From assembly GCA_001749745.1 (NCBI GenBank), contig JWTM01000541.1, positions 186,466 through 250,465 on the forward strand: a stretch of DNA of 64,000 nt, written 5' to 3'. The notes beneath the pieces were generated by a model. The model saw only the letters and a program-made list of their open reading frames with translations, did no database searches and was not told the origin of the DNA. Positions within the stretch are counted from its first letter, which is position 1; the number at the start of each line of letters is the position of its first letter. The position numbers and the translations under genes are program-made. Positions 1 to 64,000 of the stretch are shown one piece after another. This stretch comes from Candidatus Marispirochaeta associata (GTDB taxonomy: Bacteria; Spirochaetota; Spirochaetia; JC444; Marispirochaetaceae).

Positions 1-976
1 CGAGGTGGCGTCCATTAAGGCGGAGTACCTGGGCAAGAAGGGCAAGGTCAGCGATATTCTCAAATCCCTGAAGGATGCAAGCCCGGAAGAGCGGAAGAGC
101 ATCGGCGCCAAGTCGAACGTACTCAAGCAGCGCATCCTGGCCGAGGTGGACGCCGCGGCCGCCCGGATCGAACGGGAGGAGATCGACCGCAAACTCGATT
201 CGGAGTGGCAAGATATCTCGCTCCTGGACTCGATCCGCGATCAGGGTCTGGCATCCGCAGGTTATCATCCCTTGACGATGATCGGACGTGAGGTGGAGGA
301 CATCTTTATCTCCATGGGCTTCGACATCCTCGACGGTCCCCACATCGAGAGCGACTACTACAACTTCGAGGCCCTCAATATCCCCGGCAACCATCCCGCC
401 CGAGATATGCAGGATACATTCTGGTTCTCCGATATGGAGCACCTCCTGCGGACCCACACCTCGCCGATTCAAGTGCGGGGAATGGAGAAGCATGCGCCGC
501 CCTTCAAATTTGTCGGTCCCGGCGAGGTCTTCCGTAACGAGGCGCTGGACGCATCCCACGAGGCCGCCTTCCGGCAGATCGAGGGCATGATGGTCGGCGA
601 GGGGGTTTCGGTGGCCAATCTGGTCCACTTTCTCAAGACCCTCTTGAGTGAAATCTTCCATAAAGAGGTGAATGTGCGCCTAAGACCGGGCTACTTCCCC
701 TTCGTGGAGCCCGGCTTCGAACTCGACTACGAGTGCCTCCTCTGCGGCGGCAAGGGCTGTTCTGTCTGTAAGCAGGTCGGCTGGGTGGAGGCCCTGGGGT
801 GCGGCATGGTCCACCCGCGGGTACTGGAGTACGGCAAGATCGACCCGGAGAAGTACTCCGGCTTTGCCTTCGGCATGGGCTGGGACCGGCTGGTGATGAT
901 GCGCTACGGGATCGACAATATCCGCCACCTGCGATCCGGGGACCTGCGCTTCGTCTCTCAGTTCAAGGCTTATTAG
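1..976 (+). CDS. pheS: Phenylalanine--tRNA ligase alpha subunit, 5' truncated
   Basis: Catalytic subunit of the cytoplasmic (alpha-beta)2 PheRS, which charges tRNA-Phe. The reading frame is open to the window edge. The GTG at 5 is preceded in frame by GAG, and the family motif 'YLGKKG' sits only a few residues in, so about 30 N-terminal residues (start of the coiled-coil arm) lie outside the window. Class II synthetase motifs are clear: 'FRNEALDASHEAAFRQIEG' (motif 2) and 'GFAFGMGWDRLVMMRYG' (motif 3). A CLLCGGKGCSVC four-cysteine knuckle is inserted between them and could bind zinc. The stop is 21 nt before pheT, so the two are one operon. Confidence 0.96.
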   Translation, partial: EVASIKAEYLGKKGKVSDILKSLKDASPEERKSIGAKSNVLKQRILAEVDAAAARIEREEIDRKLDSEWQDISLLDSIRDQGLASAGYHPLTMIGREVEDIFISMGFDILDGPHIESDYYNFEALNIPGNHPARDMQDTFWFSDMEHLLRTHTSPIQVRGMEKHAPPFKFVGPGEVFRNEALDASHEAAFRQIEGMMVGEGVSVANLVHFLKTLLSEIFHKEVNVRLRPGYFPFVEPGFELDYECLLCGGKGCSVCKQVGWVEALGCGMVHPRVLEYGKIDPEKYSGFAFGMGWDRLVMMRYGIDNIRHLRSGDLRFVSQFKAY

Positions 977-997
977 GGCGACGGTAGGAGAAATACG

Positions 998-3427
998 ATG
1001 AAGATTTCGATGGAATGGATACATGAGTTTGTAGATCTCCCGGAGCTGAGCTCCCACGAGCTGGGAGAGCGTTTCACCCTTTCCACCTGCGAGGTGGAGG
1101 AGGTGATCGAGACCGGTCGGGTGCTGACCCAGACCTATGTGGCGGAGATCACCAAGGTGGAGCCCCATCCCGATGCGGACAAGCTGCGCCTGGTCTCCTT
1201 CGACGCCGGTACAGCCGGTACGGGCCGGGTCGTCTGCGGCGCCCCCAACTGCGAGATCGGCATGAAGGTTCCCTACGCCCCGATCGGGACCACCCTTCCC
1301 TTAGGCTTTACCCTGGAACCGAAGAAGATCCGGGGAATCCTGAGTGAGGGGATGCTCTGCGCCGAGGATGAGCTGGGGCTCTCCGACGCCCACGAAGGGC
1401 TGATGGAGCTGGATGCCGCCGCCCAGCCGGGAACGGTGATGGCCGAGTACCTGAAGACCAAGCCCACCACGGTGCTCGATATCGACAATAAGTCGATAAC
1501 CCACCGGCCCGATCTCTGGGGTCACTACGGAATGGCGAGAGAGTTCGCCGCCGCCTTCGACTCCTCCCTGAAGCGCCCGTTCAACTCGGCATGGGAAAAC
1601 GAGATGCTCGCGAAGTTCGACGGGAGCGCGTCGCCGGTCTCGGTGACCGTGGAGCCCGACTCCTACTGCCGCGCCTACTACGGCTACACCGTGAAAGGGA
1701 TCAGCGTCGGCGAGAGCCCGCAGTGGATGCAGAAGAGGCTCCTCGACTGCGGGTTGCGGCCGATCAACAGCATCGTCGATATCTCCAACTATGTGATGCT
1801 CGAACTGGGGCAGCCGAACCATATCTTCGATGCTGAGAAGATCGAGGAGGGGCGGATCATCGTCCGCACCGTCGGCCGGGAGGAGGAGTTCGTCACCCTG
1901 GATGAGCAGCCGCGGCAGCTTATCCCTGAGGATACGGTTATCTCCGACGGCAAGAAGCCCTTAGTCATCGCCGGCATCATGGGCGGGCTCAACTCCGGCG
2001 TTACCAAGGAGACCGACGAGGTCTTCGTCGAGGTGGCTAACTTCATCGACGTGGGAGTGCGCAAGAGCTCGACCCGCATCGGTCTGCGGACCGACTCCTC
2101 CCTGCGCTACGAGAAGAGCCTCGACCCGATGCAGCTGAAGCGGGCCGCCTTAAGGGTGCTGGAGCTGATTCTGGAGCTCAACCCCGGGGCGCAGGCGGTA
2201 GGTAAGCTCGAATACGACGGCATCGATCTGGAGGCTTATAATCCCCCGGTAATCGACCTGAAGCATAGCAAGATCGAGACCTTGCTGGGTACCGGGCTCT
2301 CCCCCGAACGGGTGGCCTCTATTCTTGAATCCCTCGATTTCGAGGTCGAGATCCTCGACGCAGCCTATCGGGTGACGGTGCCCAGTTTCCGGGCTACCAA
2401 GGATGTCGAGTGCGACGCCGACCTGGTGGAGGAGATCGGTCGCATGTACGGCTACAACGCGATCCCCGCCCAGGCCCCCTCCTGGGGTATCGAGGCGGTG
2501 CGTATGCCTCCCTCCCGTTCGCTGGAACGGTCGATCCAGGACTTCATGGTTCTCCATGCCCAGGCCCACGAGGTGATTACCTATCCCTTGGTCGGTGAGG
2601 AGCTCTTGAGCCGGATCGACTGGCCCGAGCGGAACGAGAAGCTGGAGCTGGCCAACGCGCTGACCAAGGATATGAGCCGCATGCGTCCCAGTCTGGTCCC
2701 CGGTTTCCTAGAGGCCGCGGCGCTGAACAGCAAGAACTACAACCGCTTTGCCATGTTCGAGCTGGGCCGGGCCTATCTCCCGGATGCGAAGGAGTTCTCC
2801 GTGGAGCGCAACACCCTGGTGGCGGCCTTCTACGACCGCCAGGCTTCGCGCTTTATGGACGCGGCCAACGCCGCCGACCGGCTGCTGCGCTACTGTCGGC
2901 TGCCGGGCAAGCTGGCCGAGCCCTACCCGGGTAAGGAGAATCCGGCGCTTCCCCGGGGATGGACCGGACTTCACCCCCACGAGAATCTTGATATCGTCGT
3001 GAAGGGGCAGGCGATGGGGTCGGTCTCTACCGTGCATCCCCTGACCATGCGGGCCTTCAAGGCCAAGGGCTCCTGTACGCTGATCGTGCTCGATCTCTCT
3101 AGTTTCGAAAATGAGATCCGTCGGGATACGACCAGCTACACCCCGCTGCCCCGTTTCCCCCACTCCCTCTTCGACTTTACCGTGCTGGTGAAGCCGGGCA
3201 TCAAGGCGGAGCAGGCCCTCAAGGCGGCGCGAAAGCTGAAGCTGAAGGAGCTCAAAGAGGTGCGGATCGCCGATGTCTTCGAGATGGCCGACGGTCTTCG
3301 GGCGGTAACCCTGCGGGCCCTCTTCTTCGATCCCGACAAGACCCTCTCGGGCGAGTTTCTGGAAGAGGCCCAGGCTAAGATGCTGGCGAGCGTAGAAAAG
3401 GCCGGCTATCCCCTCAAGAGGGAATAG
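998..3427 (+). CDS. pheT: Phenylalanine--tRNA ligase beta subunit
   Basis: Partner of PheS; it supplies tRNA recognition and editing of mischarged Tyr-tRNA-Phe. At 809 aa it has the usual full length. In order are an N-terminal segment, a tRNA-binding OB domain (about residues 42-150, 'VCGAPNCEIGMKVPYAPIG'), the B3/B4 editing region (about 215-390, 'PINSIVDISNYVMLELGQP'), B5 (about 410-480), a catalytic-like core, and a C-terminal ferredoxin-fold anticodon-binding domain (last about 95 residues, 'PLPRFPHSLFDFTVLV'). The ATG follows a GGTAGGAG Shine-Dalgarno. The last 14 nt overlap the convergent oxidoreductase gene. Confidence 0.97.
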   Translation: MKISMEWIHEFVDLPELSSHELGERFTLSTCEVEEVIETGRVLTQTYVAEITKVEPHPDADKLRLVSFDAGTAGTGRVVCGAPNCEIGMKVPYAPIGTTLPLGFTLEPKKIRGILSEGMLCAEDELGLSDAHEGLMELDAAAQPGTVMAEYLKTKPTTVLDIDNKSITHRPDLWGHYGMAREFAAAFDSSLKRPFNSAWENEMLAKFDGSASPVSVTVEPDSYCRAYYGYTVKGISVGESPQWMQKRLLDCGLRPINSIVDISNYVMLELGQPNHIFDAEKIEEGRIIVRTVGREEEFVTLDEQPRQLIPEDTVISDGKKPLVIAGIMGGLNSGVTKETDEVFVEVANFIDVGVRKSSTRIGLRTDSSLRYEKSLDPMQLKRAALRVLELILELNPGAQAVGKLEYDGIDLEAYNPPVIDLKHSKIETLLGTGLSPERVASILESLDFEVEILDAAYRVTVPSFRATKDVECDADLVEEIGRMYGYNAIPAQAPSWGIEAVRMPPSRSLERSIQDFMVLHAQAHEVITYPLVGEELLSRIDWPERNEKLELANALTKDMSRMRPSLVPGFLEAAALNSKNYNRFAMFELGRAYLPDAKEFSVERNTLVAAFYDRQASRFMDAANAADRLLRYCRLPGKLAEPYPGKENPALPRGWTGLHPHENLDIVVKGQAMGSVSTVHPLTMRAFKAKGSCTLIVLDLSSFENEIRRDTTSYTPLPRFPHSLFDFTVLVKPGIKAEQALKAARKLKLKELKEVRIADVFEMADGLRAVTLRALFFDPDKTLSGEFLEEAQAKMLASVEKAGYPLKRE

Positions 3428-4577
3428 CCGTCTCGACCCCGTTCTGCGCCGCCGAGAGATAGGCGGCGTAGACGGTGGCGATAACCGACGAGGCTAAGGG
3501 GGTGCCCGACTGGGGGGCGCTCCCGGCGGCCATATCGGCATAAAAAGCGTTCATCTCGTGCTGATAGCCGGTGAACCAGTCCTCGTCGGGGCTCATGAAG
3601 TTCCAGCCCCCGCTGGTCTCGATCTTCTCGGTGATATAGATATCCTTAAACTGCTTCGGATCCGGGGTGTAGGCCTGCATGGCGGTGTTGGGGTTGATAT
3701 TGCACTTCGTGCGATGATTGTCGGCCACCACCTCGAGGAGGTTGTTCACCCCGCCCATCACGATCTCCGAGGCGACGATATCCGCCACGGTGCCGTCGTC
3801 GAAGAGGATATGCATCACCCCAAAATCCTCGACATCGGTGTAGCCCTTGCGCAGGAAGCCGAGATCCCGAAAGCGGGAGTCCGCGGTCAGGCTGTGGGTG
3901 CGGGCGGTGACGCTGACCGGTCGGATCGCCTTTCCGTCCCGGGCGATGCCCTCGGCCTGCTTCAGGTAGAGGGCGCCGGTGAGGGGATGAACCGATTTCC
4001 CCATCAGGCTGCCGCCGCCGGACTGAGCCCAGATCCCGTAACTCTGTGAGTGGGATCCGGAGTGGGACTCCTCGCCGCGGATCCAGAGCACCCGGGCGCC
4101 GGACTTCTCGATCACCTCCCGCTCCTTCTGAATCGCCGGGGCGTAGACCCAGTTCTCCGCGTAGAAGACGGTGCCCGATCCGGCCTTCTCGGCCTCGGCG
4201 ATCCTAGCGCAGCTCGCGGCGGCCTCCTTTAAGGCCGTCGCCTTATCGCACTCCTGGCCGTTGAAATCGGGCGAGCCGTCGCCGAAGTAGCCGGTAAAGG
4301 GTTTCTCGATCACCACCTGCTTTCCCGCTTTCAGGGCCTGGACGGCCACCGGCTCGTGGGTGCTCGGCGGAGTGCAGACGTGAATAACGTCGCCGGCGGC
4401 GATCGCCTCATCAAGACTTTTAAATGCCCGGATGCCGCGCTCCTCGCAGAAGGCTGTGCGCCGCTTCTCGTTGGGGGACCAGGCGCCGATGATCTCGGGC
4501 CGGGCGGTATGGACTCGCAGCAGGGCGTCGTAGTGGAAGCGGGCGGCGAAGCCGGTGCCGATTAAAACTGTCTTCAT
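3414..4577 (-). CDS. Gfo/Idh/MocA-family NAD(P)-dependent oxidoreductase
   Basis: 387 aa. The N-terminal Rossmann fold has a GTGFAARFH dinucleotide loop and the family signature 'EKPFTG' near residue 93, whose lysine is catalytic in this family. The C-terminal alpha/beta domain has 'GKSVHPLTGALYL' carrying a candidate catalytic histidine. Such enzymes oxidise or epimerise sugars, inositols or sugar acids; the substrate is not visible here. It is the last gene of the minus-strand operon: its ATG overlaps the end of tctA by 4 nt and has an AGGAG site. It probably takes part in catabolism of whatever the Tct importer brings in. Confidence 0.9.
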   Translation of the reverse strand: MKTVLIGTGFAARFHYDALLRVHTARPEIIGAWSPNEKRRTAFCEERGIRAFKSLDEAIAAGDVIHVCTPPSTHEPVAVQALKAGKQVVIEKPFTGYFGDGSPDFNGQECDKATALKEAAASCARIAEAEKAGSGTVFYAENWVYAPAIQKEREVIEKSGARVLWIRGEESHSGSHSQSYGIWAQSGGGSLMGKSVHPLTGALYLKQAEGIARDGKAIRPVSVTARTHSLTADSRFRDLGFLRKGYTDVEDFGVMHILFDDGTVADIVASEIVMGGVNNLLEVVADNHRTKCNINPNTAMQAYTPDPKQFKDIYITEKIETSGGWNFMSPDEDWFTGYQHEMNAFYADMAAGSAPQSGTPLASSVIATVYAAYLSAAQNGVETAIPS

Positions 4578-6091
4578 GGATTACTCCTGTTCCGCTGGGG
4601 AAAAAGCTTCGCTACTCCTTTCCGGAACCAGCTTACCCGGCTTAAGATCACGAAGAGGGTCAGCATTACGATTACCAGACTGATGGGCCGGGTGAAGAAG
4701 GGTACCAGATCGCCGTCGGTCAAAACCAGCGCCCGGCGCAGATTCTTATCCAGGATATCTCCCAGGATGATCCCCAATACCAGGGGCGCCACCGGATAAT
4801 CCATCTCCCGCAATAGAAAGCCGATGAGCCCGAAGAAGACCATCACCTGGATCTCGAAGATCCGCGACTGGATCGCGTAGGCGCCGATGGCGCAGAGGAC
4901 GAAGACGATGGGCATCAGCTTCTGTCGGGGGATCATCAGGACCTTCACCAGGGCTTTTACCAGCGAGAGGCCTAAAATAAACATCGCCACCGTAGCCAAG
5001 AGGACCATGGCCACCACCTGAAAGACGAACTGAGGGCTCTCGATCATGATCAGCGGCCCCGGCCGGACGCCGTGGATATACATGGCCGCCAACAGCACCG
5101 CCGCCGGGGCTGAACCGGGGATCGCCAAGGAGAGCACCGGGATCATTGCGCCGGCCACGCAGGAGTTGTTGCCGGTCTCGGCGGCGATAAGGCCTTCGAC
5201 CGACCCTTTGCCGAACTTGTCGGCCTCCTTGGAGGAGCGCTTGGCCACGTCGTAGGAGACCCAGGCGGCGATATCCTCGCCCACCCCGGGTATGGCGCCC
5301 ACGAAGGTGCCGATCAGCCCCGAACGGAGGATCGTCTTCCAGTATTTGAAGATCTCCTTCGGCCGCGGAATCACCCGGTCGATCTCGGTGTTGATCACCT
5401 CCATGGCGGGATTCTTCATGACGGTAATAATCTCGGCGAAGCCGAAAACGCCTACCATGGCGGGAATCAGGTTGATGCCGCCCGAGAGGTTAACCGATCC
5501 GTAGGAGAAGCGCACATAGGCGTGGATCCCTTCCATGCCGATCATGGCCACGAAGAGCCCTAAGAAACCGGAGATCCAGCCTTTGAGGGGATCCTTCGGC
5601 GCGGTCAGGTTTCCGGAGATCACTATACCGAAGATCGCCAGCCAGAAGAACTCGATGGAGTTGAACTTCAGGGCGAAGGTTCCGATCAGCGGGGTAAAGA
5701 AGGCCAGCATGATCATACCGATTACCGACCCGAGAAAGGAGCCGGTGGTGGCGATGCCGATCGCCTTTCCTGCTCGACCTTGACGCGACAGGGGATTGCC
5801 GTCCACCGCGGTGGCGGCGTTGGCCGGCGTACCGGGGATATTGAGGAGGATGGCGCTCCTTGAGCCGCCGTAGATGGCGCCGATATACATGCAGACCAGG
5901 ATCAGTACCGCGTTGTCCGCGGCCATCTTGAAGGTCAGGGTCGTCATCAGGGCCACCCCCATGGTGGCGGTCAACCCCGGGAGCATACCGACGATGATCC
6001 CCAGCTGAGTGCTCCAGAGCACATCGAAGAGTATCTTTATATTCATGAATGAGCCGATTGCTTCGGCAAACATTCGCAATCCTTCAAACAT
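4574..6091 (-). CDS. tctA: Tripartite tricarboxylate transporter, large membrane subunit (TctA family)
   Basis: 505 aa, very hydrophobic, about 11-12 predicted membrane segments. The TctA signature 'GMLPGLTATMGVALM' is near residue 36, and 'GAIPGVGEDIAAW' lies in the second half-repeat, as expected for an internally duplicated secondary carrier. It works with TctB and the periplasmic protein TctC to import carboxylates. Start ATG has AAGGAG upstream. It lies 15 nt after tctB and overlaps the dehydrogenase gene by 4 nt. The substrate is probably a sugar acid or similar carboxylate rather than citrate, judging from the dehydratase and dehydrogenase neighbours (inference). Confidence 0.93.
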   Translation of the reverse strand: MFEGLRMFAEAIGSFMNIKILFDVLWSTQLGIIVGMLPGLTATMGVALMTTLTFKMAADNAVLILVCMYIGAIYGGSRSAILLNIPGTPANAATAVDGNPLSRQGRAGKAIGIATTGSFLGSVIGMIMLAFFTPLIGTFALKFNSIEFFWLAIFGIVISGNLTAPKDPLKGWISGFLGLFVAMIGMEGIHAYVRFSYGSVNLSGGINLIPAMVGVFGFAEIITVMKNPAMEVINTEIDRVIPRPKEIFKYWKTILRSGLIGTFVGAIPGVGEDIAAWVSYDVAKRSSKEADKFGKGSVEGLIAAETGNNSCVAGAMIPVLSLAIPGSAPAAVLLAAMYIHGVRPGPLIMIESPQFVFQVVAMVLLATVAMFILGLSLVKALVKVLMIPRQKLMPIVFVLCAIGAYAIQSRIFEIQVMVFFGLIGFLLREMDYPVAPLVLGIILGDILDKNLRRALVLTDGDLVPFFTRPISLVIVMLTLFVILSRVSWFRKGVAKLFPQRNRSNP

Positions 6092-6106
6092 CGATCGACT
6101 CCTTGC

Positions 6107-6622
6107 TTAGGGTAGTTTCACCAGGAAGAGGTACTGGAATACGAAGGAGACGGCGAGACCCGCTATCAGGGCGATAGCGCCGTCCACCAGGAGCATGCGG
6201 CCGATCTTGCCCGCCTTTTTTGCCTCCCGGTACTCAAAGAGGACGATGAAGGCAAAGATAAAGATCACCGTCGCCAGGAGATAGGGTATGCGTCCCAGAA
6301 AAATGAGCGCATAAACCAGAGCCACTACAATTGAAAGCATGGTACGACGGGTGGATTCCTTGCCGAAGAAGGCTGCCGTACCTTTCCTCGTCAGCTCGAG
6401 GCGATAACCGCCCCGCACAATGGCGCGGACGAGCAGCACGAGGCTCAAGAAGCCGATGATTACCCCCAAGAAGCCGGGAACGATGCCCGGGACGGTGTAG
6501 GGATTGATCCTCAGGTTCTCAAGCAAGGGCATTCGCAGTGATTCGACCACGATGCCGATGCTGAACGCGAGGAGCACGATACCGGTAATGAAATCCGCTT
6601 TGGGCATGTCCTTTTCGTTCAT
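6107..6622 (-). CDS. tctB: Tripartite tricarboxylate transporter, small membrane subunit (TctB family)
   Basis: 171 aa with four predicted transmembrane helices (around residues 8-30, 48-68, 95-115 and 145-165), the size and topology of TctB proteins, which are weakly conserved in sequence. The assignment rests mainly on position: between tctC and tctA on the same strand in the canonical C-B-A order. ATG with an AAAGGA Shine-Dalgarno. A hairpin in the gap to tctC probably lowers membrane-subunit expression relative to the binding protein. Confidence 0.88.
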   Translation of the reverse strand: MNEKDMPKADFITGIVLLAFSIGIVVESLRMPLLENLRINPYTVPGIVPGFLGVIIGFLSLVLLVRAIVRGGYRLELTRKGTAAFFGKESTRRTMLSIVVALVYALIFLGRIPYLLATVIFIFAFIVLFEYREAKKAGKIGRMLLVDGAIALIAGLAVSFVFQYLFLVKLP

Positions 6623-6649
6623 CGTTTGTCCTTTCTGTACAAATTTGAA

Positions 6650-6679
6650 GGGGGAGCCCCGCCTAAGCGATGCTCCCCC
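6650..6679 (-). terminator. Intercistronic hairpin between tctC and tctB
   Basis: GGGGGAGC (6650-6657) pairs with GCTCCCCC (6672-6679), an 8-bp GC-rich stem with a 14-nt loop. No T-run follows in the direction of transcription, so it is more likely an mRNA-stabilising or partial attenuation hairpin than a full terminator. Such hairpins commonly follow the binding-protein gene and give it higher expression than the membrane subunits. Confidence 0.55.
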
Positions 6680-6693
6680 CTGATTGGATTAGT

Positions 6694-7722
6694 TTACGGA
6701 CGGGGGATGCCGATCTCGTCGGGCGAGATTACCGCCTGTCCGGAATCGTACTTGAGCCACGCGTCGAGCTGAATCATTGGGAAGGCCAGCTCCTGAGCCG
6801 CTTCGCCCCACTCGGGGCCGAAGACCAGACCGTTTTCGGAGGCGAACTTCATCAACACTTCCGAACTCTTTACGTGCTCGTCCCAGATCGATCCCAGGGT
6901 TTCTACTACATTATCGGGAACGCCCTTGGGAATAAAGAGACCGAAATAGATTGCAGCAGACTTGAACTCGGGAATCCAGTTGGTGATCGGTTCGATCGTC
7001 CCGTAGCCGTCTAAATCCAGCGGATTGCCGCTCAGTACCGCCAGGGCTTTGAGCTTGCCGGCGCGCAGCATATCGGCTTCCTCGACGGAGAGCTGGGTTA
7101 CCACGTCAGTTTCGCCGGCCACGGTAGCGATTACCGCTGGATTACCGCCGTCGTAGGTGACGTGCCGATAATCGATGCCGGTGTACTTTCTGATCTGCTC
7201 AATGCCGGTGTGCCCTGAGGAGTTGATTCCCGCGGTGGCGACGCTGATCTCGCCGGGATTAGCCTTGAAGGCCGCCAGGAGCTCGTCGAAGCTGTCGTAG
7301 GGCGAATCTGCGGGAACCGCCACTACCTGGGGCATGGCGACATTCAGGAAGAGGTGCCAGTCTTCGATGGTGGTGTCCAGCATTCCCTGGACCTTGTAGT
7401 TTCCCAGATCCTTGGCTGCTCCGGCGGTCCAGGTATAACCGTCCCGGGGTGCATCCATGGCGCTCTTGGTTCCCACCGATCCGGCGGCGCCGGGCTGGTT
7501 AACGACTACAATCTTCTGTCCCAGGTGTTCTTCCAAAATACCGGCGGTGGTGCGGGCGGAACGGTCGGTCGAACCGCCGGCCCCCCAGGGGACGATCAGG
7601 TTGATCGGCTTCTCCGGATTCCACATGCCGTCGTCCATGGCGGTTTCTTCCCTGGCTCCCTCGGCGAAGGCGAAGCCCGCAACGAGAGTAAGGGCAAGCA
7701 GTACAAAGAGTGCTTTTTTCAT
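6694..7722 (-). CDS. tctC: Tripartite tricarboxylate transporter substrate-binding protein (TctC/Bug family)
   Basis: 342 aa secreted binding protein. It has a classical signal peptide (MKK, hydrophobic core, 'AGFAFAEG' cleavage region near residue 20). The mature part starts with the Bug/TctC pattern 'KPINLIVPWGAGGSTDRSAR', which carries the two beta-turns that hold the ligand carboxylate, followed by 'VVVNQPGAAGSVG'. It captures the substrate in the periplasm and delivers it to TctA/TctB. Strong AGGAGGT site before the ATG. It is probably the most highly expressed gene of the operon, given the hairpin downstream. Confidence 0.95.
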   Translation of the reverse strand: MKKALFVLLALTLVAGFAFAEGAREETAMDDGMWNPEKPINLIVPWGAGGSTDRSARTTAGILEEHLGQKIVVVNQPGAAGSVGTKSAMDAPRDGYTWTAGAAKDLGNYKVQGMLDTTIEDWHLFLNVAMPQVVAVPADSPYDSFDELLAAFKANPGEISVATAGINSSGHTGIEQIRKYTGIDYRHVTYDGGNPAVIATVAGETDVVTQLSVEEADMLRAGKLKALAVLSGNPLDLDGYGTIEPITNWIPEFKSAAIYFGLFIPKGVPDNVVETLGSIWDEHVKSSEVLMKFASENGLVFGPEWGEAAQELAFPMIQLDAWLKYDSGQAVISPDEIGIPRP

Positions 7723-7745
7723 AGAGACCTCCTAAAATGATTCGC

Positions 7746-7776
7746 GATGCATACGCTAGTTGAATTTGCATGCATC
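7746..7776. repeat. Inverted repeat upstream of tctC (possible operator or 5' UTR hairpin)
   Basis: GATGCAT (7746-7752) and ATGCATC (7770-7776) form a perfect 7-bp dyad with a 17-nt spacer, 24 nt upstream of the tctC start codon. It could be a regulator site or a leader stem. A TATAGA hexamer just upstream on the minus strand lacks a good -35 partner, so an internal promoter is only possible. Confidence 0.35.
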
Positions 7777-7792
7777 AGTCTATAATGCGTTA

Positions 7793-7807
7793 TCCCCCGA
7801 CGGGGGA
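7793..7807 (-). terminator. Short GC hairpin downstream of the isomerase-like gene
   Basis: TCCCCC-GAC-GGGGGA, a 6-bp stem with a 3-nt loop between the isomerase-like gene and tctC. No T-run follows on the minus strand, so any effect on transcription would be partial. Confidence 0.35.
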
Positions 7808-7826
7808 GTGTCGCCGTCGATAGCGC

Positions 7827-8711
7827 CTAGGGGACGGAAAATCCCGCCGCCAGGCAAAGATCTCGCATCCTTTTTCCATATTCCATGAAGACCGAACGCC
7901 GGTACTCGGCGTCGGATTGGATGCTGGGATCGTGAAAGACTACCGCCATATGGGGCTCAATGCTCAAGCCGCGGTCGTAGCCGTCCCGCTTCAGTTCGGC
8001 GAGGAGTTCCTCAACCTTTCCGTCCCCTTCTCCGGGGAAGGTGTACTCCTCGGTCTCGCCTCGGAGCCGTCCGTCTTTGATATGCACGTATTCAACCGCA
8101 TCCTTCACTTGACGGTAGAACTCGAGGGCGTCCTGCTTTATATAGGGTCCCGTTCCGCGGACGTCGTTATTCCAGAAAGGATTCCCCGAATCATAGACCA
8201 GGCGGAAGGAGGGAGAAGCTATATTCTCCAGCAGAAAGCGGGTATGTTCGAAACTTTGTCCGCCCCAGGTTTCACAGTTCTCGTGGATGCAGACGATACC
8301 GTTCTCCTCTGCGATACGGCTCAATTCTGTCAGCCGCCGGAGGATCTCCTCCTCTATCTCCGGTTGTGTTCCCAGGGGCCCCTCCGGTGCGCGATAGCTC
8401 ATTATGCGGATATAACGGGTGCCCATGGCCTGCATGCGCGGAATCGCTCGTTTTAGCTCCGCGAGATCCGTCTCAAAGGGGTCGCTCACTCTGCGTCCCC
8501 AATTGGCGATGCGGCTGCCGAAGGCGATTACCGACAACCCCGCCCGCTCCAGGGCCTCTTTGATCTCTTCGAAGCGCCGATCGTCGACCTCGGTTATGTT
8601 CTCGTTGTCGATGTTGCGGAGATCGATTCGGTTCCAGCCCAGTTCCCGGCAGACATTGATCTGTTCCTCTATTTTCGGGGCTGCTTCATCGGTAAAGCCG
8701 GTAATATTCAT
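7827..8711 (-). CDS. Sugar phosphate isomerase/epimerase-like TIM-barrel protein (xylose isomerase-like)
   Basis: 294 aa with the xylose-isomerase-like TIM-barrel layout. 'RIDLRNID' near the start, 'ICIHEN'-type and 'YDSGNPF' strands, 'EYVHIKDGR' and 'SIEPHM' supply the acidic and histidine metal ligands typical of the family. The substrate is unknown; relatives isomerise ketoses, inosose or hexuronate derivatives. The ATG at 8711 is chosen over the GTG at 8717 because it forms an ATGA overlap with the upstream dehydratase and lies at normal distance from AAAGGG. It is the second gene of the operon and probably acts after the dehydratase. Confidence 0.85.
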   Translation of the reverse strand: MNITGFTDEAAPKIEEQINVCRELGWNRIDLRNIDNENITEVDDRRFEEIKEALERAGLSVIAFGSRIANWGRRVSDPFETDLAELKRAIPRMQAMGTRYIRIMSYRAPEGPLGTQPEIEEEILRRLTELSRIAEENGIVCIHENCETWGGQSFEHTRFLLENIASPSFRLVYDSGNPFWNNDVRGTGPYIKQDALEFYRQVKDAVEYVHIKDGRLRGETEEYTFPGEGDGKVEELLAELKRDGYDRGLSIEPHMAVVFHDPSIQSDAEYRRSVFMEYGKRMRDLCLAAGFSVP

Positions 8712-10102
8712 GAGCACACCCTTTCTGGAGAAAGTAGATAGGATTCCAGGTTGCGTTTGATCTCCCCGTTGCGGTATCCGATGCCCGGCCCCGAGATGGT
8801 CGAGCAGTCGATGCTGCCCTTCCGCCGGGAGAAGAGTCCGGGATGGACCGCCCCTTCCGGCAGGGATTCGTCGGGGTAATATTGGGAGGCGTTGCTCTCC
8901 AGCCCGATTAGAGTCGGTACATGGGAGGCGAGGGCCGCATGGGCGATCATCGCAAGCCGGGGATTGGTGAGATCCTGAACCATCATCGGCATCCCCAGAT
9001 GAGCCGCTACTGCTGCCGATAGGATAGAGGCGCTCTGACCCTTGCAGGTTTTCAGGGCCGCTCCGCTCCAGCCGAGTTCTCGGTAGGCCGGAATCGATGC
9101 GGGGGAGATGAGTGCTTCATCCAGGAAGAGCGGTTTATAGGCGGTTAGGGGGTGAACATCCCGGGTCAGAATGGATTCGTCCACCGGAAAGGGTTGCTCG
9201 ATAAAGAGCAGCATCCCGTAGATTCTGGGCTCCTCCCGCATGAGCCGTTTTAGGAGTTCGAGCAGGTAGGCTTGGTCATGGACGGTACAGTTAAAATCTA
9301 CTGAGAGCCAGATTCCTCCGTTCTCCAAGGCGATGCGGCCGCACTCGACCAGCCGGGAGTAGTCCCACGCCAATTCACGCCCGAGAAGCTTGATCTTGAT
9401 CAGATAAACGCCGTCCCGCTGCATCCATTCCTCGAGGGAGTCGGGGTATGCATCCCTGTTTCCTTCGTCGGGGACATCCTTCTCCCGCAGATAATCCTCA
9501 CCGCCTACCAGATGCCAAACCGGGAGGCTTTTTTTCGCCCTGGGGCGCAGATAGTTGTCCGGATACGAGTTCGCCAATCCGGGGAGGTTCATGTCGTAGG
9601 GCTTAAGGAGCGAACGAAGATCCTCGCCAATCATATCCCTTCCGTAGCAGGAGTAGGTCGGGCGACCGGCGGCGATCCCGTAGGCATCATGGACGGCCAT
9701 GTCGAAGGCGGCGATTACCGCAGTTTGCGCCGCAGGGGGTAACTCGGATAGCGACTCGTTACGCACCTTCTGTTCAAGACGGCTGGCGATGGCGAATGGA
9801 TGACCCTTTAGGGAGCCTGAATTGATGAAATCCGCTATCGACAGGGAAAAGTCGTGCAGTCGCCTGATCCGCGCCGCCACCGAGCTTCCATCCGGCCAGA
9901 GCCACTGCACATTGAGCGGAACCTCTCCCCACCCGGTACCGCGCTTACCGTCGCCGGTCTCCCCGACCACGCTTACCCGCAAGCTCTCAATGGAGAGGAG
10001 CAGCTCCTTTCCGAAGCGCAAGGGAGTCCTGGTCCTCAGGGGCAGGGTATATACACGAGATTCCTTGATGGTAATTTCGGTGGGACCGGTAGGAGCGGCC
10101 AT
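8708..10102 (-). CDS. Enolase-superfamily (mandelate racemase/muconate lactonising type) dehydratase or epimerase
   Basis: 464 aa. An N-terminal capping domain is followed by a (beta/alpha)7-beta barrel. Candidate catalytic residues are a KxK pair in 'YLIKIKLLG', metal ligands in 'LSVDFN', 'FIEQPF' and 'FLDEAL', and a late lysine in 'ALKTCKGQS'. Family members abstract a proton alpha to a carboxylate, commonly in sugar-acid dehydration. The frame extends to a TTG at 10138, but that TTG is part of the -35 box. The ATG at 10102 lies 7 nt after the -10 box and has no Shine-Dalgarno, so the mRNA is probably leaderless. First gene of the catabolic operon. Confidence 0.85.
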   Translation of the reverse strand: MAAPTGPTEITIKESRVYTLPLRTRTPLRFGKELLLSIESLRVSVVGETGDGKRGTGWGEVPLNVQWLWPDGSSVAARIRRLHDFSLSIADFINSGSLKGHPFAIASRLEQKVRNESLSELPPAAQTAVIAAFDMAVHDAYGIAAGRPTYSCYGRDMIGEDLRSLLKPYDMNLPGLANSYPDNYLRPRAKKSLPVWHLVGGEDYLREKDVPDEGNRDAYPDSLEEWMQRDGVYLIKIKLLGRELAWDYSRLVECGRIALENGGIWLSVDFNCTVHDQAYLLELLKRLMREEPRIYGMLLFIEQPFPVDESILTRDVHPLTAYKPLFLDEALISPASIPAYRELGWSGAALKTCKGQSASILSAAVAAHLGMPMMVQDLTNPRLAMIAHAALASHVPTLIGLESNASQYYPDESLPEGAVHPGLFSRRKGSIDCSTISGPGIGYRNGEIKRNLESYLLSPERVCS

Positions 10103-10109
10103 ACTGACG

Positions 10110-10138
10110 ACTATACAATGGGACCGATACTTTGTCAA
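10110..10138 (-). promoter_or_regulatory. Promoter of the sugar-acid operon (leaderless type)
   Basis: TTGACA (10133-10138 on the minus strand), a 17-nt spacer and TATAGT (10110-10115). The start codon at 10102 follows after 7 nt, so the predicted +1 falls at or within a few nt of the ATG. The -35 box lies inside TTTGACAAAGTAT (10127-10139), repeated at the divergent ROK promoter. Confidence 0.8.
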
Positions 10139-10216
10139 ATAAATAAACTAAGTGGCCGTAAAAGGGTTCTAAATATATGCAAACTGTATTAAATCCAGAA
10201 TACTATGTAAGAAAGT

Positions 10217-10246
10217 TTGACAAAGTATGGAGCGCGGTGCTATGCT
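10217..10246 (+). promoter_or_regulatory. Promoter of the ROK regulator gene with shared operator-like motif
   Basis: TTGACA (10217-10222), an 18-nt spacer and TATGCT (10241-10246). The element TTTGACAAAGTAT (10216-10228) matches exactly the one at the divergent promoter (10127-10139, opposite strand), which suggests one regulator sees both -35 regions. Its core TTTGACAAA is an interrupted palindrome. Confidence 0.65.
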
Positions 10247-10265
10247 CTTTGAATAGGATTGACGA

Positions 10266-11486
10266 GTGAAGCGACCAATCGGGAAGCCCCAGCTCCTGAA
10301 GGAGCTCAACAGCAACCATGTTTTCGATCTCCTGGTGCAGGAACGTGCTCTCTCCCGAGCCCGGCTGGCGCAACTGACGGGCTTGAGTCGAGCGACAATC
10401 TCTCTGTTGGTGGATGAGCTGATCTCTGCGGGACTTGTTTCTGAAGCGGGACAGGGAGACTCCCGGGGCGGCAGGCCGCCGATAATTCTCGAGTTCAATC
10501 CTTCCGTCGCCTATGCCCTCGGTGCTCATCTGCGCAGCCGGGCCTGGCGTATCGTGTTGACCGACCTGTCCGGTACACCGGTCGATACCGAGGACGCCGA
10601 TCTCGATGGATCGACTCCTCAGGATGCGGTACGAGTTCTAAAGAAGGCGGTAGAGCGGCTCAGATCCCGCAATAGCGAAAAGCGCATTCTTCCGGCTATC
10701 GGCTTAGGCTGTCCCGGTCTGGTGGACATGGAATCGGGAATTATTCAGAGCGCCGCCGATGTAGGCTGGTATCATGTTCCCATGGCGGAGATGGTGCGGG
10801 AAGCGCTGCAGATAGAGGCTTGGGCGGTCAATCGTAGCCGGAGCGGCGCCCTGGCGGAGCAGTGGCATCTCGGAAGTGTACAGGTTCCAGATCTGATCTT
10901 TATATCGATCGGTTCCGGTATAGCGGCGGGGATAATCCACAACGGCGAACTGATGCGAGGAGTCAATTCAAGCGCCGGCGAGCTGGGACATACGACGATT
11001 GTACCCGACGGCCCCCAGTGTCCCTGCGGGAACCGCGGTTGTCTGCAACAACTGGTCTCCGAGGAGGCGATCGCCATGCGGGCCCGGGAGGCTCTGCGGC
11101 ATCAGGGCGAAAGCACCCTTTCCGAGCTGGCCGGGGCGCACCTCTCGCGGCTGAGCGGTTTCGATGTGATCGAGGCGGCCGATCAGGGCGATGAGCTGGC
11201 GATGAAGATTATCGAGGAGTGTGCCGAGTATCTCACTATCGCTATAGGAAACTTGATTAATCTCTTCAACCCTCAGCGTATTATTATCGGCGGTCCCTTG
11301 GGAAACAGCTCCCAGCTTCTTCATACCATTATTGGTGAGAAGATCTCCCGTCGGGCAATGGCCTATCCCCTCTCGGTGGCCAGCATCTCCCATAGTGAAA
11401 TGGGAGACATGGCCGGTTCCGTGGGCGCCGCCGTCCTGGTCCTCCAGCGAGCCTTACGCTATCTGATCGTCGATGCCGAGGCATAA
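10266..11486 (+). CDS. ROK-family transcriptional repressor
   Basis: 406 aa. An N-terminal winged helix-turn-helix (about residues 15-70, 'LSRARLAQLTGLSRATISLL') precedes a ROK/ASKHA sugar-binding domain with 'GELGHT' and the zinc motif CPCGNRGC (about 252-259). The segment that reads N-D-A-N-A in ROK kinases is 'NRSRSG' here (about 189-194), so the catalytic aspartate is missing and the protein should be a non-enzymatic ligand sensor. GTG start after an AGGA site. It is divergent from the sugar-acid operon, so it most likely represses that operon and itself. Confidence 0.92.
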   Translation: MKRPIGKPQLLKELNSNHVFDLLVQERALSRARLAQLTGLSRATISLLVDELISAGLVSEAGQGDSRGGRPPIILEFNPSVAYALGAHLRSRAWRIVLTDLSGTPVDTEDADLDGSTPQDAVRVLKKAVERLRSRNSEKRILPAIGLGCPGLVDMESGIIQSAADVGWYHVPMAEMVREALQIEAWAVNRSRSGALAEQWHLGSVQVPDLIFISIGSGIAAGIIHNGELMRGVNSSAGELGHTTIVPDGPQCPCGNRGCLQQLVSEEAIAMRAREALRHQGESTLSELAGAHLSRLSGFDVIEAADQGDELAMKIIEECAEYLTIAIGNLINLFNPQRIIIGGPLGNSSQLLHTIIGEKISRRAMAYPLSVASISHSEMGDMAGSVGAAVLVLQRALRYLIVDAEA

Positions 11487-11583
11487 TCGCCTTCGCCTCA
11501 CCACCTTCCCTGAGAAGTTAGAAATGTGTTAAAAAACGGTTAGGGCTTAAGCGGCCCAAAAAATCTTTCAGACCGGAGTCACC

Positions 11584-13257
11584 ATGAGCGCTCTCCTGCA
11601 AACCCTCAACCTCTTCGGAGGACTCGGAATCTTTCTGATCGGCATGAAGTCCATGAGCGACGGAATCCATAAACGTTCGGGGGAGCGGTTGCAAAGCCTC
11701 CTGGCGACCCTGACGGGGAATAGAGTCCTGGCCGTATTGACCGGCCTGGCGGCGACGACTATCGTTCAATCCTCGTCGGCCACGACGGTGATCCTCGTCA
11801 GTCTGGTCAATGCCGGACTGGTGAATCTGCAGCAGTCGATCGGCGTGATTATGGGCGCCAATATCGGGACGACCCTTACCGCCTGGCTGGTCTCGCTCTT
11901 CGGCTTCAAGGTCAAGATTACCAGCTTCGCGCTGCCGGCCATCGCCCTCGCCTTTCCCTTCTATTTCAGCCGCTCCGAGAAGCGGCGCGATGTCGCCGAG
12001 GCCGTGATCGGTTTCGGCCTGCTCTTTCTGGGTCTGCACCTGATGAAGGAGTCGGTTCCCGATATTCGCAACAACCCCGAGGTACTGCAGTTCCTGGAAG
12101 GCTTTGCTTCGGGCGGCTATCCCTCTATTATCCTCTTTGTCCTGGTAGGGACGATTATCACGGTCGTCCTCCAGTCCTCCTCGGCGGCGATGGCGGTAAC
12201 TCTGACCATGGCCTACAAGGGGTGGATCGATTTTCCCATAGCCGCGGCGATCGTACTGGGGGAGAATATCGGTACCACCATTACCGCCTTCCTGGCCTCC
12301 TTGCCGATGAAGACCGAGGCCAGGCGAGCCGCTCGGGCCCATATGTTCTTCAACCTCCTGGGCGTGCTCTGGATGCTGCTGCTCTTTTTTCCCTTCCTGC
12401 GATTGGTGGATGCGATCGTCCCCGGGGCCGCCGCTTCGCCCGAGGCGATTCCGATTCATCTTTCGGCATTTCATACTATTTTCAATGTTTCCAACACCCT
12501 GATTCTGATCTGGTTTATCCCGCAGATCGCCCGCTTGGTTGAGGCCTCGGTCAAGAGCGATAAGGAGCCTGAGTTTCAGGGCCCCTACCGCTTTATTCCC
12601 GTGCCGAGCAACATCCCCGATGCGGTCGAATCGAATCTGATCAATGTGCATGCCGAGACGGCGCGCATGGCCCGGGAAACTCGAGGCATGATGGAGAGAA
12701 TCAGGAAAAGCATGGAGCAGCCGGAGGATGTAGAAAAAGCGCGACGCGAACTGGCCCGCAGTGAGGAGCTCTTGGACGAGATGCAGGAGGAGCTGGCGAA
12801 TTTCCTCACCGAGTGCACTCGGGATTCTATCAGCACCTATCAGGCCCGTACTATTCAGGCGCTGCAGCGGGCAATCCAGGAGCTCGAGAGCATATCCGAC
12901 AGCGCCTACAGTATCGTCATGCTGCTCCATAAGCTCCAGAGCGATGAGTTGAAGATGCATAAAACCGGCCATGAGGAGTTGTCCGCCTACACCGACAAGG
13001 TCCTGGAGTTCCTCGACTATAACGCCGAGATCCTGCAACGATCGATAAATGACTATGCCCTCGATGATGCGTTGCGCTTCGAACAGCGCATCAATACCAT
13101 GCGGGATGAGTTAAATAAGATCTCCCGGCGCAAGATGGCCAAGAAGAAGCGTTCCGAGCTGAAGGGAGAGCTGATCTTTCGGGACGTGGTACGTCACCTG
13201 GAGCATATCGGCGACTACAGCCTTAACATCAGCCAGGCAATGCGTTTAGCCGAGTAG
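11584..13257 (+). CDS. Na+/phosphate cotransporter (NptA-like) with PhoU-like C-terminal domain
   Basis: 557 aa. The membrane half (about residues 1-320) has two inverted Na/Pi repeats marked by 'QSSSATT' and 'QSSSAAM', with 'GANIGTT' and 'GENIGTT' following each. The C-terminal half (about 340-555) is helical, rich in charged residues and PhoU-like, as in YjbB-type proteins. Probable role: sodium-coupled phosphate transport, with direction set by the PhoU-like domain. GGAG site before the ATG. It stands alone, 97 nt after the ROK gene. A 506-codon antisense frame covers it but is a codon-bias shadow. Confidence 0.92.
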   Translation: MSALLQTLNLFGGLGIFLIGMKSMSDGIHKRSGERLQSLLATLTGNRVLAVLTGLAATTIVQSSSATTVILVSLVNAGLVNLQQSIGVIMGANIGTTLTAWLVSLFGFKVKITSFALPAIALAFPFYFSRSEKRRDVAEAVIGFGLLFLGLHLMKESVPDIRNNPEVLQFLEGFASGGYPSIILFVLVGTIITVVLQSSSAAMAVTLTMAYKGWIDFPIAAAIVLGENIGTTITAFLASLPMKTEARRAARAHMFFNLLGVLWMLLLFFPFLRLVDAIVPGAAASPEAIPIHLSAFHTIFNVSNTLILIWFIPQIARLVEASVKSDKEPEFQGPYRFIPVPSNIPDAVESNLINVHAETARMARETRGMMERIRKSMEQPEDVEKARRELARSEELLDEMQEELANFLTECTRDSISTYQARTIQALQRAIQELESISDSAYSIVMLLHKLQSDELKMHKTGHEELSAYTDKVLEFLDYNAEILQRSINDYALDDALRFEQRINTMRDELNKISRRKMAKKKRSELKGELIFRDVVRHLEHIGDYSLNISQAMRLAE

Positions 13258-13260
13258 CGA

Positions 13261-13290
13261 TTGACACACCTCCTGTCCCGGAATCAGAAT
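13261..13290 (+). promoter_or_regulatory. Putative promoter of the adenosine-specific-kinase-family gene
   Basis: TTGACA (13261-13266), an 18-nt spacer and CAGAAT (13285-13290, 4 of 6 consensus positions). It starts 3 nt after the stop of the Na/Pi gene and lies 31 nt before a coding region with a GGAGG site. Confidence 0.5.
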
Positions 13291-13321
13291 AGGCTTAGCG
13301 TTAGTGTATGGAGGATAAATT

Positions 13322-13810
13322 ATGAGTCTTGCGATCGAGGCCCATCAGCTGGAGTGGGAAGAGGGCTGTAATATCATTGTAGGCCAGTCCCACTTTATTA
13401 AGACGGTCGAGGATATCAGCGAGATTATGGAGGGCTCGGTACCGGGAATCGAGTTCGGCCTGGCCTTCTGCGAGGCCTCCGGTCCCTGTCTGATCCGTAC
13501 CGCCGGCAACAATGAGACCCTGGTGACCCAGGCGACGGAGTGTGCCCGGCAGGTCGCCGCGGGACACAGCTTCTTCTTGATCATCAAGAACGCCTTTCCG
13601 ATCAATGTGCTCAATCAGATAAAGCAGTGCCAGGAGGTGGCCAGGGTCTTCGCCGCCACCGCCAATCCGCTGCAGGTCTTGACCGCCGAATCGGCGCAGG
13701 GGCGAGGGATCGTCGGGGTGATCGACGGCTACTCTCCGAAGGGGGTCGAGTCCGACCGGGATAAGGCCGATCGGCACGGGTTGCTGCGAAAGTTCGGCTA
13801 TAAGTACTGA
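13322..13810 (+). CDS. Adenosine-specific kinase family protein (DUF355)
   Basis: 162 aa, matching the small archaeal/bacterial family annotated as adenosine-specific kinase. Recognised features are 'NIIVGQSHFIKTVEDI' near the start, 'EFGLAFCEASGPCLIR', 'NAFPINVLNQIK', 'VFAATANPLQV' and 'GRGIVGVIDGYSP'. Length is normal for the family. The biochemical name comes from structural work on relatives; the physiological role is not established. GGAGG site before the ATG. Monocistronic, ended by a strong hairpin. Confidence 0.85.
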   Translation: MSLAIEAHQLEWEEGCNIIVGQSHFIKTVEDISEIMEGSVPGIEFGLAFCEASGPCLIRTAGNNETLVTQATECARQVAAGHSFFLIIKNAFPINVLNQIKQCQEVARVFAATANPLQVLTAESAQGRGIVGVIDGYSPKGVESDRDKADRHGLLRKFGYKY

Positions 13811-13819
13811 AAAATAAGA

Positions 13820-13842
13820 AGCCCCCGCACTCGGCGGGGGCT
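13820..13842. terminator. Bidirectional terminator hairpin
   Basis: AGCCCCCGC (13820-13828) pairs with GCGGGGGCT (13834-13842), a 9-bp stem with loop ACTCG. On the minus strand it is followed by TTCTTATTTTT, a good intrinsic terminator for the convergent betaine-transport genes. On the plus strand the tail is not U-rich, so termination there would rest on the stem. Confidence 0.8.
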
Positions 13843-13868
13843 ATACCTGACGATTGAGCAAAATCAGA

Positions 13869-14753
13869 CTAGGGAATCCAGTCCGCAATTACATCCTCGT
13901 TCGCATTCATCCAGTCCCGGGCGGCTTCGAGAGTATCCTTGTCGGATTCGTTGATAGCCACCATCAGTGAACCGAGTTCGCCGGTGTTCATCTGCATGTT
14001 CTCCAGGAACTGCGCCAGTTCGGGCTTATCCTCGCGCAGATTCTTGCGTCCCTTGATGTGGATGTTACCCACGCCCCAGATCTGATCCTTATCCTGCTCG
14101 AGGAAGGCCAGATCCCAGTAGCCGAACATGCTGTGCGGCTTCCAGCCGGTTACGACAATCCACTCTTCCTTGGCGATGGAGTCCTTTAAGGCGGCCATCA
14201 TGGCGGGTCCGGAGGAGGCCTGCAGCTTGTAGCCGGCTTCGGTCAGACCGTAAGCGGGCATAGCCTTCTCTTCAGTGGTCTTCATGACGCCGGCGCCGGC
14301 ATCGATCCCGGTAATAGTCTTGTCCAGTTTCTCCTGGGCTTCGGGCTTCAGCAGATCGGAGATGCTGACGATGCCGGCATCTACCATGTACTGGGGGATG
14401 ACCAGGCCGCTCTCGGTTCCTTCGAAGACGTGGCCAAGATCGATAATGTCATCGCCGTATGTTTCCACATAGTCCTTATGCAGAACGGGAAGCCAGGTCT
14501 CCATGAAGGCATCCTTGTCGCCCTGGGCGATCGCGGCATACGAAGGCGCTACGTCGGCGGCGGTAATCTCTACCTCGTATCCCATCTTGTCCTCCAGGAT
14601 TGCCTGGGCGAGATGCGTGTAGGCGACTCCCTCTTCCCAATTTGCGTAGACCAGGTCCGCGGTCTTTACGGGTTCGCCGTTGCCGTCGGTCGCCTTCGGC
14701 GCACAAGCCGTAAGCAGGGACACGATGATCAAGAAAAAGACAATACGTTTCAT
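13869..14753 (-). CDS. Glycine betaine/proline betaine ABC transporter substrate-binding lipoprotein (copy 2)
   Basis: 294 aa from the ATG at 14753, chosen because it gives a lipoprotein leader (MKR, hydrophobic core, 'LLTAC' lipobox at about residue 18) and has AGGAG upstream; the open frame extends 22 codons further without such support. The OpuAC/ProX-type fold is shown by 'VYANWEEGVAYTHLAQAIL', 'GWKPHSMFGYWDLAFL' and 'ITGIDAGAGVM'. It is clearly paralogous to the gene upstream (14859-15740) and is probably a tandem duplicate with altered ligand preference. A 10-bp hairpin separates the two. Confidence 0.92.
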   Translation of the reverse strand: MKRIVFFLIIVSLLTACAPKATDGNGEPVKTADLVYANWEEGVAYTHLAQAILEDKMGYEVEITAADVAPSYAAIAQGDKDAFMETWLPVLHKDYVETYGDDIIDLGHVFEGTESGLVIPQYMVDAGIVSISDLLKPEAQEKLDKTITGIDAGAGVMKTTEEKAMPAYGLTEAGYKLQASSGPAMMAALKDSIAKEEWIVVTGWKPHSMFGYWDLAFLEQDKDQIWGVGNIHIKGRKNLREDKPELAQFLENMQMNTGELGSLMVAINESDKDTLEAARDWMNANEDVIADWIP

Positions 14754-14806
14754 GAAACTTCTCCTATAGAGTTTATTATTGACGCGTTGTGAGCGGATAT
14801 GAAAAT

Positions 14807-14830
14807 GGGGTATCGCCATTGCGATACCCC
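14807..14830 (-). terminator. Hairpin between the two betaine-binding protein genes
   Basis: GGGGTATCGC (14807-14816) and GCGATACCCC (14821-14830) form a perfect 10-bp stem with a 4-nt loop. On the minus strand it is followed by ATTTTC, so it probably terminates part of the transcripts after the first binding-protein gene. Confidence 0.7.
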
Positions 14831-14858
14831 TTACTTTGATTATTAGGCTGGTTGGTTC

Positions 14859-15740
14859 TTAATTCAACCACTCTTCCCATACATCGGGATTCTCGTTCTT
14901 CCACTCCCGGGCGGCCTCGAGGGTGTCCAGGTTGGAGTCGGCGATGTGCACCATCAGAGGACCGATGGTCTCGTTGGTCCAGTAGACATTGTCGAAGAAC
15001 GCGCTGACCTCGGGAAGTTCTTCCTCAACGCCGGGGCGGCCGAGGATGAAGATGTCGTTGGGTTCGAAAACAACGGGGCCGTCCTGCTCGAGGATAACCA
15101 GGTCGTAACGGCCGAACATGGAGTGAGGCTGCCAGCCCATGCCGACGATGTACTCTTCGTTCTTGTAGGCGGCGTCGATGGCGGCCATCATAGCGGGGCT
15201 GGAAGAGGGGATCAGCTCGATACCGGCTTCATCCAGAGCGTATCCGGGAATCAGCTCCTCGGCGGTCTTAATCATCATACCGGCGCCGGCGTCGATACCG
15301 GTAATCTCGCCGTCCAACTTCTCAACCACTTCGGGCTTAGCAAGGTCTGAGAGCTTGGTAACGCCGTCGTCGGCCATATACTTGGGTACGATAAGACCGG
15401 TGATGCCTTTGTCGTAGATCTTGGATACCTTTACGATATCGGTGCCCTCGGTGTAGACGCCGTGCAGGGTGGGGAGCCAGCCCTCCATAAAGAAATCCTG
15501 GTCGCCGTCGGCAACGGAGGAGATAGCGGGAGCGACGTCGGCTGCGGTCAGATTGACCTCGTATCCCATCTCGTCTTCCAGAACGGTAGCGAGAAAATGG
15601 GTCCAGGCAACGCCTTCTTCCCAGTTAGCATAGACAAGGTTGACGGTCTTGGTCTCGGCGCCCTCCTGCTGACCTTCGGCCATCAAGGAGAGGGGTGCGA
15701 GAAGAGCGAACAACAAAAATAAGGGTAGTAGCTTTTTCAT
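14859..15740 (-). CDS. Glycine betaine/proline betaine ABC transporter substrate-binding protein (copy 1)
   Basis: 293 aa from the ATG at 15740 (GGAGG upstream). The Sec signal peptide runs to about 'LSLMAEGQQEG'; there is no lipobox cysteine, unlike copy 2. The mature protein has the aromatic-rich betaine-binding pattern: 'VYANWEEGVAWTHFLATVL', 'GWQPHSMFGRYDLVIL' and 'ITGIDAGAGMM'. It feeds the OpuA/ProU-type importer encoded just upstream on the same strand. The two binding proteins differ in anchoring (soluble versus lipid-anchored), which is unusual for tandem copies. Confidence 0.93.
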   Translation of the reverse strand: MKKLLPLFLLFALLAPLSLMAEGQQEGAETKTVNLVYANWEEGVAWTHFLATVLEDEMGYEVNLTAADVAPAISSVADGDQDFFMEGWLPTLHGVYTEGTDIVKVSKIYDKGITGLIVPKYMADDGVTKLSDLAKPEVVEKLDGEITGIDAGAGMMIKTAEELIPGYALDEAGIELIPSSSPAMMAAIDAAYKNEEYIVGMGWQPHSMFGRYDLVILEQDGPVVFEPNDIFILGRPGVEEELPEVSAFFDNVYWTNETIGPLMVHIADSNLDTLEAAREWKNENPDVWEEWLN

Positions 15741-15835
15741 CGAATAAGCCTCCACAATAGGATTAAATCGCCCATAACATGGGCTTTATGAAATGATTGA
15801 TCCAAACGGATAATCATTGTCAGAAAATTCATTAA

Positions 15836-15852
15836 CGCGCCATACTGGCGCG
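15836..15852 (-). terminator. Short GC hairpin between permease and binding-protein genes
   Basis: CGCGCC (15836-15841) pairs with GGCGCG (15847-15852), loop ATACT. Only a weak U-containing tail follows on the minus strand. It probably tunes expression of the binding proteins rather than fully terminating. Confidence 0.4.
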
Positions 15853-15876
15853 CCGCAACAGCGTATTTAGGAACCG

Positions 15877-16722
15877 CTATTTTTTCCTCTTAGCGCCCAG
15901 ATCGCTTAAGGCCTGGGTTACCCGGTCGAGAAAGATGGCAAGGATTACAATGGCGATGCCGCCCTCGAAACCCATGTCGATTCTGAGCTGGGTGATACCT
16001 TTCAGGACGACATTACCCAAGCCTCCGGCGCCGATCATCCCGCTGATTACGACCATTGAGAGAGCCAGCATGATGGTCTGGTTGACTCCGGCCATAATCG
16101 TCGGCAAGGCCACGGGGAGCTCTGCTTTGTAGAGCATCTGTTTGGTCGTGGCTCCAAAGGCCTTACAGGCCTCTTTTATCTCCTTCGGTACCTGTCGGAT
16201 TCCCAGGTTGGTAAGTCTTACCACCGGCGGAAGGGAAAAGATCAGGGTGGCGATTACGCCGGGAACCGCGCCCAGCCGGAATAAGAGTACCGCCGGTATC
16301 AGGTAGACGAAGGCCGGCAGGGTCTGCATGAAGTCCAGGATCGGCCGAATAACGTTCCAGGTCGAATCAGATTTTGAGGCCCAGATGCCTATGGGAATCC
16401 CCATCAAAAGGGCGAAGAATACCGCTGCAATTACCAGAGAGAGGGTATCCATCGTCTCGGACCAGTAGCCCATGTACCATATCAGGCAAAACCCCAGCAG
16501 GGTAAAAAGAGCCACGCCGCGGCTGGCGAGTTTCCAGGCCAGCAGGGTGAAGAGCACGATCAGGATGATTGCCGGAGGGGACTGAAACAACCAGTTAACG
16601 CCGTCCAGTAATCCTTCAACCAAAAGGGCGATAAAATCAAAGAGCCAGTCGGCCTTTTCGGTGAGCCAGTTGATGACCGCCTCGAAGGCGGCGCCTATAT
16701 CTAATATATCTCGCCAGTTCAT
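15877..16722 (-). CDS. Glycine betaine/proline betaine ABC transporter permease
   Basis: 281 aa, about six to seven transmembrane helices, with a long N-terminal segment as in ProW/OpuAB. The binding-protein-dependent permease signature (EAA loop) is 'EACKAFGATTKQMLYKAELPVALPTIM', quoted here in part as 'EACKAFGATTKQML'. It forms the membrane channel with the ATPase encoded upstream, whose last 4 nt it overlaps, showing translational coupling. A 136-nt gap with a hairpin separates it from the binding-protein genes. Confidence 0.94.
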   Translation of the reverse strand: MNWRDILDIGAAFEAVINWLTEKADWLFDFIALLVEGLLDGVNWLFQSPPAIILIVLFTLLAWKLASRGVALFTLLGFCLIWYMGYWSETMDTLSLVIAAVFFALLMGIPIGIWASKSDSTWNVIRPILDFMQTLPAFVYLIPAVLLFRLGAVPGVIATLIFSLPPVVRLTNLGIRQVPKEIKEACKAFGATTKQMLYKAELPVALPTIMAGVNQTIMLALSMVVISGMIGAGGLGNVVLKGITQLRIDMGFEGGIAIVILAIFLDRVTQALSDLGAKRKK

Positions 16723-17972
16723 TTACTCTGCTCCTCTTCGGACTGCTGCTGATTGACCTCGCTGAGGCGAGTCGGCGTTGCATCCTCGTCGACGCCTACG
16801 TTTACCTCGGCCAGGATCGCTCCCCGGTCGACAACGCCGTGAAAGACATTATCGTCGTCTATGACGGCGATGGGGTATTTAGCGGTCATAGCGGTACCGA
16901 GCAGGTCGGAGATAGCCGTATCGGCGGAAGTGGTAAAGACCCGGTCGCTGATGATCGGCGTCAAATCCTTCTCGTTCTTCTTGGCCAACTTGGCCGCGTC
17001 GTCGATGGTGACGATCCCCTGGAGTTTACGGTCGCTGTCGGTGACGTAGATTGCGTTCAGATGGTTTTTCTCCATCACGCGGGTTGCCGTTCCGGGGCCA
17101 TCCTTGGGAATGGTTACTGTGGCGTGGCCGCGCATGATAGCCGAAGCGGTAATGACCTTGGTCCGGTCGACATTCTGCACGAAGGCTTCGACATAGTCGT
17201 CCGCCGGGGTGGAGAGGATCTCTTCGGGAGTTCCAATCTGTCGTACCCGGCCCTCGGGGCCGAGGATTACGATCCGGTCGCCCAGTTTCAGGGCTTCGTC
17301 CAGGTCGTGGGTGATGAAGATGATCGTCTTGTGCATCTTAGCCTGCAGTTCTAAGAGCTCATCCTGCATCTGGGTCCTGATGAGCGGATCGAGGGCGCTG
17401 AAGGCCTCATCCATCAGCAGGATCTCGGGGTCATTGGCTAAGGCTCTCGCCAGACCGACCCGCTGCTGCATTCCGCCGGAGAGCTCAGAGGGCTTGCTGT
17501 ATTCAAATCCCTTGAGTCCGACCAGGTCGATGGCTTTCATCGCCTTCTCTTTGCGCTCCTCCTTATCCATACCGCCGATTTCGAGACCGAACTCGACGTT
17601 CATCAGGACGCTGCGGTGAGGCAGAAGGCCGAAGTGCTGGAAAACCATGGACATTTTGTAGCGGCGAACTTCACGCAGCTCCTCCTTGTCCATCTTCATG
17701 ATGTCCTGACCGTCTATCAGGATCTCGCCCCTGGTCGGATCTATTAGCCGGTTGAGGCAGCGGATCATCGTCGATTTGCCGCTTCCGGAGAGACCCATTA
17801 CTACGAAGGTCTCCCGCTTGTCGATATCGAAACTGGCACCGTTGATGGCGATGGTGCACCCGGTGCGTTTTAGAATCTCCCCTTTCGATTTTCCCTGCTC
17901 TAACAGCGGGAAAACCCGTTTGGGGTTGGAACCAAAAACCTTATAGAGGTTCCTTACGGAAATTAATGCCAT
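16719..17972 (-). CDS. Glycine betaine/proline betaine ABC transporter ATP-binding protein with tandem CBS domains
   Basis: 417 aa from the ATG at 17972 (AAGGAG upstream; 17 extra in-frame codons upstream lack support). Walker A is 'GLSGSGKST', signature 'LSGGMQQR', Walker B 'LLMDEAFSALD'. The C-terminal part (about residues 275-395) holds two CBS motifs ('TASAIMRGHATV' and 'ISDRVFTTSADTAI'), which in OpuA sense ionic strength through the membrane surface and gate transport. An acidic tail rich in E and Q ends the protein, as in OpuA. First gene of the osmoprotectant operon. Confidence 0.95.
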   Translation of the reverse strand: MALISVRNLYKVFGSNPKRVFPLLEQGKSKGEILKRTGCTIAINGASFDIDKRETFVVMGLSGSGKSTMIRCLNRLIDPTRGEILIDGQDIMKMDKEELREVRRYKMSMVFQHFGLLPHRSVLMNVEFGLEIGGMDKEERKEKAMKAIDLVGLKGFEYSKPSELSGGMQQRVGLARALANDPEILLMDEAFSALDPLIRTQMQDELLELQAKMHKTIIFITHDLDEALKLGDRIVILGPEGRVRQIGTPEEILSTPADDYVEAFVQNVDRTKVITASAIMRGHATVTIPKDGPGTATRVMEKNHLNAIYVTDSDRKLQGIVTIDDAAKLAKKNEKDLTPIISDRVFTTSADTAISDLLGTAMTAKYPIAVIDDDNVFHGVVDRGAILAEVNVGVDEDATPTRLSEVNQQQSEEEQSK

Positions 17973-18052
17973 TCCGTCTACTCCTTGATAGTAAGAATTG
18001 TTTTTATTGCATGATAAAGACATGTAGAGCTGAATACATATAACTGCTTTGT

Positions 18053-18081
18053 ATACTAATGAATTGCCGATGAAGTGTCAA
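18053..18081 (-). promoter_or_regulatory. Promoter of the betaine transport operon
   Basis: TTGACA (18076-18081 on the minus strand), a 17-nt spacer and TAGTAT (18053-18058). The -10 box lies inside the TTGTATACTAA element, so a bound regulator would block the polymerase. The 5' UTR would be about 75 nt. Confidence 0.7.
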
Positions 18082-18286
18082 AGGATATGGGTAAAAAAAT
18101 GGTTAATTATTGTTAAATAATGATTTATAAACAGTTTATTAGAGTATATGAGGCGTATAGATTGAAATAATCCTTCGTATACAATAGTATTATAGGTAAG
18201 GTGAAATAAATTTATGTCGTACAGGTAGTATTATGCGCGTATTATCCTTTGTCCCGGAAATAGAAGCGGAATACCGGGCGGGATGC

Positions 18287-18314
18287 TTGCCAAAGCCCGA
18301 AAAGGGGCTATACT
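18287..18314 (+). promoter_or_regulatory. Promoter of the MarR regulator gene
   Basis: TTGCCA (18287-18292), a 16-nt spacer and TATACT (18309-18314), with the start codon at 18343. Confidence 0.65.
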
Positions 18315-18342
18315 ACCTTAACGTACATAAGAAAGAGAGATC

Positions 18343-18861
18343 ATGAAACGAAAGCGAGATATCAGCGAAGAGGTCCTGGTCAATATTCGCCAGATTGTGC
18401 GTGCCATCGACCTGCATTCTAAAAAACTGGCTAAAACATACGGTCTTACCGGTCCTCAACTCATCGTTTTACAGGAGATAGCTGATCGGGGAACCCTCTC
18501 CACCGGCGATCTCGCCAAGAATATCTCCCTCAGTCATGCCACGGTAACCAGTATTATCGACCGTCTGGTGGCTCGAGGCTTGGTTTCCCGTCTCCGCGGT
18601 ACGACCGATAAGCGCAAGATGTATATCGAACTCACCGAGGAGGGAGAGCGGCAGATCGCTAATAGACCCTCGATGCTGCAGGAGACCTTTGTAGAGTCCT
18701 TCAACCGGCTCAAGGACTGGGAACAGTCCCTGCTGCTCTCTTCGATACAGCGTATCTCGGCTATGATGAAGGCCGACGAGATCGAAACCGACTCCTTCTT
18801 AATCAGTCATCCTGTTTCGGCAACCGAAGAGGAGCTGAACGAGTATTACCACAAGGAGTAG
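18343..18861 (+). CDS. MarR-family transcriptional regulator, probable controller of betaine uptake
   Basis: 172 aa. The winged helix-turn-helix is clear: recognition helix region 'LAKNISLSHATVTSIIDRL' and wing with the family 'DKRK' turn ('GTTDKRKMYIELTEEG'). N- and C-terminal helices form the dimer interface. It is divergent from the osmoprotectant importer; MarR-type GbsR and OpuR proteins regulate betaine uptake elsewhere, so a similar job is inferred. Candidate operators are the two TTGTATACKAA elements. It is followed 1 nt later by the cyclic-nucleotide-binding fusion gene, so the two are cotranscribed. Confidence 0.88.
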   Translation: MKRKRDISEEVLVNIRQIVRAIDLHSKKLAKTYGLTGPQLIVLQEIADRGTLSTGDLAKNISLSHATVTSIIDRLVARGLVSRLRGTTDKRKMYIELTEEGERQIANRPSMLQETFVESFNRLKDWEQSLLLSSIQRISAMMKADEIETDSFLISHPVSATEEELNEYYHKE

Positions 18862-18862
18862 T

Positions 18863-20908
18863 ATGGCCGGCGTTCCGGACGAGCTTACCCCCCTCTTCGA
18901 ACGGACGATTCCGTTTCGCTTTCTTTCCCGAGCTGAGCGCTCCGAGCTGACCGCTTCCATGCAGCGGAGAGTCTATGTCCAGGGCGAGACGGTCCTCCCC
19001 CACGGCATCAGCCTCTATCCCGAGTTCTATCTGATCCAACGCGGCAGCGTCGGCCTCTACGATCCCCGGTATCCCGATCTGCGTACCAATATTATTCGCG
19101 CCGGGGGCTACTTCGGCGAGCGGGGGGTGCTCTTCAATGAGGCCTATCCTCTGGATCTGATCGCCGAGGAGGAGACGATCTGCTATGCGGTCCCGGCCGA
19201 GCCTTTTCTGAAGCTGATTCGATCCTCCCGAGCCTTCGCCGAATCCCTGGGGAGCATCCTGCAGGATAAGCAGGGGATTTTTTCTACCTTCTCCAGCTTC
19301 TCGGCCGAGATTATGCGGGCTATCAACCGGGGTTTTCTCGACATCCGAGGCATGTTGCGCCACTATCGCGCCTTGAGGCCGGCGCTGCATCCGCTGTTGC
19401 GTTCCCGGGAGATCGATTTAGGAGCGCTGCTCTATGCGGTCCGCCGGCTTCCCTCCAACGTCAGCCGTAATCATACCTATCTGCTCACCGACGATTTGCC
19501 CACAGAGTTTTCCGAACCGGACGAGCTCTTTCCATCGGTCGGATCCTCCGCCCGGCGGCGGGATGTATGGGAGATTCTACCCGGGAAGAGCATGGTACTT
19601 CTGCGCAGCGGCATGTCAGATATGGTCGATATTATAACCTGTCTTTGCCTCTACGCGGTAGAGGCGGGGAAGATCCGTAGCCGTCTCCACGATCCGGCCT
19701 TGATCCGCCGCCTGGAAGCCTGTGTGACCGGATCAGATTCGCATGCGAAAGAGCAGGATAGGGACGAGACGGCGCTCTTGGAGGAGCTCGGTTTTAACCG
19801 GGAGGAGAGCGCCGGCCTGCAGTCCATTTGGCCCGGCGAAACCCTCTCGCGCTTGCGGGATATCGTCCGTCACCGGGAGAGCATCAACATCGATTTTCGG
19901 CGCCATGTAAACACCTTCCACACCCTCCGGTCTCAGCTCTGGACTCATCGAGTAGCCGATGCCGCGCGGGAGCTCTTCGGCTGCGAGCCGGCCGACCTCG
20001 ATCCGTCGATTCCGGTGCATGTGATCAGCTCCAATGATCACTCCGTGGTCAACTGTCTCAATCCGGACATCGAGAGGCTCTCCGAAGAGGTTCGCCGCTG
20101 GGCCGCGGAGACGGAGCACCCCTATCTGAACGATCATTGGAGTAATCCCCGGGATCTGGTCTACGCCCTTCTGCCGGCCTACCGCAGCGCTCTTCCCGGA
20201 CTGCAGGAGACCCCGGAACGGGAGTTCGGAATTCTCCGGCTGAGCGATACCGCCTCCACCGGGATTCAAGTTCAGCTTATCAAGATCGACTCCCTCCGCA
20301 GGAAGGCCCTTGATCCCGGCATACGGGTCGGAGCGGAACCTCGCGAAGGGCTGATCATCAACATCGACTACGCCTTCGGTGAACAGGCTGAGGATATCAT
20401 CCGCAACCTGATTCTCCTCTTCGGCCGGAATCTCGCCAGTATCAATATTCTCGGCAAGACCGGCTCCCTGGTGGGCAAACGGGGGGATATCCTGATTCCG
20501 GACTCCTTTATCGAGCAGACCTCCGACCGCTTCTACCCTCTGCAACGGGTCGACCGGGACTGTTTGCGCAGGCTCAACACATTGCTCCCCGAAAGCGAGG
20601 TTCACTGCGGTCCGGTCCTTACGGTGGCGGGTACGCTGATGCAGAACCGGCGGATGCTCAACTTCTATCGTCACATCTGGGGCTGCATCGGCCTGGAGAT
20701 GGAGGGGATCTACTATCACCGTCAGATTCTGGAGGCTGCCGAGCTCGGGGTCATTCCCCAGCAGGTACCGGTGCGCTTTAGGTACTACGTTTCCGACCTC
20801 CCGCTGGAGCATCGCGATTCCTTGAGCGTCCGTCTGCGTCCCTCCCAGGGGATTCCGCCCCTCTATGCAATCACCCGTGAGATCCTGGGGAGTATTCTCG
20901 GAGCCTAG
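18863..20908 (+). CDS. Cyclic-nucleotide-binding domain fused to a nucleoside phosphorylase/nucleosidase-like domain
   Basis: 681 aa, no signal peptide, no membrane segment. Residues about 15-130 are a CRP-type cNMP-binding beta-roll ('GGYFGERGVLFNEAYPLDLIA' is the binding loop region, shown in part as 'GGYFGERGVLF'); the usual R-x-A/S phosphate clasp is not obvious. Residues about 140-430 are a helical region I do not recognise. Residues about 430-681 look like the PNP/UDP phosphorylase fold: 'GKTGSLVGKRGDILIP' (about 531-546), 'GPVLTVAGTLMQN', 'GLEMEG' (about 610-615) and 'YYVSD' (about 641-645), the last two matching the purine-site glutamate and catalytic aspartate of nucleosidases. Cotranscribed with marR (1-nt gap, AAGGAG). 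Confidence 0.75.
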   Translation: MAGVPDELTPLFERTIPFRFLSRAERSELTASMQRRVYVQGETVLPHGISLYPEFYLIQRGSVGLYDPRYPDLRTNIIRAGGYFGERGVLFNEAYPLDLIAEEETICYAVPAEPFLKLIRSSRAFAESLGSILQDKQGIFSTFSSFSAEIMRAINRGFLDIRGMLRHYRALRPALHPLLRSREIDLGALLYAVRRLPSNVSRNHTYLLTDDLPTEFSEPDELFPSVGSSARRRDVWEILPGKSMVLLRSGMSDMVDIITCLCLYAVEAGKIRSRLHDPALIRRLEACVTGSDSHAKEQDRDETALLEELGFNREESAGLQSIWPGETLSRLRDIVRHRESINIDFRRHVNTFHTLRSQLWTHRVADAARELFGCEPADLDPSIPVHVISSNDHSVVNCLNPDIERLSEEVRRWAAETEHPYLNDHWSNPRDLVYALLPAYRSALPGLQETPEREFGILRLSDTASTGIQVQLIKIDSLRRKALDPGIRVGAEPREGLIINIDYAFGEQAEDIIRNLILLFGRNLASINILGKTGSLVGKRGDILIPDSFIEQTSDRFYPLQRVDRDCLRRLNTLLPESEVHCGPVLTVAGTLMQNRRMLNFYRHIWGCIGLEMEGIYYHRQILEAAELGVIPQQVPVRFRYYVSDLPLEHRDSLSVRLRPSQGIPPLYAITREILGSILGA

Positions 20909-20988
20909 GAACTCGCTTCTGCGATTGATTTTCAGGGCCGGATATGGAATAACTGTATGAAAGGATCGCTGGCTGCACGGAGGCGAGT

Positions 20989-22242
20989 ATGAAAAAAATA
21001 TTAATCATCGATGAATCCCCCCTTTTCCGCGATTACTTGGGCAAGAAGCTCGCCGAGTTCGAAATCGAGACCGTTCAGGCCTACAACGGATTGGACGGCA
21101 TGTTGAAGTTGCGGAGCGAGATCCCGGATCTGATCATCATGGACTATTTCCTGACCAGGAAGAGCGCCATCGAGGTTCTGCAGGAGAAACAGCGCAATCC
21201 CAACACGGTCAATGTTCCGGTAATCCTGATCGCCTCGAAGCTGGGCAGTAAGCACATCGTCGAACTTGCTCGCTTCGGAGTAAAGAAGGTCTTTACCAAA
21301 CCCCTGAAGCTGGACGCGCTGCTGAATTCTCTCTCCGATATTTTCGGCATCACCGTTACCATCGATACGACGCCTTCGATGATCGAGGCCCACTTTAACG
21401 AGAATATTCTCTTCATCGAGGTCGCCCAGGGGCTCAATACCGAGAAGATCGTCCTCTTGAAGTATAAAATAAAAGAACTCCTCTCCCTTTACGAGGTCCC
21501 GGTACCGAGGGTGCTCTTGATGATGGCCGGGATTGAGCTGACCGAGCAGAGCGGCGAGAAGCTGGATCTTCTTTTCAAGACTATTCTGGAAGAGGCCCAG
21601 GAGAATCCCAGGCTGATCAAGGTGTTGAGCTCTTCCGCTGAAATTTCCCGCTTCATCGAGCAAAGCAGCGACTACAAGGAGATCGGCATAACCGACAGCC
21701 TGGAGAAGGCGATGGATGAGTTGATCGGTCTGAAGCCGGATCTCTATGCCCACGACGAGGTCGCCCGGGAGCGGATTCTCAGCTCAACCGCCCCCAGCGC
21801 CGAAGGTGAAGAGAGCATAACCCTGCGCTTCGAGGGGGAGAACACCATAACCAAGGCCATGGGCGCCCTCAAAGGGAGCGCCAACGTGGCCATCGTCGAC
21901 GACGATATGGTTATCCGTACCCTGATCAAGACGGTTTTCCAGGGGACCGGCTGGTCGATGCAGGAGTTTCCCGACGGTAGGGAGTTTATCGACTCCCTCG
22001 ACGGCGGCGCCTACGACCTGCTCTTTCTCGATCTGATGATGCCCAATATGAACGGTTTTCAGGTACTCCAGGAGCTTCATCAGCGGAATATCGAGATGCC
22101 GGTGATTATCTTCTCCGCCCTCTCAAAAAAGGAAACGGTGCTGAAGGCCCAGGAGTACGGAGTTCGAACCTTCCTCCGGAAGCCCTTGAAGCCGGAAAAA
22201 TTGCTGCAGAAGGCGGCCGAGGTGCTTGGCGCGACCTTCTAA
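20989..22242 (+). CDS. Double-receiver response regulator (REC - middle domain - REC)
   Basis: 417 aa. The N-terminal receiver (about 3-120) has acidic residues D8/E9, phospho-acceptor D52 and K in 'FTKPLKL'. A middle domain (about 130-260) has an alternating strand-helix pattern ('NENILFIEVAQGLNTEKI', 'VPRVLLMMAGIELT') resembling STAS domains, but this is uncertain. The C-terminal receiver (about 298-415) has 'IVDDDM', 'LFLDLMMPNMNG' and 'FLRKPLKPE'. No DNA-binding or enzyme output is seen, so it may be a phosphorelay hub or scaffold. GGAGG-like site upstream; the hybrid kinase follows after 12 nt and is its likely partner. Confidence 0.85.
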   Translation: MKKILIIDESPLFRDYLGKKLAEFEIETVQAYNGLDGMLKLRSEIPDLIIMDYFLTRKSAIEVLQEKQRNPNTVNVPVILIASKLGSKHIVELARFGVKKVFTKPLKLDALLNSLSDIFGITVTIDTTPSMIEAHFNENILFIEVAQGLNTEKIVLLKYKIKELLSLYEVPVPRVLLMMAGIELTEQSGEKLDLLFKTILEEAQENPRLIKVLSSSAEISRFIEQSSDYKEIGITDSLEKAMDELIGLKPDLYAHDEVARERILSSTAPSAEGEESITLRFEGENTITKAMGALKGSANVAIVDDDMVIRTLIKTVFQGTGWSMQEFPDGREFIDSLDGGAYDLLFLDLMMPNMNGFQVLQELHQRNIEMPVIIFSALSKKETVLKAQEYGVRTFLRKPLKPEKLLQKAAEVLGATF

Positions 22243-22254
22243 AGGAGCTTCATC

Positions 22255-24608
<2,354 letters not shown>

Positions 24609-24621
<13 letters not shown>

Positions 24622-25319
24622 GAGTCGTAGGAGAAACTCACCCCCTCGAAATCCCGGTAGGCCACCAGGCGCCGAAAGAGCTCCTCCCCCCGCTCCCGGG
24701 CCTTCTCCAGGAGCCCGGTTTCGTCGATAACCGGTGCAATATGATCCGCCACATAGGCCGTCAAGCGCTTCCAGTTCTCCGGACTGATCTTCATTCCGGG
24801 ATAGGGATAGTTCTCTCCGGCGGGATCGAGGATGATCAATTCGGTTACCTTTGGGGGGGGAAGGTGTAATTGGAGCTCCTGCTGCTTGAGGCGAATCTGC
24901 TCCGCCAGGGGATACCCTTCGAAATCGAATCCCGCCTTGGCTACGACCGTTACCACGGCGAATCCCGGGTCCCGGGCGTTGAGATCGATCCCCAACTCCC
25001 GGCAGAAGCGGAAGAAGGCGAGGAGTTCCCGGTCCTCTTCCGAGATCTCTCCGCTCTGCTCCTCGTAGAAGAGGAAACGCCATTCCCGGTCGATCGTGTA
25101 GTAGTCGAAGGGGAAGACGCTCTTGTGGACCAGTTCCACCGTGTTCAGGCGGTAGACGCTGCGTACCTCCCGCAGAATAGACTCCCGGGCGCTCAACTCT
25201 TTCGTGCGGATTAGGGCGAAATCCCAGCCGAAGGGATCCAGATAAAGCAGGGCTCCCGCGCCCAGCAATAGAACTAGGATGAGGAGCACCAAGATCAGGA
25301 TCAGTTTGAGCTGTCTCAT
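24609..25319 (-). CDS. DUF4230-like membrane-anchored protein
   Basis: 236 aa with one N-terminal transmembrane helix (about residues 5-27) and the rest outside. 'KELSARESILREVRSVYRL' and 'VHKSVFPFDYY' resemble the start of DUF4230 domains, but the similarity is weaker than in the neighbour at 25316. Function unknown. ATG with GGAGG; it overlaps the preceding gene by 4 nt, so the two are coupled. Last gene of a three-gene envelope operon. Confidence 0.65.
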
Positions 25320-25879
25320 GCGGGATCCTCCCGGGGGACGAACTCCACCTCCGTGTAGCCGGCGCCCCGCAGCACCGTTTCGATCAGAACCCGAGCATTC
25401 TCTTGGGCCTTGTCGAGGATCCCCCGGTCGATGGCATCCCGCCGGATCGACTCCTTGCTGACCTCGATCTGATCATAGAAATCGGTATGGGTGATCGAAC
25501 CCCCTCTCTCCAGAATGAAGAATTGTTGAATACTCTCCTCGTCGGCATCTACGCTGAGAATCTCCGCCGTCGGCAACAGGACCCGGATCCGGTCTAATCC
25601 GGCCGGTTCGAGGATAAAACCCCGGTCGAGGCGGACCCCCGCCTGAACCCGCATGTCGACCGAAAAGAGGAGCCGTTTATCGCTGGTGCGGATGCCCAGG
25701 AAGCTCGTCTCTTCGCCCAGATAGATTACCTCCCGGTAGACATGCTCGTAGCTGGGAAGCTCCAGGATCGAACGGACCTGCCGGGTTATGCTCTCCATCT
25801 CCCGGCGGCGCTCCTGTCGGCAGCCGCCTAGAGGAATGAGGAGGGCGATAAGCAGCAGGAGCAGCGGAATTCGTTTCAT
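25316..25879 (-). CDS. DUF4230 lipoprotein
   Basis: 187 aa. A lipoprotein signal ('LLIALLIPLGGC', cysteine about residue 20) is followed by a DUF4230 domain: 'HVYREVIYLGEET', 'LLFSVDMRVQAGVRL', 'RIRVLLPTAEILSVD' and a C-terminal helix 'DKAQENARVLIETVLRGAGY'. The domain's function is not known. It has an AGGAGGAT site and overlaps the OmpA gene upstream and the second DUF4230 gene downstream by 4 nt each, so the three proteins probably act together at the envelope. Confidence 0.8.
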   Translation of the reverse strand: MKRIPLLLLLIALLIPLGGCRQERRREMESITRQVRSILELPSYEHVYREVIYLGEETSFLGIRTSDKRLLFSVDMRVQAGVRLDRGFILEPAGLDRIRVLLPTAEILSVDADEESIQQFFILERGGSITHTDFYDQIEVSKESIRRDAIDRGILDKAQENARVLIETVLRGAGYTEVEFVPREDPA

Positions 25880-28377
25880 CCATCCTCCTCGACCATCACG
25901 AACTCAACCCGACGGTTCTTCCAGCGGACTCGGCGGTCATCCACCGGCGCCAGGGGGAAGCGGCCGCCGAAGGCCTCGGCCCTGATGCGGCTGCGATCGA
26001 AGCCGAGGTCTATCAAGGCCTGCATTACGGTATTCGCCCGCCGTTCGGTCAAGGGTTGCAACACCTTCTCCTCTTCCTCCTCCCGGGGGCCGTCGAGCAG
26101 GACATTCAGGGCGTGCCCCTCCAGGATCAAGCGGTGTTCGGGAAACTCCTCGAAGGCGGCGACAACCTTTGTGAGGCTCTCCATATTTCTTTTATGCATC
26201 GCTTCGCCGGCGCTGTCCAGTTCGTGCCGATAGGCGCCGAATATGATGTTCGGGATCAGCAGATAGTATTTTCCATCCTTCCAGATTACCACCACCTCGA
26301 CCCGACGATCCTGCTCGTTTACGCCCCGGTTCCCCAGACCGTCGATCACCGTAACCCGAAAGGTGTAGTCGTCGCCCTCGTCGATCGGTTCATCCGCCTC
26401 GTTACGGCCGTTCCACCAGATATGATCCGACGGACGTCCTTCGCCCTCGTAGCTGCGGACGATCTCCCCCTCCTTGTCGAGGATATCCAGTATCCAGTAG
26501 TCGAGGCCGGATTCATCCTCGGCGGCGATGGTAATCGGGACGGTGCCGAAGATGCGGGTCGTTCCCCGGTCGAAGGCCCCCTCGGCGACATCCAGGCGGA
26601 TCCGCGGGGGTTCCGTGTCCAGCAGAAAGGGGCGGGAACTGAACTCCACCGGGGGCCGCTTCTCGTACTCCAGGTGCAGCCGGGCGGTGTAGTTACCGTC
26701 CGGGGCGGTTCGATCCTGATTGAACTCCAGGCTGCCGTCCCAGAAGAGGGTATCCGGCAAGGGCGTCTCGCCTGCATAGGTGCGGACCTTGGTTCCGCCC
26801 TCGTTAAAGAAGTCGATTTGCCAGCCGGTCAGGACGTTCGCTACCTCGTGCACCAGTCCGACCGGGAGCATATCGTTCAAGCCGTCGTCGTTGGGGGAGA
26901 AGCCGGCGGGGATATGCATCTCGATTCCCACCGGTCGGCTGTCGACGATAATCGCATAGGGGGGATCCAGGTCGGCGCCGTTTCCGGCGGGATCCTGATA
27001 GCGGCCGCTCAGATAGTAGGTCCCGTCCGGGACCTGTCGTCCGCTCTGATCCGAACCGTCCCAGGTTACGGCGCCCGAGGTCCCGGTGGCTTCGAAGACC
27101 TTCAGGGCCTTGCCCTTCCCGTCGACGATCTCTCCCCGCCAGGAGATCGGCTCGTCGGAGCGCATGGTCATATCCTCCTGGTCGTTGTTGAAATCCATGT
27201 TCGGCGTGAACTTCTCTTCGTAGCTGATCTCCACCTCGGGGAATGTGGTATCGATCAGACACTCGGCCTCTTGCTCCAGTACGATACCGTTTCGATAGCT
27301 GACGGTATAGCGGATATGATAGGCGCCTTCCGGGAGGGGAGCGCCGGTCGCATCGGTGCCCGCGAAGGTGAAGGGGAAGGGTTCCCGCTTGCGGCCGTGG
27401 AACTCCAGGCGATAATCGGAATCCACCCCCTCGACGACCCCGGTCCAGCCGGTAATCCTCTCGCGGTAGGTGAAGCGGGGTATGGCCAGTACGGCGTCCT
27501 GGTGGCCGTCTCCGTTGGGGGAGAAGTGGCGGTGATTGATGCTTACCTGCAGATCCGGCATGGAGCGGTCGATCTCGATCCCCTCCAGGGTAAACTCCTC
27601 CGACCGGTTTCCCGCGGCATCGACCCCGGCTACTCGATAGAAGTAGCGCCCCTCCGGAAGAGGCTCCCCCTTTGCATTTGTTCCGTCCAGGTTGATCTCG
27701 CCGGGGACGGTTCCCTCCCAGCGGTATTCCCGGACCACATCCCGATTGCGGTCGAAGAGGTAGCCTGTCCAATCGGCGCGCTCTCCGGTCTGTCGGATCA
27801 GCAGGGACTCGCCGATTCCGTCTCCGTTGGGTGAGAAGAGAAGCTCTTCCGGGGTCTCGAAGCTGAGTTTCGGCGGGGGGGTATCGATGCTAAGGCTCTT
27901 CCCCTGCAGTGAAGAGAGAAGCTCTCCGTCCGCAGCGACCAGGTAGTAGAGCCGGTAAAGTCCGTCGGGTAATCGCGTACCGCCGGTGTCGGTGCCCGCC
28001 CACTGGATCTCCCGTACCAGGCTCTCCCCGGGCTCGGGAGCTCCGGTAAAGCTGCGGCGGTAGAGCTCCTCGTCGGCTTCATTGGCGATGATTATACCGT
28101 ACTGCAGATTCCGGGGCGGTTCGCCCGCATCGCCCATGGATACCGTAAATCCGATAGCGACGCTTTCGTTGCGGCCGTCTCCGTTCGGGGAGAGCAGTAC
28201 CGCTTCCGGTTCGAGCGGCGTGATTTCAGGGATGATCCGATTTTGCTCAATCTCTACCGGGACGGGGGCCGCTTCCGCGGGAGCAGCGGATTCGTTCTGT
28301 CCGCCCGCATAGAGCAGAGCGCCAAGGGAGAGAGTTATCAGGAGCGGGAATAGGGTTTGCTTTTGTCGTCGATACAT
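25876..28377 (-). CDS. OmpA-domain protein with repeated Ig-like SPNGDG modules
   Basis: 833 aa exported protein: signal peptide ends near 'LLYAGGQNES'. There are five modules of about 100 residues, each opened by a calcium-loop-like motif: 'LSPNGDGRNE' (about 60), 'FSPNGDGIGE' (about 180), 'FSPNGDGHQD' (about 285), 'FTPNMDFNND' (about 395) and 'FSPNDDGLND' (about 495). Each continues with FlgD/Ig-like strands ('WDGSDQSGRQVPDGTYY'). The C-terminus (about 700-830) is an OmpA/peptidoglycan-binding domain with 'LTERRANTVMQALIDLGF' and 'NRRVEFVMV'. Likely an envelope-spanning structural protein that tethers to peptidoglycan. GAGG site before ATG. Confidence 0.88.
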   Translation of the reverse strand: MYRRQKQTLFPLLITLSLGALLYAGGQNESAAPAEAAPVPVEIEQNRIIPEITPLEPEAVLLSPNGDGRNESVAIGFTVSMGDAGEPPRNLQYGIIIANEADEELYRRSFTGAPEPGESLVREIQWAGTDTGGTRLPDGLYRLYYLVAADGELLSSLQGKSLSIDTPPPKLSFETPEELLFSPNGDGIGESLLIRQTGERADWTGYLFDRNRDVVREYRWEGTVPGEINLDGTNAKGEPLPEGRYFYRVAGVDAAGNRSEEFTLEGIEIDRSMPDLQVSINHRHFSPNGDGHQDAVLAIPRFTYRERITGWTGVVEGVDSDYRLEFHGRKREPFPFTFAGTDATGAPLPEGAYHIRYTVSYRNGIVLEQEAECLIDTTFPEVEISYEEKFTPNMDFNNDQEDMTMRSDEPISWRGEIVDGKGKALKVFEATGTSGAVTWDGSDQSGRQVPDGTYYLSGRYQDPAGNGADLDPPYAIIVDSRPVGIEMHIPAGFSPNDDGLNDMLPVGLVHEVANVLTGWQIDFFNEGGTKVRTYAGETPLPDTLFWDGSLEFNQDRTAPDGNYTARLHLEYEKRPPVEFSSRPFLLDTEPPRIRLDVAEGAFDRGTTRIFGTVPITIAAEDESGLDYWILDILDKEGEIVRSYEGEGRPSDHIWWNGRNEADEPIDEGDDYTFRVTVIDGLGNRGVNEQDRRVEVVVIWKDGKYYLLIPNIIFGAYRHELDSAGEAMHKRNMESLTKVVAAFEEFPEHRLILEGHALNVLLDGPREEEEEKVLQPLTERRANTVMQALIDLGFDRSRIRAEAFGGRFPLAPVDDRRVRWKNRRVEFVMVEEDG

Positions 28378-28492
28378 TTTTCAGCCTCGCCGTTTTTGTA
28401 CTTCGACCCGCAAGGGGAGAATCAGTCGAGGAATAGTGTATCAGATTTCTCCGATCCTGTGGATGGAGAGCTTATCTGTAGGGCTGGCTCTC

Positions 28493-29806
28493 TTAATCTA
28501 TTGCGAATAAGCGGCGGAGATAGGGGTTGAGAAACTTGCCCTCCGGATCGAGCTCCTCCCGCAGGGAGCAGAACTCATCCCATTTCGGCCAGAGCGGTCG
28601 AAGCTCCGCCGCGGCGGCCTTGTAGCGTTTTCCCCAGTGGGGGCGTCCCTCGAATTCGAGAAAGCTCCGCTCCACCAGGTCGAAGGCCCGGTAGGTATCG
28701 GCCGTTTCCGGATGTCGGGTAACGCAACCGACGGTCACCGCCGGACGGTCGTAGGCGTAACTGAGCCAGGTACGGTCGGCATTGAGGAAACGGACGTCCA
28801 TCGGCAGGTGAGCCCAGGCGCGGTTCGCCTTGTCGTTCAACCGCTTCTTGAGGATGGGAAAGAACTCCTGGAAGCGTTCCTGGGCGACCGTCCACTCGGC
28901 CAGCTCCAGGGTGGAGTTACGCTTCTTGGTTACCGTCGCATCGTAAAGGCTGCCGTAGCGGTCGATTCGGGCGGAGAAGAAGAGCAGCCGGATAATGCGG
29001 TTGGCCCAGGGGGTGAATCCGGGATGCCGGGCGCTGGCCGCGTAGAGCCGGGCGGAAACGTCCCGCCGGTAGCGATAGCGGGCGGGCTCTGTGTGCTTCA
29101 AGGGGCGGGGATCCTCATCCGTATAATCCCCGAGAATCACATAGCCGTAGCCGGTATGGGGCAGCCAGAGGATGCGTACGAAATCCCGTTCGGCCAGCCA
29201 TTCGGGATAGCGGGCGAGCCACTCCTGATCTCGATAGGGTCTCTCCTCCAGCCTCAGCTTGCGTAGCGGGATGCATTGAAAGCTTACCTGGGAGATCGCC
29301 CCCAGCAGTCCCAGGGAACAGCGGAAGGCCTCCATCCGCGGATCGGATGCATCCAGCTCGAGGATCTCTCCGTCGGCGGTGATGATGCGCAGGGCGCACA
29401 CGTAGTGCGACAAGAGTTCCCCGCAGGTCCCGTGAGTCCCGGTGGAGAGCGCCCCGCCGACGGTGACCGTATCGATGTCGGGCAGCGCCGGCAAGGCCCA
29501 GCCGAGCTCCTCCGTCTTTTTCAGGAGATCCGCCAGGCTTATCCCGGCCTCTACCCGGATTTGGAGTTTCACCCGATCGATATCGAGAATGGTGTTATAA
29601 CTTCTGGTGTCGATTAAAGTGCTGGTCCCGGCGGCGATGTCGGAGCTGGACTGACCCTTGCCGAAGAGCCGCAGAGAGTTTGAGCGGCGTATTGTGTCCG
29701 CCAGCTGCTCCTCCCGCTCGGCAAGCGACAGTAGCTCGTAGGGGTGGCGGAGATTGCCGTTCCAGCTAATCCAGGTTTGATTTTCGGTATCGATACGCAG
29801 GCTCAT
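28493..29806 (-). CDS. FAD-linked oxidase of the aldonolactone oxidase family
   Basis: 437 aa. An N-terminal FAD-binding PCMH/VAO domain ('LRLFGKGQSSSDIA', 'GGALSTGTHGT') is followed by an ALO-type substrate domain ending in 'RPHWGKRYKA' and 'DPEGKFLNPYLRR', as in gulono-/arabinono-lactone and alditol oxidases. At residue 52 the family's 'GxGHSPSD' has Q instead of H, so the usual covalent flavin link cannot form. The substrate is unknown. ATG overlaps the thrH stop (ATGA), so it is coupled to thrH. Confidence 0.86.
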   Translation of the reverse strand: MSLRIDTENQTWISWNGNLRHPYELLSLAEREEQLADTIRRSNSLRLFGKGQSSSDIAAGTSTLIDTRSYNTILDIDRVKLQIRVEAGISLADLLKKTEELGWALPALPDIDTVTVGGALSTGTHGTCGELLSHYVCALRIITADGEILELDASDPRMEAFRCSLGLLGAISQVSFQCIPLRKLRLEERPYRDQEWLARYPEWLAERDFVRILWLPHTGYGYVILGDYTDEDPRPLKHTEPARYRYRRDVSARLYAASARHPGFTPWANRIIRLLFFSARIDRYGSLYDATVTKKRNSTLELAEWTVAQERFQEFFPILKKRLNDKANRAWAHLPMDVRFLNADRTWLSYAYDRPAVTVGCVTRHPETADTYRAFDLVERSFLEFEGRPHWGKRYKAAAAELRPLWPKWDEFCSLREELDPEGKFLNPYLRRLFAID

Positions 29807-30417
29807 ACGCAGACGGTGGTGAAGCTCCGCTCGATTTCACTCTTCAGCTGAGCGTAATCGGTGGCCAGGGGAAGCTCGGGATACTCGGCGATGATGTTCT
29901 CCGGCGGGCAGAAGAGCACTCCCGCATGGGCGCTTTGCAGCATGCTGATATCGTTGTAGGAGTCGCCGGCGGCGACGATCTGCATGTTGAGGGATATCAG
30001 GGCCTCCACTGCCTTGCGCTTCCCGTCCTGTTGGCGCAGACAGTAGCCGGAGATGCGTCCGTCTTTCTCGACCTCGAGGGTGTTGCAGAAGAGAGTCGGC
30101 CAGCCGAGCTGACGCATCAGCGGAGCGGCGAACTCCTGGAAGGTATCCGATAAGATTATGACCTGATATTCACAACGGAGCTCGTCGAGAAAGGCCTTGG
30201 CCCCCTCGAGGGGCTGCATCCCGCCGATCACCTCTTGAATGGCCGGCAGTTTCAGTTGGTGCTGATCGAGAATGCCGAGACGCTTCCGCATCAGCACATC
30301 GTAGTCGGGAATGTCCCGGGTGGTAAGCCGCAGCTCTTCGATGCCGGTTTTTTCGGCAACGTTGATCCAGATCTCCGGCACGAGTACTCCTTCCAGGTCG
30401 AGACATACGATGCGCAT
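29803..30417 (-). CDS. thrH: Bifunctional phosphoserine phosphatase/homoserine phosphotransferase ThrH
   Basis: 204 aa HAD-superfamily protein. Motif I 'CLDLEGVLVPEIW' with two acidic residues spaced as in ThrH (D-x-E), motif II 'ILSDTFQEF', motif III lysine region 'QQDGKRKAV', and motif IV 'AAGDSYNDISM'. The 'DLEGVLVPEIW' start is a hallmark that separates ThrH from SerB. It hydrolyses phosphoserine or moves its phosphate to homoserine, linking serine and threonine synthesis. AAGGAG site, own promoter; overlaps the flavoprotein gene by 4 nt. Confidence 0.93.
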   Translation of the reverse strand: MRIVCLDLEGVLVPEIWINVAEKTGIEELRLTTRDIPDYDVLMRKRLGILDQHQLKLPAIQEVIGGMQPLEGAKAFLDELRCEYQVIILSDTFQEFAAPLMRQLGWPTLFCNTLEVEKDGRISGYCLRQQDGKRKAVEALISLNMQIVAAGDSYNDISMLQSAHAGVLFCPPENIIAEYPELPLATDYAQLKSEIERSFTTVCV

Positions 30418-30452
30418 TTGTGCTCCTTATCGTTCGGTGGCGTTACCTCTTC

Positions 30453-30481
30453 GTTGTACCAATCGCTACTGATTAATTCAA
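30453..30481 (-). promoter_or_regulatory. Promoter of thrH operon
   Basis: TTGAAT (30476-30481 on the minus strand), a 17-nt spacer and TACAAC (30453-30458). It lies in the 75-nt gap after the beta-barrel gene. Confidence 0.6.
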
Positions 30482-30492
30482 GTCGGAGAGCT

Positions 30493-31710
30493 TCAGAAGA
30501 GATAACCGAGGCTGAGGGTGACGGAGTCGTTCTCGTCGTACTGACCGTAATACCCCTCGTCGCTGCCTTCGAACAACTCTGCTTCGAGGCTCAGAAAGAT
30601 ATCCTCCCTGAAGTGAATCGTGAGTTCCGGTCGAAGCGCCCAGTCCTGCCGCTCGAGGCCGTAGAAGGCGCCGATTTGAGGCAGTATGCGGCTCCGGTTC
30701 CATTCGTCCCGGATGCGGAGGATCAGGCGATTGCGATGTACGGGCTCGTTCCGCTGCAGGTCGTCCGGGTCGGCATCGATCTCGTCGGAGTAGAAGAGAT
30801 AGCGACCGGTCTCCTGCAGGCTGAAAGAGGCCCGAGAGAAGGGGAGGGCATAGTCGAATCCGCCCAGCCAGCGCAGCTCGCTGTTGCGAAGGTCGGGATC
30901 GTCCCCTTGAAAATCCTGGGTGGTGAAGTAGCCCAGTTCCGCCAGAAGCTTCGCCGGTCCCGCATAGAGCTTCGCTTCCAGGCCGATCATATTGACCGGA
31001 TCGTAGCGCAACTCGGATTCGCTTTCATCGATGGTGGGATCCTTGTAAAAACCGAGGTAATAGAGAGCGGCCAGATCAGCGGCGCCGAGGCTGCGGCTAT
31101 AGCGGACAGCCAACTGGCTGTGCTGCAGATCGTCGGTCTCCTCTTCGTCGACCGGCAGGGAGAGTTCCCCGATTCTGCGGACGACTGTATCTTGCCAGCG
31201 GCTGGATTCGCTCCGGCCGTTCGGGATTAACACCGGAATATAGACCAGCTCCAAGCGCCCCTGATTAGCGACGGTCTCCAATAAGAGCATCGGTACGCCC
31301 CGGCGGCGATCCTCGTAGCTGGAGAGGGGGGAGCTCCGGCCGTTGGAAACGGTCAGCACGTCTACCACATGCTCTTCCTCCCCGGCGCCCCATGATCGTT
31401 TCATCAATCCCGCATAGAGCCGGGTCTGCTCCCGGCCGAGTCTCAGATAAAGCTCTTCCAGGGCTCCTTCCGGGGACTCATCCTGAGCATCCTGGTAGAT
31501 CTCGCCCCGTGCATACAGCCGGGCGCTGCGGCCGCCGGTTTCGTAGCGGATATCCAGCTCCGGAATGGAATCGATTGCGTCGGACGAGGGGTTATCCGGA
31601 TCTATCGCGTAGCGGTTGAGCCAGCGAAATTCACCGCTCAATTCACTATTTTCTCCGTAGAGGGTTCCGAGTGTGAGGAAGAGACAGAGCAGTAGAGAAG
31701 ATCTGGTCAT
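30493..31710 (-). CDS. Predicted outer-membrane beta-barrel protein, family not recognised
   Basis: 405 aa with an N-terminal signal peptide ('LFLTLGTLYGENS'). The mature part is almost all amphipathic beta strands ('RSARLYARGEIYQ', 'RLELVYIPVLI', 'LFYSDEIDADP'), short charged turns and a C-terminal aromatic residue ('SVTLSLGYLF'), which is the BAM insertion signal. Size fits an 16-18 strand porin or alginate-porter-like barrel. No family name can be given with confidence. It precedes the thrH gene by 75 nt on the same strand. Confidence 0.75.
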   Translation of the reverse strand: MTRSSLLLCLFLTLGTLYGENSELSGEFRWLNRYAIDPDNPSSDAIDSIPELDIRYETGGRSARLYARGEIYQDAQDESPEGALEELYLRLGREQTRLYAGLMKRSWGAGEEEHVVDVLTVSNGRSSPLSSYEDRRRGVPMLLLETVANQGRLELVYIPVLIPNGRSESSRWQDTVVRRIGELSLPVDEEETDDLQHSQLAVRYSRSLGAADLAALYYLGFYKDPTIDESESELRYDPVNMIGLEAKLYAGPAKLLAELGYFTTQDFQGDDPDLRNSELRWLGGFDYALPFSRASFSLQETGRYLFYSDEIDADPDDLQRNEPVHRNRLILRIRDEWNRSRILPQIGAFYGLERQDWALRPELTIHFREDIFLSLEAELFEGSDEGYYGQYDENDSVTLSLGYLF

Positions 31711-31775
31711 CGGTGAGTCTCCCTGGCCGGCCCTCCCGGTGCCGGTTGTGATTAAATCCTGACTATTTTAGCACC

Positions 31776-31805
31776 TTGTTCCCCCCCGAAGGAAGGGCGT
31801 ATGCT
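31776..31805 (+). promoter_or_regulatory. Putative promoter of the DsrE-like gene
   Basis: TTGTTC (31776-31781), an 18-nt spacer containing a C7 run, and TATGCT (31800-31805), followed by a GTGGAGGAG site before the ATG at 31824. Confidence 0.5.
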
Positions 31806-31823
31806 CATTCCGTGGAGGAGACC

Positions 31824-32174
31824 ATGAGTCAGAAATATGCGCTGTTTGCCTTTAACGGCGATCCCGTCTGTTTTGTACATGTGATGCTCAACGCCGCCGA
31901 CCTGCGGGAGAAGGGGCATGAAGTGAAGGTTGTGCTCGAAGGGAGCGCCGTCACCGTCGCCCGGGAGCTGGAGAAACCGGATGCCCCCTTTGCCGGGATC
32001 TGGAAGGAGTTCAAGGCGTCGGGACTAATCGATGCAGTCTGCCGCGCCTGTTCGGCCAAGTTGGGGGTTACCGCCGAGGTGGAGGCCCTGGGCCTGCCGC
32101 TAACGGGAGAGATGAAGGGGCATCCCCCGATGAGCGCCTATATCGCCGAGGGATTTCAGATTATCACCTTCTAA
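31824..32174 (+). CDS. DsrE/DsrF-like small cytoplasmic protein
   Basis: 116 aa from the ATG at 31824 (strong GGAGGAG), preferred to an in-frame start 48 nt upstream. The alpha/beta pattern of DsrE-like proteins is visible: 'KYALFAFNGDPVCFVHVMLN' opens with a strand and nucleotide-type loop, then 'GHEVKVVLEG', and 'VCRACSAKLGV' with two cysteines, the likely reactive site. Related proteins are annotated only as DsrE family and may handle persulfides. It is a single gene closed by a hairpin. Confidence 0.75.
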   Translation: MSQKYALFAFNGDPVCFVHVMLNAADLREKGHEVKVVLEGSAVTVARELEKPDAPFAGIWKEFKASGLIDAVCRACSAKLGVTAEVEALGLPLTGEMKGHPPMSAYIAEGFQIITF

Positions 32175-32179
32175 AAAGA

Positions 32180-32200
32180 CCGGCCCCTCTAAGGGGCCGG
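32180..32200. terminator. Bidirectional terminator between convergent genes
   Basis: CCGGCCCCT (32180-32188), loop of 3, AGGGGCCGG (32192-32200). On the minus strand it is followed by TCTTTTT, a good terminator for the HEAT-repeat gene; on the plus strand by CCAGTCTTTAAT. Confidence 0.82.
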
Positions 32201-32212
32201 CCAGTCTTTAAT

Positions 32213-34801
32213 CTAATCCAGGTTCTTCGCCTTGAGCCGCTCCAGCGCCCAGTGGGTATATTTCCGGACCCGCTTGTCGGGATCCTCCTCCAGATCGTGG
32301 AGGATATCGCTGCCTTCGGGGGTGTTCAGGTACTCCAAGGCCTTGGTTACCTCTACCCGGACCTCTTCGTCCGGATCCCGAGCGGCCAATACGATACCGC
32401 GGAAGGCGGCGCGGGTTCCGATCCTGGCCAAGAGAACCGCCGCTTCCCGGCGCAGCTTCGGATCCCGGTTGGCCATGCGCCGGATGATACTCTCCACCCA
32501 GCCGGTCGCTTCCAGGATTTCGTAGACCAGGGGCAGCAGGGAGGGGATATCCTCTTGCAGCAGATCGACCAGGGCGCTTTCGCCCCGCATTCGCATGCGC
32601 TTAAAAGCCTCGCTCATCGATTCTCGCACCTTCGGCTCGGCGTCCTTGAAGACCTCCACCATGCGGGTCAGGCCCCGGGAATCGTGTTTAACGGCCAGGG
32701 CGCCGACCACCTCGTCGTGGAGCTCGCCGCTCATGTCCCGCAGCTTTTCGACCAGCACATCGACGCTGCCGGCGGACTCGGAGAATCCGAGACCCGTAAT
32801 GGCCGCTTTCTTGACCGTCTCCACCTCGTTCTCGTCGAAGAGCAATGCCCGAAGCGCATCCAGGGTGCTCTCGCTGCCGTGGGACCCCAGGGCCCGGGCG
32901 ACCTCGACGCGAACCCGCTCCACCGGATCCCGCAGCATATCGACGGTACTGTTCAGGGCCCGCTGTTCACTGAAGTCATGCAGGGCCCAGACCGAAGCGA
33001 TCCGCACCTCGGGATCGGCATCTTTCAGGGATTTACGGATCGGCGCGACAAACTCCTTGATCCCCGTGGCCGGCAGGGCCGCTATCAGCGAGGCGCGGAC
33101 ATGGGCGTCGTCATCCTCCATGATGACCTTAACCCTTTGATTGAAGAGGTCGCCGCTGTACTCGGCCAGGATGGTGGTAAAGGTACGCGCCTCGTCCAGG
33201 GGCAGGATGGCCAGATTCTCGAGTACATGCTGCAGGCAGAAGGGCTTCTTCATCTGCGCCAGGAGCTTCAGCGCATCGATTCGAATCTGATGGGGATATG
33301 AGCCGCGTTCCGATTTGATTATTCTGATAATCTCGCCCATGTAGAAGTTGTCCGGCATCCTGAGCAGGGTCTCCCGGAGCAGATCCCGTTTCGGTACCGC
33401 GGGATCCTTCAGCATCCGCACCAAGAGCGGCGCTAAGAGGTTGTCGCTTCGTTCGGGAATCATCGGCAGGATCCGTTCCAGGAAACTGCTTTCGTAGCGA
33501 AGATCCTCGAGCTCCCTCTGCAGGAGCCGGAATGCCTCGCAGGTTCCCTGGAGCTGAATCGCCTTCAGGGTCTCGTCGTAGAGTTCCCGGTAATCGGCGT
33601 GGTTCTTCTCCTCCCGGGAGTAGGCGAAGACCGCCTTCGCGAGGGGTGTGATCTGATCCCGGGGACCGGTCTTCTGCAGCAGCCGGGCCGCCATCAGCAG
33701 GCTGGCGGGATTCTTGGCCGACGAAACGAGGCGCAGGAAGCCGCTGATGCCCACCTCGCAGGCCTTCTGCAGGAGCCGGAAGTTGCGGTCGAACTGCTGC
33801 CGATCACCCAGCTCCGCCTGCAGGAAGAGCCGGTCGAGGGTATCGACCTGATCGAGGAAGATGGTCGCGCTCAAGCGCAGTTCCTTGTTGTTGTGGTCCA
33901 GGAAGGCCAGGGCCAGATCCTCATCCTGGGCGAACTCGGGGTGCATCAGGTCGAGAACATGAAAGGCCTCCACATCGTCCAGGTCCTTGAAGGAGAGTAC
34001 CTTGCGGTCGCTGAAGTCCTGGTTGATGCGATCCTTGGCCGTTTTGCGTACCTCGAATACGGGATCCTGGGTAAAAAGCTTCTTCAGCTCTCCGAAGAGG
34101 GCGTCTCCGTCTTCCGAGCGGATCTCCCGGGCGACGGTGCGGCGGACCAGGGCATGGGAATCGTGCAGGCTGTCCCAGACGGCCCGCTGGGATCGCTCAT
34201 CCTCGTGGTAGAGCAGGATCTTGACTGCAAAGTAGCGGGATGCCCACTCGGGGTCTCCGGTCATCTCCCGAATCTGGGGGATATATTCATCGAAGATCTC
34301 CAGCGCCCGGGCGCCGTCGAAATCCTCCCCCTTGCCGGAGAGGGCGATGCGCCGCATGGCCAGGAGGTCTCCGCTCTCCTTCAGCCAGCCGGTAAGATGA
34401 TGGATCCGTTTCGGCTTCTCTAAAACCGCCAGGAAGACATAGAACAGTCCCCGCTCGGGCAGGAACTTCAATACCCGTTTGATATCCTTTACCCGCCGGC
34501 GGGTCTTGAGGAGTTCTATCCAGTCGTCGGCGATCGCCAGATTGACGAGGAGTTCATCCCCGAATTTCGCAGCCGCCGTCTCGATCATGCCGGAGTGGCG
34601 CAGAATCGCTTTGCGGCTGTAGCGCTCCAGAATCAGTTCCTTGGCCGCTTCACTGTCGGCGGCCGCTTTTTCCAGGCGCTTCCTAAAAACCGCCCGGGAG
34701 ACAAGTATCCAAATCAGCGTGCCGAGAATACCGGCCAGCAGGATACCGTCCAGGATATATACCCATACCGGGAGGGACCCCAAAATTTCCACGAGATTCA
34801 T
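32213..34801 (-). CDS. Membrane-anchored HEAT-repeat protein
   Basis: 862 aa. One N-terminal transmembrane helix (about residues 10-34) is followed by a long cytoplasmic solenoid. HEAT/PBS-lyase-type repeats are clearest in the C-terminal half: 'DADPEVRIASVWALHDF', 'DPVERVRVEVARALGSHG', 'DAEPKVRESMSEAFKRM', 'DPDEEVRVEVTKALEYL'. No catalytic motif is seen; a protein-binding scaffold is the sensible reading. ATG at 34801 has AGGAGGAG at normal distance. It follows the adenylate cyclase gene by 29 nt, so the two are probably cotranscribed and may act together. Confidence 0.82.
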   Translation of the reverse strand: MNLVEILGSLPVWVYILDGILLAGILGTLIWILVSRAVFRKRLEKAAADSEAAKELILERYSRKAILRHSGMIETAAAKFGDELLVNLAIADDWIELLKTRRRVKDIKRVLKFLPERGLFYVFLAVLEKPKRIHHLTGWLKESGDLLAMRRIALSGKGEDFDGARALEIFDEYIPQIREMTGDPEWASRYFAVKILLYHEDERSQRAVWDSLHDSHALVRRTVAREIRSEDGDALFGELKKLFTQDPVFEVRKTAKDRINQDFSDRKVLSFKDLDDVEAFHVLDLMHPEFAQDEDLALAFLDHNNKELRLSATIFLDQVDTLDRLFLQAELGDRQQFDRNFRLLQKACEVGISGFLRLVSSAKNPASLLMAARLLQKTGPRDQITPLAKAVFAYSREEKNHADYRELYDETLKAIQLQGTCEAFRLLQRELEDLRYESSFLERILPMIPERSDNLLAPLLVRMLKDPAVPKRDLLRETLLRMPDNFYMGEIIRIIKSERGSYPHQIRIDALKLLAQMKKPFCLQHVLENLAILPLDEARTFTTILAEYSGDLFNQRVKVIMEDDDAHVRASLIAALPATGIKEFVAPIRKSLKDADPEVRIASVWALHDFSEQRALNSTVDMLRDPVERVRVEVARALGSHGSESTLDALRALLFDENEVETVKKAAITGLGFSESAGSVDVLVEKLRDMSGELHDEVVGALAVKHDSRGLTRMVEVFKDAEPKVRESMSEAFKRMRMRGESALVDLLQEDIPSLLPLVYEILEATGWVESIIRRMANRDPKLRREAAVLLARIGTRAAFRGIVLAARDPDEEVRVEVTKALEYLNTPEGSDILHDLEEDPDKRVRKYTHWALERLKAKNLD

Positions 34802-34830
34802 CACAACTCCTCCTCTCTGCTATGCCGTTG

Positions 34831-36402
34831 CTAACGTACATCCAGTACGTTGTAGATCTGTATTGGTTTGGCCTTTCCTTTCACCCTTACCGCCGGTCGC
34901 TTCTCGACCTTGAACTTTCCGTCGATCAGCTCCATGGTCTCCTCGGTAATGATGATCTCGTTCGCCCCGGCCACCCCTTCCAGTCGGGCGGCCAGGTTGA
35001 CCGTATCCCCGATGACCGTATAGTCCATGCGCTGGGCGCTGCCTAGGTTGCCGGCTACCAGCGGGCCGGTATGCATACCGATGGCCAGGCGCAGACCTTT
35101 AGCGTCTCCGGTGAAGAATTTACGCTTGGTGTCCTGCACCAGATGCTGTATCTCCACGGCGGTCGATACGGCCCTGATTGCATCCTCCTGCTCCGAGGTG
35201 AGAGGGACTCCCCAGGCCGCCATCAGGCAGTCGCCGATGAACTTATCGATATAGCCCTTGTTCTTCAGTACAACCTCAACCGCCTCGGAGAAAAAGCCGT
35301 TCAGGAGCTCGATGATGTAAGCCGGCTCCTTGCCCTCGGAAAAGGCGGTATAGCCGACGATGTCGGCGAAGAAGAGGGTCGCTCGTTTCTGCGCGCCCCC
35401 CGGTTTGACCAGATCGGGAGTCTCCATCAGCTGTTGGACCAGATCGTTCGACATGTAGCGGGCGAACATATCCTTGATGACCCGTCGCTCTTCCTTGGCC
35501 ACCTTCATCCGGTTTTTCAGCTCCTGTTCCCGGCTCTGATCGGTAAAGAGGAGGGTCATGCCCTCGTTCTTGCCCCGCTTCCCCTGCAAGGGCGAGAGGT
35601 TGAGGGAGAAATCCATCTCCCGTTCCGCGCCCTTGTAGATGCCTTCGATGCCGAGGATCTCCTCCATCGACTCCTGGGTTTCGCCGATGGCCTTGAGTAC
35701 CTTCTTGCCGATTCGCTTAGTAAAGAAATCCTCGGCCCTGCGGCCGATATCTTCCTCGCTGAGTCCCATCCGTTCGGCCGCGGCCCGATTGAAGTAGTGG
35801 ATCTCTCCCTTTTCGTCGGTGGTAATCAGCAGGTTGGTCATGGAGTTGAAGATACTCTCCTGGTAACGCTCCAGCTCCTCGATGCGCCGCAGGTATTCCT
35901 TGGTCTCCTGAAAGAGCCGCGCATTGTGCAGCAATCCCGAGGCCAGCTTGGTGAAGGAGTCGATGAACGCGAAGCGAATCTTGCTGTAGAAGAGTCGGGT
36001 GCGGGAGTTGACGAAGAGAATGCCGATTCTTCCTTTGGGAGTTTTTATCGGAATAGCCATCCCGCTCTGGAGATCCGGATGCAGCAGGAGCCCTAGAAAA
36101 GGACTCGCCTTGCGCTCCAGCAGCACCACCGCTTCGCCGCAGTCGGCAATGAATGCGGCGATCTCCTCGTCGGCGGAGATCTGTTTGGGAATCTCGTAAC
36201 GGCCGCGTTTGTAGGCGAGCTTGAGATCGCTGGAACCGAGTTCCGGATCCTGATAGAGATAGAGGGCGGTCAGATCCGAGCGGGTCGTGTCCTGGGCCTG
36301 CTCCACCAGTCGGGAGATCAAGGTCCGGAACTGGAACTCCTCGGACATCAGTGTGCTGGTGCGAACCAGTTGAGCCAGGGCTTCCTCTTGAGTTGTTAAC
36401 AT
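34831..36402 (-). CDS. Class III adenylate/guanylate cyclase with GAF and PAS sensor domains
   Basis: 523 aa, no membrane segment. Residues about 10-170 are GAF-like, 180-300 a PAS domain ('LLITTDEKGEIHYFNRAAAERMG'), then a helix linker and a class III cyclase domain (about 325-520). Metal aspartates lie in 'FFADIVGYTAFSEG' and 'YIDKFIGDCLMAAWG'; 'GLRLAIGMHTGPLVAGNLGS' and 'DYTVIGDTVNLAARLE' carry the remaining substrate and transition-state residues. Probable cAMP producer, responding to an internal signal. Possible partner of the cNMP-binding fusion protein at 18863. Encoded just before the HEAT-repeat protein. Confidence 0.92.
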   Translation of the reverse strand: MLTTQEEALAQLVRTSTLMSEEFQFRTLISRLVEQAQDTTRSDLTALYLYQDPELGSSDLKLAYKRGRYEIPKQISADEEIAAFIADCGEAVVLLERKASPFLGLLLHPDLQSGMAIPIKTPKGRIGILFVNSRTRLFYSKIRFAFIDSFTKLASGLLHNARLFQETKEYLRRIEELERYQESIFNSMTNLLITTDEKGEIHYFNRAAAERMGLSEEDIGRRAEDFFTKRIGKKVLKAIGETQESMEEILGIEGIYKGAEREMDFSLNLSPLQGKRGKNEGMTLLFTDQSREQELKNRMKVAKEERRVIKDMFARYMSNDLVQQLMETPDLVKPGGAQKRATLFFADIVGYTAFSEGKEPAYIIELLNGFFSEAVEVVLKNKGYIDKFIGDCLMAAWGVPLTSEQEDAIRAVSTAVEIQHLVQDTKRKFFTGDAKGLRLAIGMHTGPLVAGNLGSAQRMDYTVIGDTVNLAARLEGVAGANEIIITEETMELIDGKFKVEKRPAVRVKGKAKPIQIYNVLDVR

Positions 36403-36492
36403 CGGTTCCGTCCCCCCTCGGCGGGTATCTCAAGCATAGTATACTTGAGGGGCTACTCTTTATCCACACTAAAATAGTGAGAGTCCGGCGAC

Positions 36493-36520
36493 TTGACTCG
36501 AGGTATGGCTTTAGTACCTT
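36493..36520 (+). promoter_or_regulatory. Possible promoter of the DUF302-copB operon
   Basis: TTGACT (36493-36498), a 16-nt spacer and TACCTT (36515-36520). The -10 box is poor. No clear CopY, CsoR or CueR operator was recognised in the 159-nt gap (36403-36561). Confidence 0.3.
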
Positions 36521-36561
36521 TGAGAGAGACACTACAGACGCATGTGTCGCGGGAGGATCTA

Positions 36562-36948
36562 ATGAGTTACTATATGTCTACCCGGGTAGAAGCCGGATTT
36601 GACGAGACAATTGAACGGGTAAGGAAAGCCCTTGAAGCGGAGGGTTTCGGAGTCTTGACCGACATCGACGTCAAGGAAACCATGAAGAAGAAGCTGGAAG
36701 AAGATTTCCGCAAGTACCGCATCCTCGGTGCCTGCAATCCGCCCTTCGCCCACAAGGCGCTGCTCAGGGAGGATAAGATCGGTACCATGCTCCCCTGCAA
36801 CGTGATTGTGCAGGAGACGGAGGGCGGCGACGTGGAGGTGGCGGCGGTTAATCCGGTCAGCTCGATGCAGGCGGTCAACAACCCTGCGCTTCTCAATATC
36901 GCCACCGAGATCAGAGACAGACTGAGCCGCGTAATCGAGCGTCTCTGA
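36562..36948 (+). CDS. DUF302 domain protein
   Basis: 128 aa from the ATG at 36562 (GGGAGG upstream); the upstream in-frame start at 36493 is inside the promoter. 'FDETIERVRKALEAEGFGVLTDIDV' and 'YRILGACNPPFAHKALLRED' (shown in part) are the typical DUF302 blocks, with 'GTMLPCNVIVQE'. These small proteins bind ligands of unknown kind and often sit beside metal or redox genes. The stop is 1 nt before copB, so the pair is coupled and a role in metal stress is inferred. Confidence 0.85.
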   Translation: MSYYMSTRVEAGFDETIERVRKALEAEGFGVLTDIDVKETMKKKLEEDFRKYRILGACNPPFAHKALLREDKIGTMLPCNVIVQETEGGDVEVAAVNPVSSMQAVNNPALLNIATEIRDRLSRVIERL

Positions 36949-36949
36949 T

Positions 36950-38917
36950 ATGGAGGACCATACCCAACACCACCGCATGATGATCCGGGATTTCAGGCGA
37001 CGCTTCTACGTGACCCTGGTCCTGACGCTACCGGTTCTGGCGCTCTCCGAGCTTATCCAGGGCTGGCTCGGCATCAGATTCTCTTTTCCCGGATCCGCTT
37101 ATCTCGTCTTCGCTTTTGCGACGACGATCTTCTTCTACGGCGGCTGGCCCTTCTTAAAGGGCCTCAAGCAGGAGCTGACCGACAAGAATCCGGGGATGAT
37201 GACCCTGATAGCCTTGGCCATCAGCGTCGCCTACATCTACAGTGCGGCGGTCACCTTCGGCTTGGAGGGGACCCCCTTCTACTGGGAACTGGCGACTCTG
37301 ATCGCCGTAATGCTGGTCGGTCACTGGGTCGAGATGGCCTCGGTAATCAGCGCCTCCTCCGCCCTGGAGGAGCTGGCCCAGCTGATGCCGGCTGAGGCGC
37401 ATCGCAAATCCGGGGAATCGACCGAAGAGGTTCCCCTAGAGGAGATTGTCGCCGGCGACGTGCTGGTCATAAAGCCGGGCGAGAAGATCCCTTCCGACGG
37501 GCGGGGGGTCGCGGGAGAGAGCTACATCGACGAGTCGATGCTGACCGGTGAATCCAAGCCGGTTCGTAAAGGCGAGGGGGACAAGCTGATCGGCGGTTCG
37601 GTCAACGGCGACGGCTCCCTGGAGATCGAGGTCGAAGGCGCCGGAGAGGATTCCTACCTCTCGAAGGTGATCGAGATGGTGCGCGAGGCTCAGGCCGCGA
37701 AGTCGAAGACCCAGGCCCTTTCGGATAGGGCCGCCTTCTGGCTGACTATAATCGCCATCAGCGTCGGTATCATGACCCTCACCGCTTGGCTTGTCGCCGG
37801 CCGGGATCTGCAGTTCTCCATCGCCCGCATGGCGACGGTGATGGTGATCACCTGTCCCCACGCGCTGGGCTTGGCTATCCCGCTGGTGGTGGCGGTCTCC
37901 ACCTCGAAGTCGGCCCAGAACGGCCTTCTAATCCGCAACCGCACCGCCTTCGAAAACGCCCGCAAGCTGACTATGGTGGTCTTCGACAAGACCGGAACCC
38001 TCACCAAGGGTTCATTCGAGGTGAGCGAGATTGCCCCGCATCATAAGAAGTACGACGAGCGGGCTATACTCGAACTGGCCGCCGCCCTCGAATCCCGCTC
38101 CGAACATCCGATCGGGAAGGGGATCGTCGCCCGGGCGGAAGCGGAGGAGATCTCCCTCAAGCAGGTCGAGAACTTCGAGGCGATCAAGGGCAAGGGCGTG
38201 CGCGGCACGGTCGGCACGAAGGAGATCATGGTGGTCAGTCCCGGCTATCTCGAGTCCGAAGGCATCGAGATCCCGAAAGAGGCGGCCGCCGCCGGCGGGG
38301 TGACCCGGGTCTTCCTGCTCGTGAAGGGGGAGCTGGCCGGTTCCATCGCCCTCTCCGATACCATCCGCCCCGAATCCTATACCGCGGTGAAGAAGCTTAA
38401 GGAGCGGGGCATCAAGTGCTGGATGCTGACCGGCGACAACGAAGAGACCGCCGAAGCGGTGGCTAATGAGTTGGGGATGGACGGCTACTACGCTGAAGTT
38501 CTGCCGGACCAGAAGCAGGAGAAGATCAGAGAGCTTCAGGAGCAGGGCGAGTACCTGGCCATGACCGGGGACGGGGTCAACGACTCCCCGGCCCTGGCCA
38601 AGGCCCAGATCGGGATCGCCGTCGGCTCCGGGACCGACGTGGCCGCGGCGACCGCCGATATTATCCTGGTCAACTCCAACCCCCTCGACATCACGGCCCT
38701 GATTCTCTTCGGTCGCACCACCTACCGCAAGATGGTTCAGAACCTGATCTGGGCCACCGGCTACAATGTGGTCGCCATACCCCTGGCGGCGGGAGTGCTC
38801 TATCCGATCGGGATCGTTCTGGCCCCCGAGGTGGGGGCTATCCTGATGTCCCTTTCGACGGTGATCGTGGCGATCAACGCCCGCTTGCTGCGGGTTGATC
38901 GCGGAGAGGATACTTGA
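36950..38917 (+). CDS. copB: Copper/silver-exporting P1B-type ATPase, CopB subgroup
   Basis: 655 aa. The N-terminus carries a short histidine-rich stretch (MEDHTQHHR) instead of an HMA metal-binding domain. The transmembrane metal motif is CPH ('[13 protein letters not shown]'), which defines the CopB (P1B-3) subgroup rather than CPC. Other P-type motifs: '[16 protein letters not shown]', 'TGESKPV', phosphorylated aspartate in 'DKTGTLT', '[11 protein letters not shown]', '[10 protein letters not shown]' and '[15 protein letters not shown]'. It exports copper or silver from the cytoplasm. It starts 1 nt after DUF302 with only a weak site, so translation is coupled. Confidence 0.92.
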
Positions 38918-38942
38918 CGTTTCTCGTCACATTAGATAGTTT
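38914..38942 (+). promoter_or_regulatory. Promoter of the riboflavin operon
   Basis: TTGACG (38914-38919), a 17-nt spacer and TAGTTT (38937-38942). The -35 box overlaps the copB stop codon and transcription would begin just before the FMN aptamer. Confidence 0.6.
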
Positions 38943-38947
38943 GTCCT

Positions 38948-39097
38948 CGGTTTTCGGGGCAGGGTGCGCCGCATATCCCGCAGAGCGGGATGAAGGCAAT
39001 TCCCGACCGGCGGTTATAGTCCGCGAGTTTCTGCCAGACAGAAGCTGAACCGGTGAAATTCCGGTACCGACGGTATAGTCCGGATGGGAGAAAACCG
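38948..39097 (+). ncRNA. FMN riboswitch (RFN element) aptamer
   Basis: All conserved RFN blocks are present: 'GGGGCAGGGTG', 'AATTCCCGACCGGCGGT', 'TGAACCGGTGAAATTCCGG', 'TACCGACGGTATAGTC' and 'GGATGGGAGAA'. Helix P1 is a perfect 8-bp pair of CGGTTTTC (38948-38955) with GAAAACCG (39090-39097). FMN binding should favour the downstream terminator and shut off the rib operon. The expression platform contains a long hairpin (39096-39130) and an intrinsic terminator. Confidence 0.97.
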
Positions 39098-39130
39098 ACG
39101 GGCTAGGTCTCTGCCTAGCCTCTCCCGTCG
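39096..39130 (+). promoter_or_regulatory. FMN riboswitch expression-platform hairpin
   Basis: CGACG (39096-39100) pairs with CGTCG (39126-39130) and GGCTAGG (39101-39107) with CCTAGCC (39114-39120), leaving a small bulge on the 3' side. Its first 2 nt overlap the 3' strand of aptamer helix P1, so the two structures compete. Confidence 0.6.
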
Positions 39131-39141
39131 ACGTATGAAGC

Positions 39142-39166
39142 CCCCGGTATAGTCCGGGGTTTTTTT
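39142..39166 (+). terminator. Terminator of the FMN riboswitch
   Basis: CCCCGG-TATAGT-CCGGGG followed by seven T. The loop and flanks repeat 13 nt (CGGTATAGTCCGG) that also occur inside the aptamer at 39071-39083. Confidence 0.9.
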
Positions 39167-39218
39167 ATGTCCGACGGCTCTCCCCTTTTATGAGATCGCC
39201 CCGTGCCAGGAGGATCTC

Positions 39219-40352
39219 ATGCAAATTGCAATTCAAGTCTCCTATCTGGATCGCTGCCTGGAGCTGGCCGAGCTCGGACGCGGGCGAACCTCGCCCAACC
39301 CGATGGTCGGCGCGGTAGTGGTCCGCGACGGCGAGGTGGTCGCCGAGGGCTACCATTCCGCCTACGGGGAGCGTCACGCCGAATACGCCGCCCTCGCGGT
39401 CGCGGGATACCGGGCCCGGGGAAGTACCCTCTACTGTAACCTCGAACCCTGCTGCTTCCGATCGCCCGGGAAACATCAGCCCCCCTGCACCGATGCGATT
39501 ATCGCCGCCGGGGTGGAGAAGGTGGTGATCGGTCAGCGGGATCCCAACCCCAAGGTGGACGGAGGCGGCATTCGGCTGCTGCGGGCGGCTGGGATCGAGG
39601 TGGAACTCCTCGACGACGAGACCCATTGGCGCTTCAACAACCGCTTCAACACCCTTCAGGTGCTCAAACGTCCCTTCGTGCAGCTGAAGGCGGCCTTTAG
39701 TCTCGACGGCCGGATAGCGGCCGCCGGCGGCGACTCCCGCTGGATCAGCGATGAAGCGGCCCGGTATCGGGCGCACTGCTTTCGGGGCGAGGCGGATGCG
39801 GTCGCCGTGGGTATCGGAACCCTTCTCGCCGACGATCCCCTCCTTACCAATCGCTCCGGAATAGGCGGAAGCCCGAGGGCGGTAGTCTTCGACTCCCTCC
39901 TCAGGACACCCCTCGATTCCCAGCTCCTGCGCAAGCGGGCCGACGAATTGATTCTTCTCTGTTCCGAGGATGCCGATCCCGACCGACGACGGCGTCTGGA
40001 GGCCGAGGGAGCGACGCTGATCGGCCTGAAACTGCGCGACGGCAGGCTCGATCCTGGGGAATCCCTGCAGCGGCTCAAAGAGCAGGGCATCGTCTCGCTG
40101 ATGGTTGAGGGCGGTTCGGCCCTCTTGAGCTCCTTTCTCCAGAGCGGCGCCTGGGATCGGCTCGACGCTGTCCTGGCGCCGATCCTGCTGGGTCGGGGAG
40201 TCGATTTCCTGGGGGAGATCGGAGTCGGTTCCATGGATGAGGCCCTCGGTTTCGAGGAGGTGCGCTGGGAGCAACTTGGCCGACAGCAGCTCTTTCAAGG
40301 CTATCGGCGGGGGTGGCTCGAGGAGGTCCGCGGTGTTCACCGGATTGATTGA
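39219..40352 (+). CDS. ribD: Bifunctional diaminohydroxyphosphoribosylaminopyrimidine deaminase / 5-amino-6-(5-phosphoribosylamino)uracil reductase
   Basis: 377 aa. The N-terminal deaminase domain has zinc ligands in 'GERHAEYAAL' (H-A-E) and 'NLEPCCFRSPGKHQPPC'. The C-terminal reductase domain has 'FVQLKAAFSLDGRIAA', 'SRWISDEAARYRAH' and 'VEGGSALLSSFL'. It catalyses steps two and three of riboflavin synthesis. AGGAGG site before the ATG. First gene after the FMN riboswitch; its end overlaps ribE by 20 nt. Confidence 0.96.
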   Translation: MQIAIQVSYLDRCLELAELGRGRTSPNPMVGAVVVRDGEVVAEGYHSAYGERHAEYAALAVAGYRARGSTLYCNLEPCCFRSPGKHQPPCTDAIIAAGVEKVVIGQRDPNPKVDGGGIRLLRAAGIEVELLDDETHWRFNNRFNTLQVLKRPFVQLKAAFSLDGRIAAAGGDSRWISDEAARYRAHCFRGEADAVAVGIGTLLADDPLLTNRSGIGGSPRAVVFDSLLRTPLDSQLLRKRADELILLCSEDADPDRRRRLEAEGATLIGLKLRDGRLDPGESLQRLKEQGIVSLMVEGGSALLSSFLQSGAWDRLDAVLAPILLGRGVDFLGEIGVGSMDEALGFEEVRWEQLGRQQLFQGYRRGWLEEVRGVHRID

Positions 40353-40974
40353 GGAGATCGGAACTATCAAGAGCGTCCGGGGGGGCGGCGCCTATCGGCG
40401 CATCGAGATCGAGGCTCCTGGCCTAGCGCAGGCGACGACCGTCGGCGCCTCCGTGGCTGTGGACGGCGTCTGCCAGACGGTAACCGGCTTCGGATCGGGC
40501 AGCTTCCTGATCGATAGCCTGGCGGAAACCCTCGCCAAGACCACCTTCGGGGATTACCGTCCCGGCCGGCGGGTAAACCTGGAACAGGCTATGCGTCTCG
40601 GGGACCGCCTGGACGGGCATCTGGTTCAGGGGCACGTCAACGCTAGCGCCCGGATCAGTAGTATCGAACGGCGGGCGGAGAACATATTTCTCAGCCTTGA
40701 ACTGTCCCCTGCGGTCCTGCGCTACTGCGTGGCGGAGGGGTCGATCGCCGTGGACGGAATCAGTCTTACCGTCGCCGCCGTCGAAAACGGAGGGGTACGA
40801 CTTAACATTATCCCCGAAACCTGGAAGGCGACGGTCCTGGCCGACCGGCGCGTCGGCGAGCGGGTCAATATCGAGTCCGATATCATCGGCCGCTATCTGG
40901 AGCGCCTGGTGGTCGGCGCGCCGTTGCGAAGCGCGTTGGATAGGAGCGTTCTGGAACGCTATGGATTTGCATAA
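40333..40974 (+). CDS. ribE: Riboflavin synthase
   Basis: 213 aa from the GTG at 40333 (GAGGAGG upstream), which gives the conserved 'FTGLIEEIGTI' N-terminus; in-frame codons further upstream are inside ribD. Two lumazine-binding repeats are visible: 'VAVDGVCQTV' with 'GDRLDGHLVQGHVN', and 'IAVDGISLTV' with 'GERVNIESDIIGRYLERL'. The enzyme joins two dimethylribityllumazine molecules to riboflavin. The 20-nt overlap with ribD indicates coupling. Confidence 0.96.
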   Translation: MFTGLIEEIGTIKSVRGGGAYRRIEIEAPGLAQATTVGASVAVDGVCQTVTGFGSGSFLIDSLAETLAKTTFGDYRPGRRVNLEQAMRLGDRLDGHLVQGHVNASARISSIERRAENIFLSLELSPAVLRYCVAEGSIAVDGISLTVAAVENGGVRLNIIPETWKATVLADRRVGERVNIESDIIGRYLERLVVGAPLRSALDRSVLERYGFA

Positions 40975-40993
40975 ACAAACAGAGGAGCAGGCA

Positions 40994-42247
40994 ATGAACA
41001 CGAAAGCTATACAAGCCAAGATCGACCGGGTCGCCGGGGCGATCGAAGAGATCCGGGCGGGACGAATGATTCTGGTCCGGGACGACGAAGGCCGGGAGAA
41101 CGAGGCCGATCTGATCTGCGCCGCCGAGCTGGCGGACCAGGAGAACGTGGGCTTCATGGCCGTCCGGGGGCGGGGACTGATTTGTCAGGCTTTGGAGAAG
41201 GAGGCCGCCCGGCGGCTCGATCTCTATCCCCAGGCCCACGTCAACGCCGATGCGATGGGGACCGCCTTTACGGTCAGTGTCGACGCCGCCGAAGGGGTCA
41301 CTACCGGAATATCCGCCGCCGACCGGGCCCATACCGCCCGGCTGCTGGCCTCTCCCGACTCCCGGCCTGAGGACTTCCGACGCCCGGGACATCTCTTTCC
41401 GTTGGTCGCCAAGCCCGGCGGAGTCTATGCCCGCCGCGGACACACCGAGGCGGCGGTCGACATGGCTCGCCTGGCGGGACTCAGGCCCAGCGCCCTGATC
41501 TGCGAGGTGATGCTGGACGACGGCAGGATGGCCGCGGGTGAAGCCCTGGAGAACTTGGCCCGGGAGTGGAAGATGCCGTTGATCACCATCGAGGAGCTGA
41601 TTCTCTACCGCGAAGCCTCGGGAGATATCCGTATGGAGGAGACTCCGGCGGTAACCCTTCCGACCCGCTACGGGGAGTTTCGAAGCCGGGCCTTCCGGAG
41701 CGAAGATCCTCAAAGCCGGGAGTTGATCCTCCTGGAACATCCGGGACGCAAACCGGGAGCAGCCCCCTTGGTGAGGTTTCATTCGGAGTGCCTTACCGGC
41801 GAGGCTCTCCATAGCCTGCGCTGCGACTGCGGTCCCCAGCTGGAGGCGGCCCTGGAGGCGATCGCCCGTGAGGGGGGCGCCCTGGTCTATCTGAAGCAGG
41901 AGGGGCGCGGCATCGGACTCTTCGAGAAGATGAAGGCCTACGCCCTGCAGGATGAGGGCGAGGATACCGTGGAGGCAAACCTGAGTCTGGGACACGAGCC
42001 TGATCTGCGACGCTATGGGGCGGCCGCGGCGGTGCTGAAGCGGAATGAGTATACCCGGGTGAGGATGATGACCAATAATCCGCAGAAAATGCAGGCCCTA
42101 AAGCTGGCGGGAATCGAGATCAACGAACGGGTCGAACTTTATCGGGGGGAGAGCTCCCATAATCGGAATTATCTGAAAACGAAAATCAGCCGCATGGGAC
42201 ATATCGCCCCGGCTACACAAAACGAGAGGAGTGAGAAAAGCGCATGA
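40994..42247 (+). CDS. ribBA: Bifunctional 3,4-dihydroxy-2-butanone-4-phosphate synthase / GTP cyclohydrolase II
   Basis: 417 aa from the ATG at 40994 (GAGGAG upstream). The N-terminal RibB domain has '[13 protein letters not shown]' (acidic metal loop), '[14 protein letters not shown]', '[11 protein letters not shown]' and '[16 protein letters not shown]'. The C-terminal RibA domain has the zinc site '[14 protein letters not shown]' and '[14 protein letters not shown]'. It supplies both riboflavin precursors from ribulose-5-phosphate and GTP. The stop overlaps ribH (ATGA). Confidence 0.96.
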
Positions 42248-42729
42248 GCAGTATGAAGAGATATCGAGAAATTGAGGGCAGGCTGAACAGTGCCGAGGGA
42301 TCGCAGATAGCGGTTGTGGTGAGTCGGTTCAACTCCTTTATTACCGAGCGCCTGCTGGAGGGAGCTCTCGATTGCCTGGAGCGGCACGGTGTCGAGGGGG
42401 AAGGGATTACTCTGGTACGGGTCCCGGGAGCCTGGGAGATCCCGCTGGCGGCGAAGCGCCTGGTCGAATGCGGCAAATACGACGGCGTGATCTGCCTCGG
42501 CGCGGTGATCCGCGGTTCGACCGCGCACTTCGAATACGTCTCGGCGGAGGTGAGCAAAGGCATCGCTACCGTGGCAATGGAGAGCGGAACCCCGGTGATC
42601 TTCGGCGTCTTGACCACCGATACGATTGAGCAGGCGGTAGAGCGGGCGGGCACGAAAGCCGGCAACAAAGGCTGGGATGCGGCTCAAACCGCGCTGGAAA
42701 TGGTCGATCTCAAGCGTCAAATCAATTAA
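42244..42729 (+). CDS. ribH: 6,7-dimethyl-8-ribityllumazine synthase
   Basis: 161 aa. Conserved blocks: '[18 protein letters not shown]' (substrate ring stacking Phe), '[14 protein letters not shown]', '[17 protein letters not shown]' with the catalytic histidine, and '[15 protein letters not shown]'. The protein should assemble into lumazine synthase pentamers or capsids. Last gene of the FMN-controlled operon, overlapping ribBA by 4 nt. Confidence 0.96.
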
Positions 42730-42745
42730 GACTCCGCGTCCCCCC

Positions 42746-42775
42746 TTGACCTTCGGCTCGAAAATCCTGTATAAA
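42746..42775 (+). promoter_or_regulatory. Promoter of uraA and its leader peptide
   Basis: TTGACC (42746-42751), an 18-nt spacer and TATAAA (42770-42775). Predicted start of transcription is about 42782-42783, only a few nt before the leader ORF start codon at 42787. Confidence 0.7.
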
Positions 42776-42786
42776 TCCTCCCAATT

Positions 42787-42852
42787 ATGGGTGTGATGCG
42801 AATCTTCTACACGAGATTTCCGGATATTTTGGGCGAGGGTTCCCGGGGGTAG
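42787..42852 (+). CDS. Leader peptide of uraA attenuator (21 codons)
   Basis: An open frame of 21 codons begins MGVMRIFYTR and ends LGEGSRG. Its ATG lies 11 nt after the -10 box and its TAG stop (42850-42852) overlaps the first two bases of the terminator's 5' arm. There is no Shine-Dalgarno, so it would be translated leaderless. A UAUUUUGGG stretch (42835-42843) in the middle of the last third could be a UTP-sensitive pause site. No run of one amino acid is seen, so an amino-acid-starvation mechanism is unlikely. Layout matches coupled attenuation as in enterobacterial pyrBI. Not experimentally known. Confidence 0.6.
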   Translation: MGVMRIFYTRFPDILGEGSRG

Positions 42853-42893
42853 CTTTCCTATCGTTGTTGAAACGATGGGAAAGCTTTTTTTTT
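42851..42893 (+). terminator. Attenuator (intrinsic terminator) in the uraA leader
   Basis: AGCTTTCCTATCGTT (42851-42865) pairs with AACGATGGGAAAGCT (42871-42885), 15 bp including one T-G pair, loop GTTGA, followed by nine T in total (42885-42893). It lies 84 nt before the uraA start. A ribosome stopped at the leader stop codon would cover the 5' arm. Confidence 0.92.
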
Positions 42894-42976
42894 GTCCGCG
42901 TCCTGAAACCGGTAACGGTAAGGCACGGTTCACTCATAATTGGGCCTGGGATTAAGCACGTATTACAGGAGTTTCT

Positions 42977-44290
42977 ATGTCCGCACCGCTCTATGATGTC
43001 GATCAACGTCCGCCTCTCTCGCGCTGGATCCCCTTGAGCTTCCAGCATGTCTTCGCCATGTTTTCCGCTACCGTTTTGGTACCGCTGTTGACCGGTCTCA
43101 ATCCGGCGGTGGCCCTCTTTACCTCCGGGATCGGAACCCTGATCTATATCGTCATTACCGGCGGTAAGGTTCCCACCTATCTGGGATCCTCCTTTGCCTA
43201 TATCGCGCCGTTGATTGCGGTCAGCGCCTCCTATGGGGTCGAGTACGCCCTGGGCGCCTCCTTCTGCGTGGGAATCTTTTACCTGCTGGTTTCGCTGATC
43301 ATTCGCCAGGCCGGAACAGCCTGGCTCGACCGAATGCTGCCCCCGGTGGTGATCGGCAGCGTCATCATGGTGATCGGCCTGAAGTTGGCGCCGGTGGCGA
43401 TGAACATGGCCATGTATCCCTTCGCCGATCCCAGCCTGGGATACACCGGCGCCTATGTGCTGATCGCCGCTGTCACCCTAGGCATAGCGATCGTCTCCGC
43501 CATCGTCCTCAAGGGCTTTTTCACGGTCATTCCGATCTTAATAGGTATCTTCGGGGGCTACCTCTTCACGCTGATCATGGGCAGCTTCCTGCCCGCCTTC
43601 GCGCTGATCGACTTCACCGCGGTGCGTGAAGCCTCCTGGTTCGGCGTGGCCAAGTTCGCCGTACCCAAGTTTAGCCTGGTGCCGATCGTCACCTTCCTGC
43701 TGGTATCCCTGGCGACCATCGCCGAGCATCTGGGAGACACCATGGTGGTCAGCAAGGTCGTGGGCCGGGACTTCTACAAGGATCCGGGCATTCACCGCAC
43801 CCTGGCCGGCGACGGAGCCGCCACCGCCGTGGCCGCCCTCTTCGGCGGACCGCCGAACACCACCTACGGAGAAAACATCGGCGCCATGGCCATCAGTCGG
43901 GTCTACTCGGTCTGGGTTATCGGCGGCGCGGCGGTAATCGCCCTGCTCCTCTCCTTCATCCAGAAGGTGGGCGCGCTGATTCAGACCATCCCCACTCCGG
44001 TAATGGGCGGTATCAGTATGATGCTCTTCGGAATCATCGCCTCCGCCGGTATTCGCACCGTCGTCGAGAGCGGGGTCGACTATACCTGTAAGCGCAACCT
44101 TACCATCACCTCGGTCATCCTGGTAATCGGTATCGGCGGCGGGAAGATCTTCTTCCCCGTTACCGAGGGGCTCAACTTCGAGCTGGCCGACGTTGCTCTG
44201 GCGACCTTCGTCGGTATCGTGCTCAACCTGATTCTGCCCAAGTCGATGAACATGGCCGAAGAAGAGGCCGAAACGGTCGGCAGCAGGTAA
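42977..44290 (+). CDS. uraA: Uracil permease (nucleobase:cation symporter 2 family)
   Basis: 437 aa, about 14 membrane segments. Family marks: 'FQHVFAMFSATVLVPLLTG' at the N-terminus, 'GSSFAYIAPLI', 'PPVVIGSVIMVIGLKLAP', 'IAEHLGDTMVVSKV' with the proton/ligand glutamate, and 'GGPPNTTYGENIGAM' carrying the uracil-binding glutamate. 'TYGENIG' favours uracil over xanthine specificity. AGGAG before the ATG. Expression is probably controlled by the attenuator upstream; no pyr biosynthesis gene is adjacent. Confidence 0.94.
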   Translation: MSAPLYDVDQRPPLSRWIPLSFQHVFAMFSATVLVPLLTGLNPAVALFTSGIGTLIYIVITGGKVPTYLGSSFAYIAPLIAVSASYGVEYALGASFCVGIFYLLVSLIIRQAGTAWLDRMLPPVVIGSVIMVIGLKLAPVAMNMAMYPFADPSLGYTGAYVLIAAVTLGIAIVSAIVLKGFFTVIPILIGIFGGYLFTLIMGSFLPAFALIDFTAVREASWFGVAKFAVPKFSLVPIVTFLLVSLATIAEHLGDTMVVSKVVGRDFYKDPGIHRTLAGDGAATAVAALFGGPPNTTYGENIGAMAISRVYSVWVIGGAAVIALLLSFIQKVGALIQTIPTPVMGGISMMLFGIIASAGIRTVVESGVDYTCKRNLTITSVILVIGIGGGKIFFPVTEGLNFELADVALATFVGIVLNLILPKSMNMAEEEAETVGSR

Positions 44291-44315
44291 GCCGACTCCT
44301 TCACACGTTTTCGGC

Positions 44316-44336
44316 CCCGCCGGTCTCTCCGGCGGG
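44316..44336 (+). terminator. Hairpin after uraA
   Basis: CCCGCCGG (44316-44323) pairs with CCGGCGGG (44329-44336), loop TCTCT. It is not followed by a T-run and may assist the terminator 12 nt downstream. Confidence 0.4.
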
Positions 44337-44347
44337 TCCCCTCTACG

Positions 44348-44377
44348 CTCCCGGTGTTCGCTCGCCGGGAGTTTTTT
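44348..44377 (+). terminator. Terminator of uraA
   Basis: CTCCCGG (44348-44354) pairs with CCGGGAG (44365-44371), 10-nt loop, followed by six T. It ends 15 nt before the uvrC start and overlaps the uvrC promoter. Confidence 0.8.
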
Positions 44378-44385
44378 GGTATCTT
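44377..44385 (+). promoter_or_regulatory. Extended -10 promoter of uvrC (leaderless type)
   Basis: TGGTATCTT contains an extended TGn motif and a TATCTT -10 box (44380-44385). The -35 (TTCGCT, 44357-44362) is weak. The uvrC ATG follows after 7 nt and no Shine-Dalgarno is present. Confidence 0.5.
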
Positions 44386-44392
44386 TAGCTCC

Positions 44393-46213
44393 ATGAGCGA
44401 AGGCGATCGAGATGCACGCACTGAGGAATTGAAGGAGCAGGTGGCGGAGTTCCCCCACAGCCCCGGGGTCTATATCATGCGGGACGAAGGCTCCAAGGTT
44501 ATCTATGTGGGTAAGGCGGTGGATCTGCGCAAGCGGGTCGCCTCCTATTTCCTGGCCAACCGGGATATCAAGACCCAGTTCCTGGTGCAGCGGATCGCTT
44601 CGATCGAGTTCATCATCACCGCCAATGAGTACGAGGCCCTGGTTCTCGAAAACAATCTGATCAAGCAGTGGAAACCCCGGTACAACGTCAACCTGAAGGA
44701 CGGGAAGAGCTATCCGGTGATCCGCATCACCGCCGACGAGTATCCCCGGGTATTCAGAACCCGCCGGATCGTCCGGGACGGTTCCGACTACTTCGGCCCC
44801 TATCCGGACGCTAAAGCGGTGGACCGTTACCTGGAGTTGATCGAGCGGCTCTTCCCCTTGAGGAAATGCAAAGGGAAGCTGAAGAAGCGCACTGCCCCCT
44901 GCCTCTACTACCATATCGGCCGCTGCAAAGCCCCCTGCGTGGGGCTGGTGGACGCCGCGGAGTACGGCGTCGAGGTGGACCGGGTGCGCAAGCTTCTCTC
45001 CGGGGCCGCCGAGGAGCTGACCGCCGAGCTAACCGCGGAGATGCAGAGCGCCGCGGAGGCGCTGGAGTTCGAGAAGGCGGCCTCCCTCAGGGACTCGATC
45101 GCGGCGATCACCACCGTGGAAGAGGGACAGCAGGTTCAGGACTTCGTCGAGGAGGCCCGGGATTATCTGGCGGTGGCCACCGCCGGACGTTTCGCCGCTT
45201 TTGCGGTCTTCCAGATGCGGGGCGGCAAGCTGGTAGGGCGCGAGCTCTTCGGCAACGTCAGTCCCCAGGACGAGGAGGAGCTCCTGCTGCAGTTTATTCT
45301 GCAGTACTACGGCCCCGACCGACGCCCGCCGGAGTTTCTCTATCTCTCGAATCCGGTACCCAAGAGGCTCTTGAAGGAGTATTTCAAGTCCCAGGGCTGG
45401 ACCGGCGTCAAGGTCGAGGTGCCTACGGAGCGGCGCCACGCATCGATCATCGCCATGGCCGCGGAGAACGCCTCCACCGACGCCCTCAAGCGGCAGAAGG
45501 CGAGCGCGAACCTGCCGGCCCTGGAAGAGCTGCGGTTGGTTCTCGGTCTGCCCAAGCTTCCCCGGCGCATCGAGGGCTTCGATATCGCCCACTTGGCGGG
45601 AAAGCATACGGTCGCATCCCTGGTCTCCTTCTACAACGGCAATCCGGACAAGAAGAACTACCGCTCCTTCAATATCCGCAGCCTCAAGGGGGAGATCGAC
45701 GATTTCGGCGCCATGCGCGAGGCGATCGCCCGGCGCTATACCCGGATTCTCAACGACGATCTCGAGCGCCCCGATCTGGTGCTGATCGACGGCGGAAAGG
45801 GACAGCTCAACGCCGCCCTCGAGATCCTCCGGGGCTTGGGGCTGGATGAGATCTCCGTGGTCGGCCTGGCCAAGAAACACGAGGAGCTCTTCCTGCCCGG
45901 CCGTTCCGAACCGGTCAGTCTGCCGGAGACGGCCGAGGCTTTGAAGGTGCTCCAGGCGGTGCGGGACGAGTCCCACCGCTTCGCCACCTCCTTGAGCCGA
46001 CGGCAGCGGACGGCGGATATCCGCCTCTCCAAGCTGATCGAGATCCCCGGTATCGGCGAACGCCGGGCGAATGCCCTCATCCGGGAGTTCGGCGGCGTCG
46101 ACGGGATCGCTTCCGCCAGCTACGAGGAGCTTCGGGAGCGGGCGGGATTGCCCGAAGCGGTGGCTGAACGGGTCGCCGAGAGCTTCCGGGCCGCGGCAAA
46201 ACCGGAAAAATAG
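44393..46213 (+). CDS. uvrC: Excinuclease ABC subunit C
   Basis: 606 aa. An N-terminal GIY-YIG nuclease ('SPGVYIMRDEGSKVIYVGKA') makes the 3' incision; then a 4-cysteine cluster ('CKGKLKKRTAPCLYYHIGRC', one more C in 'KAPCVG'), a UVR motif ('EALEFEKAASLRD'), an RNase H-like domain for the 5' cut ('IEGFDIAHLAGKHTV', 'VLIDGGKGQLNAA') and tandem HhH DNA-binding motifs ('LIEIPGIGERRANALIREFG'). Nucleotide excision repair. The ATG at 44393 lies 7 nt after the -10 box. Confidence 0.97.
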   Translation: MSEGDRDARTEELKEQVAEFPHSPGVYIMRDEGSKVIYVGKAVDLRKRVASYFLANRDIKTQFLVQRIASIEFIITANEYEALVLENNLIKQWKPRYNVNLKDGKSYPVIRITADEYPRVFRTRRIVRDGSDYFGPYPDAKAVDRYLELIERLFPLRKCKGKLKKRTAPCLYYHIGRCKAPCVGLVDAAEYGVEVDRVRKLLSGAAEELTAELTAEMQSAAEALEFEKAASLRDSIAAITTVEEGQQVQDFVEEARDYLAVATAGRFAAFAVFQMRGGKLVGRELFGNVSPQDEEELLLQFILQYYGPDRRPPEFLYLSNPVPKRLLKEYFKSQGWTGVKVEVPTERRHASIIAMAAENASTDALKRQKASANLPALEELRLVLGLPKLPRRIEGFDIAHLAGKHTVASLVSFYNGNPDKKNYRSFNIRSLKGEIDDFGAMREAIARRYTRILNDDLERPDLVLIDGGKGQLNAALEILRGLGLDEISVVGLAKKHEELFLPGRSEPVSLPETAEALKVLQAVRDESHRFATSLSRRQRTADIRLSKLIEIPGIGERRANALIREFGGVDGIASASYEELRERAGLPEAVAERVAESFRAAAKPEK

Positions 46214-46236
46214 GTACTCGGGTGAGAAAAAGCTTT

Positions 46237-46265
46237 TTGCATTCCCGGAAGAACTGGTTTATAAC
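46237..46265 (+). promoter_or_regulatory. Promoter of the EEP-fold protein gene (leaderless type)
   Basis: TTGCAT (46237-46242), a 17-nt spacer and TATAAC (46260-46265). The ATG at 46272 follows after 6 nt with no clear Shine-Dalgarno, so the mRNA should start at or next to the start codon. Confidence 0.65.
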
Positions 46266-46271
46266 TGAAGT

Positions 46272-47264
46272 ATGAAAAAAGGCACAGTTTTAGCCGCCGT
46301 CCTGGCGATTGTTTTCCCGGCGTCGGCTCTCGACCTGGATCTCCTCTGTTTCAATACCTGGTCGGGCCTCGACCGAGGCGGTTTCATCAACTCCCCCGCC
46401 CTCGAGGAGCCGGGCAGCCGTGACTTCCGCCGCGAGCTGCTGCAGCGCGGCATCGAGGAGTTCCAACCCGATCTGATCGGACTCTTGGAGCTGAATCCCC
46501 TGCCCAGGGCGCTGGAGCCGCTTCTGTCGATCAACGACTACGGCGCGGTATCCCAGGTCAACCGCAGCGGATTCCGGGTCTCCCGATTCGCCCTCCCCTT
46601 GAACCTGAAGCAGGGGCTGGCATTGCTGGCCCATGAGGATTTGGAGCTCTCCCCCGGCGAGGTCCGGCGGCTCTCGGGGGCGATGCCTCTCGAGTGGCTG
46701 CAGTTCGGCGAGGCCGGCATCATCCTCGCCTCGACGGTCAAGGTGGGCGAGACCCGGGTGCATCTCTTTCTGACCCAGTGGGAGGAGTCCCTCTACGCCG
46801 AAGAGCGCGATTTTACCCGCCTGGTGGCCGAACATGCGGCCGATGAGCTTGAGACCGGCGAGCTGATCAAGCGGATTAAATCCGCCGAGGCCGGAGAGGC
46901 AGTGCGAAGCGCCCAGGCCGCGGCCGCCCTGGATTTCATCAACCAGCGGGCAGGGAAGGAGCCGGCGATTCTAATGGGGACCTTGGCCGCGGCGCCCGAT
47001 TCCGCCCAGCTCGAGCTTCTGAAGGAGGCCGGCTTCCGGGACACCTGGTCCGGCGGAGCAGGAATTACCCGGGATGAGGAGCTCAACCCCAATGCCGGGA
47101 AGGATCTCTTCCGGGCCGGGGTGAGTGCCGACCGGGTCGATTATGTACTGATTCGGGGGGAGGGGATTCGCTCCCTGGGAAGCCGGATCGTCTTCAACCA
47201 GCCCACTTACGGTACCTTTCCCTCGGACCATTACGGTCTCTTAGTGCGGTTGCGGATCGATTAG
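46272..47264 (+). CDS. Secreted endonuclease/exonuclease/phosphatase-fold protein, probably catalytically altered
   Basis: 330 aa with a signal peptide ('LAIVFPASALDLD'). EEP-like strands are present: 'LLCFNTWSG' (Asn motif), 'LIGLLELNPL' (metal Glu) and the terminal 'TFPSDHYGLLVRL' (catalytic Asp-His). But the central 'G-D-x-N' motif is replaced by 'LMGTLAAAP' and the 'TH' strand reads 'FLTQWEE'. So the fold is kept while two catalytic blocks are lost. It may bind rather than cleave a phosphodiester, or use altered chemistry. Convergent with holA, 12 nt away. Confidence 0.75.
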   Translation: MKKGTVLAAVLAIVFPASALDLDLLCFNTWSGLDRGGFINSPALEEPGSRDFRRELLQRGIEEFQPDLIGLLELNPLPRALEPLLSINDYGAVSQVNRSGFRVSRFALPLNLKQGLALLAHEDLELSPGEVRRLSGAMPLEWLQFGEAGIILASTVKVGETRVHLFLTQWEESLYAEERDFTRLVAEHAADELETGELIKRIKSAEAGEAVRSAQAAAALDFINQRAGKEPAILMGTLAAAPDSAQLELLKEAGFRDTWSGGAGITRDEELNPNAGKDLFRAGVSADRVDYVLIRGEGIRSLGSRIVFNQPTYGTFPSDHYGLLVRLRID

Positions 47265-47276
47265 GGACTGCGAGGA

Positions 47277-48266
47277 CTAGATAGCTACCGGTTCTTCTTC
47301 ATGCCCTTTGCGGGCGGCGACGAAATAGATAAACATGCTCAGGATATGCCGCTGGGCTTCGGCGGGCGTGCTGCGCAGAAGGGCGTCGTAGCGGGCCTGA
47401 AGGGCCAGGATCTCACCCAGTTGGGGGGCGGAGAAGTTGGCCGCACCCCGCAGGTAGAGTTCGCCGTTCCGCTTTCCCCGTACGCCGGCCTTGGCAAGGG
47501 CCTCATCCCGGGAGAAGTTGCTGTCCAGCATCAATCGCAGGCTGTGGAGCCGGCGGAACTGCCAGATCAGGCCGCCCAGGAGCTGTACCGCCTGGCCGCT
47601 TCCCGACTCGAGAATCCTGACGCAGATATCGAGACTCCCGGCCAGATCGCCGACGGCGAGTTTGGCGAAGAGGCTGAAGACGTTCTCTTCCTTGCTGTGG
47701 TAAATCTGATTCTCCACATCCTCGGCACTGAGACGGCTGCCCTCGCCGTAAAAGAGAACCAGCCGTTCGCAGGCGCCCCGCAGATCGATGGTATTGTTAT
47801 CCACCAGGTCGAGAAGGAGTTCCGCGGCCTCGTCGTCTATGGTAATGTTCCGGTCCCGGAAGAAGGAGGCGATCCAGCGCTGCTTCTGGTTCTCGAAGAG
47901 TTCCCAGAAGATCTTGGTTCCCTCCTTGCCCACCGCCTTCTTTAGGCGCTCATTGACCTGTACCTGGTCGCTGAGCAGCAGCAGGGTAACCCCCGAAGCG
48001 GGAGCCTTGACGTAGTCGATCAGTGCGTCGAGCCCCTCCTTCTTCAGGTCCTCGATATTGCTGATTTTTACCAGCTTATCCGAGGAGAAGAGGGAGCCGT
48101 TGCGCATGGCCGAGACGATGTCCGCCATGGAGGTATCGTAGGGGTAGTAGCTGGAGGTTTCCAGTTCTCCCCCGGCGCTCTTCTCCAGGGACGCACGCAG
48201 GCCGGCGATGAAACGCTCTTTTTCGCCCCCTTCGGGGCCGAGAAGCAGGAATGTGGATCTATTCAT
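47277..48266 (-). CDS. holA: DNA polymerase III delta subunit
   Basis: 329 aa, the usual length. Features: 'FLLLGPEGGEKERFIAGLRA' at the N-terminus (degenerate P-loop typical of delta), 'SLFSSDKLVKISNIEDLKK', 'IDLRGACERLVLFYG', and 'NVFSLFAKLAVGDLAGSLDI' with a C-terminal collar domain 'LLGGLIWQFRRLHSLRL'. It opens the beta clamp in the clamp loader. The start overlaps the lexA end by 8 nt, so it is the last gene of the long rpoN block. No obvious Shine-Dalgarno; translation is probably coupled. Confidence 0.92.
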   Translation of the reverse strand: MNRSTFLLLGPEGGEKERFIAGLRASLEKSAGGELETSSYYPYDTSMADIVSAMRNGSLFSSDKLVKISNIEDLKKEGLDALIDYVKAPASGVTLLLLSDQVQVNERLKKAVGKEGTKIFWELFENQKQRWIASFFRDRNITIDDEAAELLLDLVDNNTIDLRGACERLVLFYGEGSRLSAEDVENQIYHSKEENVFSLFAKLAVGDLAGSLDICVRILESGSGQAVQLLGGLIWQFRRLHSLRLMLDSNFSRDEALAKAGVRGKRNGELYLRGAANFSAPQLGEILALQARYDALLRSTPAEAQRHILSMFIYFVAARKGHEEEPVAI

Positions 48267-48864
48267 AGTTTCTCAGTAGATACTGGAGCTTGCCGAGGAT
48301 GCGGATGTTCTGGGTGTAGATCGGCGGGTAGACCGGATTTTCAGCCTTGAGTTTGACCCGGTTCGACTCGCGGTAGAAGCGCTTCAGGGTAACCGCTTCG
48401 TCGTTGATGCGGGCCACGATGATATCCCCGTTGGCGGCGGCCTCGGTCTTCAAGAATACGGCCGTATCCCCGTCGAGGATCCCCGCGTCCTGCATACTGT
48501 CTCCCTTGACCTGCAGCGCGAAGTGTTCTCCCCGCTTCAGCTGGGAGGCGGGAATCTTGACGTTGCCTTCCAGATTCTCCTCCGCAAAGAGCGGAATTCC
48601 TGCGGCCACGTTGCCTAATATCGGGATCTCCAGCACCTCTTCCTGGCTGTCCTCTTCGCCGATCAGTTCCAGGGCGCGGCTCTTACTCGAACCGAGGCGG
48701 ATGAACCCCTTCTTCTCCAGGGCTTTGACGTGGTCGTAGGCGCCTTTGACGGAGATAGAGAAGTTGGCGGCGATCTCCCGCATGGTGGGTGGATAGCGGT
48801 GTTCCCCCAGGTAATTGCGAATGAATGAGAGGACTTCGTTCTGGCGATCCGTCAGTTTCTTCAT
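48259..48864 (-). CDS. lexA: SOS repressor LexA
   Basis: 201 aa. N-terminal winged helix ('LTDRQNEVLSFIRNYL', 'YPPTMREIAANFSIS'), then an S24 peptidase domain with cleavage site Ala-Gly in 'GNVAAGIPLF', catalytic Ser in 'VKGDSMQDAGI' and Lys in 'AVTLKRFYRE'. It represses SOS genes until RecA-triggered self-cleavage. 'SVKGAYDHVKALEKKGFI' is the recognition helix. Starts inside the ntrX stop (ATGA). Unusual setting: an SOS repressor in a sigma-54/nitrogen-type operon, where it would have no promoter of its own. No LexA box was recognised nearby. Confidence 0.93.
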   Translation of the reverse strand: MKKLTDRQNEVLSFIRNYLGEHRYPPTMREIAANFSISVKGAYDHVKALEKKGFIRLGSSKSRALELIGEEDSQEEVLEIPILGNVAAGIPLFAEENLEGNVKIPASQLKRGEHFALQVKGDSMQDAGILDGDTAVFLKTEAAANGDIIVARINDEAVTLKRFYRESNRVKLKAENPVYPPIYTQNIRILGKLQYLLRNYE

Positions 48865-50228
48865 TTCTTTATCTCAATCCCGAATTTCTTAATCTTGCTG
48901 TGCAGGTTGCTGGGGTAGATTCCAAGAGTCGTTGCGGTTTGTGAGATGTTGTACCCGCACTCCTGCAGCTTACTGGTCAGAAAGCGCTTCTCAAAGAGCT
49001 CCTTCGCATCGTTCAGGCGCAGTCCAAGATAGTCATGAAGGTCGGTTCGAGCCGGCGTTTCCGTTTTGTCTCCTAAATAGTATAACGCAGTCTCGGCGGA
49101 AATGCTCTCCTCGTCGCTCATTATTGTAATCCGTTCAATGAAATTTTTCAATTCTCTTATGTTGCCGGGCCAGCTATTTCCCTGAAGGAGCTCCATTGCC
49201 TCGCCGGAGAAGGCCGGGATGCTCTCCCGGCGGTTCTGGGGAGCGAATTTCTGCAGGAAGTAGTCGATCAGCCGGGGGAGGTCCTCGATCCGCTCCCTGA
49301 GAGGCGGTACCTGGATAGGAACGACGTTTAGACGAAAGAAGAGATCCTCCCGAAAACGGCCGGCTTTGACCTCCTGCTTGATATCCTTATTGGTAGCGGC
49401 CAAGAGGCGGACATCCACCGAGATCGGGCTCTCGCCGCCGACTCGCTCGAATACCTGCTCCTGGATTACCCTGAGAACCTTGGCCTGGGCGTTGAGTGAC
49501 ATGTCGGCGATCTCGTCTAGGAAGAGGGTTCCTCCGTCGGCCGCCTCGAATTTTCCCCGTCGGCGGGATACGGCGCTGGTGAAGGCCCCCTTCTCGTGAC
49601 CGAAGAGCTCACTCTCGATCAGGGTGTCGGGGATGGCGGCGCAGTTGATCTCTACGAAAGGGGCGTTCCGGCGCTCGCTCATGCGGTGGATCTCCCGGGC
49701 TACCAGCTCCTTGCCGGTACCGTTCTCCCCCAAAATCAGGACCTTGGCGTCGCTGGAGGCGCTCTGGCGGATCCGCTCCTTCACCTCGCGCATGGCCGGA
49801 CTTTCGCCAATCATCTCGTCTTCTATGAAGAGGGATTTCTTGAGGGTCTGGTTCTCCTTCCGCAGCTCCTCAATGCTGAGGGCGTTGCGGCAGAGGGTAA
49901 GAACCCTTTCGAGGGAGAGGGGTTTCTCCATAAAATCGAAGGCCCCCAGTTTAACCGCCTTGACCGCCATGTCTATGTTGGCATGGCCGCTGATGACGAT
50001 GGTTTCCAGTCCGGGGTGCTCTTTACGGATCTCCTTCAAGACGTCGATGCCGCCCATGTTGGGAAGCCATACATCCAGGAAGACCAGATCCACAGGATGC
50101 TCTTTCAAGAGCGCCAGTCCCTCGATGCCGTCCTCGGCCTGGATAACCTGATAGCCCTCGTCGCTGAGGATGTCGTTGAGGACGCTGCGGATACCGGGTT
50201 CGTCGTCGATGATCAGGATAAGGCTCAT
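48861..50228 (-). CDS. ntrX: Sigma-54-type response regulator, NtrX-like
   Basis: 455 aa: receiver (about 3-118, 'LVFLDVWLPNMGGIDV'), AAA+ sigma-54 interaction domain (about 138-365, Walker A 'GENGTGKE', Walker B 'GGTLFLDEIADM') and Fis-type HTH at the end ('NISQTATTLGIYPSNLHSKI'). The loop that normally reads GAFTGA is GAFTSA ('EKGAFTSAVSRRRG'). Such a change can weaken sigma-54 contact. Directly follows ntrY (TGAATG) and overlaps lexA. Likely partner of the ntrY kinase and user of the RpoN encoded upstream. Confidence 0.9.
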   Translation of the reverse strand: MSLILIIDDEPGIRSVLNDILSDEGYQVIQAEDGIEGLALLKEHPVDLVFLDVWLPNMGGIDVLKEIRKEHPGLETIVISGHANIDMAVKAVKLGAFDFMEKPLSLERVLTLCRNALSIEELRKENQTLKKSLFIEDEMIGESPAMREVKERIRQSASSDAKVLILGENGTGKELVAREIHRMSERRNAPFVEINCAAIPDTLIESELFGHEKGAFTSAVSRRRGKFEAADGGTLFLDEIADMSLNAQAKVLRVIQEQVFERVGGESPISVDVRLLAATNKDIKQEVKAGRFREDLFFRLNVVPIQVPPLRERIEDLPRLIDYFLQKFAPQNRRESIPAFSGEAMELLQGNSWPGNIRELKNFIERITIMSDEESISAETALYYLGDKTETPARTDLHDYLGLRLNDAKELFEKRFLTSKLQECGYNISQTATTLGIYPSNLHSKIKKFGIEIKK

Positions 50229-52001
50229 TCAGCGCTCCATGGGCAGGTCGATGAAAAAGGTGGTCCCCAGGCCGGGCTCCGATTCGAACCATATCTTGCC
50301 GTGATGGTCGAAGATGATTCGCTCGACGATAGGCAGTCCCAGTCCGGTGCCGTGGGTCTTGGTGGTGAAATAGGGATTGAAAACCTCTCCCTGGGCGGAC
50401 TCGTCGATACCGCCGCCGGAATCCTCCACCTGAATTCTACAATAGCCGGTATTCCCCTTTCGGACAAGGTCGGTACGTACCACGACCTTGCCGCGCCCAT
50501 CCATCGCCTCTACGGCATTCTTGAAGAGGTTGGTGAAGACCCGGCTCATCTGGTCCCGGTCCAGGGGTAGCTCGATTTCAGGATCCACCTGGGAGAGGTC
50601 GAACTCAATCTCCGGATACCCGGCCACGTAGTTGGCGATAATCTCCGACATAAGGGCCCGCAGCTTATGGGGCCGCAGCATCGGACTCGGTAGCCGGGCG
50701 AAATCCCGGAACTCCTGGAGCAGCAGGTCGAGATTCTCCACCTCCCGCACGATCGAGGTGACCGCCGGTTCGAGCACCTCGCCGATCTCCTCGGGACTTC
50801 GTTCATAACGGCGCAGGATGCGTTGGGCGGAGAGTTTGATCGGGGTCAATGGATTTCTGATCTCATGGGCCAGGCGCTGGGCGATCTCCTGCCAGGCGGT
50901 TACCTTCTCGGTCTGCAGGGTGGTGCGTCGGCTGTTCTCCAGCTCGGACATCATGCGGTTAAAGGAGGCCACCAGGATGGAGAGCTCGTCGCCGCTGCGC
51001 CCCAGGATACGGTAGGCGAAATCCCCCTCCATCGCGCGACGGGTCGCCTCCTCCAGGGCGACGATGGGCCGGATCAGTTCCCCCGAAAGCAGGAAACTGA
51101 CCAGAATCGAGAGGAGCAGCACCGGTACCGAGAAGAAGCTGTAGAAGAGGATCAGCACCAGCCGGAAGAGGGTGCGGTACTCCTCGATCTGCCGAAAGGT
51201 CTGCCGGCTCTTGGTCAGGTTTTCCGCATGGGTGCCGAAGCGGTCGGGGAAACGGCTGCTCAGGACCAGCTGCACCGTTTGGTCGTTCTCGAGCCGGATC
51301 TCCTTGATCACCCGCTGAACGGTGACATCCCCCAGGAAGTTTTTGGGCACGATCCCGTTCTCGGCAATCGTCACCGGAGGAGCGGCGAGCTGCAGCAGGG
51401 GATCGCCGAAGAAGGAGAGCTGTTGGTCCTCCGCGTCGAAGAGCTGAATCGCCGCCACGGCGCTGTTGGCCTCCCGGATCGTGCTCCAGAGCCGGCGGGG
51501 ATCCTCTTCCCGGACCAGCTCCACCAGGAGGCTGCTCTCGGACAGGTTCAGCAGGTTGTCGACCCGGCCGGAGTTGTAGGCCAGGGCGATCTCGACGCCG
51601 CCGTCCAGGGCCTCCCGGACCTCCGAGGAGAACCAGGAGTTGACCGCCGTGTCGATGAATGAGATCGACAAGACCGCCTGGGGCAGGGAGGAGAGGAGAC
51701 TGATAAAGGCGAAGAAGAGAATCAGCTTGATCTTGAAACGGGCTCCGGGGCGGTTGGCCCGGCGGTCCTGAATCAGCCGCAGGAGTTGCACGGCGATGGA
51801 ACCGATCAGGAAGGCGGGCAGAACGATCCCGAAGGGGATGATCACGATATTCCCCAAGGGTTCGCCGGCGGAGATGTCCAACAGGATCTGCCGGGCGAAG
51901 AAGAGAATCAGCACGATCAACAGCGCATAGAGCAAGGTAAAGGCTACCAGGGTGGTAACCGTTCCGGCCGGTTGCGCCTCCCGCTTCGATCCGCTACTCA
52001 T
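50229..52001 (-). CDS. ntrY: Sensor histidine kinase, NtrY-like
   Basis: 590 aa from the ATG at 52001. Three or so N-terminal membrane helices, a periplasmic or sensory segment (about 110-280), another helix, a HAMP domain ('LIRPIVALEEATRRAMEGD'), H-box 'RLAHEIRNPLTPIKLSA' (His near 385), and HATPase motifs 'NLFKNAVEAM', 'DSGGGI', 'GTGLGLPIV'. It should phosphorylate NtrX. Overlaps the DUF4390-like gene by 8 nt. Confidence 0.9.
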   Translation of the reverse strand: MSSGSKREAQPAGTVTTLVAFTLLYALLIVLILFFARQILLDISAGEPLGNIVIIPFGIVLPAFLIGSIAVQLLRLIQDRRANRPGARFKIKLILFFAFISLLSSLPQAVLSISFIDTAVNSWFSSEVREALDGGVEIALAYNSGRVDNLLNLSESSLLVELVREEDPRRLWSTIREANSAVAAIQLFDAEDQQLSFFGDPLLQLAAPPVTIAENGIVPKNFLGDVTVQRVIKEIRLENDQTVQLVLSSRFPDRFGTHAENLTKSRQTFRQIEEYRTLFRLVLILFYSFFSVPVLLLSILVSFLLSGELIRPIVALEEATRRAMEGDFAYRILGRSGDELSILVASFNRMMSELENSRRTTLQTEKVTAWQEIAQRLAHEIRNPLTPIKLSAQRILRRYERSPEEIGEVLEPAVTSIVREVENLDLLLQEFRDFARLPSPMLRPHKLRALMSEIIANYVAGYPEIEFDLSQVDPEIELPLDRDQMSRVFTNLFKNAVEAMDGRGKVVVRTDLVRKGNTGYCRIQVEDSGGGIDESAQGEVFNPYFTTKTHGTGLGLPIVERIIFDHHGKIWFESEPGLGTTFFIDLPMER

Positions 52002-52530
52002 TCTCGCCCCTCTCCTCTGCCGAGGCAAAGCGGATCCAGGCTGTTCGCTGATAGAGATCGCCCAGGAAGGGGGAGAGAATATTCATCGGCGGATGAAGCT
52101 CGCTCCAGCGCACCTCCCCGCGAAAGTAGCGCTCCTCCGAGTTGTCGTCGGGTTCGGGGATTCGAAAATCCAGAAATGCGGAGAGGAAGGCATCCTTATG
52201 GAGATAGTAGGCCTTGGATTCTTGATTGCGGATAATGTAGAGCTGTTCGATCCCGTCCCAGCGTGCGCTGCGGTTGATTCGCCGCCGCTCGGCATCGCTG
52301 TCGAGGCTGTAGCGTCGGGGCGAGGCGGAACGAACCGAAAGAATCAGGTGCACGGTCTCGCCCTCGTCGAGGGCGGTCAGCAACTCCTCCTGGTCGATAA
52401 AATCGAAGCGGCAGGCTATAACGGCGCCGCCGTCGGAGCTTTCAAAGCTTTGCAGACTGAGGGATTCGCCCCAGAGACCCGCGCTGAGCAGGGCGGCGCC
52501 GACGATTAGCAGGGGCCTACTCTTCTTCAA
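51994..52530 (-). CDS. DUF4390-like exported protein
   Basis: 178 aa with a signal peptide ('LLIVGAALLSAGLWGES'). The mature part has long beta strands ('GETVHLILSVRSAS', 'EQLYIIRNQESKAYYL'), compatible with DUF4390, a family found just upstream of ntrY in some proteobacteria; the match here is by context and pattern only. TTG start, no clear Shine-Dalgarno, 14-nt overlap with ptsH, so it relies on coupled translation. May sense the envelope for the NtrY kinase (inference). Confidence 0.55.
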   Translation of the reverse strand: MKKSRPLLIVGAALLSAGLWGESLSLQSFESSDGGAVIACRFDFIDQEELLTALDEGETVHLILSVRSASPRRYSLDSDAERRRINRSARWDGIEQLYIIRNQESKAYYLHKDAFLSAFLDFRIPEPDDNSEERYFRGEVRWSELHPPMNILSPFLGDLYQRTAWIRFASAEERGENE

Positions 52531-52783
52531 ATCGGTTTTCGAAGAGCCGCGCTATCGCGTCTACGGCTTCCGCCTCGTCATCCCCCTCGGCCACCACCAG
52601 GAGCTTGCTGTTGTAGGAGGCTCCCAATGTAATAATGCCCATAATCGACTTGCTGTTGATTCGGTTGTTATCCTTCTCCAGAAAGATCTGTGAGTCGAAT
52701 TCATTCGCCGTCTGTACGATCATCGCCGCCGGACGGGCGTGTATCCCGGCGCGGTTCTTGATTACTACCTCTTTGGATACCAT
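52517..52783 (-). CDS. ptsH: Phosphocarrier protein HPr
   Basis: 88 aa. Both phosphorylation sites are present: His15 in 'NRAGIHARPAA' and Ser46 in 'SKSIMGI', the latter the target of HprK. No enzyme I gene or sugar PTS permease is in the window, so a regulatory role is possible, as in other spirochaetes and in proteobacterial rpoN loci. It lies 9 nt after hprK; the 3' end overlaps the DUF4390-like gene. Confidence 0.96.
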   Translation of the reverse strand: MVSKEVVIKNRAGIHARPAAMIVQTANEFDSQIFLEKDNNRINSKSIMGIITLGASYNSKLLVVAEGDDEAEAVDAIARLFENRFEEE

Positions 52784-52792
52784 CTACACTAC

Positions 52793-53776
52793 CTAAAAGA
52801 TATCTTTTTTCTGAAAATAGACGGCCCGGGCATTCTCGCTCTCGAGCCATTTAAGAATATTCTGGTTAAACTCTCGGGCTGAAAAGTAACCCATTTTTTT
52901 GAGTCGTTCATTCATGGCCGCGGTCTCGATGATGATCGGAATGTTCCGGCCCGGTTTGACCGGTACGGTGACCGTCGGGATCTTCACCCCCAGATACTCG
53001 GTGGTATTGTCGCCGGTTCCCAGCCGGTCGTAGACCTTGGCGGAGTCCCACTCCTCCAGGTCGATGATCAGCTGCACCTGCTTCTGATCGCGGATCGCAC
53101 CGACCCCGAAGAGATGGGAGATATTGATGATCCCCAGCCCGCGGATCTCCATGTGGTGTCCGGCGACCGTATTAGCCGACGAGCCGATGATAATATTTCC
53201 CGAGACGCATTTCAATTCCACCGAATCGTCGGTGATCAGCCGGTGTCCCCGCTCGATCAGCTCCAGGGCCGTTTCGCTCTTCCCTACGCCTGAATCTCCG
53301 GTCAGCAGTACCCCGATGCCGAAGACCTCCACCAGGACCCCGTGGATGATCTTTTTCGGGGCGAAGATGTTCCCCAAGGCCCTGATCAGGCGGGTGGAGA
53401 ACTCCGAGGTGTGTAAATCCGTCTGCAGAAGCGGACAGCCCGCCTCTTCCGCCAGCCGGATAAACTCATCGTTGGGCCGGAGGGAGTGGGAAAAGATACA
53501 ACAGGGAATGTCGTAGGTGAACATCTCCGCGATGGTATCGTAATTCCCCTCCTTTTCCAGCTTCTTGAGATATGCATACTCTCCGCGCCCGAAGAGTTGA
53601 ACCCGCTCGCCGACGAAGTTATCGTAGAAGCCGCTCAATGCCAGCCCGGGCCGGTTGATATCGGCGACGTTGATGCGTCGCTCAAGCCCGGGCCGTCCGC
53701 CGATGCAGACGAGATTGAGATCGTTCTGTTCCTTCATTTCCAGATCAAGCAGATCCAGTACGGTAAAAGTATCCAT
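52793..53776 (-). CDS. hprK: HPr kinase/phosphorylase
   Basis: 327 aa. Walker A 'GDSGVGKSETALEL' (about residue 158-171), 'LITDDSVEL', the HprK signature 'MEIRGLGIINISHLFG' and the C-terminal 'NVPVKPGRNIPIIIETAAMN' region (shown in part as 'KPGRNIPIIIETAA'). It phosphorylates or dephosphorylates Ser46 of HPr. No Shine-Dalgarno precedes the ATG; a TATAAG hexamer lies 10 nt upstream (53787-53792), so a leaderless internal transcript is possible but the -35 is poor. Adjacent to ptsH. Confidence 0.95.
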   Translation of the reverse strand: MDTFTVLDLLDLEMKEQNDLNLVCIGGRPGLERRINVADINRPGLALSGFYDNFVGERVQLFGRGEYAYLKKLEKEGNYDTIAEMFTYDIPCCIFSHSLRPNDEFIRLAEEAGCPLLQTDLHTSEFSTRLIRALGNIFAPKKIIHGVLVEVFGIGVLLTGDSGVGKSETALELIERGHRLITDDSVELKCVSGNIIIGSSANTVAGHHMEIRGLGIINISHLFGVGAIRDQKQVQLIIDLEEWDSAKVYDRLGTGDNTTEYLGVKIPTVTVPVKPGRNIPIIIETAAMNERLKKMGYFSAREFNQNILKWLESENARAVYFQKKDIF

Positions 53777-53800
53777 CGGAGGTATGCTTATATCGTGCGC

Positions 53801-54094
53801 CTAATGGTGCTCGATGATTTTCTCCTTTTCTTTTTTCACTTTAACGATCAGTTTATCGAACAAGAGGTCGATGGCCGGCCATAGCTCATGATTTTCGACC
53901 CGGATGTGCGAGGGAGCTCCCCAATGCATGTGGAAATTGGCCTCAACTTTGAACTGGTTCTTCTCCTTGGTAATGGTCAGATGGAGGGTCTCCATCTTGT
54001 CCTTCACCGACTCCAGGCGGAGCATCTTCTTTTCGATGTAATCGGTGGTGTTGTCGCTTACATGGTAGTGGACGCCTTTGAGTTCAAAGTGCAT
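53801..54094 (-). CDS. hpf: Short ribosome hibernation promoting factor
   Basis: 97 aa, the short HPF/YfiA form. Conserved strands and helices: 'HFELKGVHYHVSDNTTDYIE', 'LHLTITKEKNQFKVEANFHM' and 'NHELWPAIDLLFDKLIVKVKK' (shown in part). It binds the 30S subunit and promotes 100S dimers in stationary phase. AGGGGG before the ATG. Position after rpoN matches proteobacterial rpoN-hpf loci. Confidence 0.94.
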   Translation of the reverse strand: MHFELKGVHYHVSDNTTDYIEKKMLRLESVKDKMETLHLTITKEKNQFKVEANFHMHWGAPSHIRVENHELWPAIDLLFDKLIVKVKKEKEKIIEHH

Positions 54095-54115
54095 GAAATC
54101 CCCCTAAAAGGTTGT

Positions 54116-55489
54116 TTATCGATCGTAGGAGGAGAGGATGTCCAACTCCTTACGGTACTTGGCCACCGTCCTCCTGGCGATCTTGATTCCCCGCTCGGCG
54201 AGGATATCGGCGATCTTCTGATCAGAGAGCCGCTTTCCGCCTCCCTGTTCGTCGATGATCTCCTTTATTCGATGTTTTACCCCCTCTTTTGAAAATTGCG
54301 ACCCCGTCGAACCGGCGCCGGAAATTGAATTGGTAAAGAAATATTTAAGTTCGAATATACCCCATTCGGTTTGAATATACTTAGAATTTGCGATCCGGGA
54401 AACCGTGGTTTCGTGGACTTCCACCGCCTGGGCGATATCCTTGAGGGTCAGAGGCTTCAGATACTTCGGTCCCCGGCGGAAAAAATCGCGCTGGAATTCG
54501 ACCACCGCCCGGGATATCCGCAGCAATGTCTGATTCCGCTGCTGGATCGAGCGGATAAACCACTGGGCGTCCTTGACGTGATCCTTGACGAAATGGCGCA
54601 GATCCCGTTGATCCCGGACGTTGTTCTCCCGCAAGAGCTGGGTATAGAACTCGTTGACCCCGAGGACAGGCACCTCTTCGTCGTTCAGCAGGGGCTGATA
54701 CTCCCCATCCACGAGTACCACCATAACATCGGGTATCACGTAGCGGGATTCGTCGGAAGAGTAGAGTCGGCCGGGAAAGGGATTCAGGGTTTTAACGAAC
54801 TCCAGAATCTCGTCCACATCCTCCAGATCGATCTTCAGTTTGCGGGCGATCTCCGGATAGCGGCCCTTCTCGAGGAGTTCCAGGTAATGACGGATTACCT
54901 CCTCTACCTTGTCCGGCGCCGCCGGGGTAAGCCGGGCCTGGACGATCAGGCTCTCTTTGTAGTCGGCCACGCAGGTTCCGGCCGGTTCGAGGCGCTGGAT
55001 CAGCGCCGCCGCCTCTTGGAAACGTTCGAGTTGCCTCCCTTTGAGGAAGCCTTCGGGACTCTCCATATGGAAGCCGTTATGATCCAGGTTCTGAATCAGG
55101 ATCTCTCCCAACTCGAAGAGTTCTTCGTCCACCGGCTGGAGACGCCACTGCCAGAGGAGATGATCATGGAGGGATTCGCTCCGGGAGAGGGCTCCCTCGA
55201 GAAATTTCTGCTTCCTCTCGCTCGCCTCGCTGTCGTAGCTCGAACTGCTGTAGCCGGGATCCGAGGAGTTCTCGAAGGCGTCGTAATCCTCGCCGCTCCC
55301 CTTATTCTCCTCGATCGAGAGGGCCTGCTTCTCGGAGACGATCTCCAGGGCCGGATTCTGTTCCAGCTCTTCCCGGATCTTCTGGCGCAGATCCTGGATC
55401 GGCAGAGCCATCATCTGGATCGACTGGTAGAGCTGAGGACTCATCTTGAGTTTCTGCTGCTGGACTAAAACCGGCTTCTGGTATTGCAC
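54116..55489 (-). CDS. rpoN: RNA polymerase sigma-54 factor
   Basis: 457 aa from the GTG at 55489 (GAGGAGATTC upstream), which gives the conserved start 'QKPVLVQQQKLKMSPQLYQ'. Domains: Gln-rich region I, acidic region II ('ALSIEENKGSGEDYDAFE'), core-binding region, HTH and the RpoN box 'ARRTVAKYR' near the C-terminus. It directs polymerase to -24/-12 promoters activated by NtrX-type proteins. The open frame continues over 100 codons upstream but that part is not conserved. Confidence 0.96.
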   Translation of the reverse strand: MQYQKPVLVQQQKLKMSPQLYQSIQMMALPIQDLRQKIREELEQNPALEIVSEKQALSIEENKGSGEDYDAFENSSDPGYSSSSYDSEASERKQKFLEGALSRSESLHDHLLWQWRLQPVDEELFELGEILIQNLDHNGFHMESPEGFLKGRQLERFQEAAALIQRLEPAGTCVADYKESLIVQARLTPAAPDKVEEVIRHYLELLEKGRYPEIARKLKIDLEDVDEILEFVKTLNPFPGRLYSSDESRYVIPDVMVVLVDGEYQPLLNDEEVPVLGVNEFYTQLLRENNVRDQRDLRHFVKDHVKDAQWFIRSIQQRNQTLLRISRAVVEFQRDFFRRGPKYLKPLTLKDIAQAVEVHETTVSRIANSKYIQTEWGIFELKYFFTNSISGAGSTGSQFSKEGVKHRIKEIIDEQGGGKRLSDQKIADILAERGIKIARRTVAKYRKELDILSSYDR

Positions 55490-55517
55490 CGAATCTCCTC
55501 GTTGGGTTGCATTCTGA

Positions 55518-55546
55518 ATTCTAGGGCCGCTTTCGCGCTTTGTCAA
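55518..55546 (-). promoter_or_regulatory. Promoter of the rpoN operon
   Basis: TTGACA (55541-55546 on the minus strand), a 17-nt spacer and TAGAAT (55518-55523), 28 nt before the GTG. A clear sigma-70-type promoter that lets the rpoN-holA block be read apart from pyrG-lptB. Confidence 0.8.
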
Positions 55547-55562
55547 ATGGTGTTTACGGGGA

Positions 55563-56288
55563 CTACATCCTGAACTCGGTCCCCAAGTAGATCTCCCGGG
55601 CGATCTCGCTCTCCAGGAGTTCGTCTTTGGTCCCGCTGACCAGTATCTCGCCCACGTTGATGATATATGAGCGGTCGGTAATCTCCAAGGTATCCCGCAC
55701 ATTGTGGTCGGTAATGAGAATTCCGATTCCCTGGGCGGCCAGGGCGGTAACGATGCGTTTGATCTCATGCACGGCGATAGGGTCGATCCCCGCAAAGGGC
55801 TCGTCCAGGAGCAGAAAACGCGGTTCCGCGGCCAGGGAGCGGGCGATCTCGGTCCGGCGTCGCTCGCCTCCGGAGAGGGTGTAGGCCGTCTGTTTGCGGA
55901 CGTGGGAGATGCCGAGCTCCTCGATCAGGGCTTCCAGCCGTTCGGCCTGCTGGGCGGCGTTCAGGTCCCGCCGGGTCTCGAGAATGGCCCTGATATTATT
56001 CTCCACCGTCAATTTGCGAAAAACCGACGCCTCCTGGGGCAGGTAGGAGATTCCCATCCTGGCCCGGCGGAACATGGGCAGGTGGGTAATCTCGTCCTGA
56101 TCGAGGCGGATCGTTCCGCCGCCGGCCTTGATGAAGCCGACGATCATATAGAATACGGTGGTCTTGCCCGCGCCGTTGGGTCCCAGGAGGCCGACCACCT
56201 CGCCCCTCTGCATGGAGAAGCTTACGTCCCGAACGGCGACTTTCTTGCCGAAACGTTTTTGCAGACCTTCGACGCTGAGGGTACTCAC
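55563..56288 (-). CDS. lptB: LPS export ABC transporter ATP-binding protein
   Basis: 241 aa. Walker A '[14 protein letters not shown]', Q-loop '[14 protein letters not shown]', signature '[16 protein letters not shown]', Walker B '[15 protein letters not shown]', and the LptB-type C-terminus '[22 protein letters not shown]'. Together with LptA/LptC-like proteins encoded upstream it would power lipopolysaccharide or other glycolipid transport. ATG overlaps lptA (ATGA). Confidence 0.95.
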
Positions 56289-56965
56289 TCCGTCTCCTCC
56301 CCGTTCTCCTCGGCCTCGGTCTCGACCGTACCGCTCACCTCTCCTTCGAGGCGGATCTCGTCGGTCTCGATGTCGACCAGGATGCGAGCGGCCCGGTAGA
56401 CATCCCCCTTCCAGTCGACCCTCGGCAGTCCCGAGAGCTCCAAGAGCTTCTGGTCTCGAAAGTAGCGGGCGAACTCGGAGCGGCAGATCATCACCTCGTC
56501 CTCGGAGATCTTCATGATGCGTACGCCCATCTGTATCATCGTTACCGCCTCGTCGCCCCCCTGGTCCTCGAAGAAGCCGCCCCGGATCAGGAGGCCGTTT
56601 TCCCCGTCCTCCATTTCGGCGTAGCTCTCTATACGGGAGAGCTCCCGTTCCCGATCGACGAAGAGGTCCGCCGAGCGGAGTAGAAAGCCCTCTTCTAAAT
56701 TGATCAGTTCCACATCGCCCTCGCAGCGCAGATAGCGGAAATCGGGACCGTAGAGCTCGATGCGGTCGGCGCTGATCCTGAGATCCTCGGTTTCGACCAG
56801 GGCGTTCCCGATCAATTCGGTTCGCTCCTGATCGGCGGCGAAGCGGGCGGTGGTGCGGTCGGCGGAGAAGGAGATCGATTCATCGGCCTGCAGGAGGCCG
56901 CCTGCCGGAGGCATCAGAATCAAGGCCGGGATGAGGAGGAGCAGAAGGCGGCTCAATTTCAGCAT
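56285..56965 (-). CDS. lptA: LptA/OstA-like periplasmic protein
   Basis: 226 aa with a signal peptide ('[16 protein letters not shown]'). Repeating beta strands of an OstA/LptA beta-jellyroll: '[13 protein letters not shown]', '[23 protein letters not shown]' (shown in part), '[13 protein letters not shown]'. Proposed to form the periplasmic bridge for LPS. GGAG before ATG. The C-terminus is an acidic tail. Sequence conservation of this family is low; context between lptC and lptB supports the call. Confidence 0.8.
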
Positions 56966-56969
56966 ATCG

Positions 56970-57512
56970 CTACTCCGTTCCGATGATATAGACCCCGGAG
57001 ACGCCGGCGGAGAAGCTGAAGGTGCGGGTGGGGAAGTCGGCTTCGAAACCGGCGCCGCGGATACGGGTGCCGTCTTCCCTAAGGAGCGCCACCTCGCCTG
57101 TGGGGCTGCCTCGCAGGCGGCGTTGACTGTCGACCCATTCCAGGAAATCGGCCTCGACGGTCGTTTTGTCGCTCACGGAGCGGAAGCGGATGGATCCCTC
57201 CAGGACCGCGTCGTCGGTGCGAGTATCGAAGCTGATCCGGTCGGCTTCGCCTTCGGCGCTGACCGTGCCGTCTTCGGCGTACTCTGCAAAGCGGGCGCCG
57301 CTGATCTCCCGGCGGTAGTCGGCGCTGAACTCGGCCAGGACGTCGGCGTCGATTCTAAAGCGTTCCCGGTCCTCTTCCACGCTGACTACGCTCACCGACT
57401 CCATGCGCAGCTCCGGGGTCTCCTCGCCCAGGGTCTCAGCCATCTCCTGGTACTCCAGACTGCATCCCGAGGCGAGGCTCAGCAGCAACAGGGCCGGCAG
57501 CAGAAATTTCAC
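56970..57512 (-). CDS. lptC: LptC-like lipoprotein
   Basis: 180 aa with a lipobox ('LLSLASGC', cysteine about residue 17), unlike most proteobacterial LptC which has a membrane helix. The YrbK/LptC-type strands are 'FRIDADVLAEFS', 'ISGARFAEYAEDGTVSAEGEA' (shown in part), 'DAVLEGSIRFRS' and 'TRIRGAGFEADF'. GTG start overlapping the pyrG stop (GTGA). Would recruit LptA to the inner membrane complex. Confidence 0.78.
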   Translation of the reverse strand: MKFLLPALLLLSLASGCSLEYQEMAETLGEETPELRMESVSVVSVEEDRERFRIDADVLAEFSADYRREISGARFAEYAEDGTVSAEGEADRISFDTRTDDAVLEGSIRFRSVSDKTTVEADFLEWVDSQRRLRGSPTGEVALLREDGTRIRGAGFEADFPTRTFSFSAGVSGVYIIGTE

Positions 57513-59119
57513 TTCCCGCCCCGGACCTCGTCGCTGGCGGCGATAAAGCTCGTGAAGAGGGGATGCGCCTCGGTGGGCTTGGATTTGAATTCAGGGTGGA
57601 ACTGAACGCCGATTCCCCAGGGGTGATCGGGCCATTGGATCGACTCCACCAGCGCATTGTCCGGGGTTACCCCGCAGATTATCAATCCCCGGTCCTCCAG
57701 CTTGGTCCGATAGCGGTTGGATACCTCGTAACGGTGGCGGTGGCGTTCGAAAACGGTTTCGGCTCCGTAGATATCCCGGATCAGGGTACCGCTGCGCAGG
57801 AGGGTTTCGCTGCGGCCCAGGCGCATGGTGCCCCCGTAATGGGTAACGTCCACCTGCTCCTCTAAGAGGCTGACTACCGAGTTCTTCCCGTCCGGCGAAA
57901 ACTCCGAAGAGTCGGCGTCCTCGATCTCCAGTACGTTCCGGGAGTACTCGATGACCATCACCTGCAGGCCGAGACAGATGCCGAAGCAGGGGATGGCGTT
58001 TTTACGGGCGTACTGGGCTGCCTTGACCATCCCGTTGATGCCGCGCTGACCGAAGCCGCCGGGAATCAGGAGGCCGTGAATATCCTGCAGCAGCTCGGCC
58101 GGATTCTCCTTCTTCTCGAGCTCCTCGGCGTCGATCTTGATGATCTCCACCTTGACGTTATTGGCGATACCCCCGTGGTAGAGGGCCTCGTGGACCGATT
58201 TATAGGTGTCGTGGAGGTCGATATACTTCCCGACCAGGGCGATGCGCACCGTATTCTCCGCCTCTTTGATGGTGGAGACCACCCGTTCCCAGGCGGCAAG
58301 ATCGATGGGCTCGGTCTCTATTCCCAGCTTCGCCACCGCGATATCGTCCAGCCCCTCCGCATGGTAGGCCAGGGGGATCTCGTAGATAGTCGAGGCGGCG
58401 TCGTGGGCGGAGATAACCGCCTCGTCGTCCACATTGGTGAAGAGGGCGATCTTGGAGCGCATGCTCTCCTCCAGGGGTTGGCCTGAACGACAGAGGAGGA
58501 TGTCCGGCACGATGCCGATCTCGAGGAGCTGCTTGACCGAGTGCTGGGTCGGTTTGGTCTTCATCTCGCCCCCGGTAACCTCGGGAACCAGGGTCAGGTG
58601 GATGAAGATCACGTTCCCCTTGCCCACGTCGTGGCTAAACTGCCGCGCCGCCTCCAGGAAGGGTATGCTCTCGATATCGCCCACTGTACCGCCCACCTCG
58701 ATCAGGGTAATGTCCGCTTCCTGGGCTTCGCCGATCCGGAAGATCCGCTGTTTGATCTCGTCGGTGATGTGGGGGATGACCTGTACCGTCCGGCCCAGGT
58801 AGCGTCCCTCCCGCTCCTTGGTGATTACCGACTGATAGACCTGGCCGGTGGTAATCGAGTTGGCTTGACTCAAGGGTGAGTTGGTGAAACGGGCGTAATT
58901 GCCTAGGTCGAGGTCGGTCTCGGCCCCGTCGTCGGTGACGTAGACCTCGCCGTGCTGATAGGGACTCATCGTCCCCGCGTCGACATTGATGTAGGGATCT
59001 ATCTTGATCATCCGAACGCTCAAGCCTCGACACTCCAGGAGACTTCCCAGAGAGGATGCGGCTATACCTTTACCGAGGCTGGAGCAGACTCCGCCGGTGA
59101 CGAATATGTATTTCTTCAT
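57509..59119 (-). CDS. pyrG: CTP synthase
   Basis: 536 aa. N-terminal synthetase domain with 'KYIFVTGGVCSSLGKGI' P-loop-like motif, 'KIDPYINVDAGTMSPYQHGE' and 'EVGGTVGDIES'. C-terminal glutaminase with catalytic Cys in 'CFGICLGLQ' and His-Glu in 'GVQFHPEFKSKP'. It makes CTP from UTP. The ATG is 8 nt after the -10 box without a Shine-Dalgarno, so the mRNA is probably leaderless. First gene of the pyrG-lptCAB operon. Confidence 0.97.
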   Translation of the reverse strand: MKKYIFVTGGVCSSLGKGIAASSLGSLLECRGLSVRMIKIDPYINVDAGTMSPYQHGEVYVTDDGAETDLDLGNYARFTNSPLSQANSITTGQVYQSVITKEREGRYLGRTVQVIPHITDEIKQRIFRIGEAQEADITLIEVGGTVGDIESIPFLEAARQFSHDVGKGNVIFIHLTLVPEVTGGEMKTKPTQHSVKQLLEIGIVPDILLCRSGQPLEESMRSKIALFTNVDDEAVISAHDAASTIYEIPLAYHAEGLDDIAVAKLGIETEPIDLAAWERVVSTIKEAENTVRIALVGKYIDLHDTYKSVHEALYHGGIANNVKVEIIKIDAEELEKKENPAELLQDIHGLLIPGGFGQRGINGMVKAAQYARKNAIPCFGICLGLQVMVIEYSRNVLEIEDADSSEFSPDGKNSVVSLLEEQVDVTHYGGTMRLGRSETLLRSGTLIRDIYGAETVFERHRHRYEVSNRYRTKLEDRGLIICGVTPDNALVESIQWPDHPWGIGVQFHPEFKSKPTEAHPLFTSFIAASDEVRGGK

Positions 59120-59127
59120 GTGGATTG

Positions 59128-59157
59128 ATTATCCCGGAATCGGGGGCTCCGGGTCAA
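59128..59157 (-). promoter_or_regulatory. Promoter of pyrG operon with dyad in the spacer
   Basis: TTGACC (59152-59157 on the minus strand), an 18-nt spacer and GATAAT (59128-59133). An inverted repeat CCCGGA (59133-59138) / TCCGGG (59148-59153) fills the spacer and touches both boxes. Confidence 0.72.
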
Positions 59158-59179
59158 GTTAAGTCGGGAAATGAGCGGC

Positions 59180-59662
59180 CTATACGGCGTGGTCCCGGTA
59201 ATCCTCCGGCTCGAGAAGCAGGATGTCGTCCCCGTGAAGATAGCGGAAGAGTTCCAGCGAGGTATCTCCCCGGGTTAAGAGCTCCGGATTGACCATAATC
59301 GGTGCGCTCATGCGCAAGCAGAGGGCGATCGCATCGCTGGGGCGGACCTCCATGCTGTAGCGTCTCAGCCCGCGGCGATAGTAGATCCGGGCGGTGTAAA
59401 GCTCATCCACCTTCTGGCAGATCTCGCAGCGAATCAGCACCAGCTGATGACGATGGAAAAGCTCGGAGATCAGGTCGTGGGTCAGCGGGCGCGGGGGATG
59501 TACCCCTTCGATCTCGACGATGATAGCGCTCGCTTCCGAGGGGCCGACGGGAACCGGGAGGATCCCCTTGGGGTGAGCGGTTTCCAGCAGCACAATCGGC
59601 AGCTGGGACTCCTGATCGATGGCGATTCCGTGGATCATAGCTTGGGCATAGGCTTTGTTCAT
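59180..59662 (-). CDS. Bifunctional nuclease family protein (DUF151)
   Basis: 160 aa from the ATG at 59662. Family blocks: 'PIVLLETAHPKGILPVPVG', 'EASAIIVEIEGV', 'PRPLTHDLISELFHRH', and 'MEVRPSDAIALCLRMSAPI', the last containing the conserved acidic pair. Relatives have DNase/RNase activity, though the role is unclear. The frame runs on to 59743 but that part overlaps the cheR promoter. Extended -10 promoter 11 nt before the ATG. Confidence 0.88.
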   Translation of the reverse strand: MNKAYAQAMIHGIAIDQESQLPIVLLETAHPKGILPVPVGPSEASAIIVEIEGVHPPRPLTHDLISELFHRHQLVLIRCEICQKVDELYTARIYYRRGLRRYSMEVRPSDAIALCLRMSAPIMVNPELLTRGDTSLELFRYLHGDDILLLEPEDYRDHAV

Positions 59663-59673
59663 ACTACCTAGGG

Positions 59674-59682
59674 AGTATAGCA
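59674..59682 (-). promoter_or_regulatory. Extended -10 promoter of the bifunctional nuclease gene
   Basis: TGC-TATACT (59674-59682 on the minus strand); no good -35. The ATG at 59662 is 11 nt downstream with only a weak AGG between. Confidence 0.5.
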
Positions 59683-59719
59683 CCTTCTGCTCCTTTTTCC
59701 GCTTTTTTCCTGCGCGAAG

Positions 59720-59748
59720 TTGACACCCCATCGGGGAGTCCATACACT
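59720..59748 (+). promoter_or_regulatory. Promoter of cheR-cheB
   Basis: TTGACA (59720-59725), a 17-nt spacer and TACACT (59743-59748). It fixes the cheR start at the ATG at 59763 and leaves a leader of only about 8 nt with a GGA. Confidence 0.72.
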
Positions 59749-59762
59749 TGAATTGGAATAAT

Positions 59763-60596
59763 ATGACGACAACCTTTTTAAGCGATCAGGAGTTCGACCA
59801 GTATCGGGATCTGATCTACAATGAGAGCGGCATCCACTTCTCAGCTTCCAACCGTTCGATTCTGGAGAGCAGGCTCAAGGAGCGGCTGCGGAAGACCAAG
59901 ACCGAGACGCCGGCGCTCTATCTGAAGCGGATCAGAGGCAACGAGGGGGAGATGAAGATCCTGCTCGACTCGGTTACGACCAATCTGACCCGGTTCTTTC
60001 GCAATACCGCCCATTTCCAGACCCTCGAATACCATGTAATCCCGGATCTGATCAGGACGAAACAGGCGAATCGGGATACCGCGGTCCGCATCTGGAGCGC
60101 CGGCTGCTCTACCGGCGAGGAACCCTACTCGATCGCCATGGTCTGCAAGGAGCTGCTGCCGGCCAATTTTAAGATAGAGATAACCGCCTCGGATCTGAGT
60201 CTCAAATCCTTGATGACCGCCAAGGAGGGCTACTACCCCGAGGCGCGCATGAACGGGGTGCCCGAGAAGTACCTCAAGAAGTACTACAAGCCCCAGGACG
60301 AGGGCTATAAGGTGATCGACGAGATCAAGGAGTTGATCAAATTCGATTATCACAACCTCAAATTCGACTCCGGGTTGCGGGGATTGGATATCGTTTTTTG
60401 CCGCAACGTGATTATCTACTTCGACGAGGTAGCCCAGGAGGCGGTGATTCAGAAGTTCTGGCAAGCTATGAACGATCACAGCTATCTCTTCATCGGCCAC
60501 TCGGAATCACTCTTCGGCATGAAGACCAGCTTCGAGTTTCTCAAGACCGATTGGGCCTGCATCTACCGCAAGTTCTCATCCCAGGGGAGGGTATAA
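59763..60596 (+). CDS. cheR: Chemotaxis protein methyltransferase CheR
   Basis: 277 aa from the ATG at 59763; an in-frame TTG at 59748 overlaps the -10 box and is rejected. N-terminal helical domain ('RSILESRLKERLRK'), SAM-binding domain with 'VRIWSAGCSTGEEPYSIAM' and 'DIVFCRNVIIYFD', and the C-terminal 'YLFIGHSESLFG'. It methylates glutamates of chemoreceptors using SAM. cheB follows with no gap. Confidence 0.95.
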   Translation: MTTTFLSDQEFDQYRDLIYNESGIHFSASNRSILESRLKERLRKTKTETPALYLKRIRGNEGEMKILLDSVTTNLTRFFRNTAHFQTLEYHVIPDLIRTKQANRDTAVRIWSAGCSTGEEPYSIAMVCKELLPANFKIEITASDLSLKSLMTAKEGYYPEARMNGVPEKYLKKYYKPQDEGYKVIDEIKELIKFDYHNLKFDSGLRGLDIVFCRNVIIYFDEVAQEAVIQKFWQAMNDHSYLFIGHSESLFGMKTSFEFLKTDWACIYRKFSSQGRV

Positions 60597-61751
60597 ATGG
60601 GCGATCGACTGCCGTTGGGCGTGCTCGTCTGCGACGATTCAGCGCTGATGCGCAACCTGATCTCCCGTATCATCGATGGGGCCGAGGGCCTGGCGGTGGT
60701 CGGGAAGGCGATGAACGGGAAGTTCGCCCTCCAGAAGATTCCCCACCTGAAACCGGATCTAATCCTCTTGGATATCGAGATGCCCGAAATGAACGGCATC
60801 GAATTCTTGAGGGAACGGCGCAAGCAGGGCATCAAGGTACCGGTGGTGATCCTCTCCTCCCTGGCCCGCCGAGGCGCGAAGGTGACCATGGAGGCCCTGA
60901 ATCTGGGGGCCTCCGATTTCATCATGAAGCCTTCGGGCTCCATATCCGAGGATATCCATGTTATCGGCGCCCAGATCGTCGAGACGGTGAAAGCCTACGG
61001 CGGTCAGTACCGGCACCAGTCGGGAAACGAACCCCTCTTTCCGACGCCGGCCCAACGGGTTGAAGCCCCTCCCCCGCGAGTTGAGCACCGCCCCCCCAGA
61101 CGGGATGAGCGCATTAGCGATTTCCCCCAGCCGAGGGCGCGTAGCGAGCGAAAGCTTCCCTCCGGGATCGACCTGGTGGTGATCGGCATCTCCACCGGTG
61201 GGCCGAATGCGCTGCGCAAGGTTTTCGCCGGGATGGAGAAGAATCTACCGGTACCGGTAGTGGTGGTTCAGCATATGCCGGCCGGATTCACCCAGGAGTT
61301 CGCCCGCAGCCTGGACAGAATCTCCGCTCTGGAGGTCAAAGAGGCCGAGGAGGGGGATGTGCTGAAGCCCGGCCGGGTATTGATCTGCCCGGGGAACAAG
61401 CATATCGAGGTGGAGAAGCGCGGTTCCGGGGGGCGGATCCTTCTGAGCGAGACCGATCCCGTCAACGGTCATCGTCCTTCGGCGGATGTACTCTTTCGAT
61501 CGGCGGCAGCCCAGTATGGGAATCGGGTTGCGGCGGTGATTATGACCGGTATGGGTAGGGACGGGGCTCGGGAGATCGGAAATATTCAACGTCTCGGCGG
61601 GATAACCCTGGCCCAGGACGCCGATTCCTGTATTGTCTACGGCATGCCCAAGGTCGCCACGGACCACGGTTATATCGACCACGTGGTCAAACTGACCGAC
61701 ATGGCCGACACCATCAGCCGGCTGGCGCGTAATCCCGGGTATGGTGATTAG
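60597..61751 (+). CDS. cheB: Chemotaxis response regulator protein-glutamate methylesterase CheB
   Basis: 384 aa. Receiver (about 5-120, 'CDDSALMRNLISRII', 'ILLDIEMPEMNGIEF', 'KPSGS'), a proline/arginine-rich linker (about 140-185), and a methylesterase with Ser in 'GISTGGPNAL', His in 'VVVQHMPAGFT', Asp in 'MTGMGRDGA'. It removes methyl groups or deamidates glutamines on chemoreceptors. ATG directly follows the cheR stop, with GGGAGG inside cheR. Confidence 0.95.
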   Translation: MGDRLPLGVLVCDDSALMRNLISRIIDGAEGLAVVGKAMNGKFALQKIPHLKPDLILLDIEMPEMNGIEFLRERRKQGIKVPVVILSSLARRGAKVTMEALNLGASDFIMKPSGSISEDIHVIGAQIVETVKAYGGQYRHQSGNEPLFPTPAQRVEAPPPRVEHRPPRRDERISDFPQPRARSERKLPSGIDLVVIGISTGGPNALRKVFAGMEKNLPVPVVVVQHMPAGFTQEFARSLDRISALEVKEAEEGDVLKPGRVLICPGNKHIEVEKRGSGGRILLSETDPVNGHRPSADVLFRSAAAQYGNRVAAVIMTGMGRDGAREIGNIQRLGGITLAQDADSCIVYGMPKVATDHGYIDHVVKLTDMADTISRLARNPGYGD

Positions 61752-61769
61752 CGGGCCTCTTTAGGCCCG
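61752..61769. terminator. Hairpin at the cheB / rseC convergent junction
   Basis: CGGGCCT (61752-61758), loop CTTT, AGGCCCG (61763-61769). It directly follows cheB and includes the stop codon of the convergent gene. No T-run on either strand, so termination would be partial. Confidence 0.4.
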
Positions 61770-62171
61770 GCGGACGATTCCGGTTATCCGGGGCAGATTT
61801 TTCGCGTTGGTCAGTTTCGAATAGAGCCAGCTCAAGGCGAAACCGCCGGCTAATCCGAGGATGCCTCCCAGAACCCTCAAGCCTTCGCCCGATGCGGGCC
61901 AGATACTGCCGGTCAGGAAGAAGAGCAACCCGAACAAGAGCAAGGGGAAGATCATCACCATGAATCCCGCCAGAATCGTCTTTCCCGGGGGCAGGAAAAT
62001 CTCTACCGTATCGCCGATACTCGCCTCGATCTCGCCCGGAAGCCGAGCCTCGATCTCCCGCTCTTTTATATTGCAGAAGCTGTTGCCCGAGCATGATTTA
62101 CAGGCCGATGTCGAACAGCCGCATATCACCACGTCGTCGTGGATAGCTTTAATTACCGCTTGCTCCGTCAA
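61761..62171 (-). CDS. rseC: SoxR-reducing system / RseC family protein
   Basis: 136 aa. A short N-terminal domain with a cysteine cluster ('CGCSTSACKSCSGNSFC', five cysteines) resembles the RseC cluster. Two membrane helices follow (about 66-88 and 96-115). Relatives reduce SoxR or regulate sigma-E via the Rnf complex; no rnf genes are in the window. TTG start after AGGAGG. Overlaps the YmdB-like gene upstream by 23 nt, so the two are coupled. Confidence 0.85.
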   Translation of the reverse strand: MTEQAVIKAIHDDVVICGCSTSACKSCSGNSFCNIKEREIEARLPGEIEASIGDTVEIFLPPGKTILAGFMVMIFPLLLFGLLFFLTGSIWPASGEGLRVLGGILGLAGGFALSWLYSKLTNAKNLPRITGIVRRA

Positions 62172-62967
62172 GGGGCACCTCCTCGCAGGGAACGCGGACC
62201 CGCTCTACGGCGATGGTCTTTCCCTGGTCTGAAATCTCGAATATTACGCCCTGCATCTCGATTCCGTCCCAGGTCTCGCTGGAGCGCTCCGGAATCTGGG
62301 TCAGGAACTGTCGGATCTCAACCTTGGAGTTGAGTCCGCCCACCGAATCGGCGCTACCGGTGCGGCCGGTATCGCAGATCATACCGGTCCCCTTGGGCAG
62401 GATCGCTTCGTCGGCGGTCAGGGCTTTGTGATGCGTTCCGGCCACGGCCGAGACCTTGCCGTCGGCATGGTGGAACATGGTGTACTTCTCCGCCGTGGTG
62501 GCGGCATGGAAATCGAGCAGGATAATCGGCGTCTCCTCCCTGATCCGTTCGACGATAGTCGGCAGAAAGCTGAAGGGGTTGCTCAGGTGGACCCGGCGGA
62601 AGCCGGATTGCCCCAACAGGGATATAACGCCGATTTTGTACTCCCCGGCCTGGTAGATGCGCCAGCCTCGACCGGGATTTCCCGGCGGGTAGTTGGCGGG
62701 GCGCAGGATATAGGGAGCCTTCTTGATGTGAGAGACCATATCCCGTTTATAGTAGATACACTCCCCGCCGGTGATGACGTCTATTCCCAGTTTATGGAGA
62801 TAGATGGAGTGGTTCTTGCCGATGCCGAATCCGCCGGTGGTACCTTCGCCGTTGGCCACCACGAAGTCGATCTTTTTTTCCGTCTTGAAATCCGCCAGGA
62901 GACTCTTCACGCAGAAGACGCCCGCCTTGCCGACGATTTCTCCCATACAGAAGATGCGTACAGACAA
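62149..62967 (-). CDS. YmdB-family (TIGR00282) metallophosphoesterase-like protein with altered metal site
   Basis: 272 aa from the TTG at 62967 (AAAGGA at good distance), which gives the family-like start 'VRIFCMGEIVGKAG'; the longer frame to 63021 is not conserved. YmdB-type blocks are present: 'VVANGEGTTGG', 'DFHAATTAEK', 'GTHHKALTADEAILPKGTG', 'GRTGSADSVGG'. However D in 'G-D-I-V-G' is E10, N of 'NGEN' is G42, the 'GNH' Asn/His pair is E69/C70, and 'GTHTH' is 'GTHHK'. Several metal and catalytic ligands are therefore changed, and the classic 2',3'-cyclic nucleotide phosphodiesterase activity is doubtful. Confidence 0.82.
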   Translation of the reverse strand: MSVRIFCMGEIVGKAGVFCVKSLLADFKTEKKIDFVVANGEGTTGGFGIGKNHSIYLHKLGIDVITGGECIYYKRDMVSHIKKAPYILRPANYPPGNPGRGWRIYQAGEYKIGVISLLGQSGFRRVHLSNPFSFLPTIVERIREETPIILLDFHAATTAEKYTMFHHADGKVSAVAGTHHKALTADEAILPKGTGMICDTGRTGSADSVGGLNSKVEIRQFLTQIPERSSETWDGIEMQGVIFEISDQGKTIAVERVRVPCEEVPLDGASGN

Positions 62968-63123
62968 ACTGGATCCTTTCTCTGCCGGTATAGCTGATAA
63001 AGCAGGGCAGAATCCTACCATACACCACTATTAAGCGGGGGTGAAGGCCCGGGAATCGAATTTTGGTGACACCGAGGAGCAGTAAAATCATTATATTATA
63101 TATACGGTCGTGCGTTGCAGGCC

Positions 63124-63203
63124 TGTTCTCCGCATCGGGAGAACAACCGCCGCTTCCATTGTAAGAAGGGCGGAAATTCAACTCCAAATACGAGAGGTGG
63201 AGT
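63124..63203 (+). promoter_or_regulatory. hsp20 5' UTR with three hairpins, candidate RNA thermometer
   Basis: Hairpin 1: TGTTCTCC (63124-63131) with GGAGAACA (63138-63145). Hairpin 2: CCGCC (63147-63151) and CTTC (63153-63156) with GAAG and GGCGG (63165-63173). Hairpin 3: ACTCCA (63181-63186) with TGGAGT (63198-63203), the latter containing the GGAG Shine-Dalgarno and ending at the ATG. An AT-rich stretch at 63083-63104 probably holds the -10. No CIRCE repeat is present. Confidence 0.6.
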
Positions 63204-63713
63204 ATGAAAGACAAGATTGTTATCGATCTCGGACAGATTATGGATGATCTGTTCGAAGCCACGCAGAACTTCGGGGACGCCTTCAAAGAGGGGTTCCGCT
63301 CCCAGCAGGGACAACCATTCCACGGTTGGGACGAGAAGGTCGACTATTATCCCGCGTACAGCTATCCCCCGGCAAACGTCTTTATGACCTCGGAGAAGAG
63401 CCTGGTCTTCGAATTCGCCCTGGCCGGCTTCGACGAGAAGGATATCTTCCTGGAGTTCAAGGGGGACTACATGGTCTTGAACGCCAAGGTCGACGAAGAT
63501 CGGGAAAATGCCGAAGAGGTGAAATACCTCAAACGGCGGCTCAAGTTCAAGAGCATCGAGGAGCAGAAGTACTACGCTCCGGCGGATAAGTTCGACCGTG
63601 AGGCGGTGCAGGCGCTCTTCAAGAACGGCATTCTGCGGGTCACGATTCCTCCCAAGGAAGAACCCGAACCGCAGCAGGGGATCAAGATCGAGATTGTAAA
63701 GGAGGATGAGTAG
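63204..63713 (+). CDS. hsp20: Small heat shock protein (Hsp20/alpha-crystallin family)
   Basis: 169 aa. The alpha-crystallin domain (about 50-160) has 'NVFMTSEKSLVFEFALAGF', 'DIFLEFKGDYMVLNAKVD', 'YLKRRLKFKSIEEQKYY' and the C-terminal 'FKNGILRVTIPPKEE'. The tail 'QQGIKIEIV' supplies an IxI anchoring motif. It is an ATP-independent holdase chaperone. Strong GAGGTGGAG site, partly closed in a hairpin. It is followed immediately by a 41-codon membrane peptide gene. Confidence 0.93.
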   Translation: MKDKIVIDLGQIMDDLFEATQNFGDAFKEGFRSQQGQPFHGWDEKVDYYPAYSYPPANVFMTSEKSLVFEFALAGFDEKDIFLEFKGDYMVLNAKVDEDRENAEEVKYLKRRLKFKSIEEQKYYAPADKFDREAVQALFKNGILRVTIPPKEEPEPQQGIKIEIVKEDE

Positions 63714-63839
63714 ATGATTTTCTGGTTACTGGTAGGTATAGCCATCGGCTACTACTTCAAGCCGCAGCTGGACGGGCTCTTTGATAAGGCCCTGAAGGCT
63801 ATTCGGGACAACCGGGATAATAATTCCGGCGAATACTGA
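63714..63839 (+). CDS. Small membrane protein (41 aa)
   Basis: The ATG directly follows the hsp20 stop codon (TAGATG); AAGGAGGATGAG inside hsp20 supplies a good Shine-Dalgarno. The product begins MIFWLLVGIAIGYYFKP, one short membrane segment (about residues 2-15), then an amphipathic charged stretch and ends 'DNRDNNSGEY'. No family recognised. Its tight coupling to hsp20 and the terminator after it support it being real. Confidence 0.7.
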   Translation: MIFWLLVGIAIGYYFKPQLDGLFDKALKAIRDNRDNNSGEY

Positions 63840-63847
63840 TCTCTAAG

Positions 63848-63878
63848 GGGCCGTCCTGGGTGACGGCCCTTGCTTTTT
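63848..63878 (+). terminator. Terminator of the hsp20 operon
   Basis: GGGCCGTC (63848-63855), loop of 6, GACGGCCC (63862-63869), then TTGC and five T. Confidence 0.88.
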
Positions 63879-64000
63879 CTATCCCTGTTCCTGCGGCTGG
63901 AGCTGATGAAACTCGGCCAGCCGCTCCAGCTCCTTCCCGGTGCGGCTCAATGCTGCGAGAAACTTCTCTTCGTTCCTCTCTTTCGCACTCTTCTCCGCTA
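63879..64000 (-). CDS. C-terminal end of an unknown charged protein (partial)
   Basis: A minus-strand frame is open from the window edge to a TAG at 63879-63881 and gives about 39 residues including 'EEKFLAALSRTGKELERLAE' and ending 'QLQPQEQG'. It is rich in E, K and R with heptad-like leucines, so a coiled-coil tail is plausible. The family cannot be named from this fragment. Confidence 0.5.
   Translation of the reverse strand, partial: AEKSAKERNEEKFLAALSRTGKELERLAEFHQLQPQEQG

Follow-up and report, generated by a model that had tools for sequence, protein, structure and literature searches.

The window analyzed here is a stretch of 64,000 nucleotides from contig JWTM01000541.1 of Candidatus Marispirochaeta associata, and all coordinates below are positions within it, on the forward (+) strand. 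At 42977–44290 lies uraA, the regulated gene in the reading developed below, which encodes a uracil permease (NCS2 nucleobase:cation symporter). This assignment rests on profile matches (PRK10720 at 459 bits, slightly below the cut-off of 477, and the ncs2 superfamily above its cut-off) and on orthologues in Spirochaetia with 66–90% identity. On its 3′ side, uraA is followed by uvrC, while the riboflavin genes ribD-ribE-ribAB-ribH lie 5′ of the uraA leader. The riboflavin genes are headed by an FMN riboswitch (RF00050, 104.9 bits) at 38946–39099, and together with it occupy 38946–42729.

The region between ribH and uraA comprises five elements on the + strand. (i) A sigma-70-type promoter, TTGACC-N18-TATAAA, spans 42746–42775, with the −35 hexamer at 42746–42751, an 18-nt spacer, and the −10 hexamer at 42770–42775. 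It fails the strict −10 rule of the terminator/promoter tool (T at position 6), yet it is kept in the two same-genus genomes, where TTGACG-N18-TATAA(A/C) occupies the same place. (ii) A leader ORF of 21 codons, encoding MGVMRIFYTRFPDILGEGSRG, occupies 42787–42852: an ATG at 42787–42789, 20 more codons, and a TAG stop at 42850–42852. With the start codon 11 nt past the −10 hexamer, a 5′ UTR of just a few nucleotides is predicted. (iii) The stretch GATATTTTGGGCGAGGGTTCCCGGG, with a U-tract, lies 5′ of the hairpin at 42823–42847 and is a candidate polymerase pause region, based on genus conservation and on the rise in T across 49 leaders discussed below; pausing itself is inferred. The T content is moderate in the window (ATATTTTGGG), and a TTTCCGG..TTTTGGG-like sequence in this stretch is kept across the genus. 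(iv) An intrinsic terminator at 42851–42893 consists of a hairpin, AGCTTTCCTATCGTT-GTTGA-AACGATGGGAAAGCT (42851–42885; a 15-bp stem and a 5-nt loop), and nine T at 42885–42893. The stem begins with the last two bases of TAG. An independent terminator search returned this single terminator at the leader (15 pairs, 42851–42885), and the stem is retained in both same-genus genomes (L002 and L003), where both partners of a pair have changed. (v) A spacer at 42894–42976 carries the Shine-Dalgarno sequence AGGAG ahead of uraA and, in the same-genus alignment, no conserved promoter. An initial annotation had described the promoter, the 21-codon ORF, the terminator with nine T, and the stop overlap, all of which held to the base. 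Its placement of the ORF a few nucleotides after the transcription start held as a prediction, and the stretch that it placed before the terminator is present, with the moderate T content given above.

Within the genus, the start and stop positions of the leader ORF are identical, and the encoded peptides are not: MGVMRIFYTRFPDILGEGSRG in the window is replaced by MEACKDILHRFPVFWAEAAWG and MEARKKHLHKFPDFWAEGPRR in L002 and L003, respectively. In a MAFFT alignment of the genus, the leader ORF contains two single-base gaps that compensate each other, a suggestive result that depends on the alignment.

The hairpin could be rationalized as a plain terminator for whichever gene lies 5′ of it (ribH in the window), preceded by a chance ORF, with uraA transcribed from a separate promoter downstream. 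In favor of this reading, no terminator was found in the window between ribH and the promoter of the uraA leader, and the leader ORF is not improbable by itself: with promoter and terminator fixed, about half of the shuffles of the window leader yield an ORF reaching the hairpin (null ~0.5). Against it, the promoter sits 5′ of the terminator, and promoter, ORF, and terminator follow uraA when the upstream gene changes. The gene 5′ of the leader is ribH in the window and a different gene in L002 and L003, which we take, judging by eye, to be the end of deoC; since the leader stays with uraA while its 5′ neighbor changes, we assign it to uraA rather than ribH. In addition, the hairpin is separated from the uraA start codon by only 28–29 nt in L007, L008, and L117, which leaves no room for a second promoter. 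We therefore regard a plain ribH terminator as very unlikely. Given the absence of any other terminator between ribH and uraA, the putative attenuator may also end rib transcription in the window.

We collected uraA orthologues from the class Spirochaetia and inspected their upstream regions. A promoter, a short ORF, and an intrinsic terminator precede 19 orthologues from six families, irrespective of the upstream gene, and the same three elements are found at the distant relative L023 (uraA 46% identical), bringing the total to 20. The comparison proposed in the initial annotation, namely, whether relatives keep a short ORF that stops at the terminator while its codons drift, was thus positive for 19 uraA leaders in six families, and also for pyrB and pyrE. 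The leader is absent from several uraA orthologues (L009, L011, L014, L119, L121, L123, and those of termite-gut Treponema). Terminators near uraA in L011, L032, L034, L040, L054, L056–L058, and L125 were excluded by inspection, being located behind tRNA or other genes, placed in a PyrR context, or weak. The uraA orthologues L033–L060, mostly from Treponema associated with animal hosts or termite guts, have no leader, reflecting an apparent loss or an ancestral lack; unlike uraA in this group, pyrB of other Treponema-like genomes retains one.

The analysis was extended to other pyrimidine genes, inspecting pyrB in 13 genomes and then class-wide, and pyrE in those 13. The layout seen at uraA recurs ahead of pyrB at 28 loci and ahead of pyrE at one (L160), in families f3, f4, f5, f8, f17, f24, and f25, which ties the device to pyrimidines. 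For instance, the leader peptide of L129, MNRIRRRYDTSGCTRVVQSLFSMINI, is followed by its stop codon and a hairpin starting from the very next base, and in five genomes with drifting codons (L189–L191, L199, and L200), the leader encoding MIYSLVTISCKFCISRLF has its stop 1 base 5′ of the hairpin. No such leader was found at upp (12 loci), pyrFE (7 loci), or carA (11 loci) of the same genomes. The terminators near carA sit behind tRNA genes wherever the preceding sequence was inspected; in several of L213, L214, L217, and L218, carA comes directly after tRNA genes with their terminator. The pyrB gene of the window's own family is embedded in a different operon and has no leader, which leaves uraA as the only known carrier of the device there. 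As a separate observation, the uracil phosphoribosyltransferase matches in L142–L153 are ~350 amino acids long and align to the upp model only over its second half, representing a divergent or fused form.

The combined set comprises 49 leaders (20 uraA, 28 pyrB, and one pyrE) with ORFs of 14–56 codons. The ORF stop falls between −10 and +31 relative to the first base of the hairpin in 41 of the 49, and in the other eight, the ORF continues through the hairpin, like that of E. coli pyrL. The start codon lies 7–11 nt past the −10 box in 16/49 leaders (uraA of f1, f4, and f26, plus some pyrB/pyrE), while the remaining leaders mostly have a Shine-Dalgarno-led start. Start sites are only predicted; on the basis of promoter position, about a third of the leaders, including that of the window, look leaderless. 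The leaderless character suggested by the initial annotation is thus conserved in three uraA families (f1, f4, and f26), with Shine-Dalgarno starts in others, making it a variant and not a requirement. Across the 49 leaders, the T fraction climbs from 0.20 at −60 to ~0.42 within the 25 nt before the hairpin, and runs of at least four T occur in 22 leaders versus 12.6 expected. This U-tract signal is modest, the leaders are related, and pausing remains an inference.

A single ORF carries little statistical weight; what exceeds chance is its conservation among relatives. In a blind shuffle test using one leader per lineage, a leader passed if an ATG no more than 60 nt from the −10 box opened an ORF that ended no more than 6 nt short of the hairpin or farther downstream. 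Among uraA leaders, 11 of 12 passed versus 5.1 expected (p = 4.7e-4), and among pyrB/pyrE leaders, 15 of 17 passed versus 6.0 expected (p = 3.3e-6); the pyrB locus L184, with a terminator and no leader ORF, was scored as a failure. Leaders were picked for a terminator in the right context and not for the presence of an ORF, although the picking was done by eye. In six groups of close relatives, ORF length is equal within each group and changes are spread evenly over the three codon positions. The lack of third-position excess in these groups does not support a conserved functional peptide: the reading frame is kept, and the peptide drifts.

Leader peptides followed by terminators are the classic layout of amino-acid attenuators, in which an antiterminator is switched by ribosomes that stall on specific codons. 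Beyond this likeness to the trp and his leaders, the spirochaete leaders depart from that class in three respects. No codon run is shared by the 49 leader peptides. The leader stop lies at the base of the hairpin, whereas in amino-acid attenuators it is >20 bp away from the terminator (PMC4824070). No antiterminator emerged from partition-function calculations, in which pairing of the 5′ arm with the upstream leader was computed without the 3′ arm: the pairing was 0.37 versus 0.45 in shuffles, with only one of the 49 leaders below 0.05. An amino-acid attenuator is thus all but excluded. With no antiterminator to switch, the ribosome itself must block the hairpin, a step that is inferred.

A second alternative is a riboswitch or a protein-bound RNA, PyrR-like or of unknown type, acting through an alternative fold, with the ORF being incidental. 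In its support, uraA is controlled by PyrR sites in Bacillota, and some non-hairpin sequence is conserved in the window's genus. Against it, Rfam searches of the window leader at the gathering threshold, and at E = 1 over 42700–43000, gave no match and no known riboswitch. Rfam found the PyrR site (RF00515) in the Bacillota uraA loci L032, L061, and L066, used as a control, and in none of the tested spirochaete leaders. The NCBIfam model of the PyrR protein gave only weak matches, with none of 13 genomes above the cut-off. Together with the lack of antiterminator pairing, across families there is no common sequence or length, whereas the ORF persists. This alternative is therefore also very improbable. 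The absence of a PyrR loop or purine riboswitch noted in the initial annotation held, and the outcomes that would have refuted its interpretation did not occur: no relative's leader was seen to retain RNA structure instead of the ORF, and neither an antiterminator nor a known RNA family was found.

We conclude that the window element likely controls uraA as a pyrBI-type attenuator of transcription coupled to translation. The promoter, the ORF, the stop–terminator overlap, their conservation, the target genes, and the absence of alternatives are shown by sequence, while read-through by ribosome occlusion, polymerase slowing, and a UTP or CTP signal are inferred. In the proposed mechanism, transcription would begin a few bases 5′ of the AUG, so that a ribosome could bind the RNA nearly at the moment of its exit from the polymerase; the near-leaderless start may shorten the wait before loading. 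When pyrimidine nucleotides are ample, the polymerase would stay ahead, the hairpin would fold, and transcription would end short of uraA. At low UTP (or CTP), the polymerase would slow down in the U/C-rich stretch before the hairpin, letting the first ribosome catch up; standing at the stop codon by the hairpin base, this ribosome would extend its footprint onto the 5′ arm, preventing hairpin formation so that uraA is transcribed. The act of translation would count, not the peptide, and the same device would govern pyrB or pyrE in many Spirochaetia. Geometry and conservation support the initial annotation's idea of a ribosome that covers the 5′ arm, with occlusion inferred, whereas slowing of the polymerase at low UTP, which it cited for enterobacterial pyrBI and pyrE, remains an inference here.

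Published work in E. coli provides a framework for the occlusion step. A stop codon 5 bp ahead of a terminator lowered termination from ~90% to <10%, an effect abolished without translation (PMC4824070). In the same study, terminators no more than 100 bp into a coding region were little repressed unless the polymerase paused (PMC4824070); the proposed mechanism thus requires a pause, which is not shown. Apart from this pause, for which the sequence is only suggestive, the leaders show every pyrBI-type feature that can be assessed by sequence, and a response to UTP via leader translation is inferred. The model rests on no expression, start-site, or translation data, and leaderless initiation is deduced from promoter position.

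The same attenuation could also respond to another signal, such as the translation or growth state, the purine/pyrimidine balance, or CTP, and not UTP. All that the anatomy establishes is a role for ribosome position, and in many leaders the stretch before the hairpin is rich in C besides T (e.g., GTGTTTTCCCC). Against this possibility, the device is found at uraA, pyrB, and pyrE, whereas upp, carA, and pyrFE of the examined genomes do without it, a distribution that indicates a pyrimidine signal. We consider a different signal unlikely.

Compared with known systems, the pyrBI-type attenuator proposed here is closest to the pyrBI operon (pyrL) of E. coli and Salmonella, with which it shares an ORF overlapping an intrinsic terminator, a U/C-rich stretch before the hairpin, no need for an antiterminator, and a downstream pyrimidine gene. 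Measured in the same way, pyrL of E. coli MG1655 has 88 nt from start to hairpin and a stop at +47. Unlike pyrBI, the spirochaete leaders occur in another phylum, at uraA as well as at pyrB/pyrE, with unrelated peptides. Their ORF mostly ends at or in the hairpin (41/49), whereas pyrL runs past it, and the predicted start is leaderless in about a third of cases, whereas pyrL has a Shine-Dalgarno start. The E. coli pyrE attenuator (rph-pyrE) is another case in which translation near a terminator controls a pyrimidine gene; there, full-length rph is translated, in contrast to the 14–56-codon ORF here. The PyrR-controlled pyr/uraA leaders of Bacillota likewise place a terminator before uraA that answers to pyrimidines, a response inferred in spirochaetes, which differ in having, among the leaders and genomes tested, neither a PyrR site (RF00515) nor a PyrR protein above the cut-off.

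The initial annotation knew of no described case with this combination of features, and we found no earlier description of a spirochaete or uraA case in the open-access literature searched, which leaves out most subscription journals. A broad survey of premature terminators makes no mention of spirochaetes or pyrimidines (PMC2965389). To our knowledge, pyrimidine sensing by ribosome position has not been proven outside gut bacteria such as E. coli. The evidence makes it likely that spirochaetes sense pyrimidine supply through ribosome position, with the UTP/CTP signal inferred. If so, control by polymerase speed and ribosome position spans a second, distant phylum and lineages without PyrR. 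RNA-family searches miss this leader because it has no conserved sequence or structure, and many similar attenuators may be hidden elsewhere. The dozens of natural variants, leaderless or Shine-Dalgarno-led, with stops before, in, or after the hairpin, may reveal how close the ribosome has to come before a terminator is silenced. A bolder reading, which we would neither favor nor dismiss, is a class-wide pyrimidine regulon of Spirochaetia (uraA, pyrB, and pyrE) run by ribosome-occlusion attenuators of separate origin from the enteric ones. In this scenario, the ORF would be leaderless in part of the regulon, where the first ribosome would load at the RNA 5′ end and the race between ribosome and polymerase would be the sensor, without a regulatory protein, ligand-binding RNA, or conserved peptide.

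Individual leaders display further variation. In the uraA leaders L012 and L118, the ORF (56 codons) extends past the terminator as far as the uraA start, which it overlaps in a different frame, possibly coupling the two translations. In L114 and L115, the leader starts with a GTG that overlaps, as GTGA, the stop of a 5-codon ORF, ATGGAGCCGACAGAGTGA, and may represent a termination–reinitiation start. Finally, CAATTT directly follows the −10 box in L007, L008, L010, and L118, a likeness to the E. coli pyrBI start (GACAATTTG), where initiation is repetitive and UTP-sensitive. The initial sequence of the window, CCCAATTATGG, is a weaker case for such initiation; in the CAATTT leaders, such initiation may add a second UTP-sensitive step.
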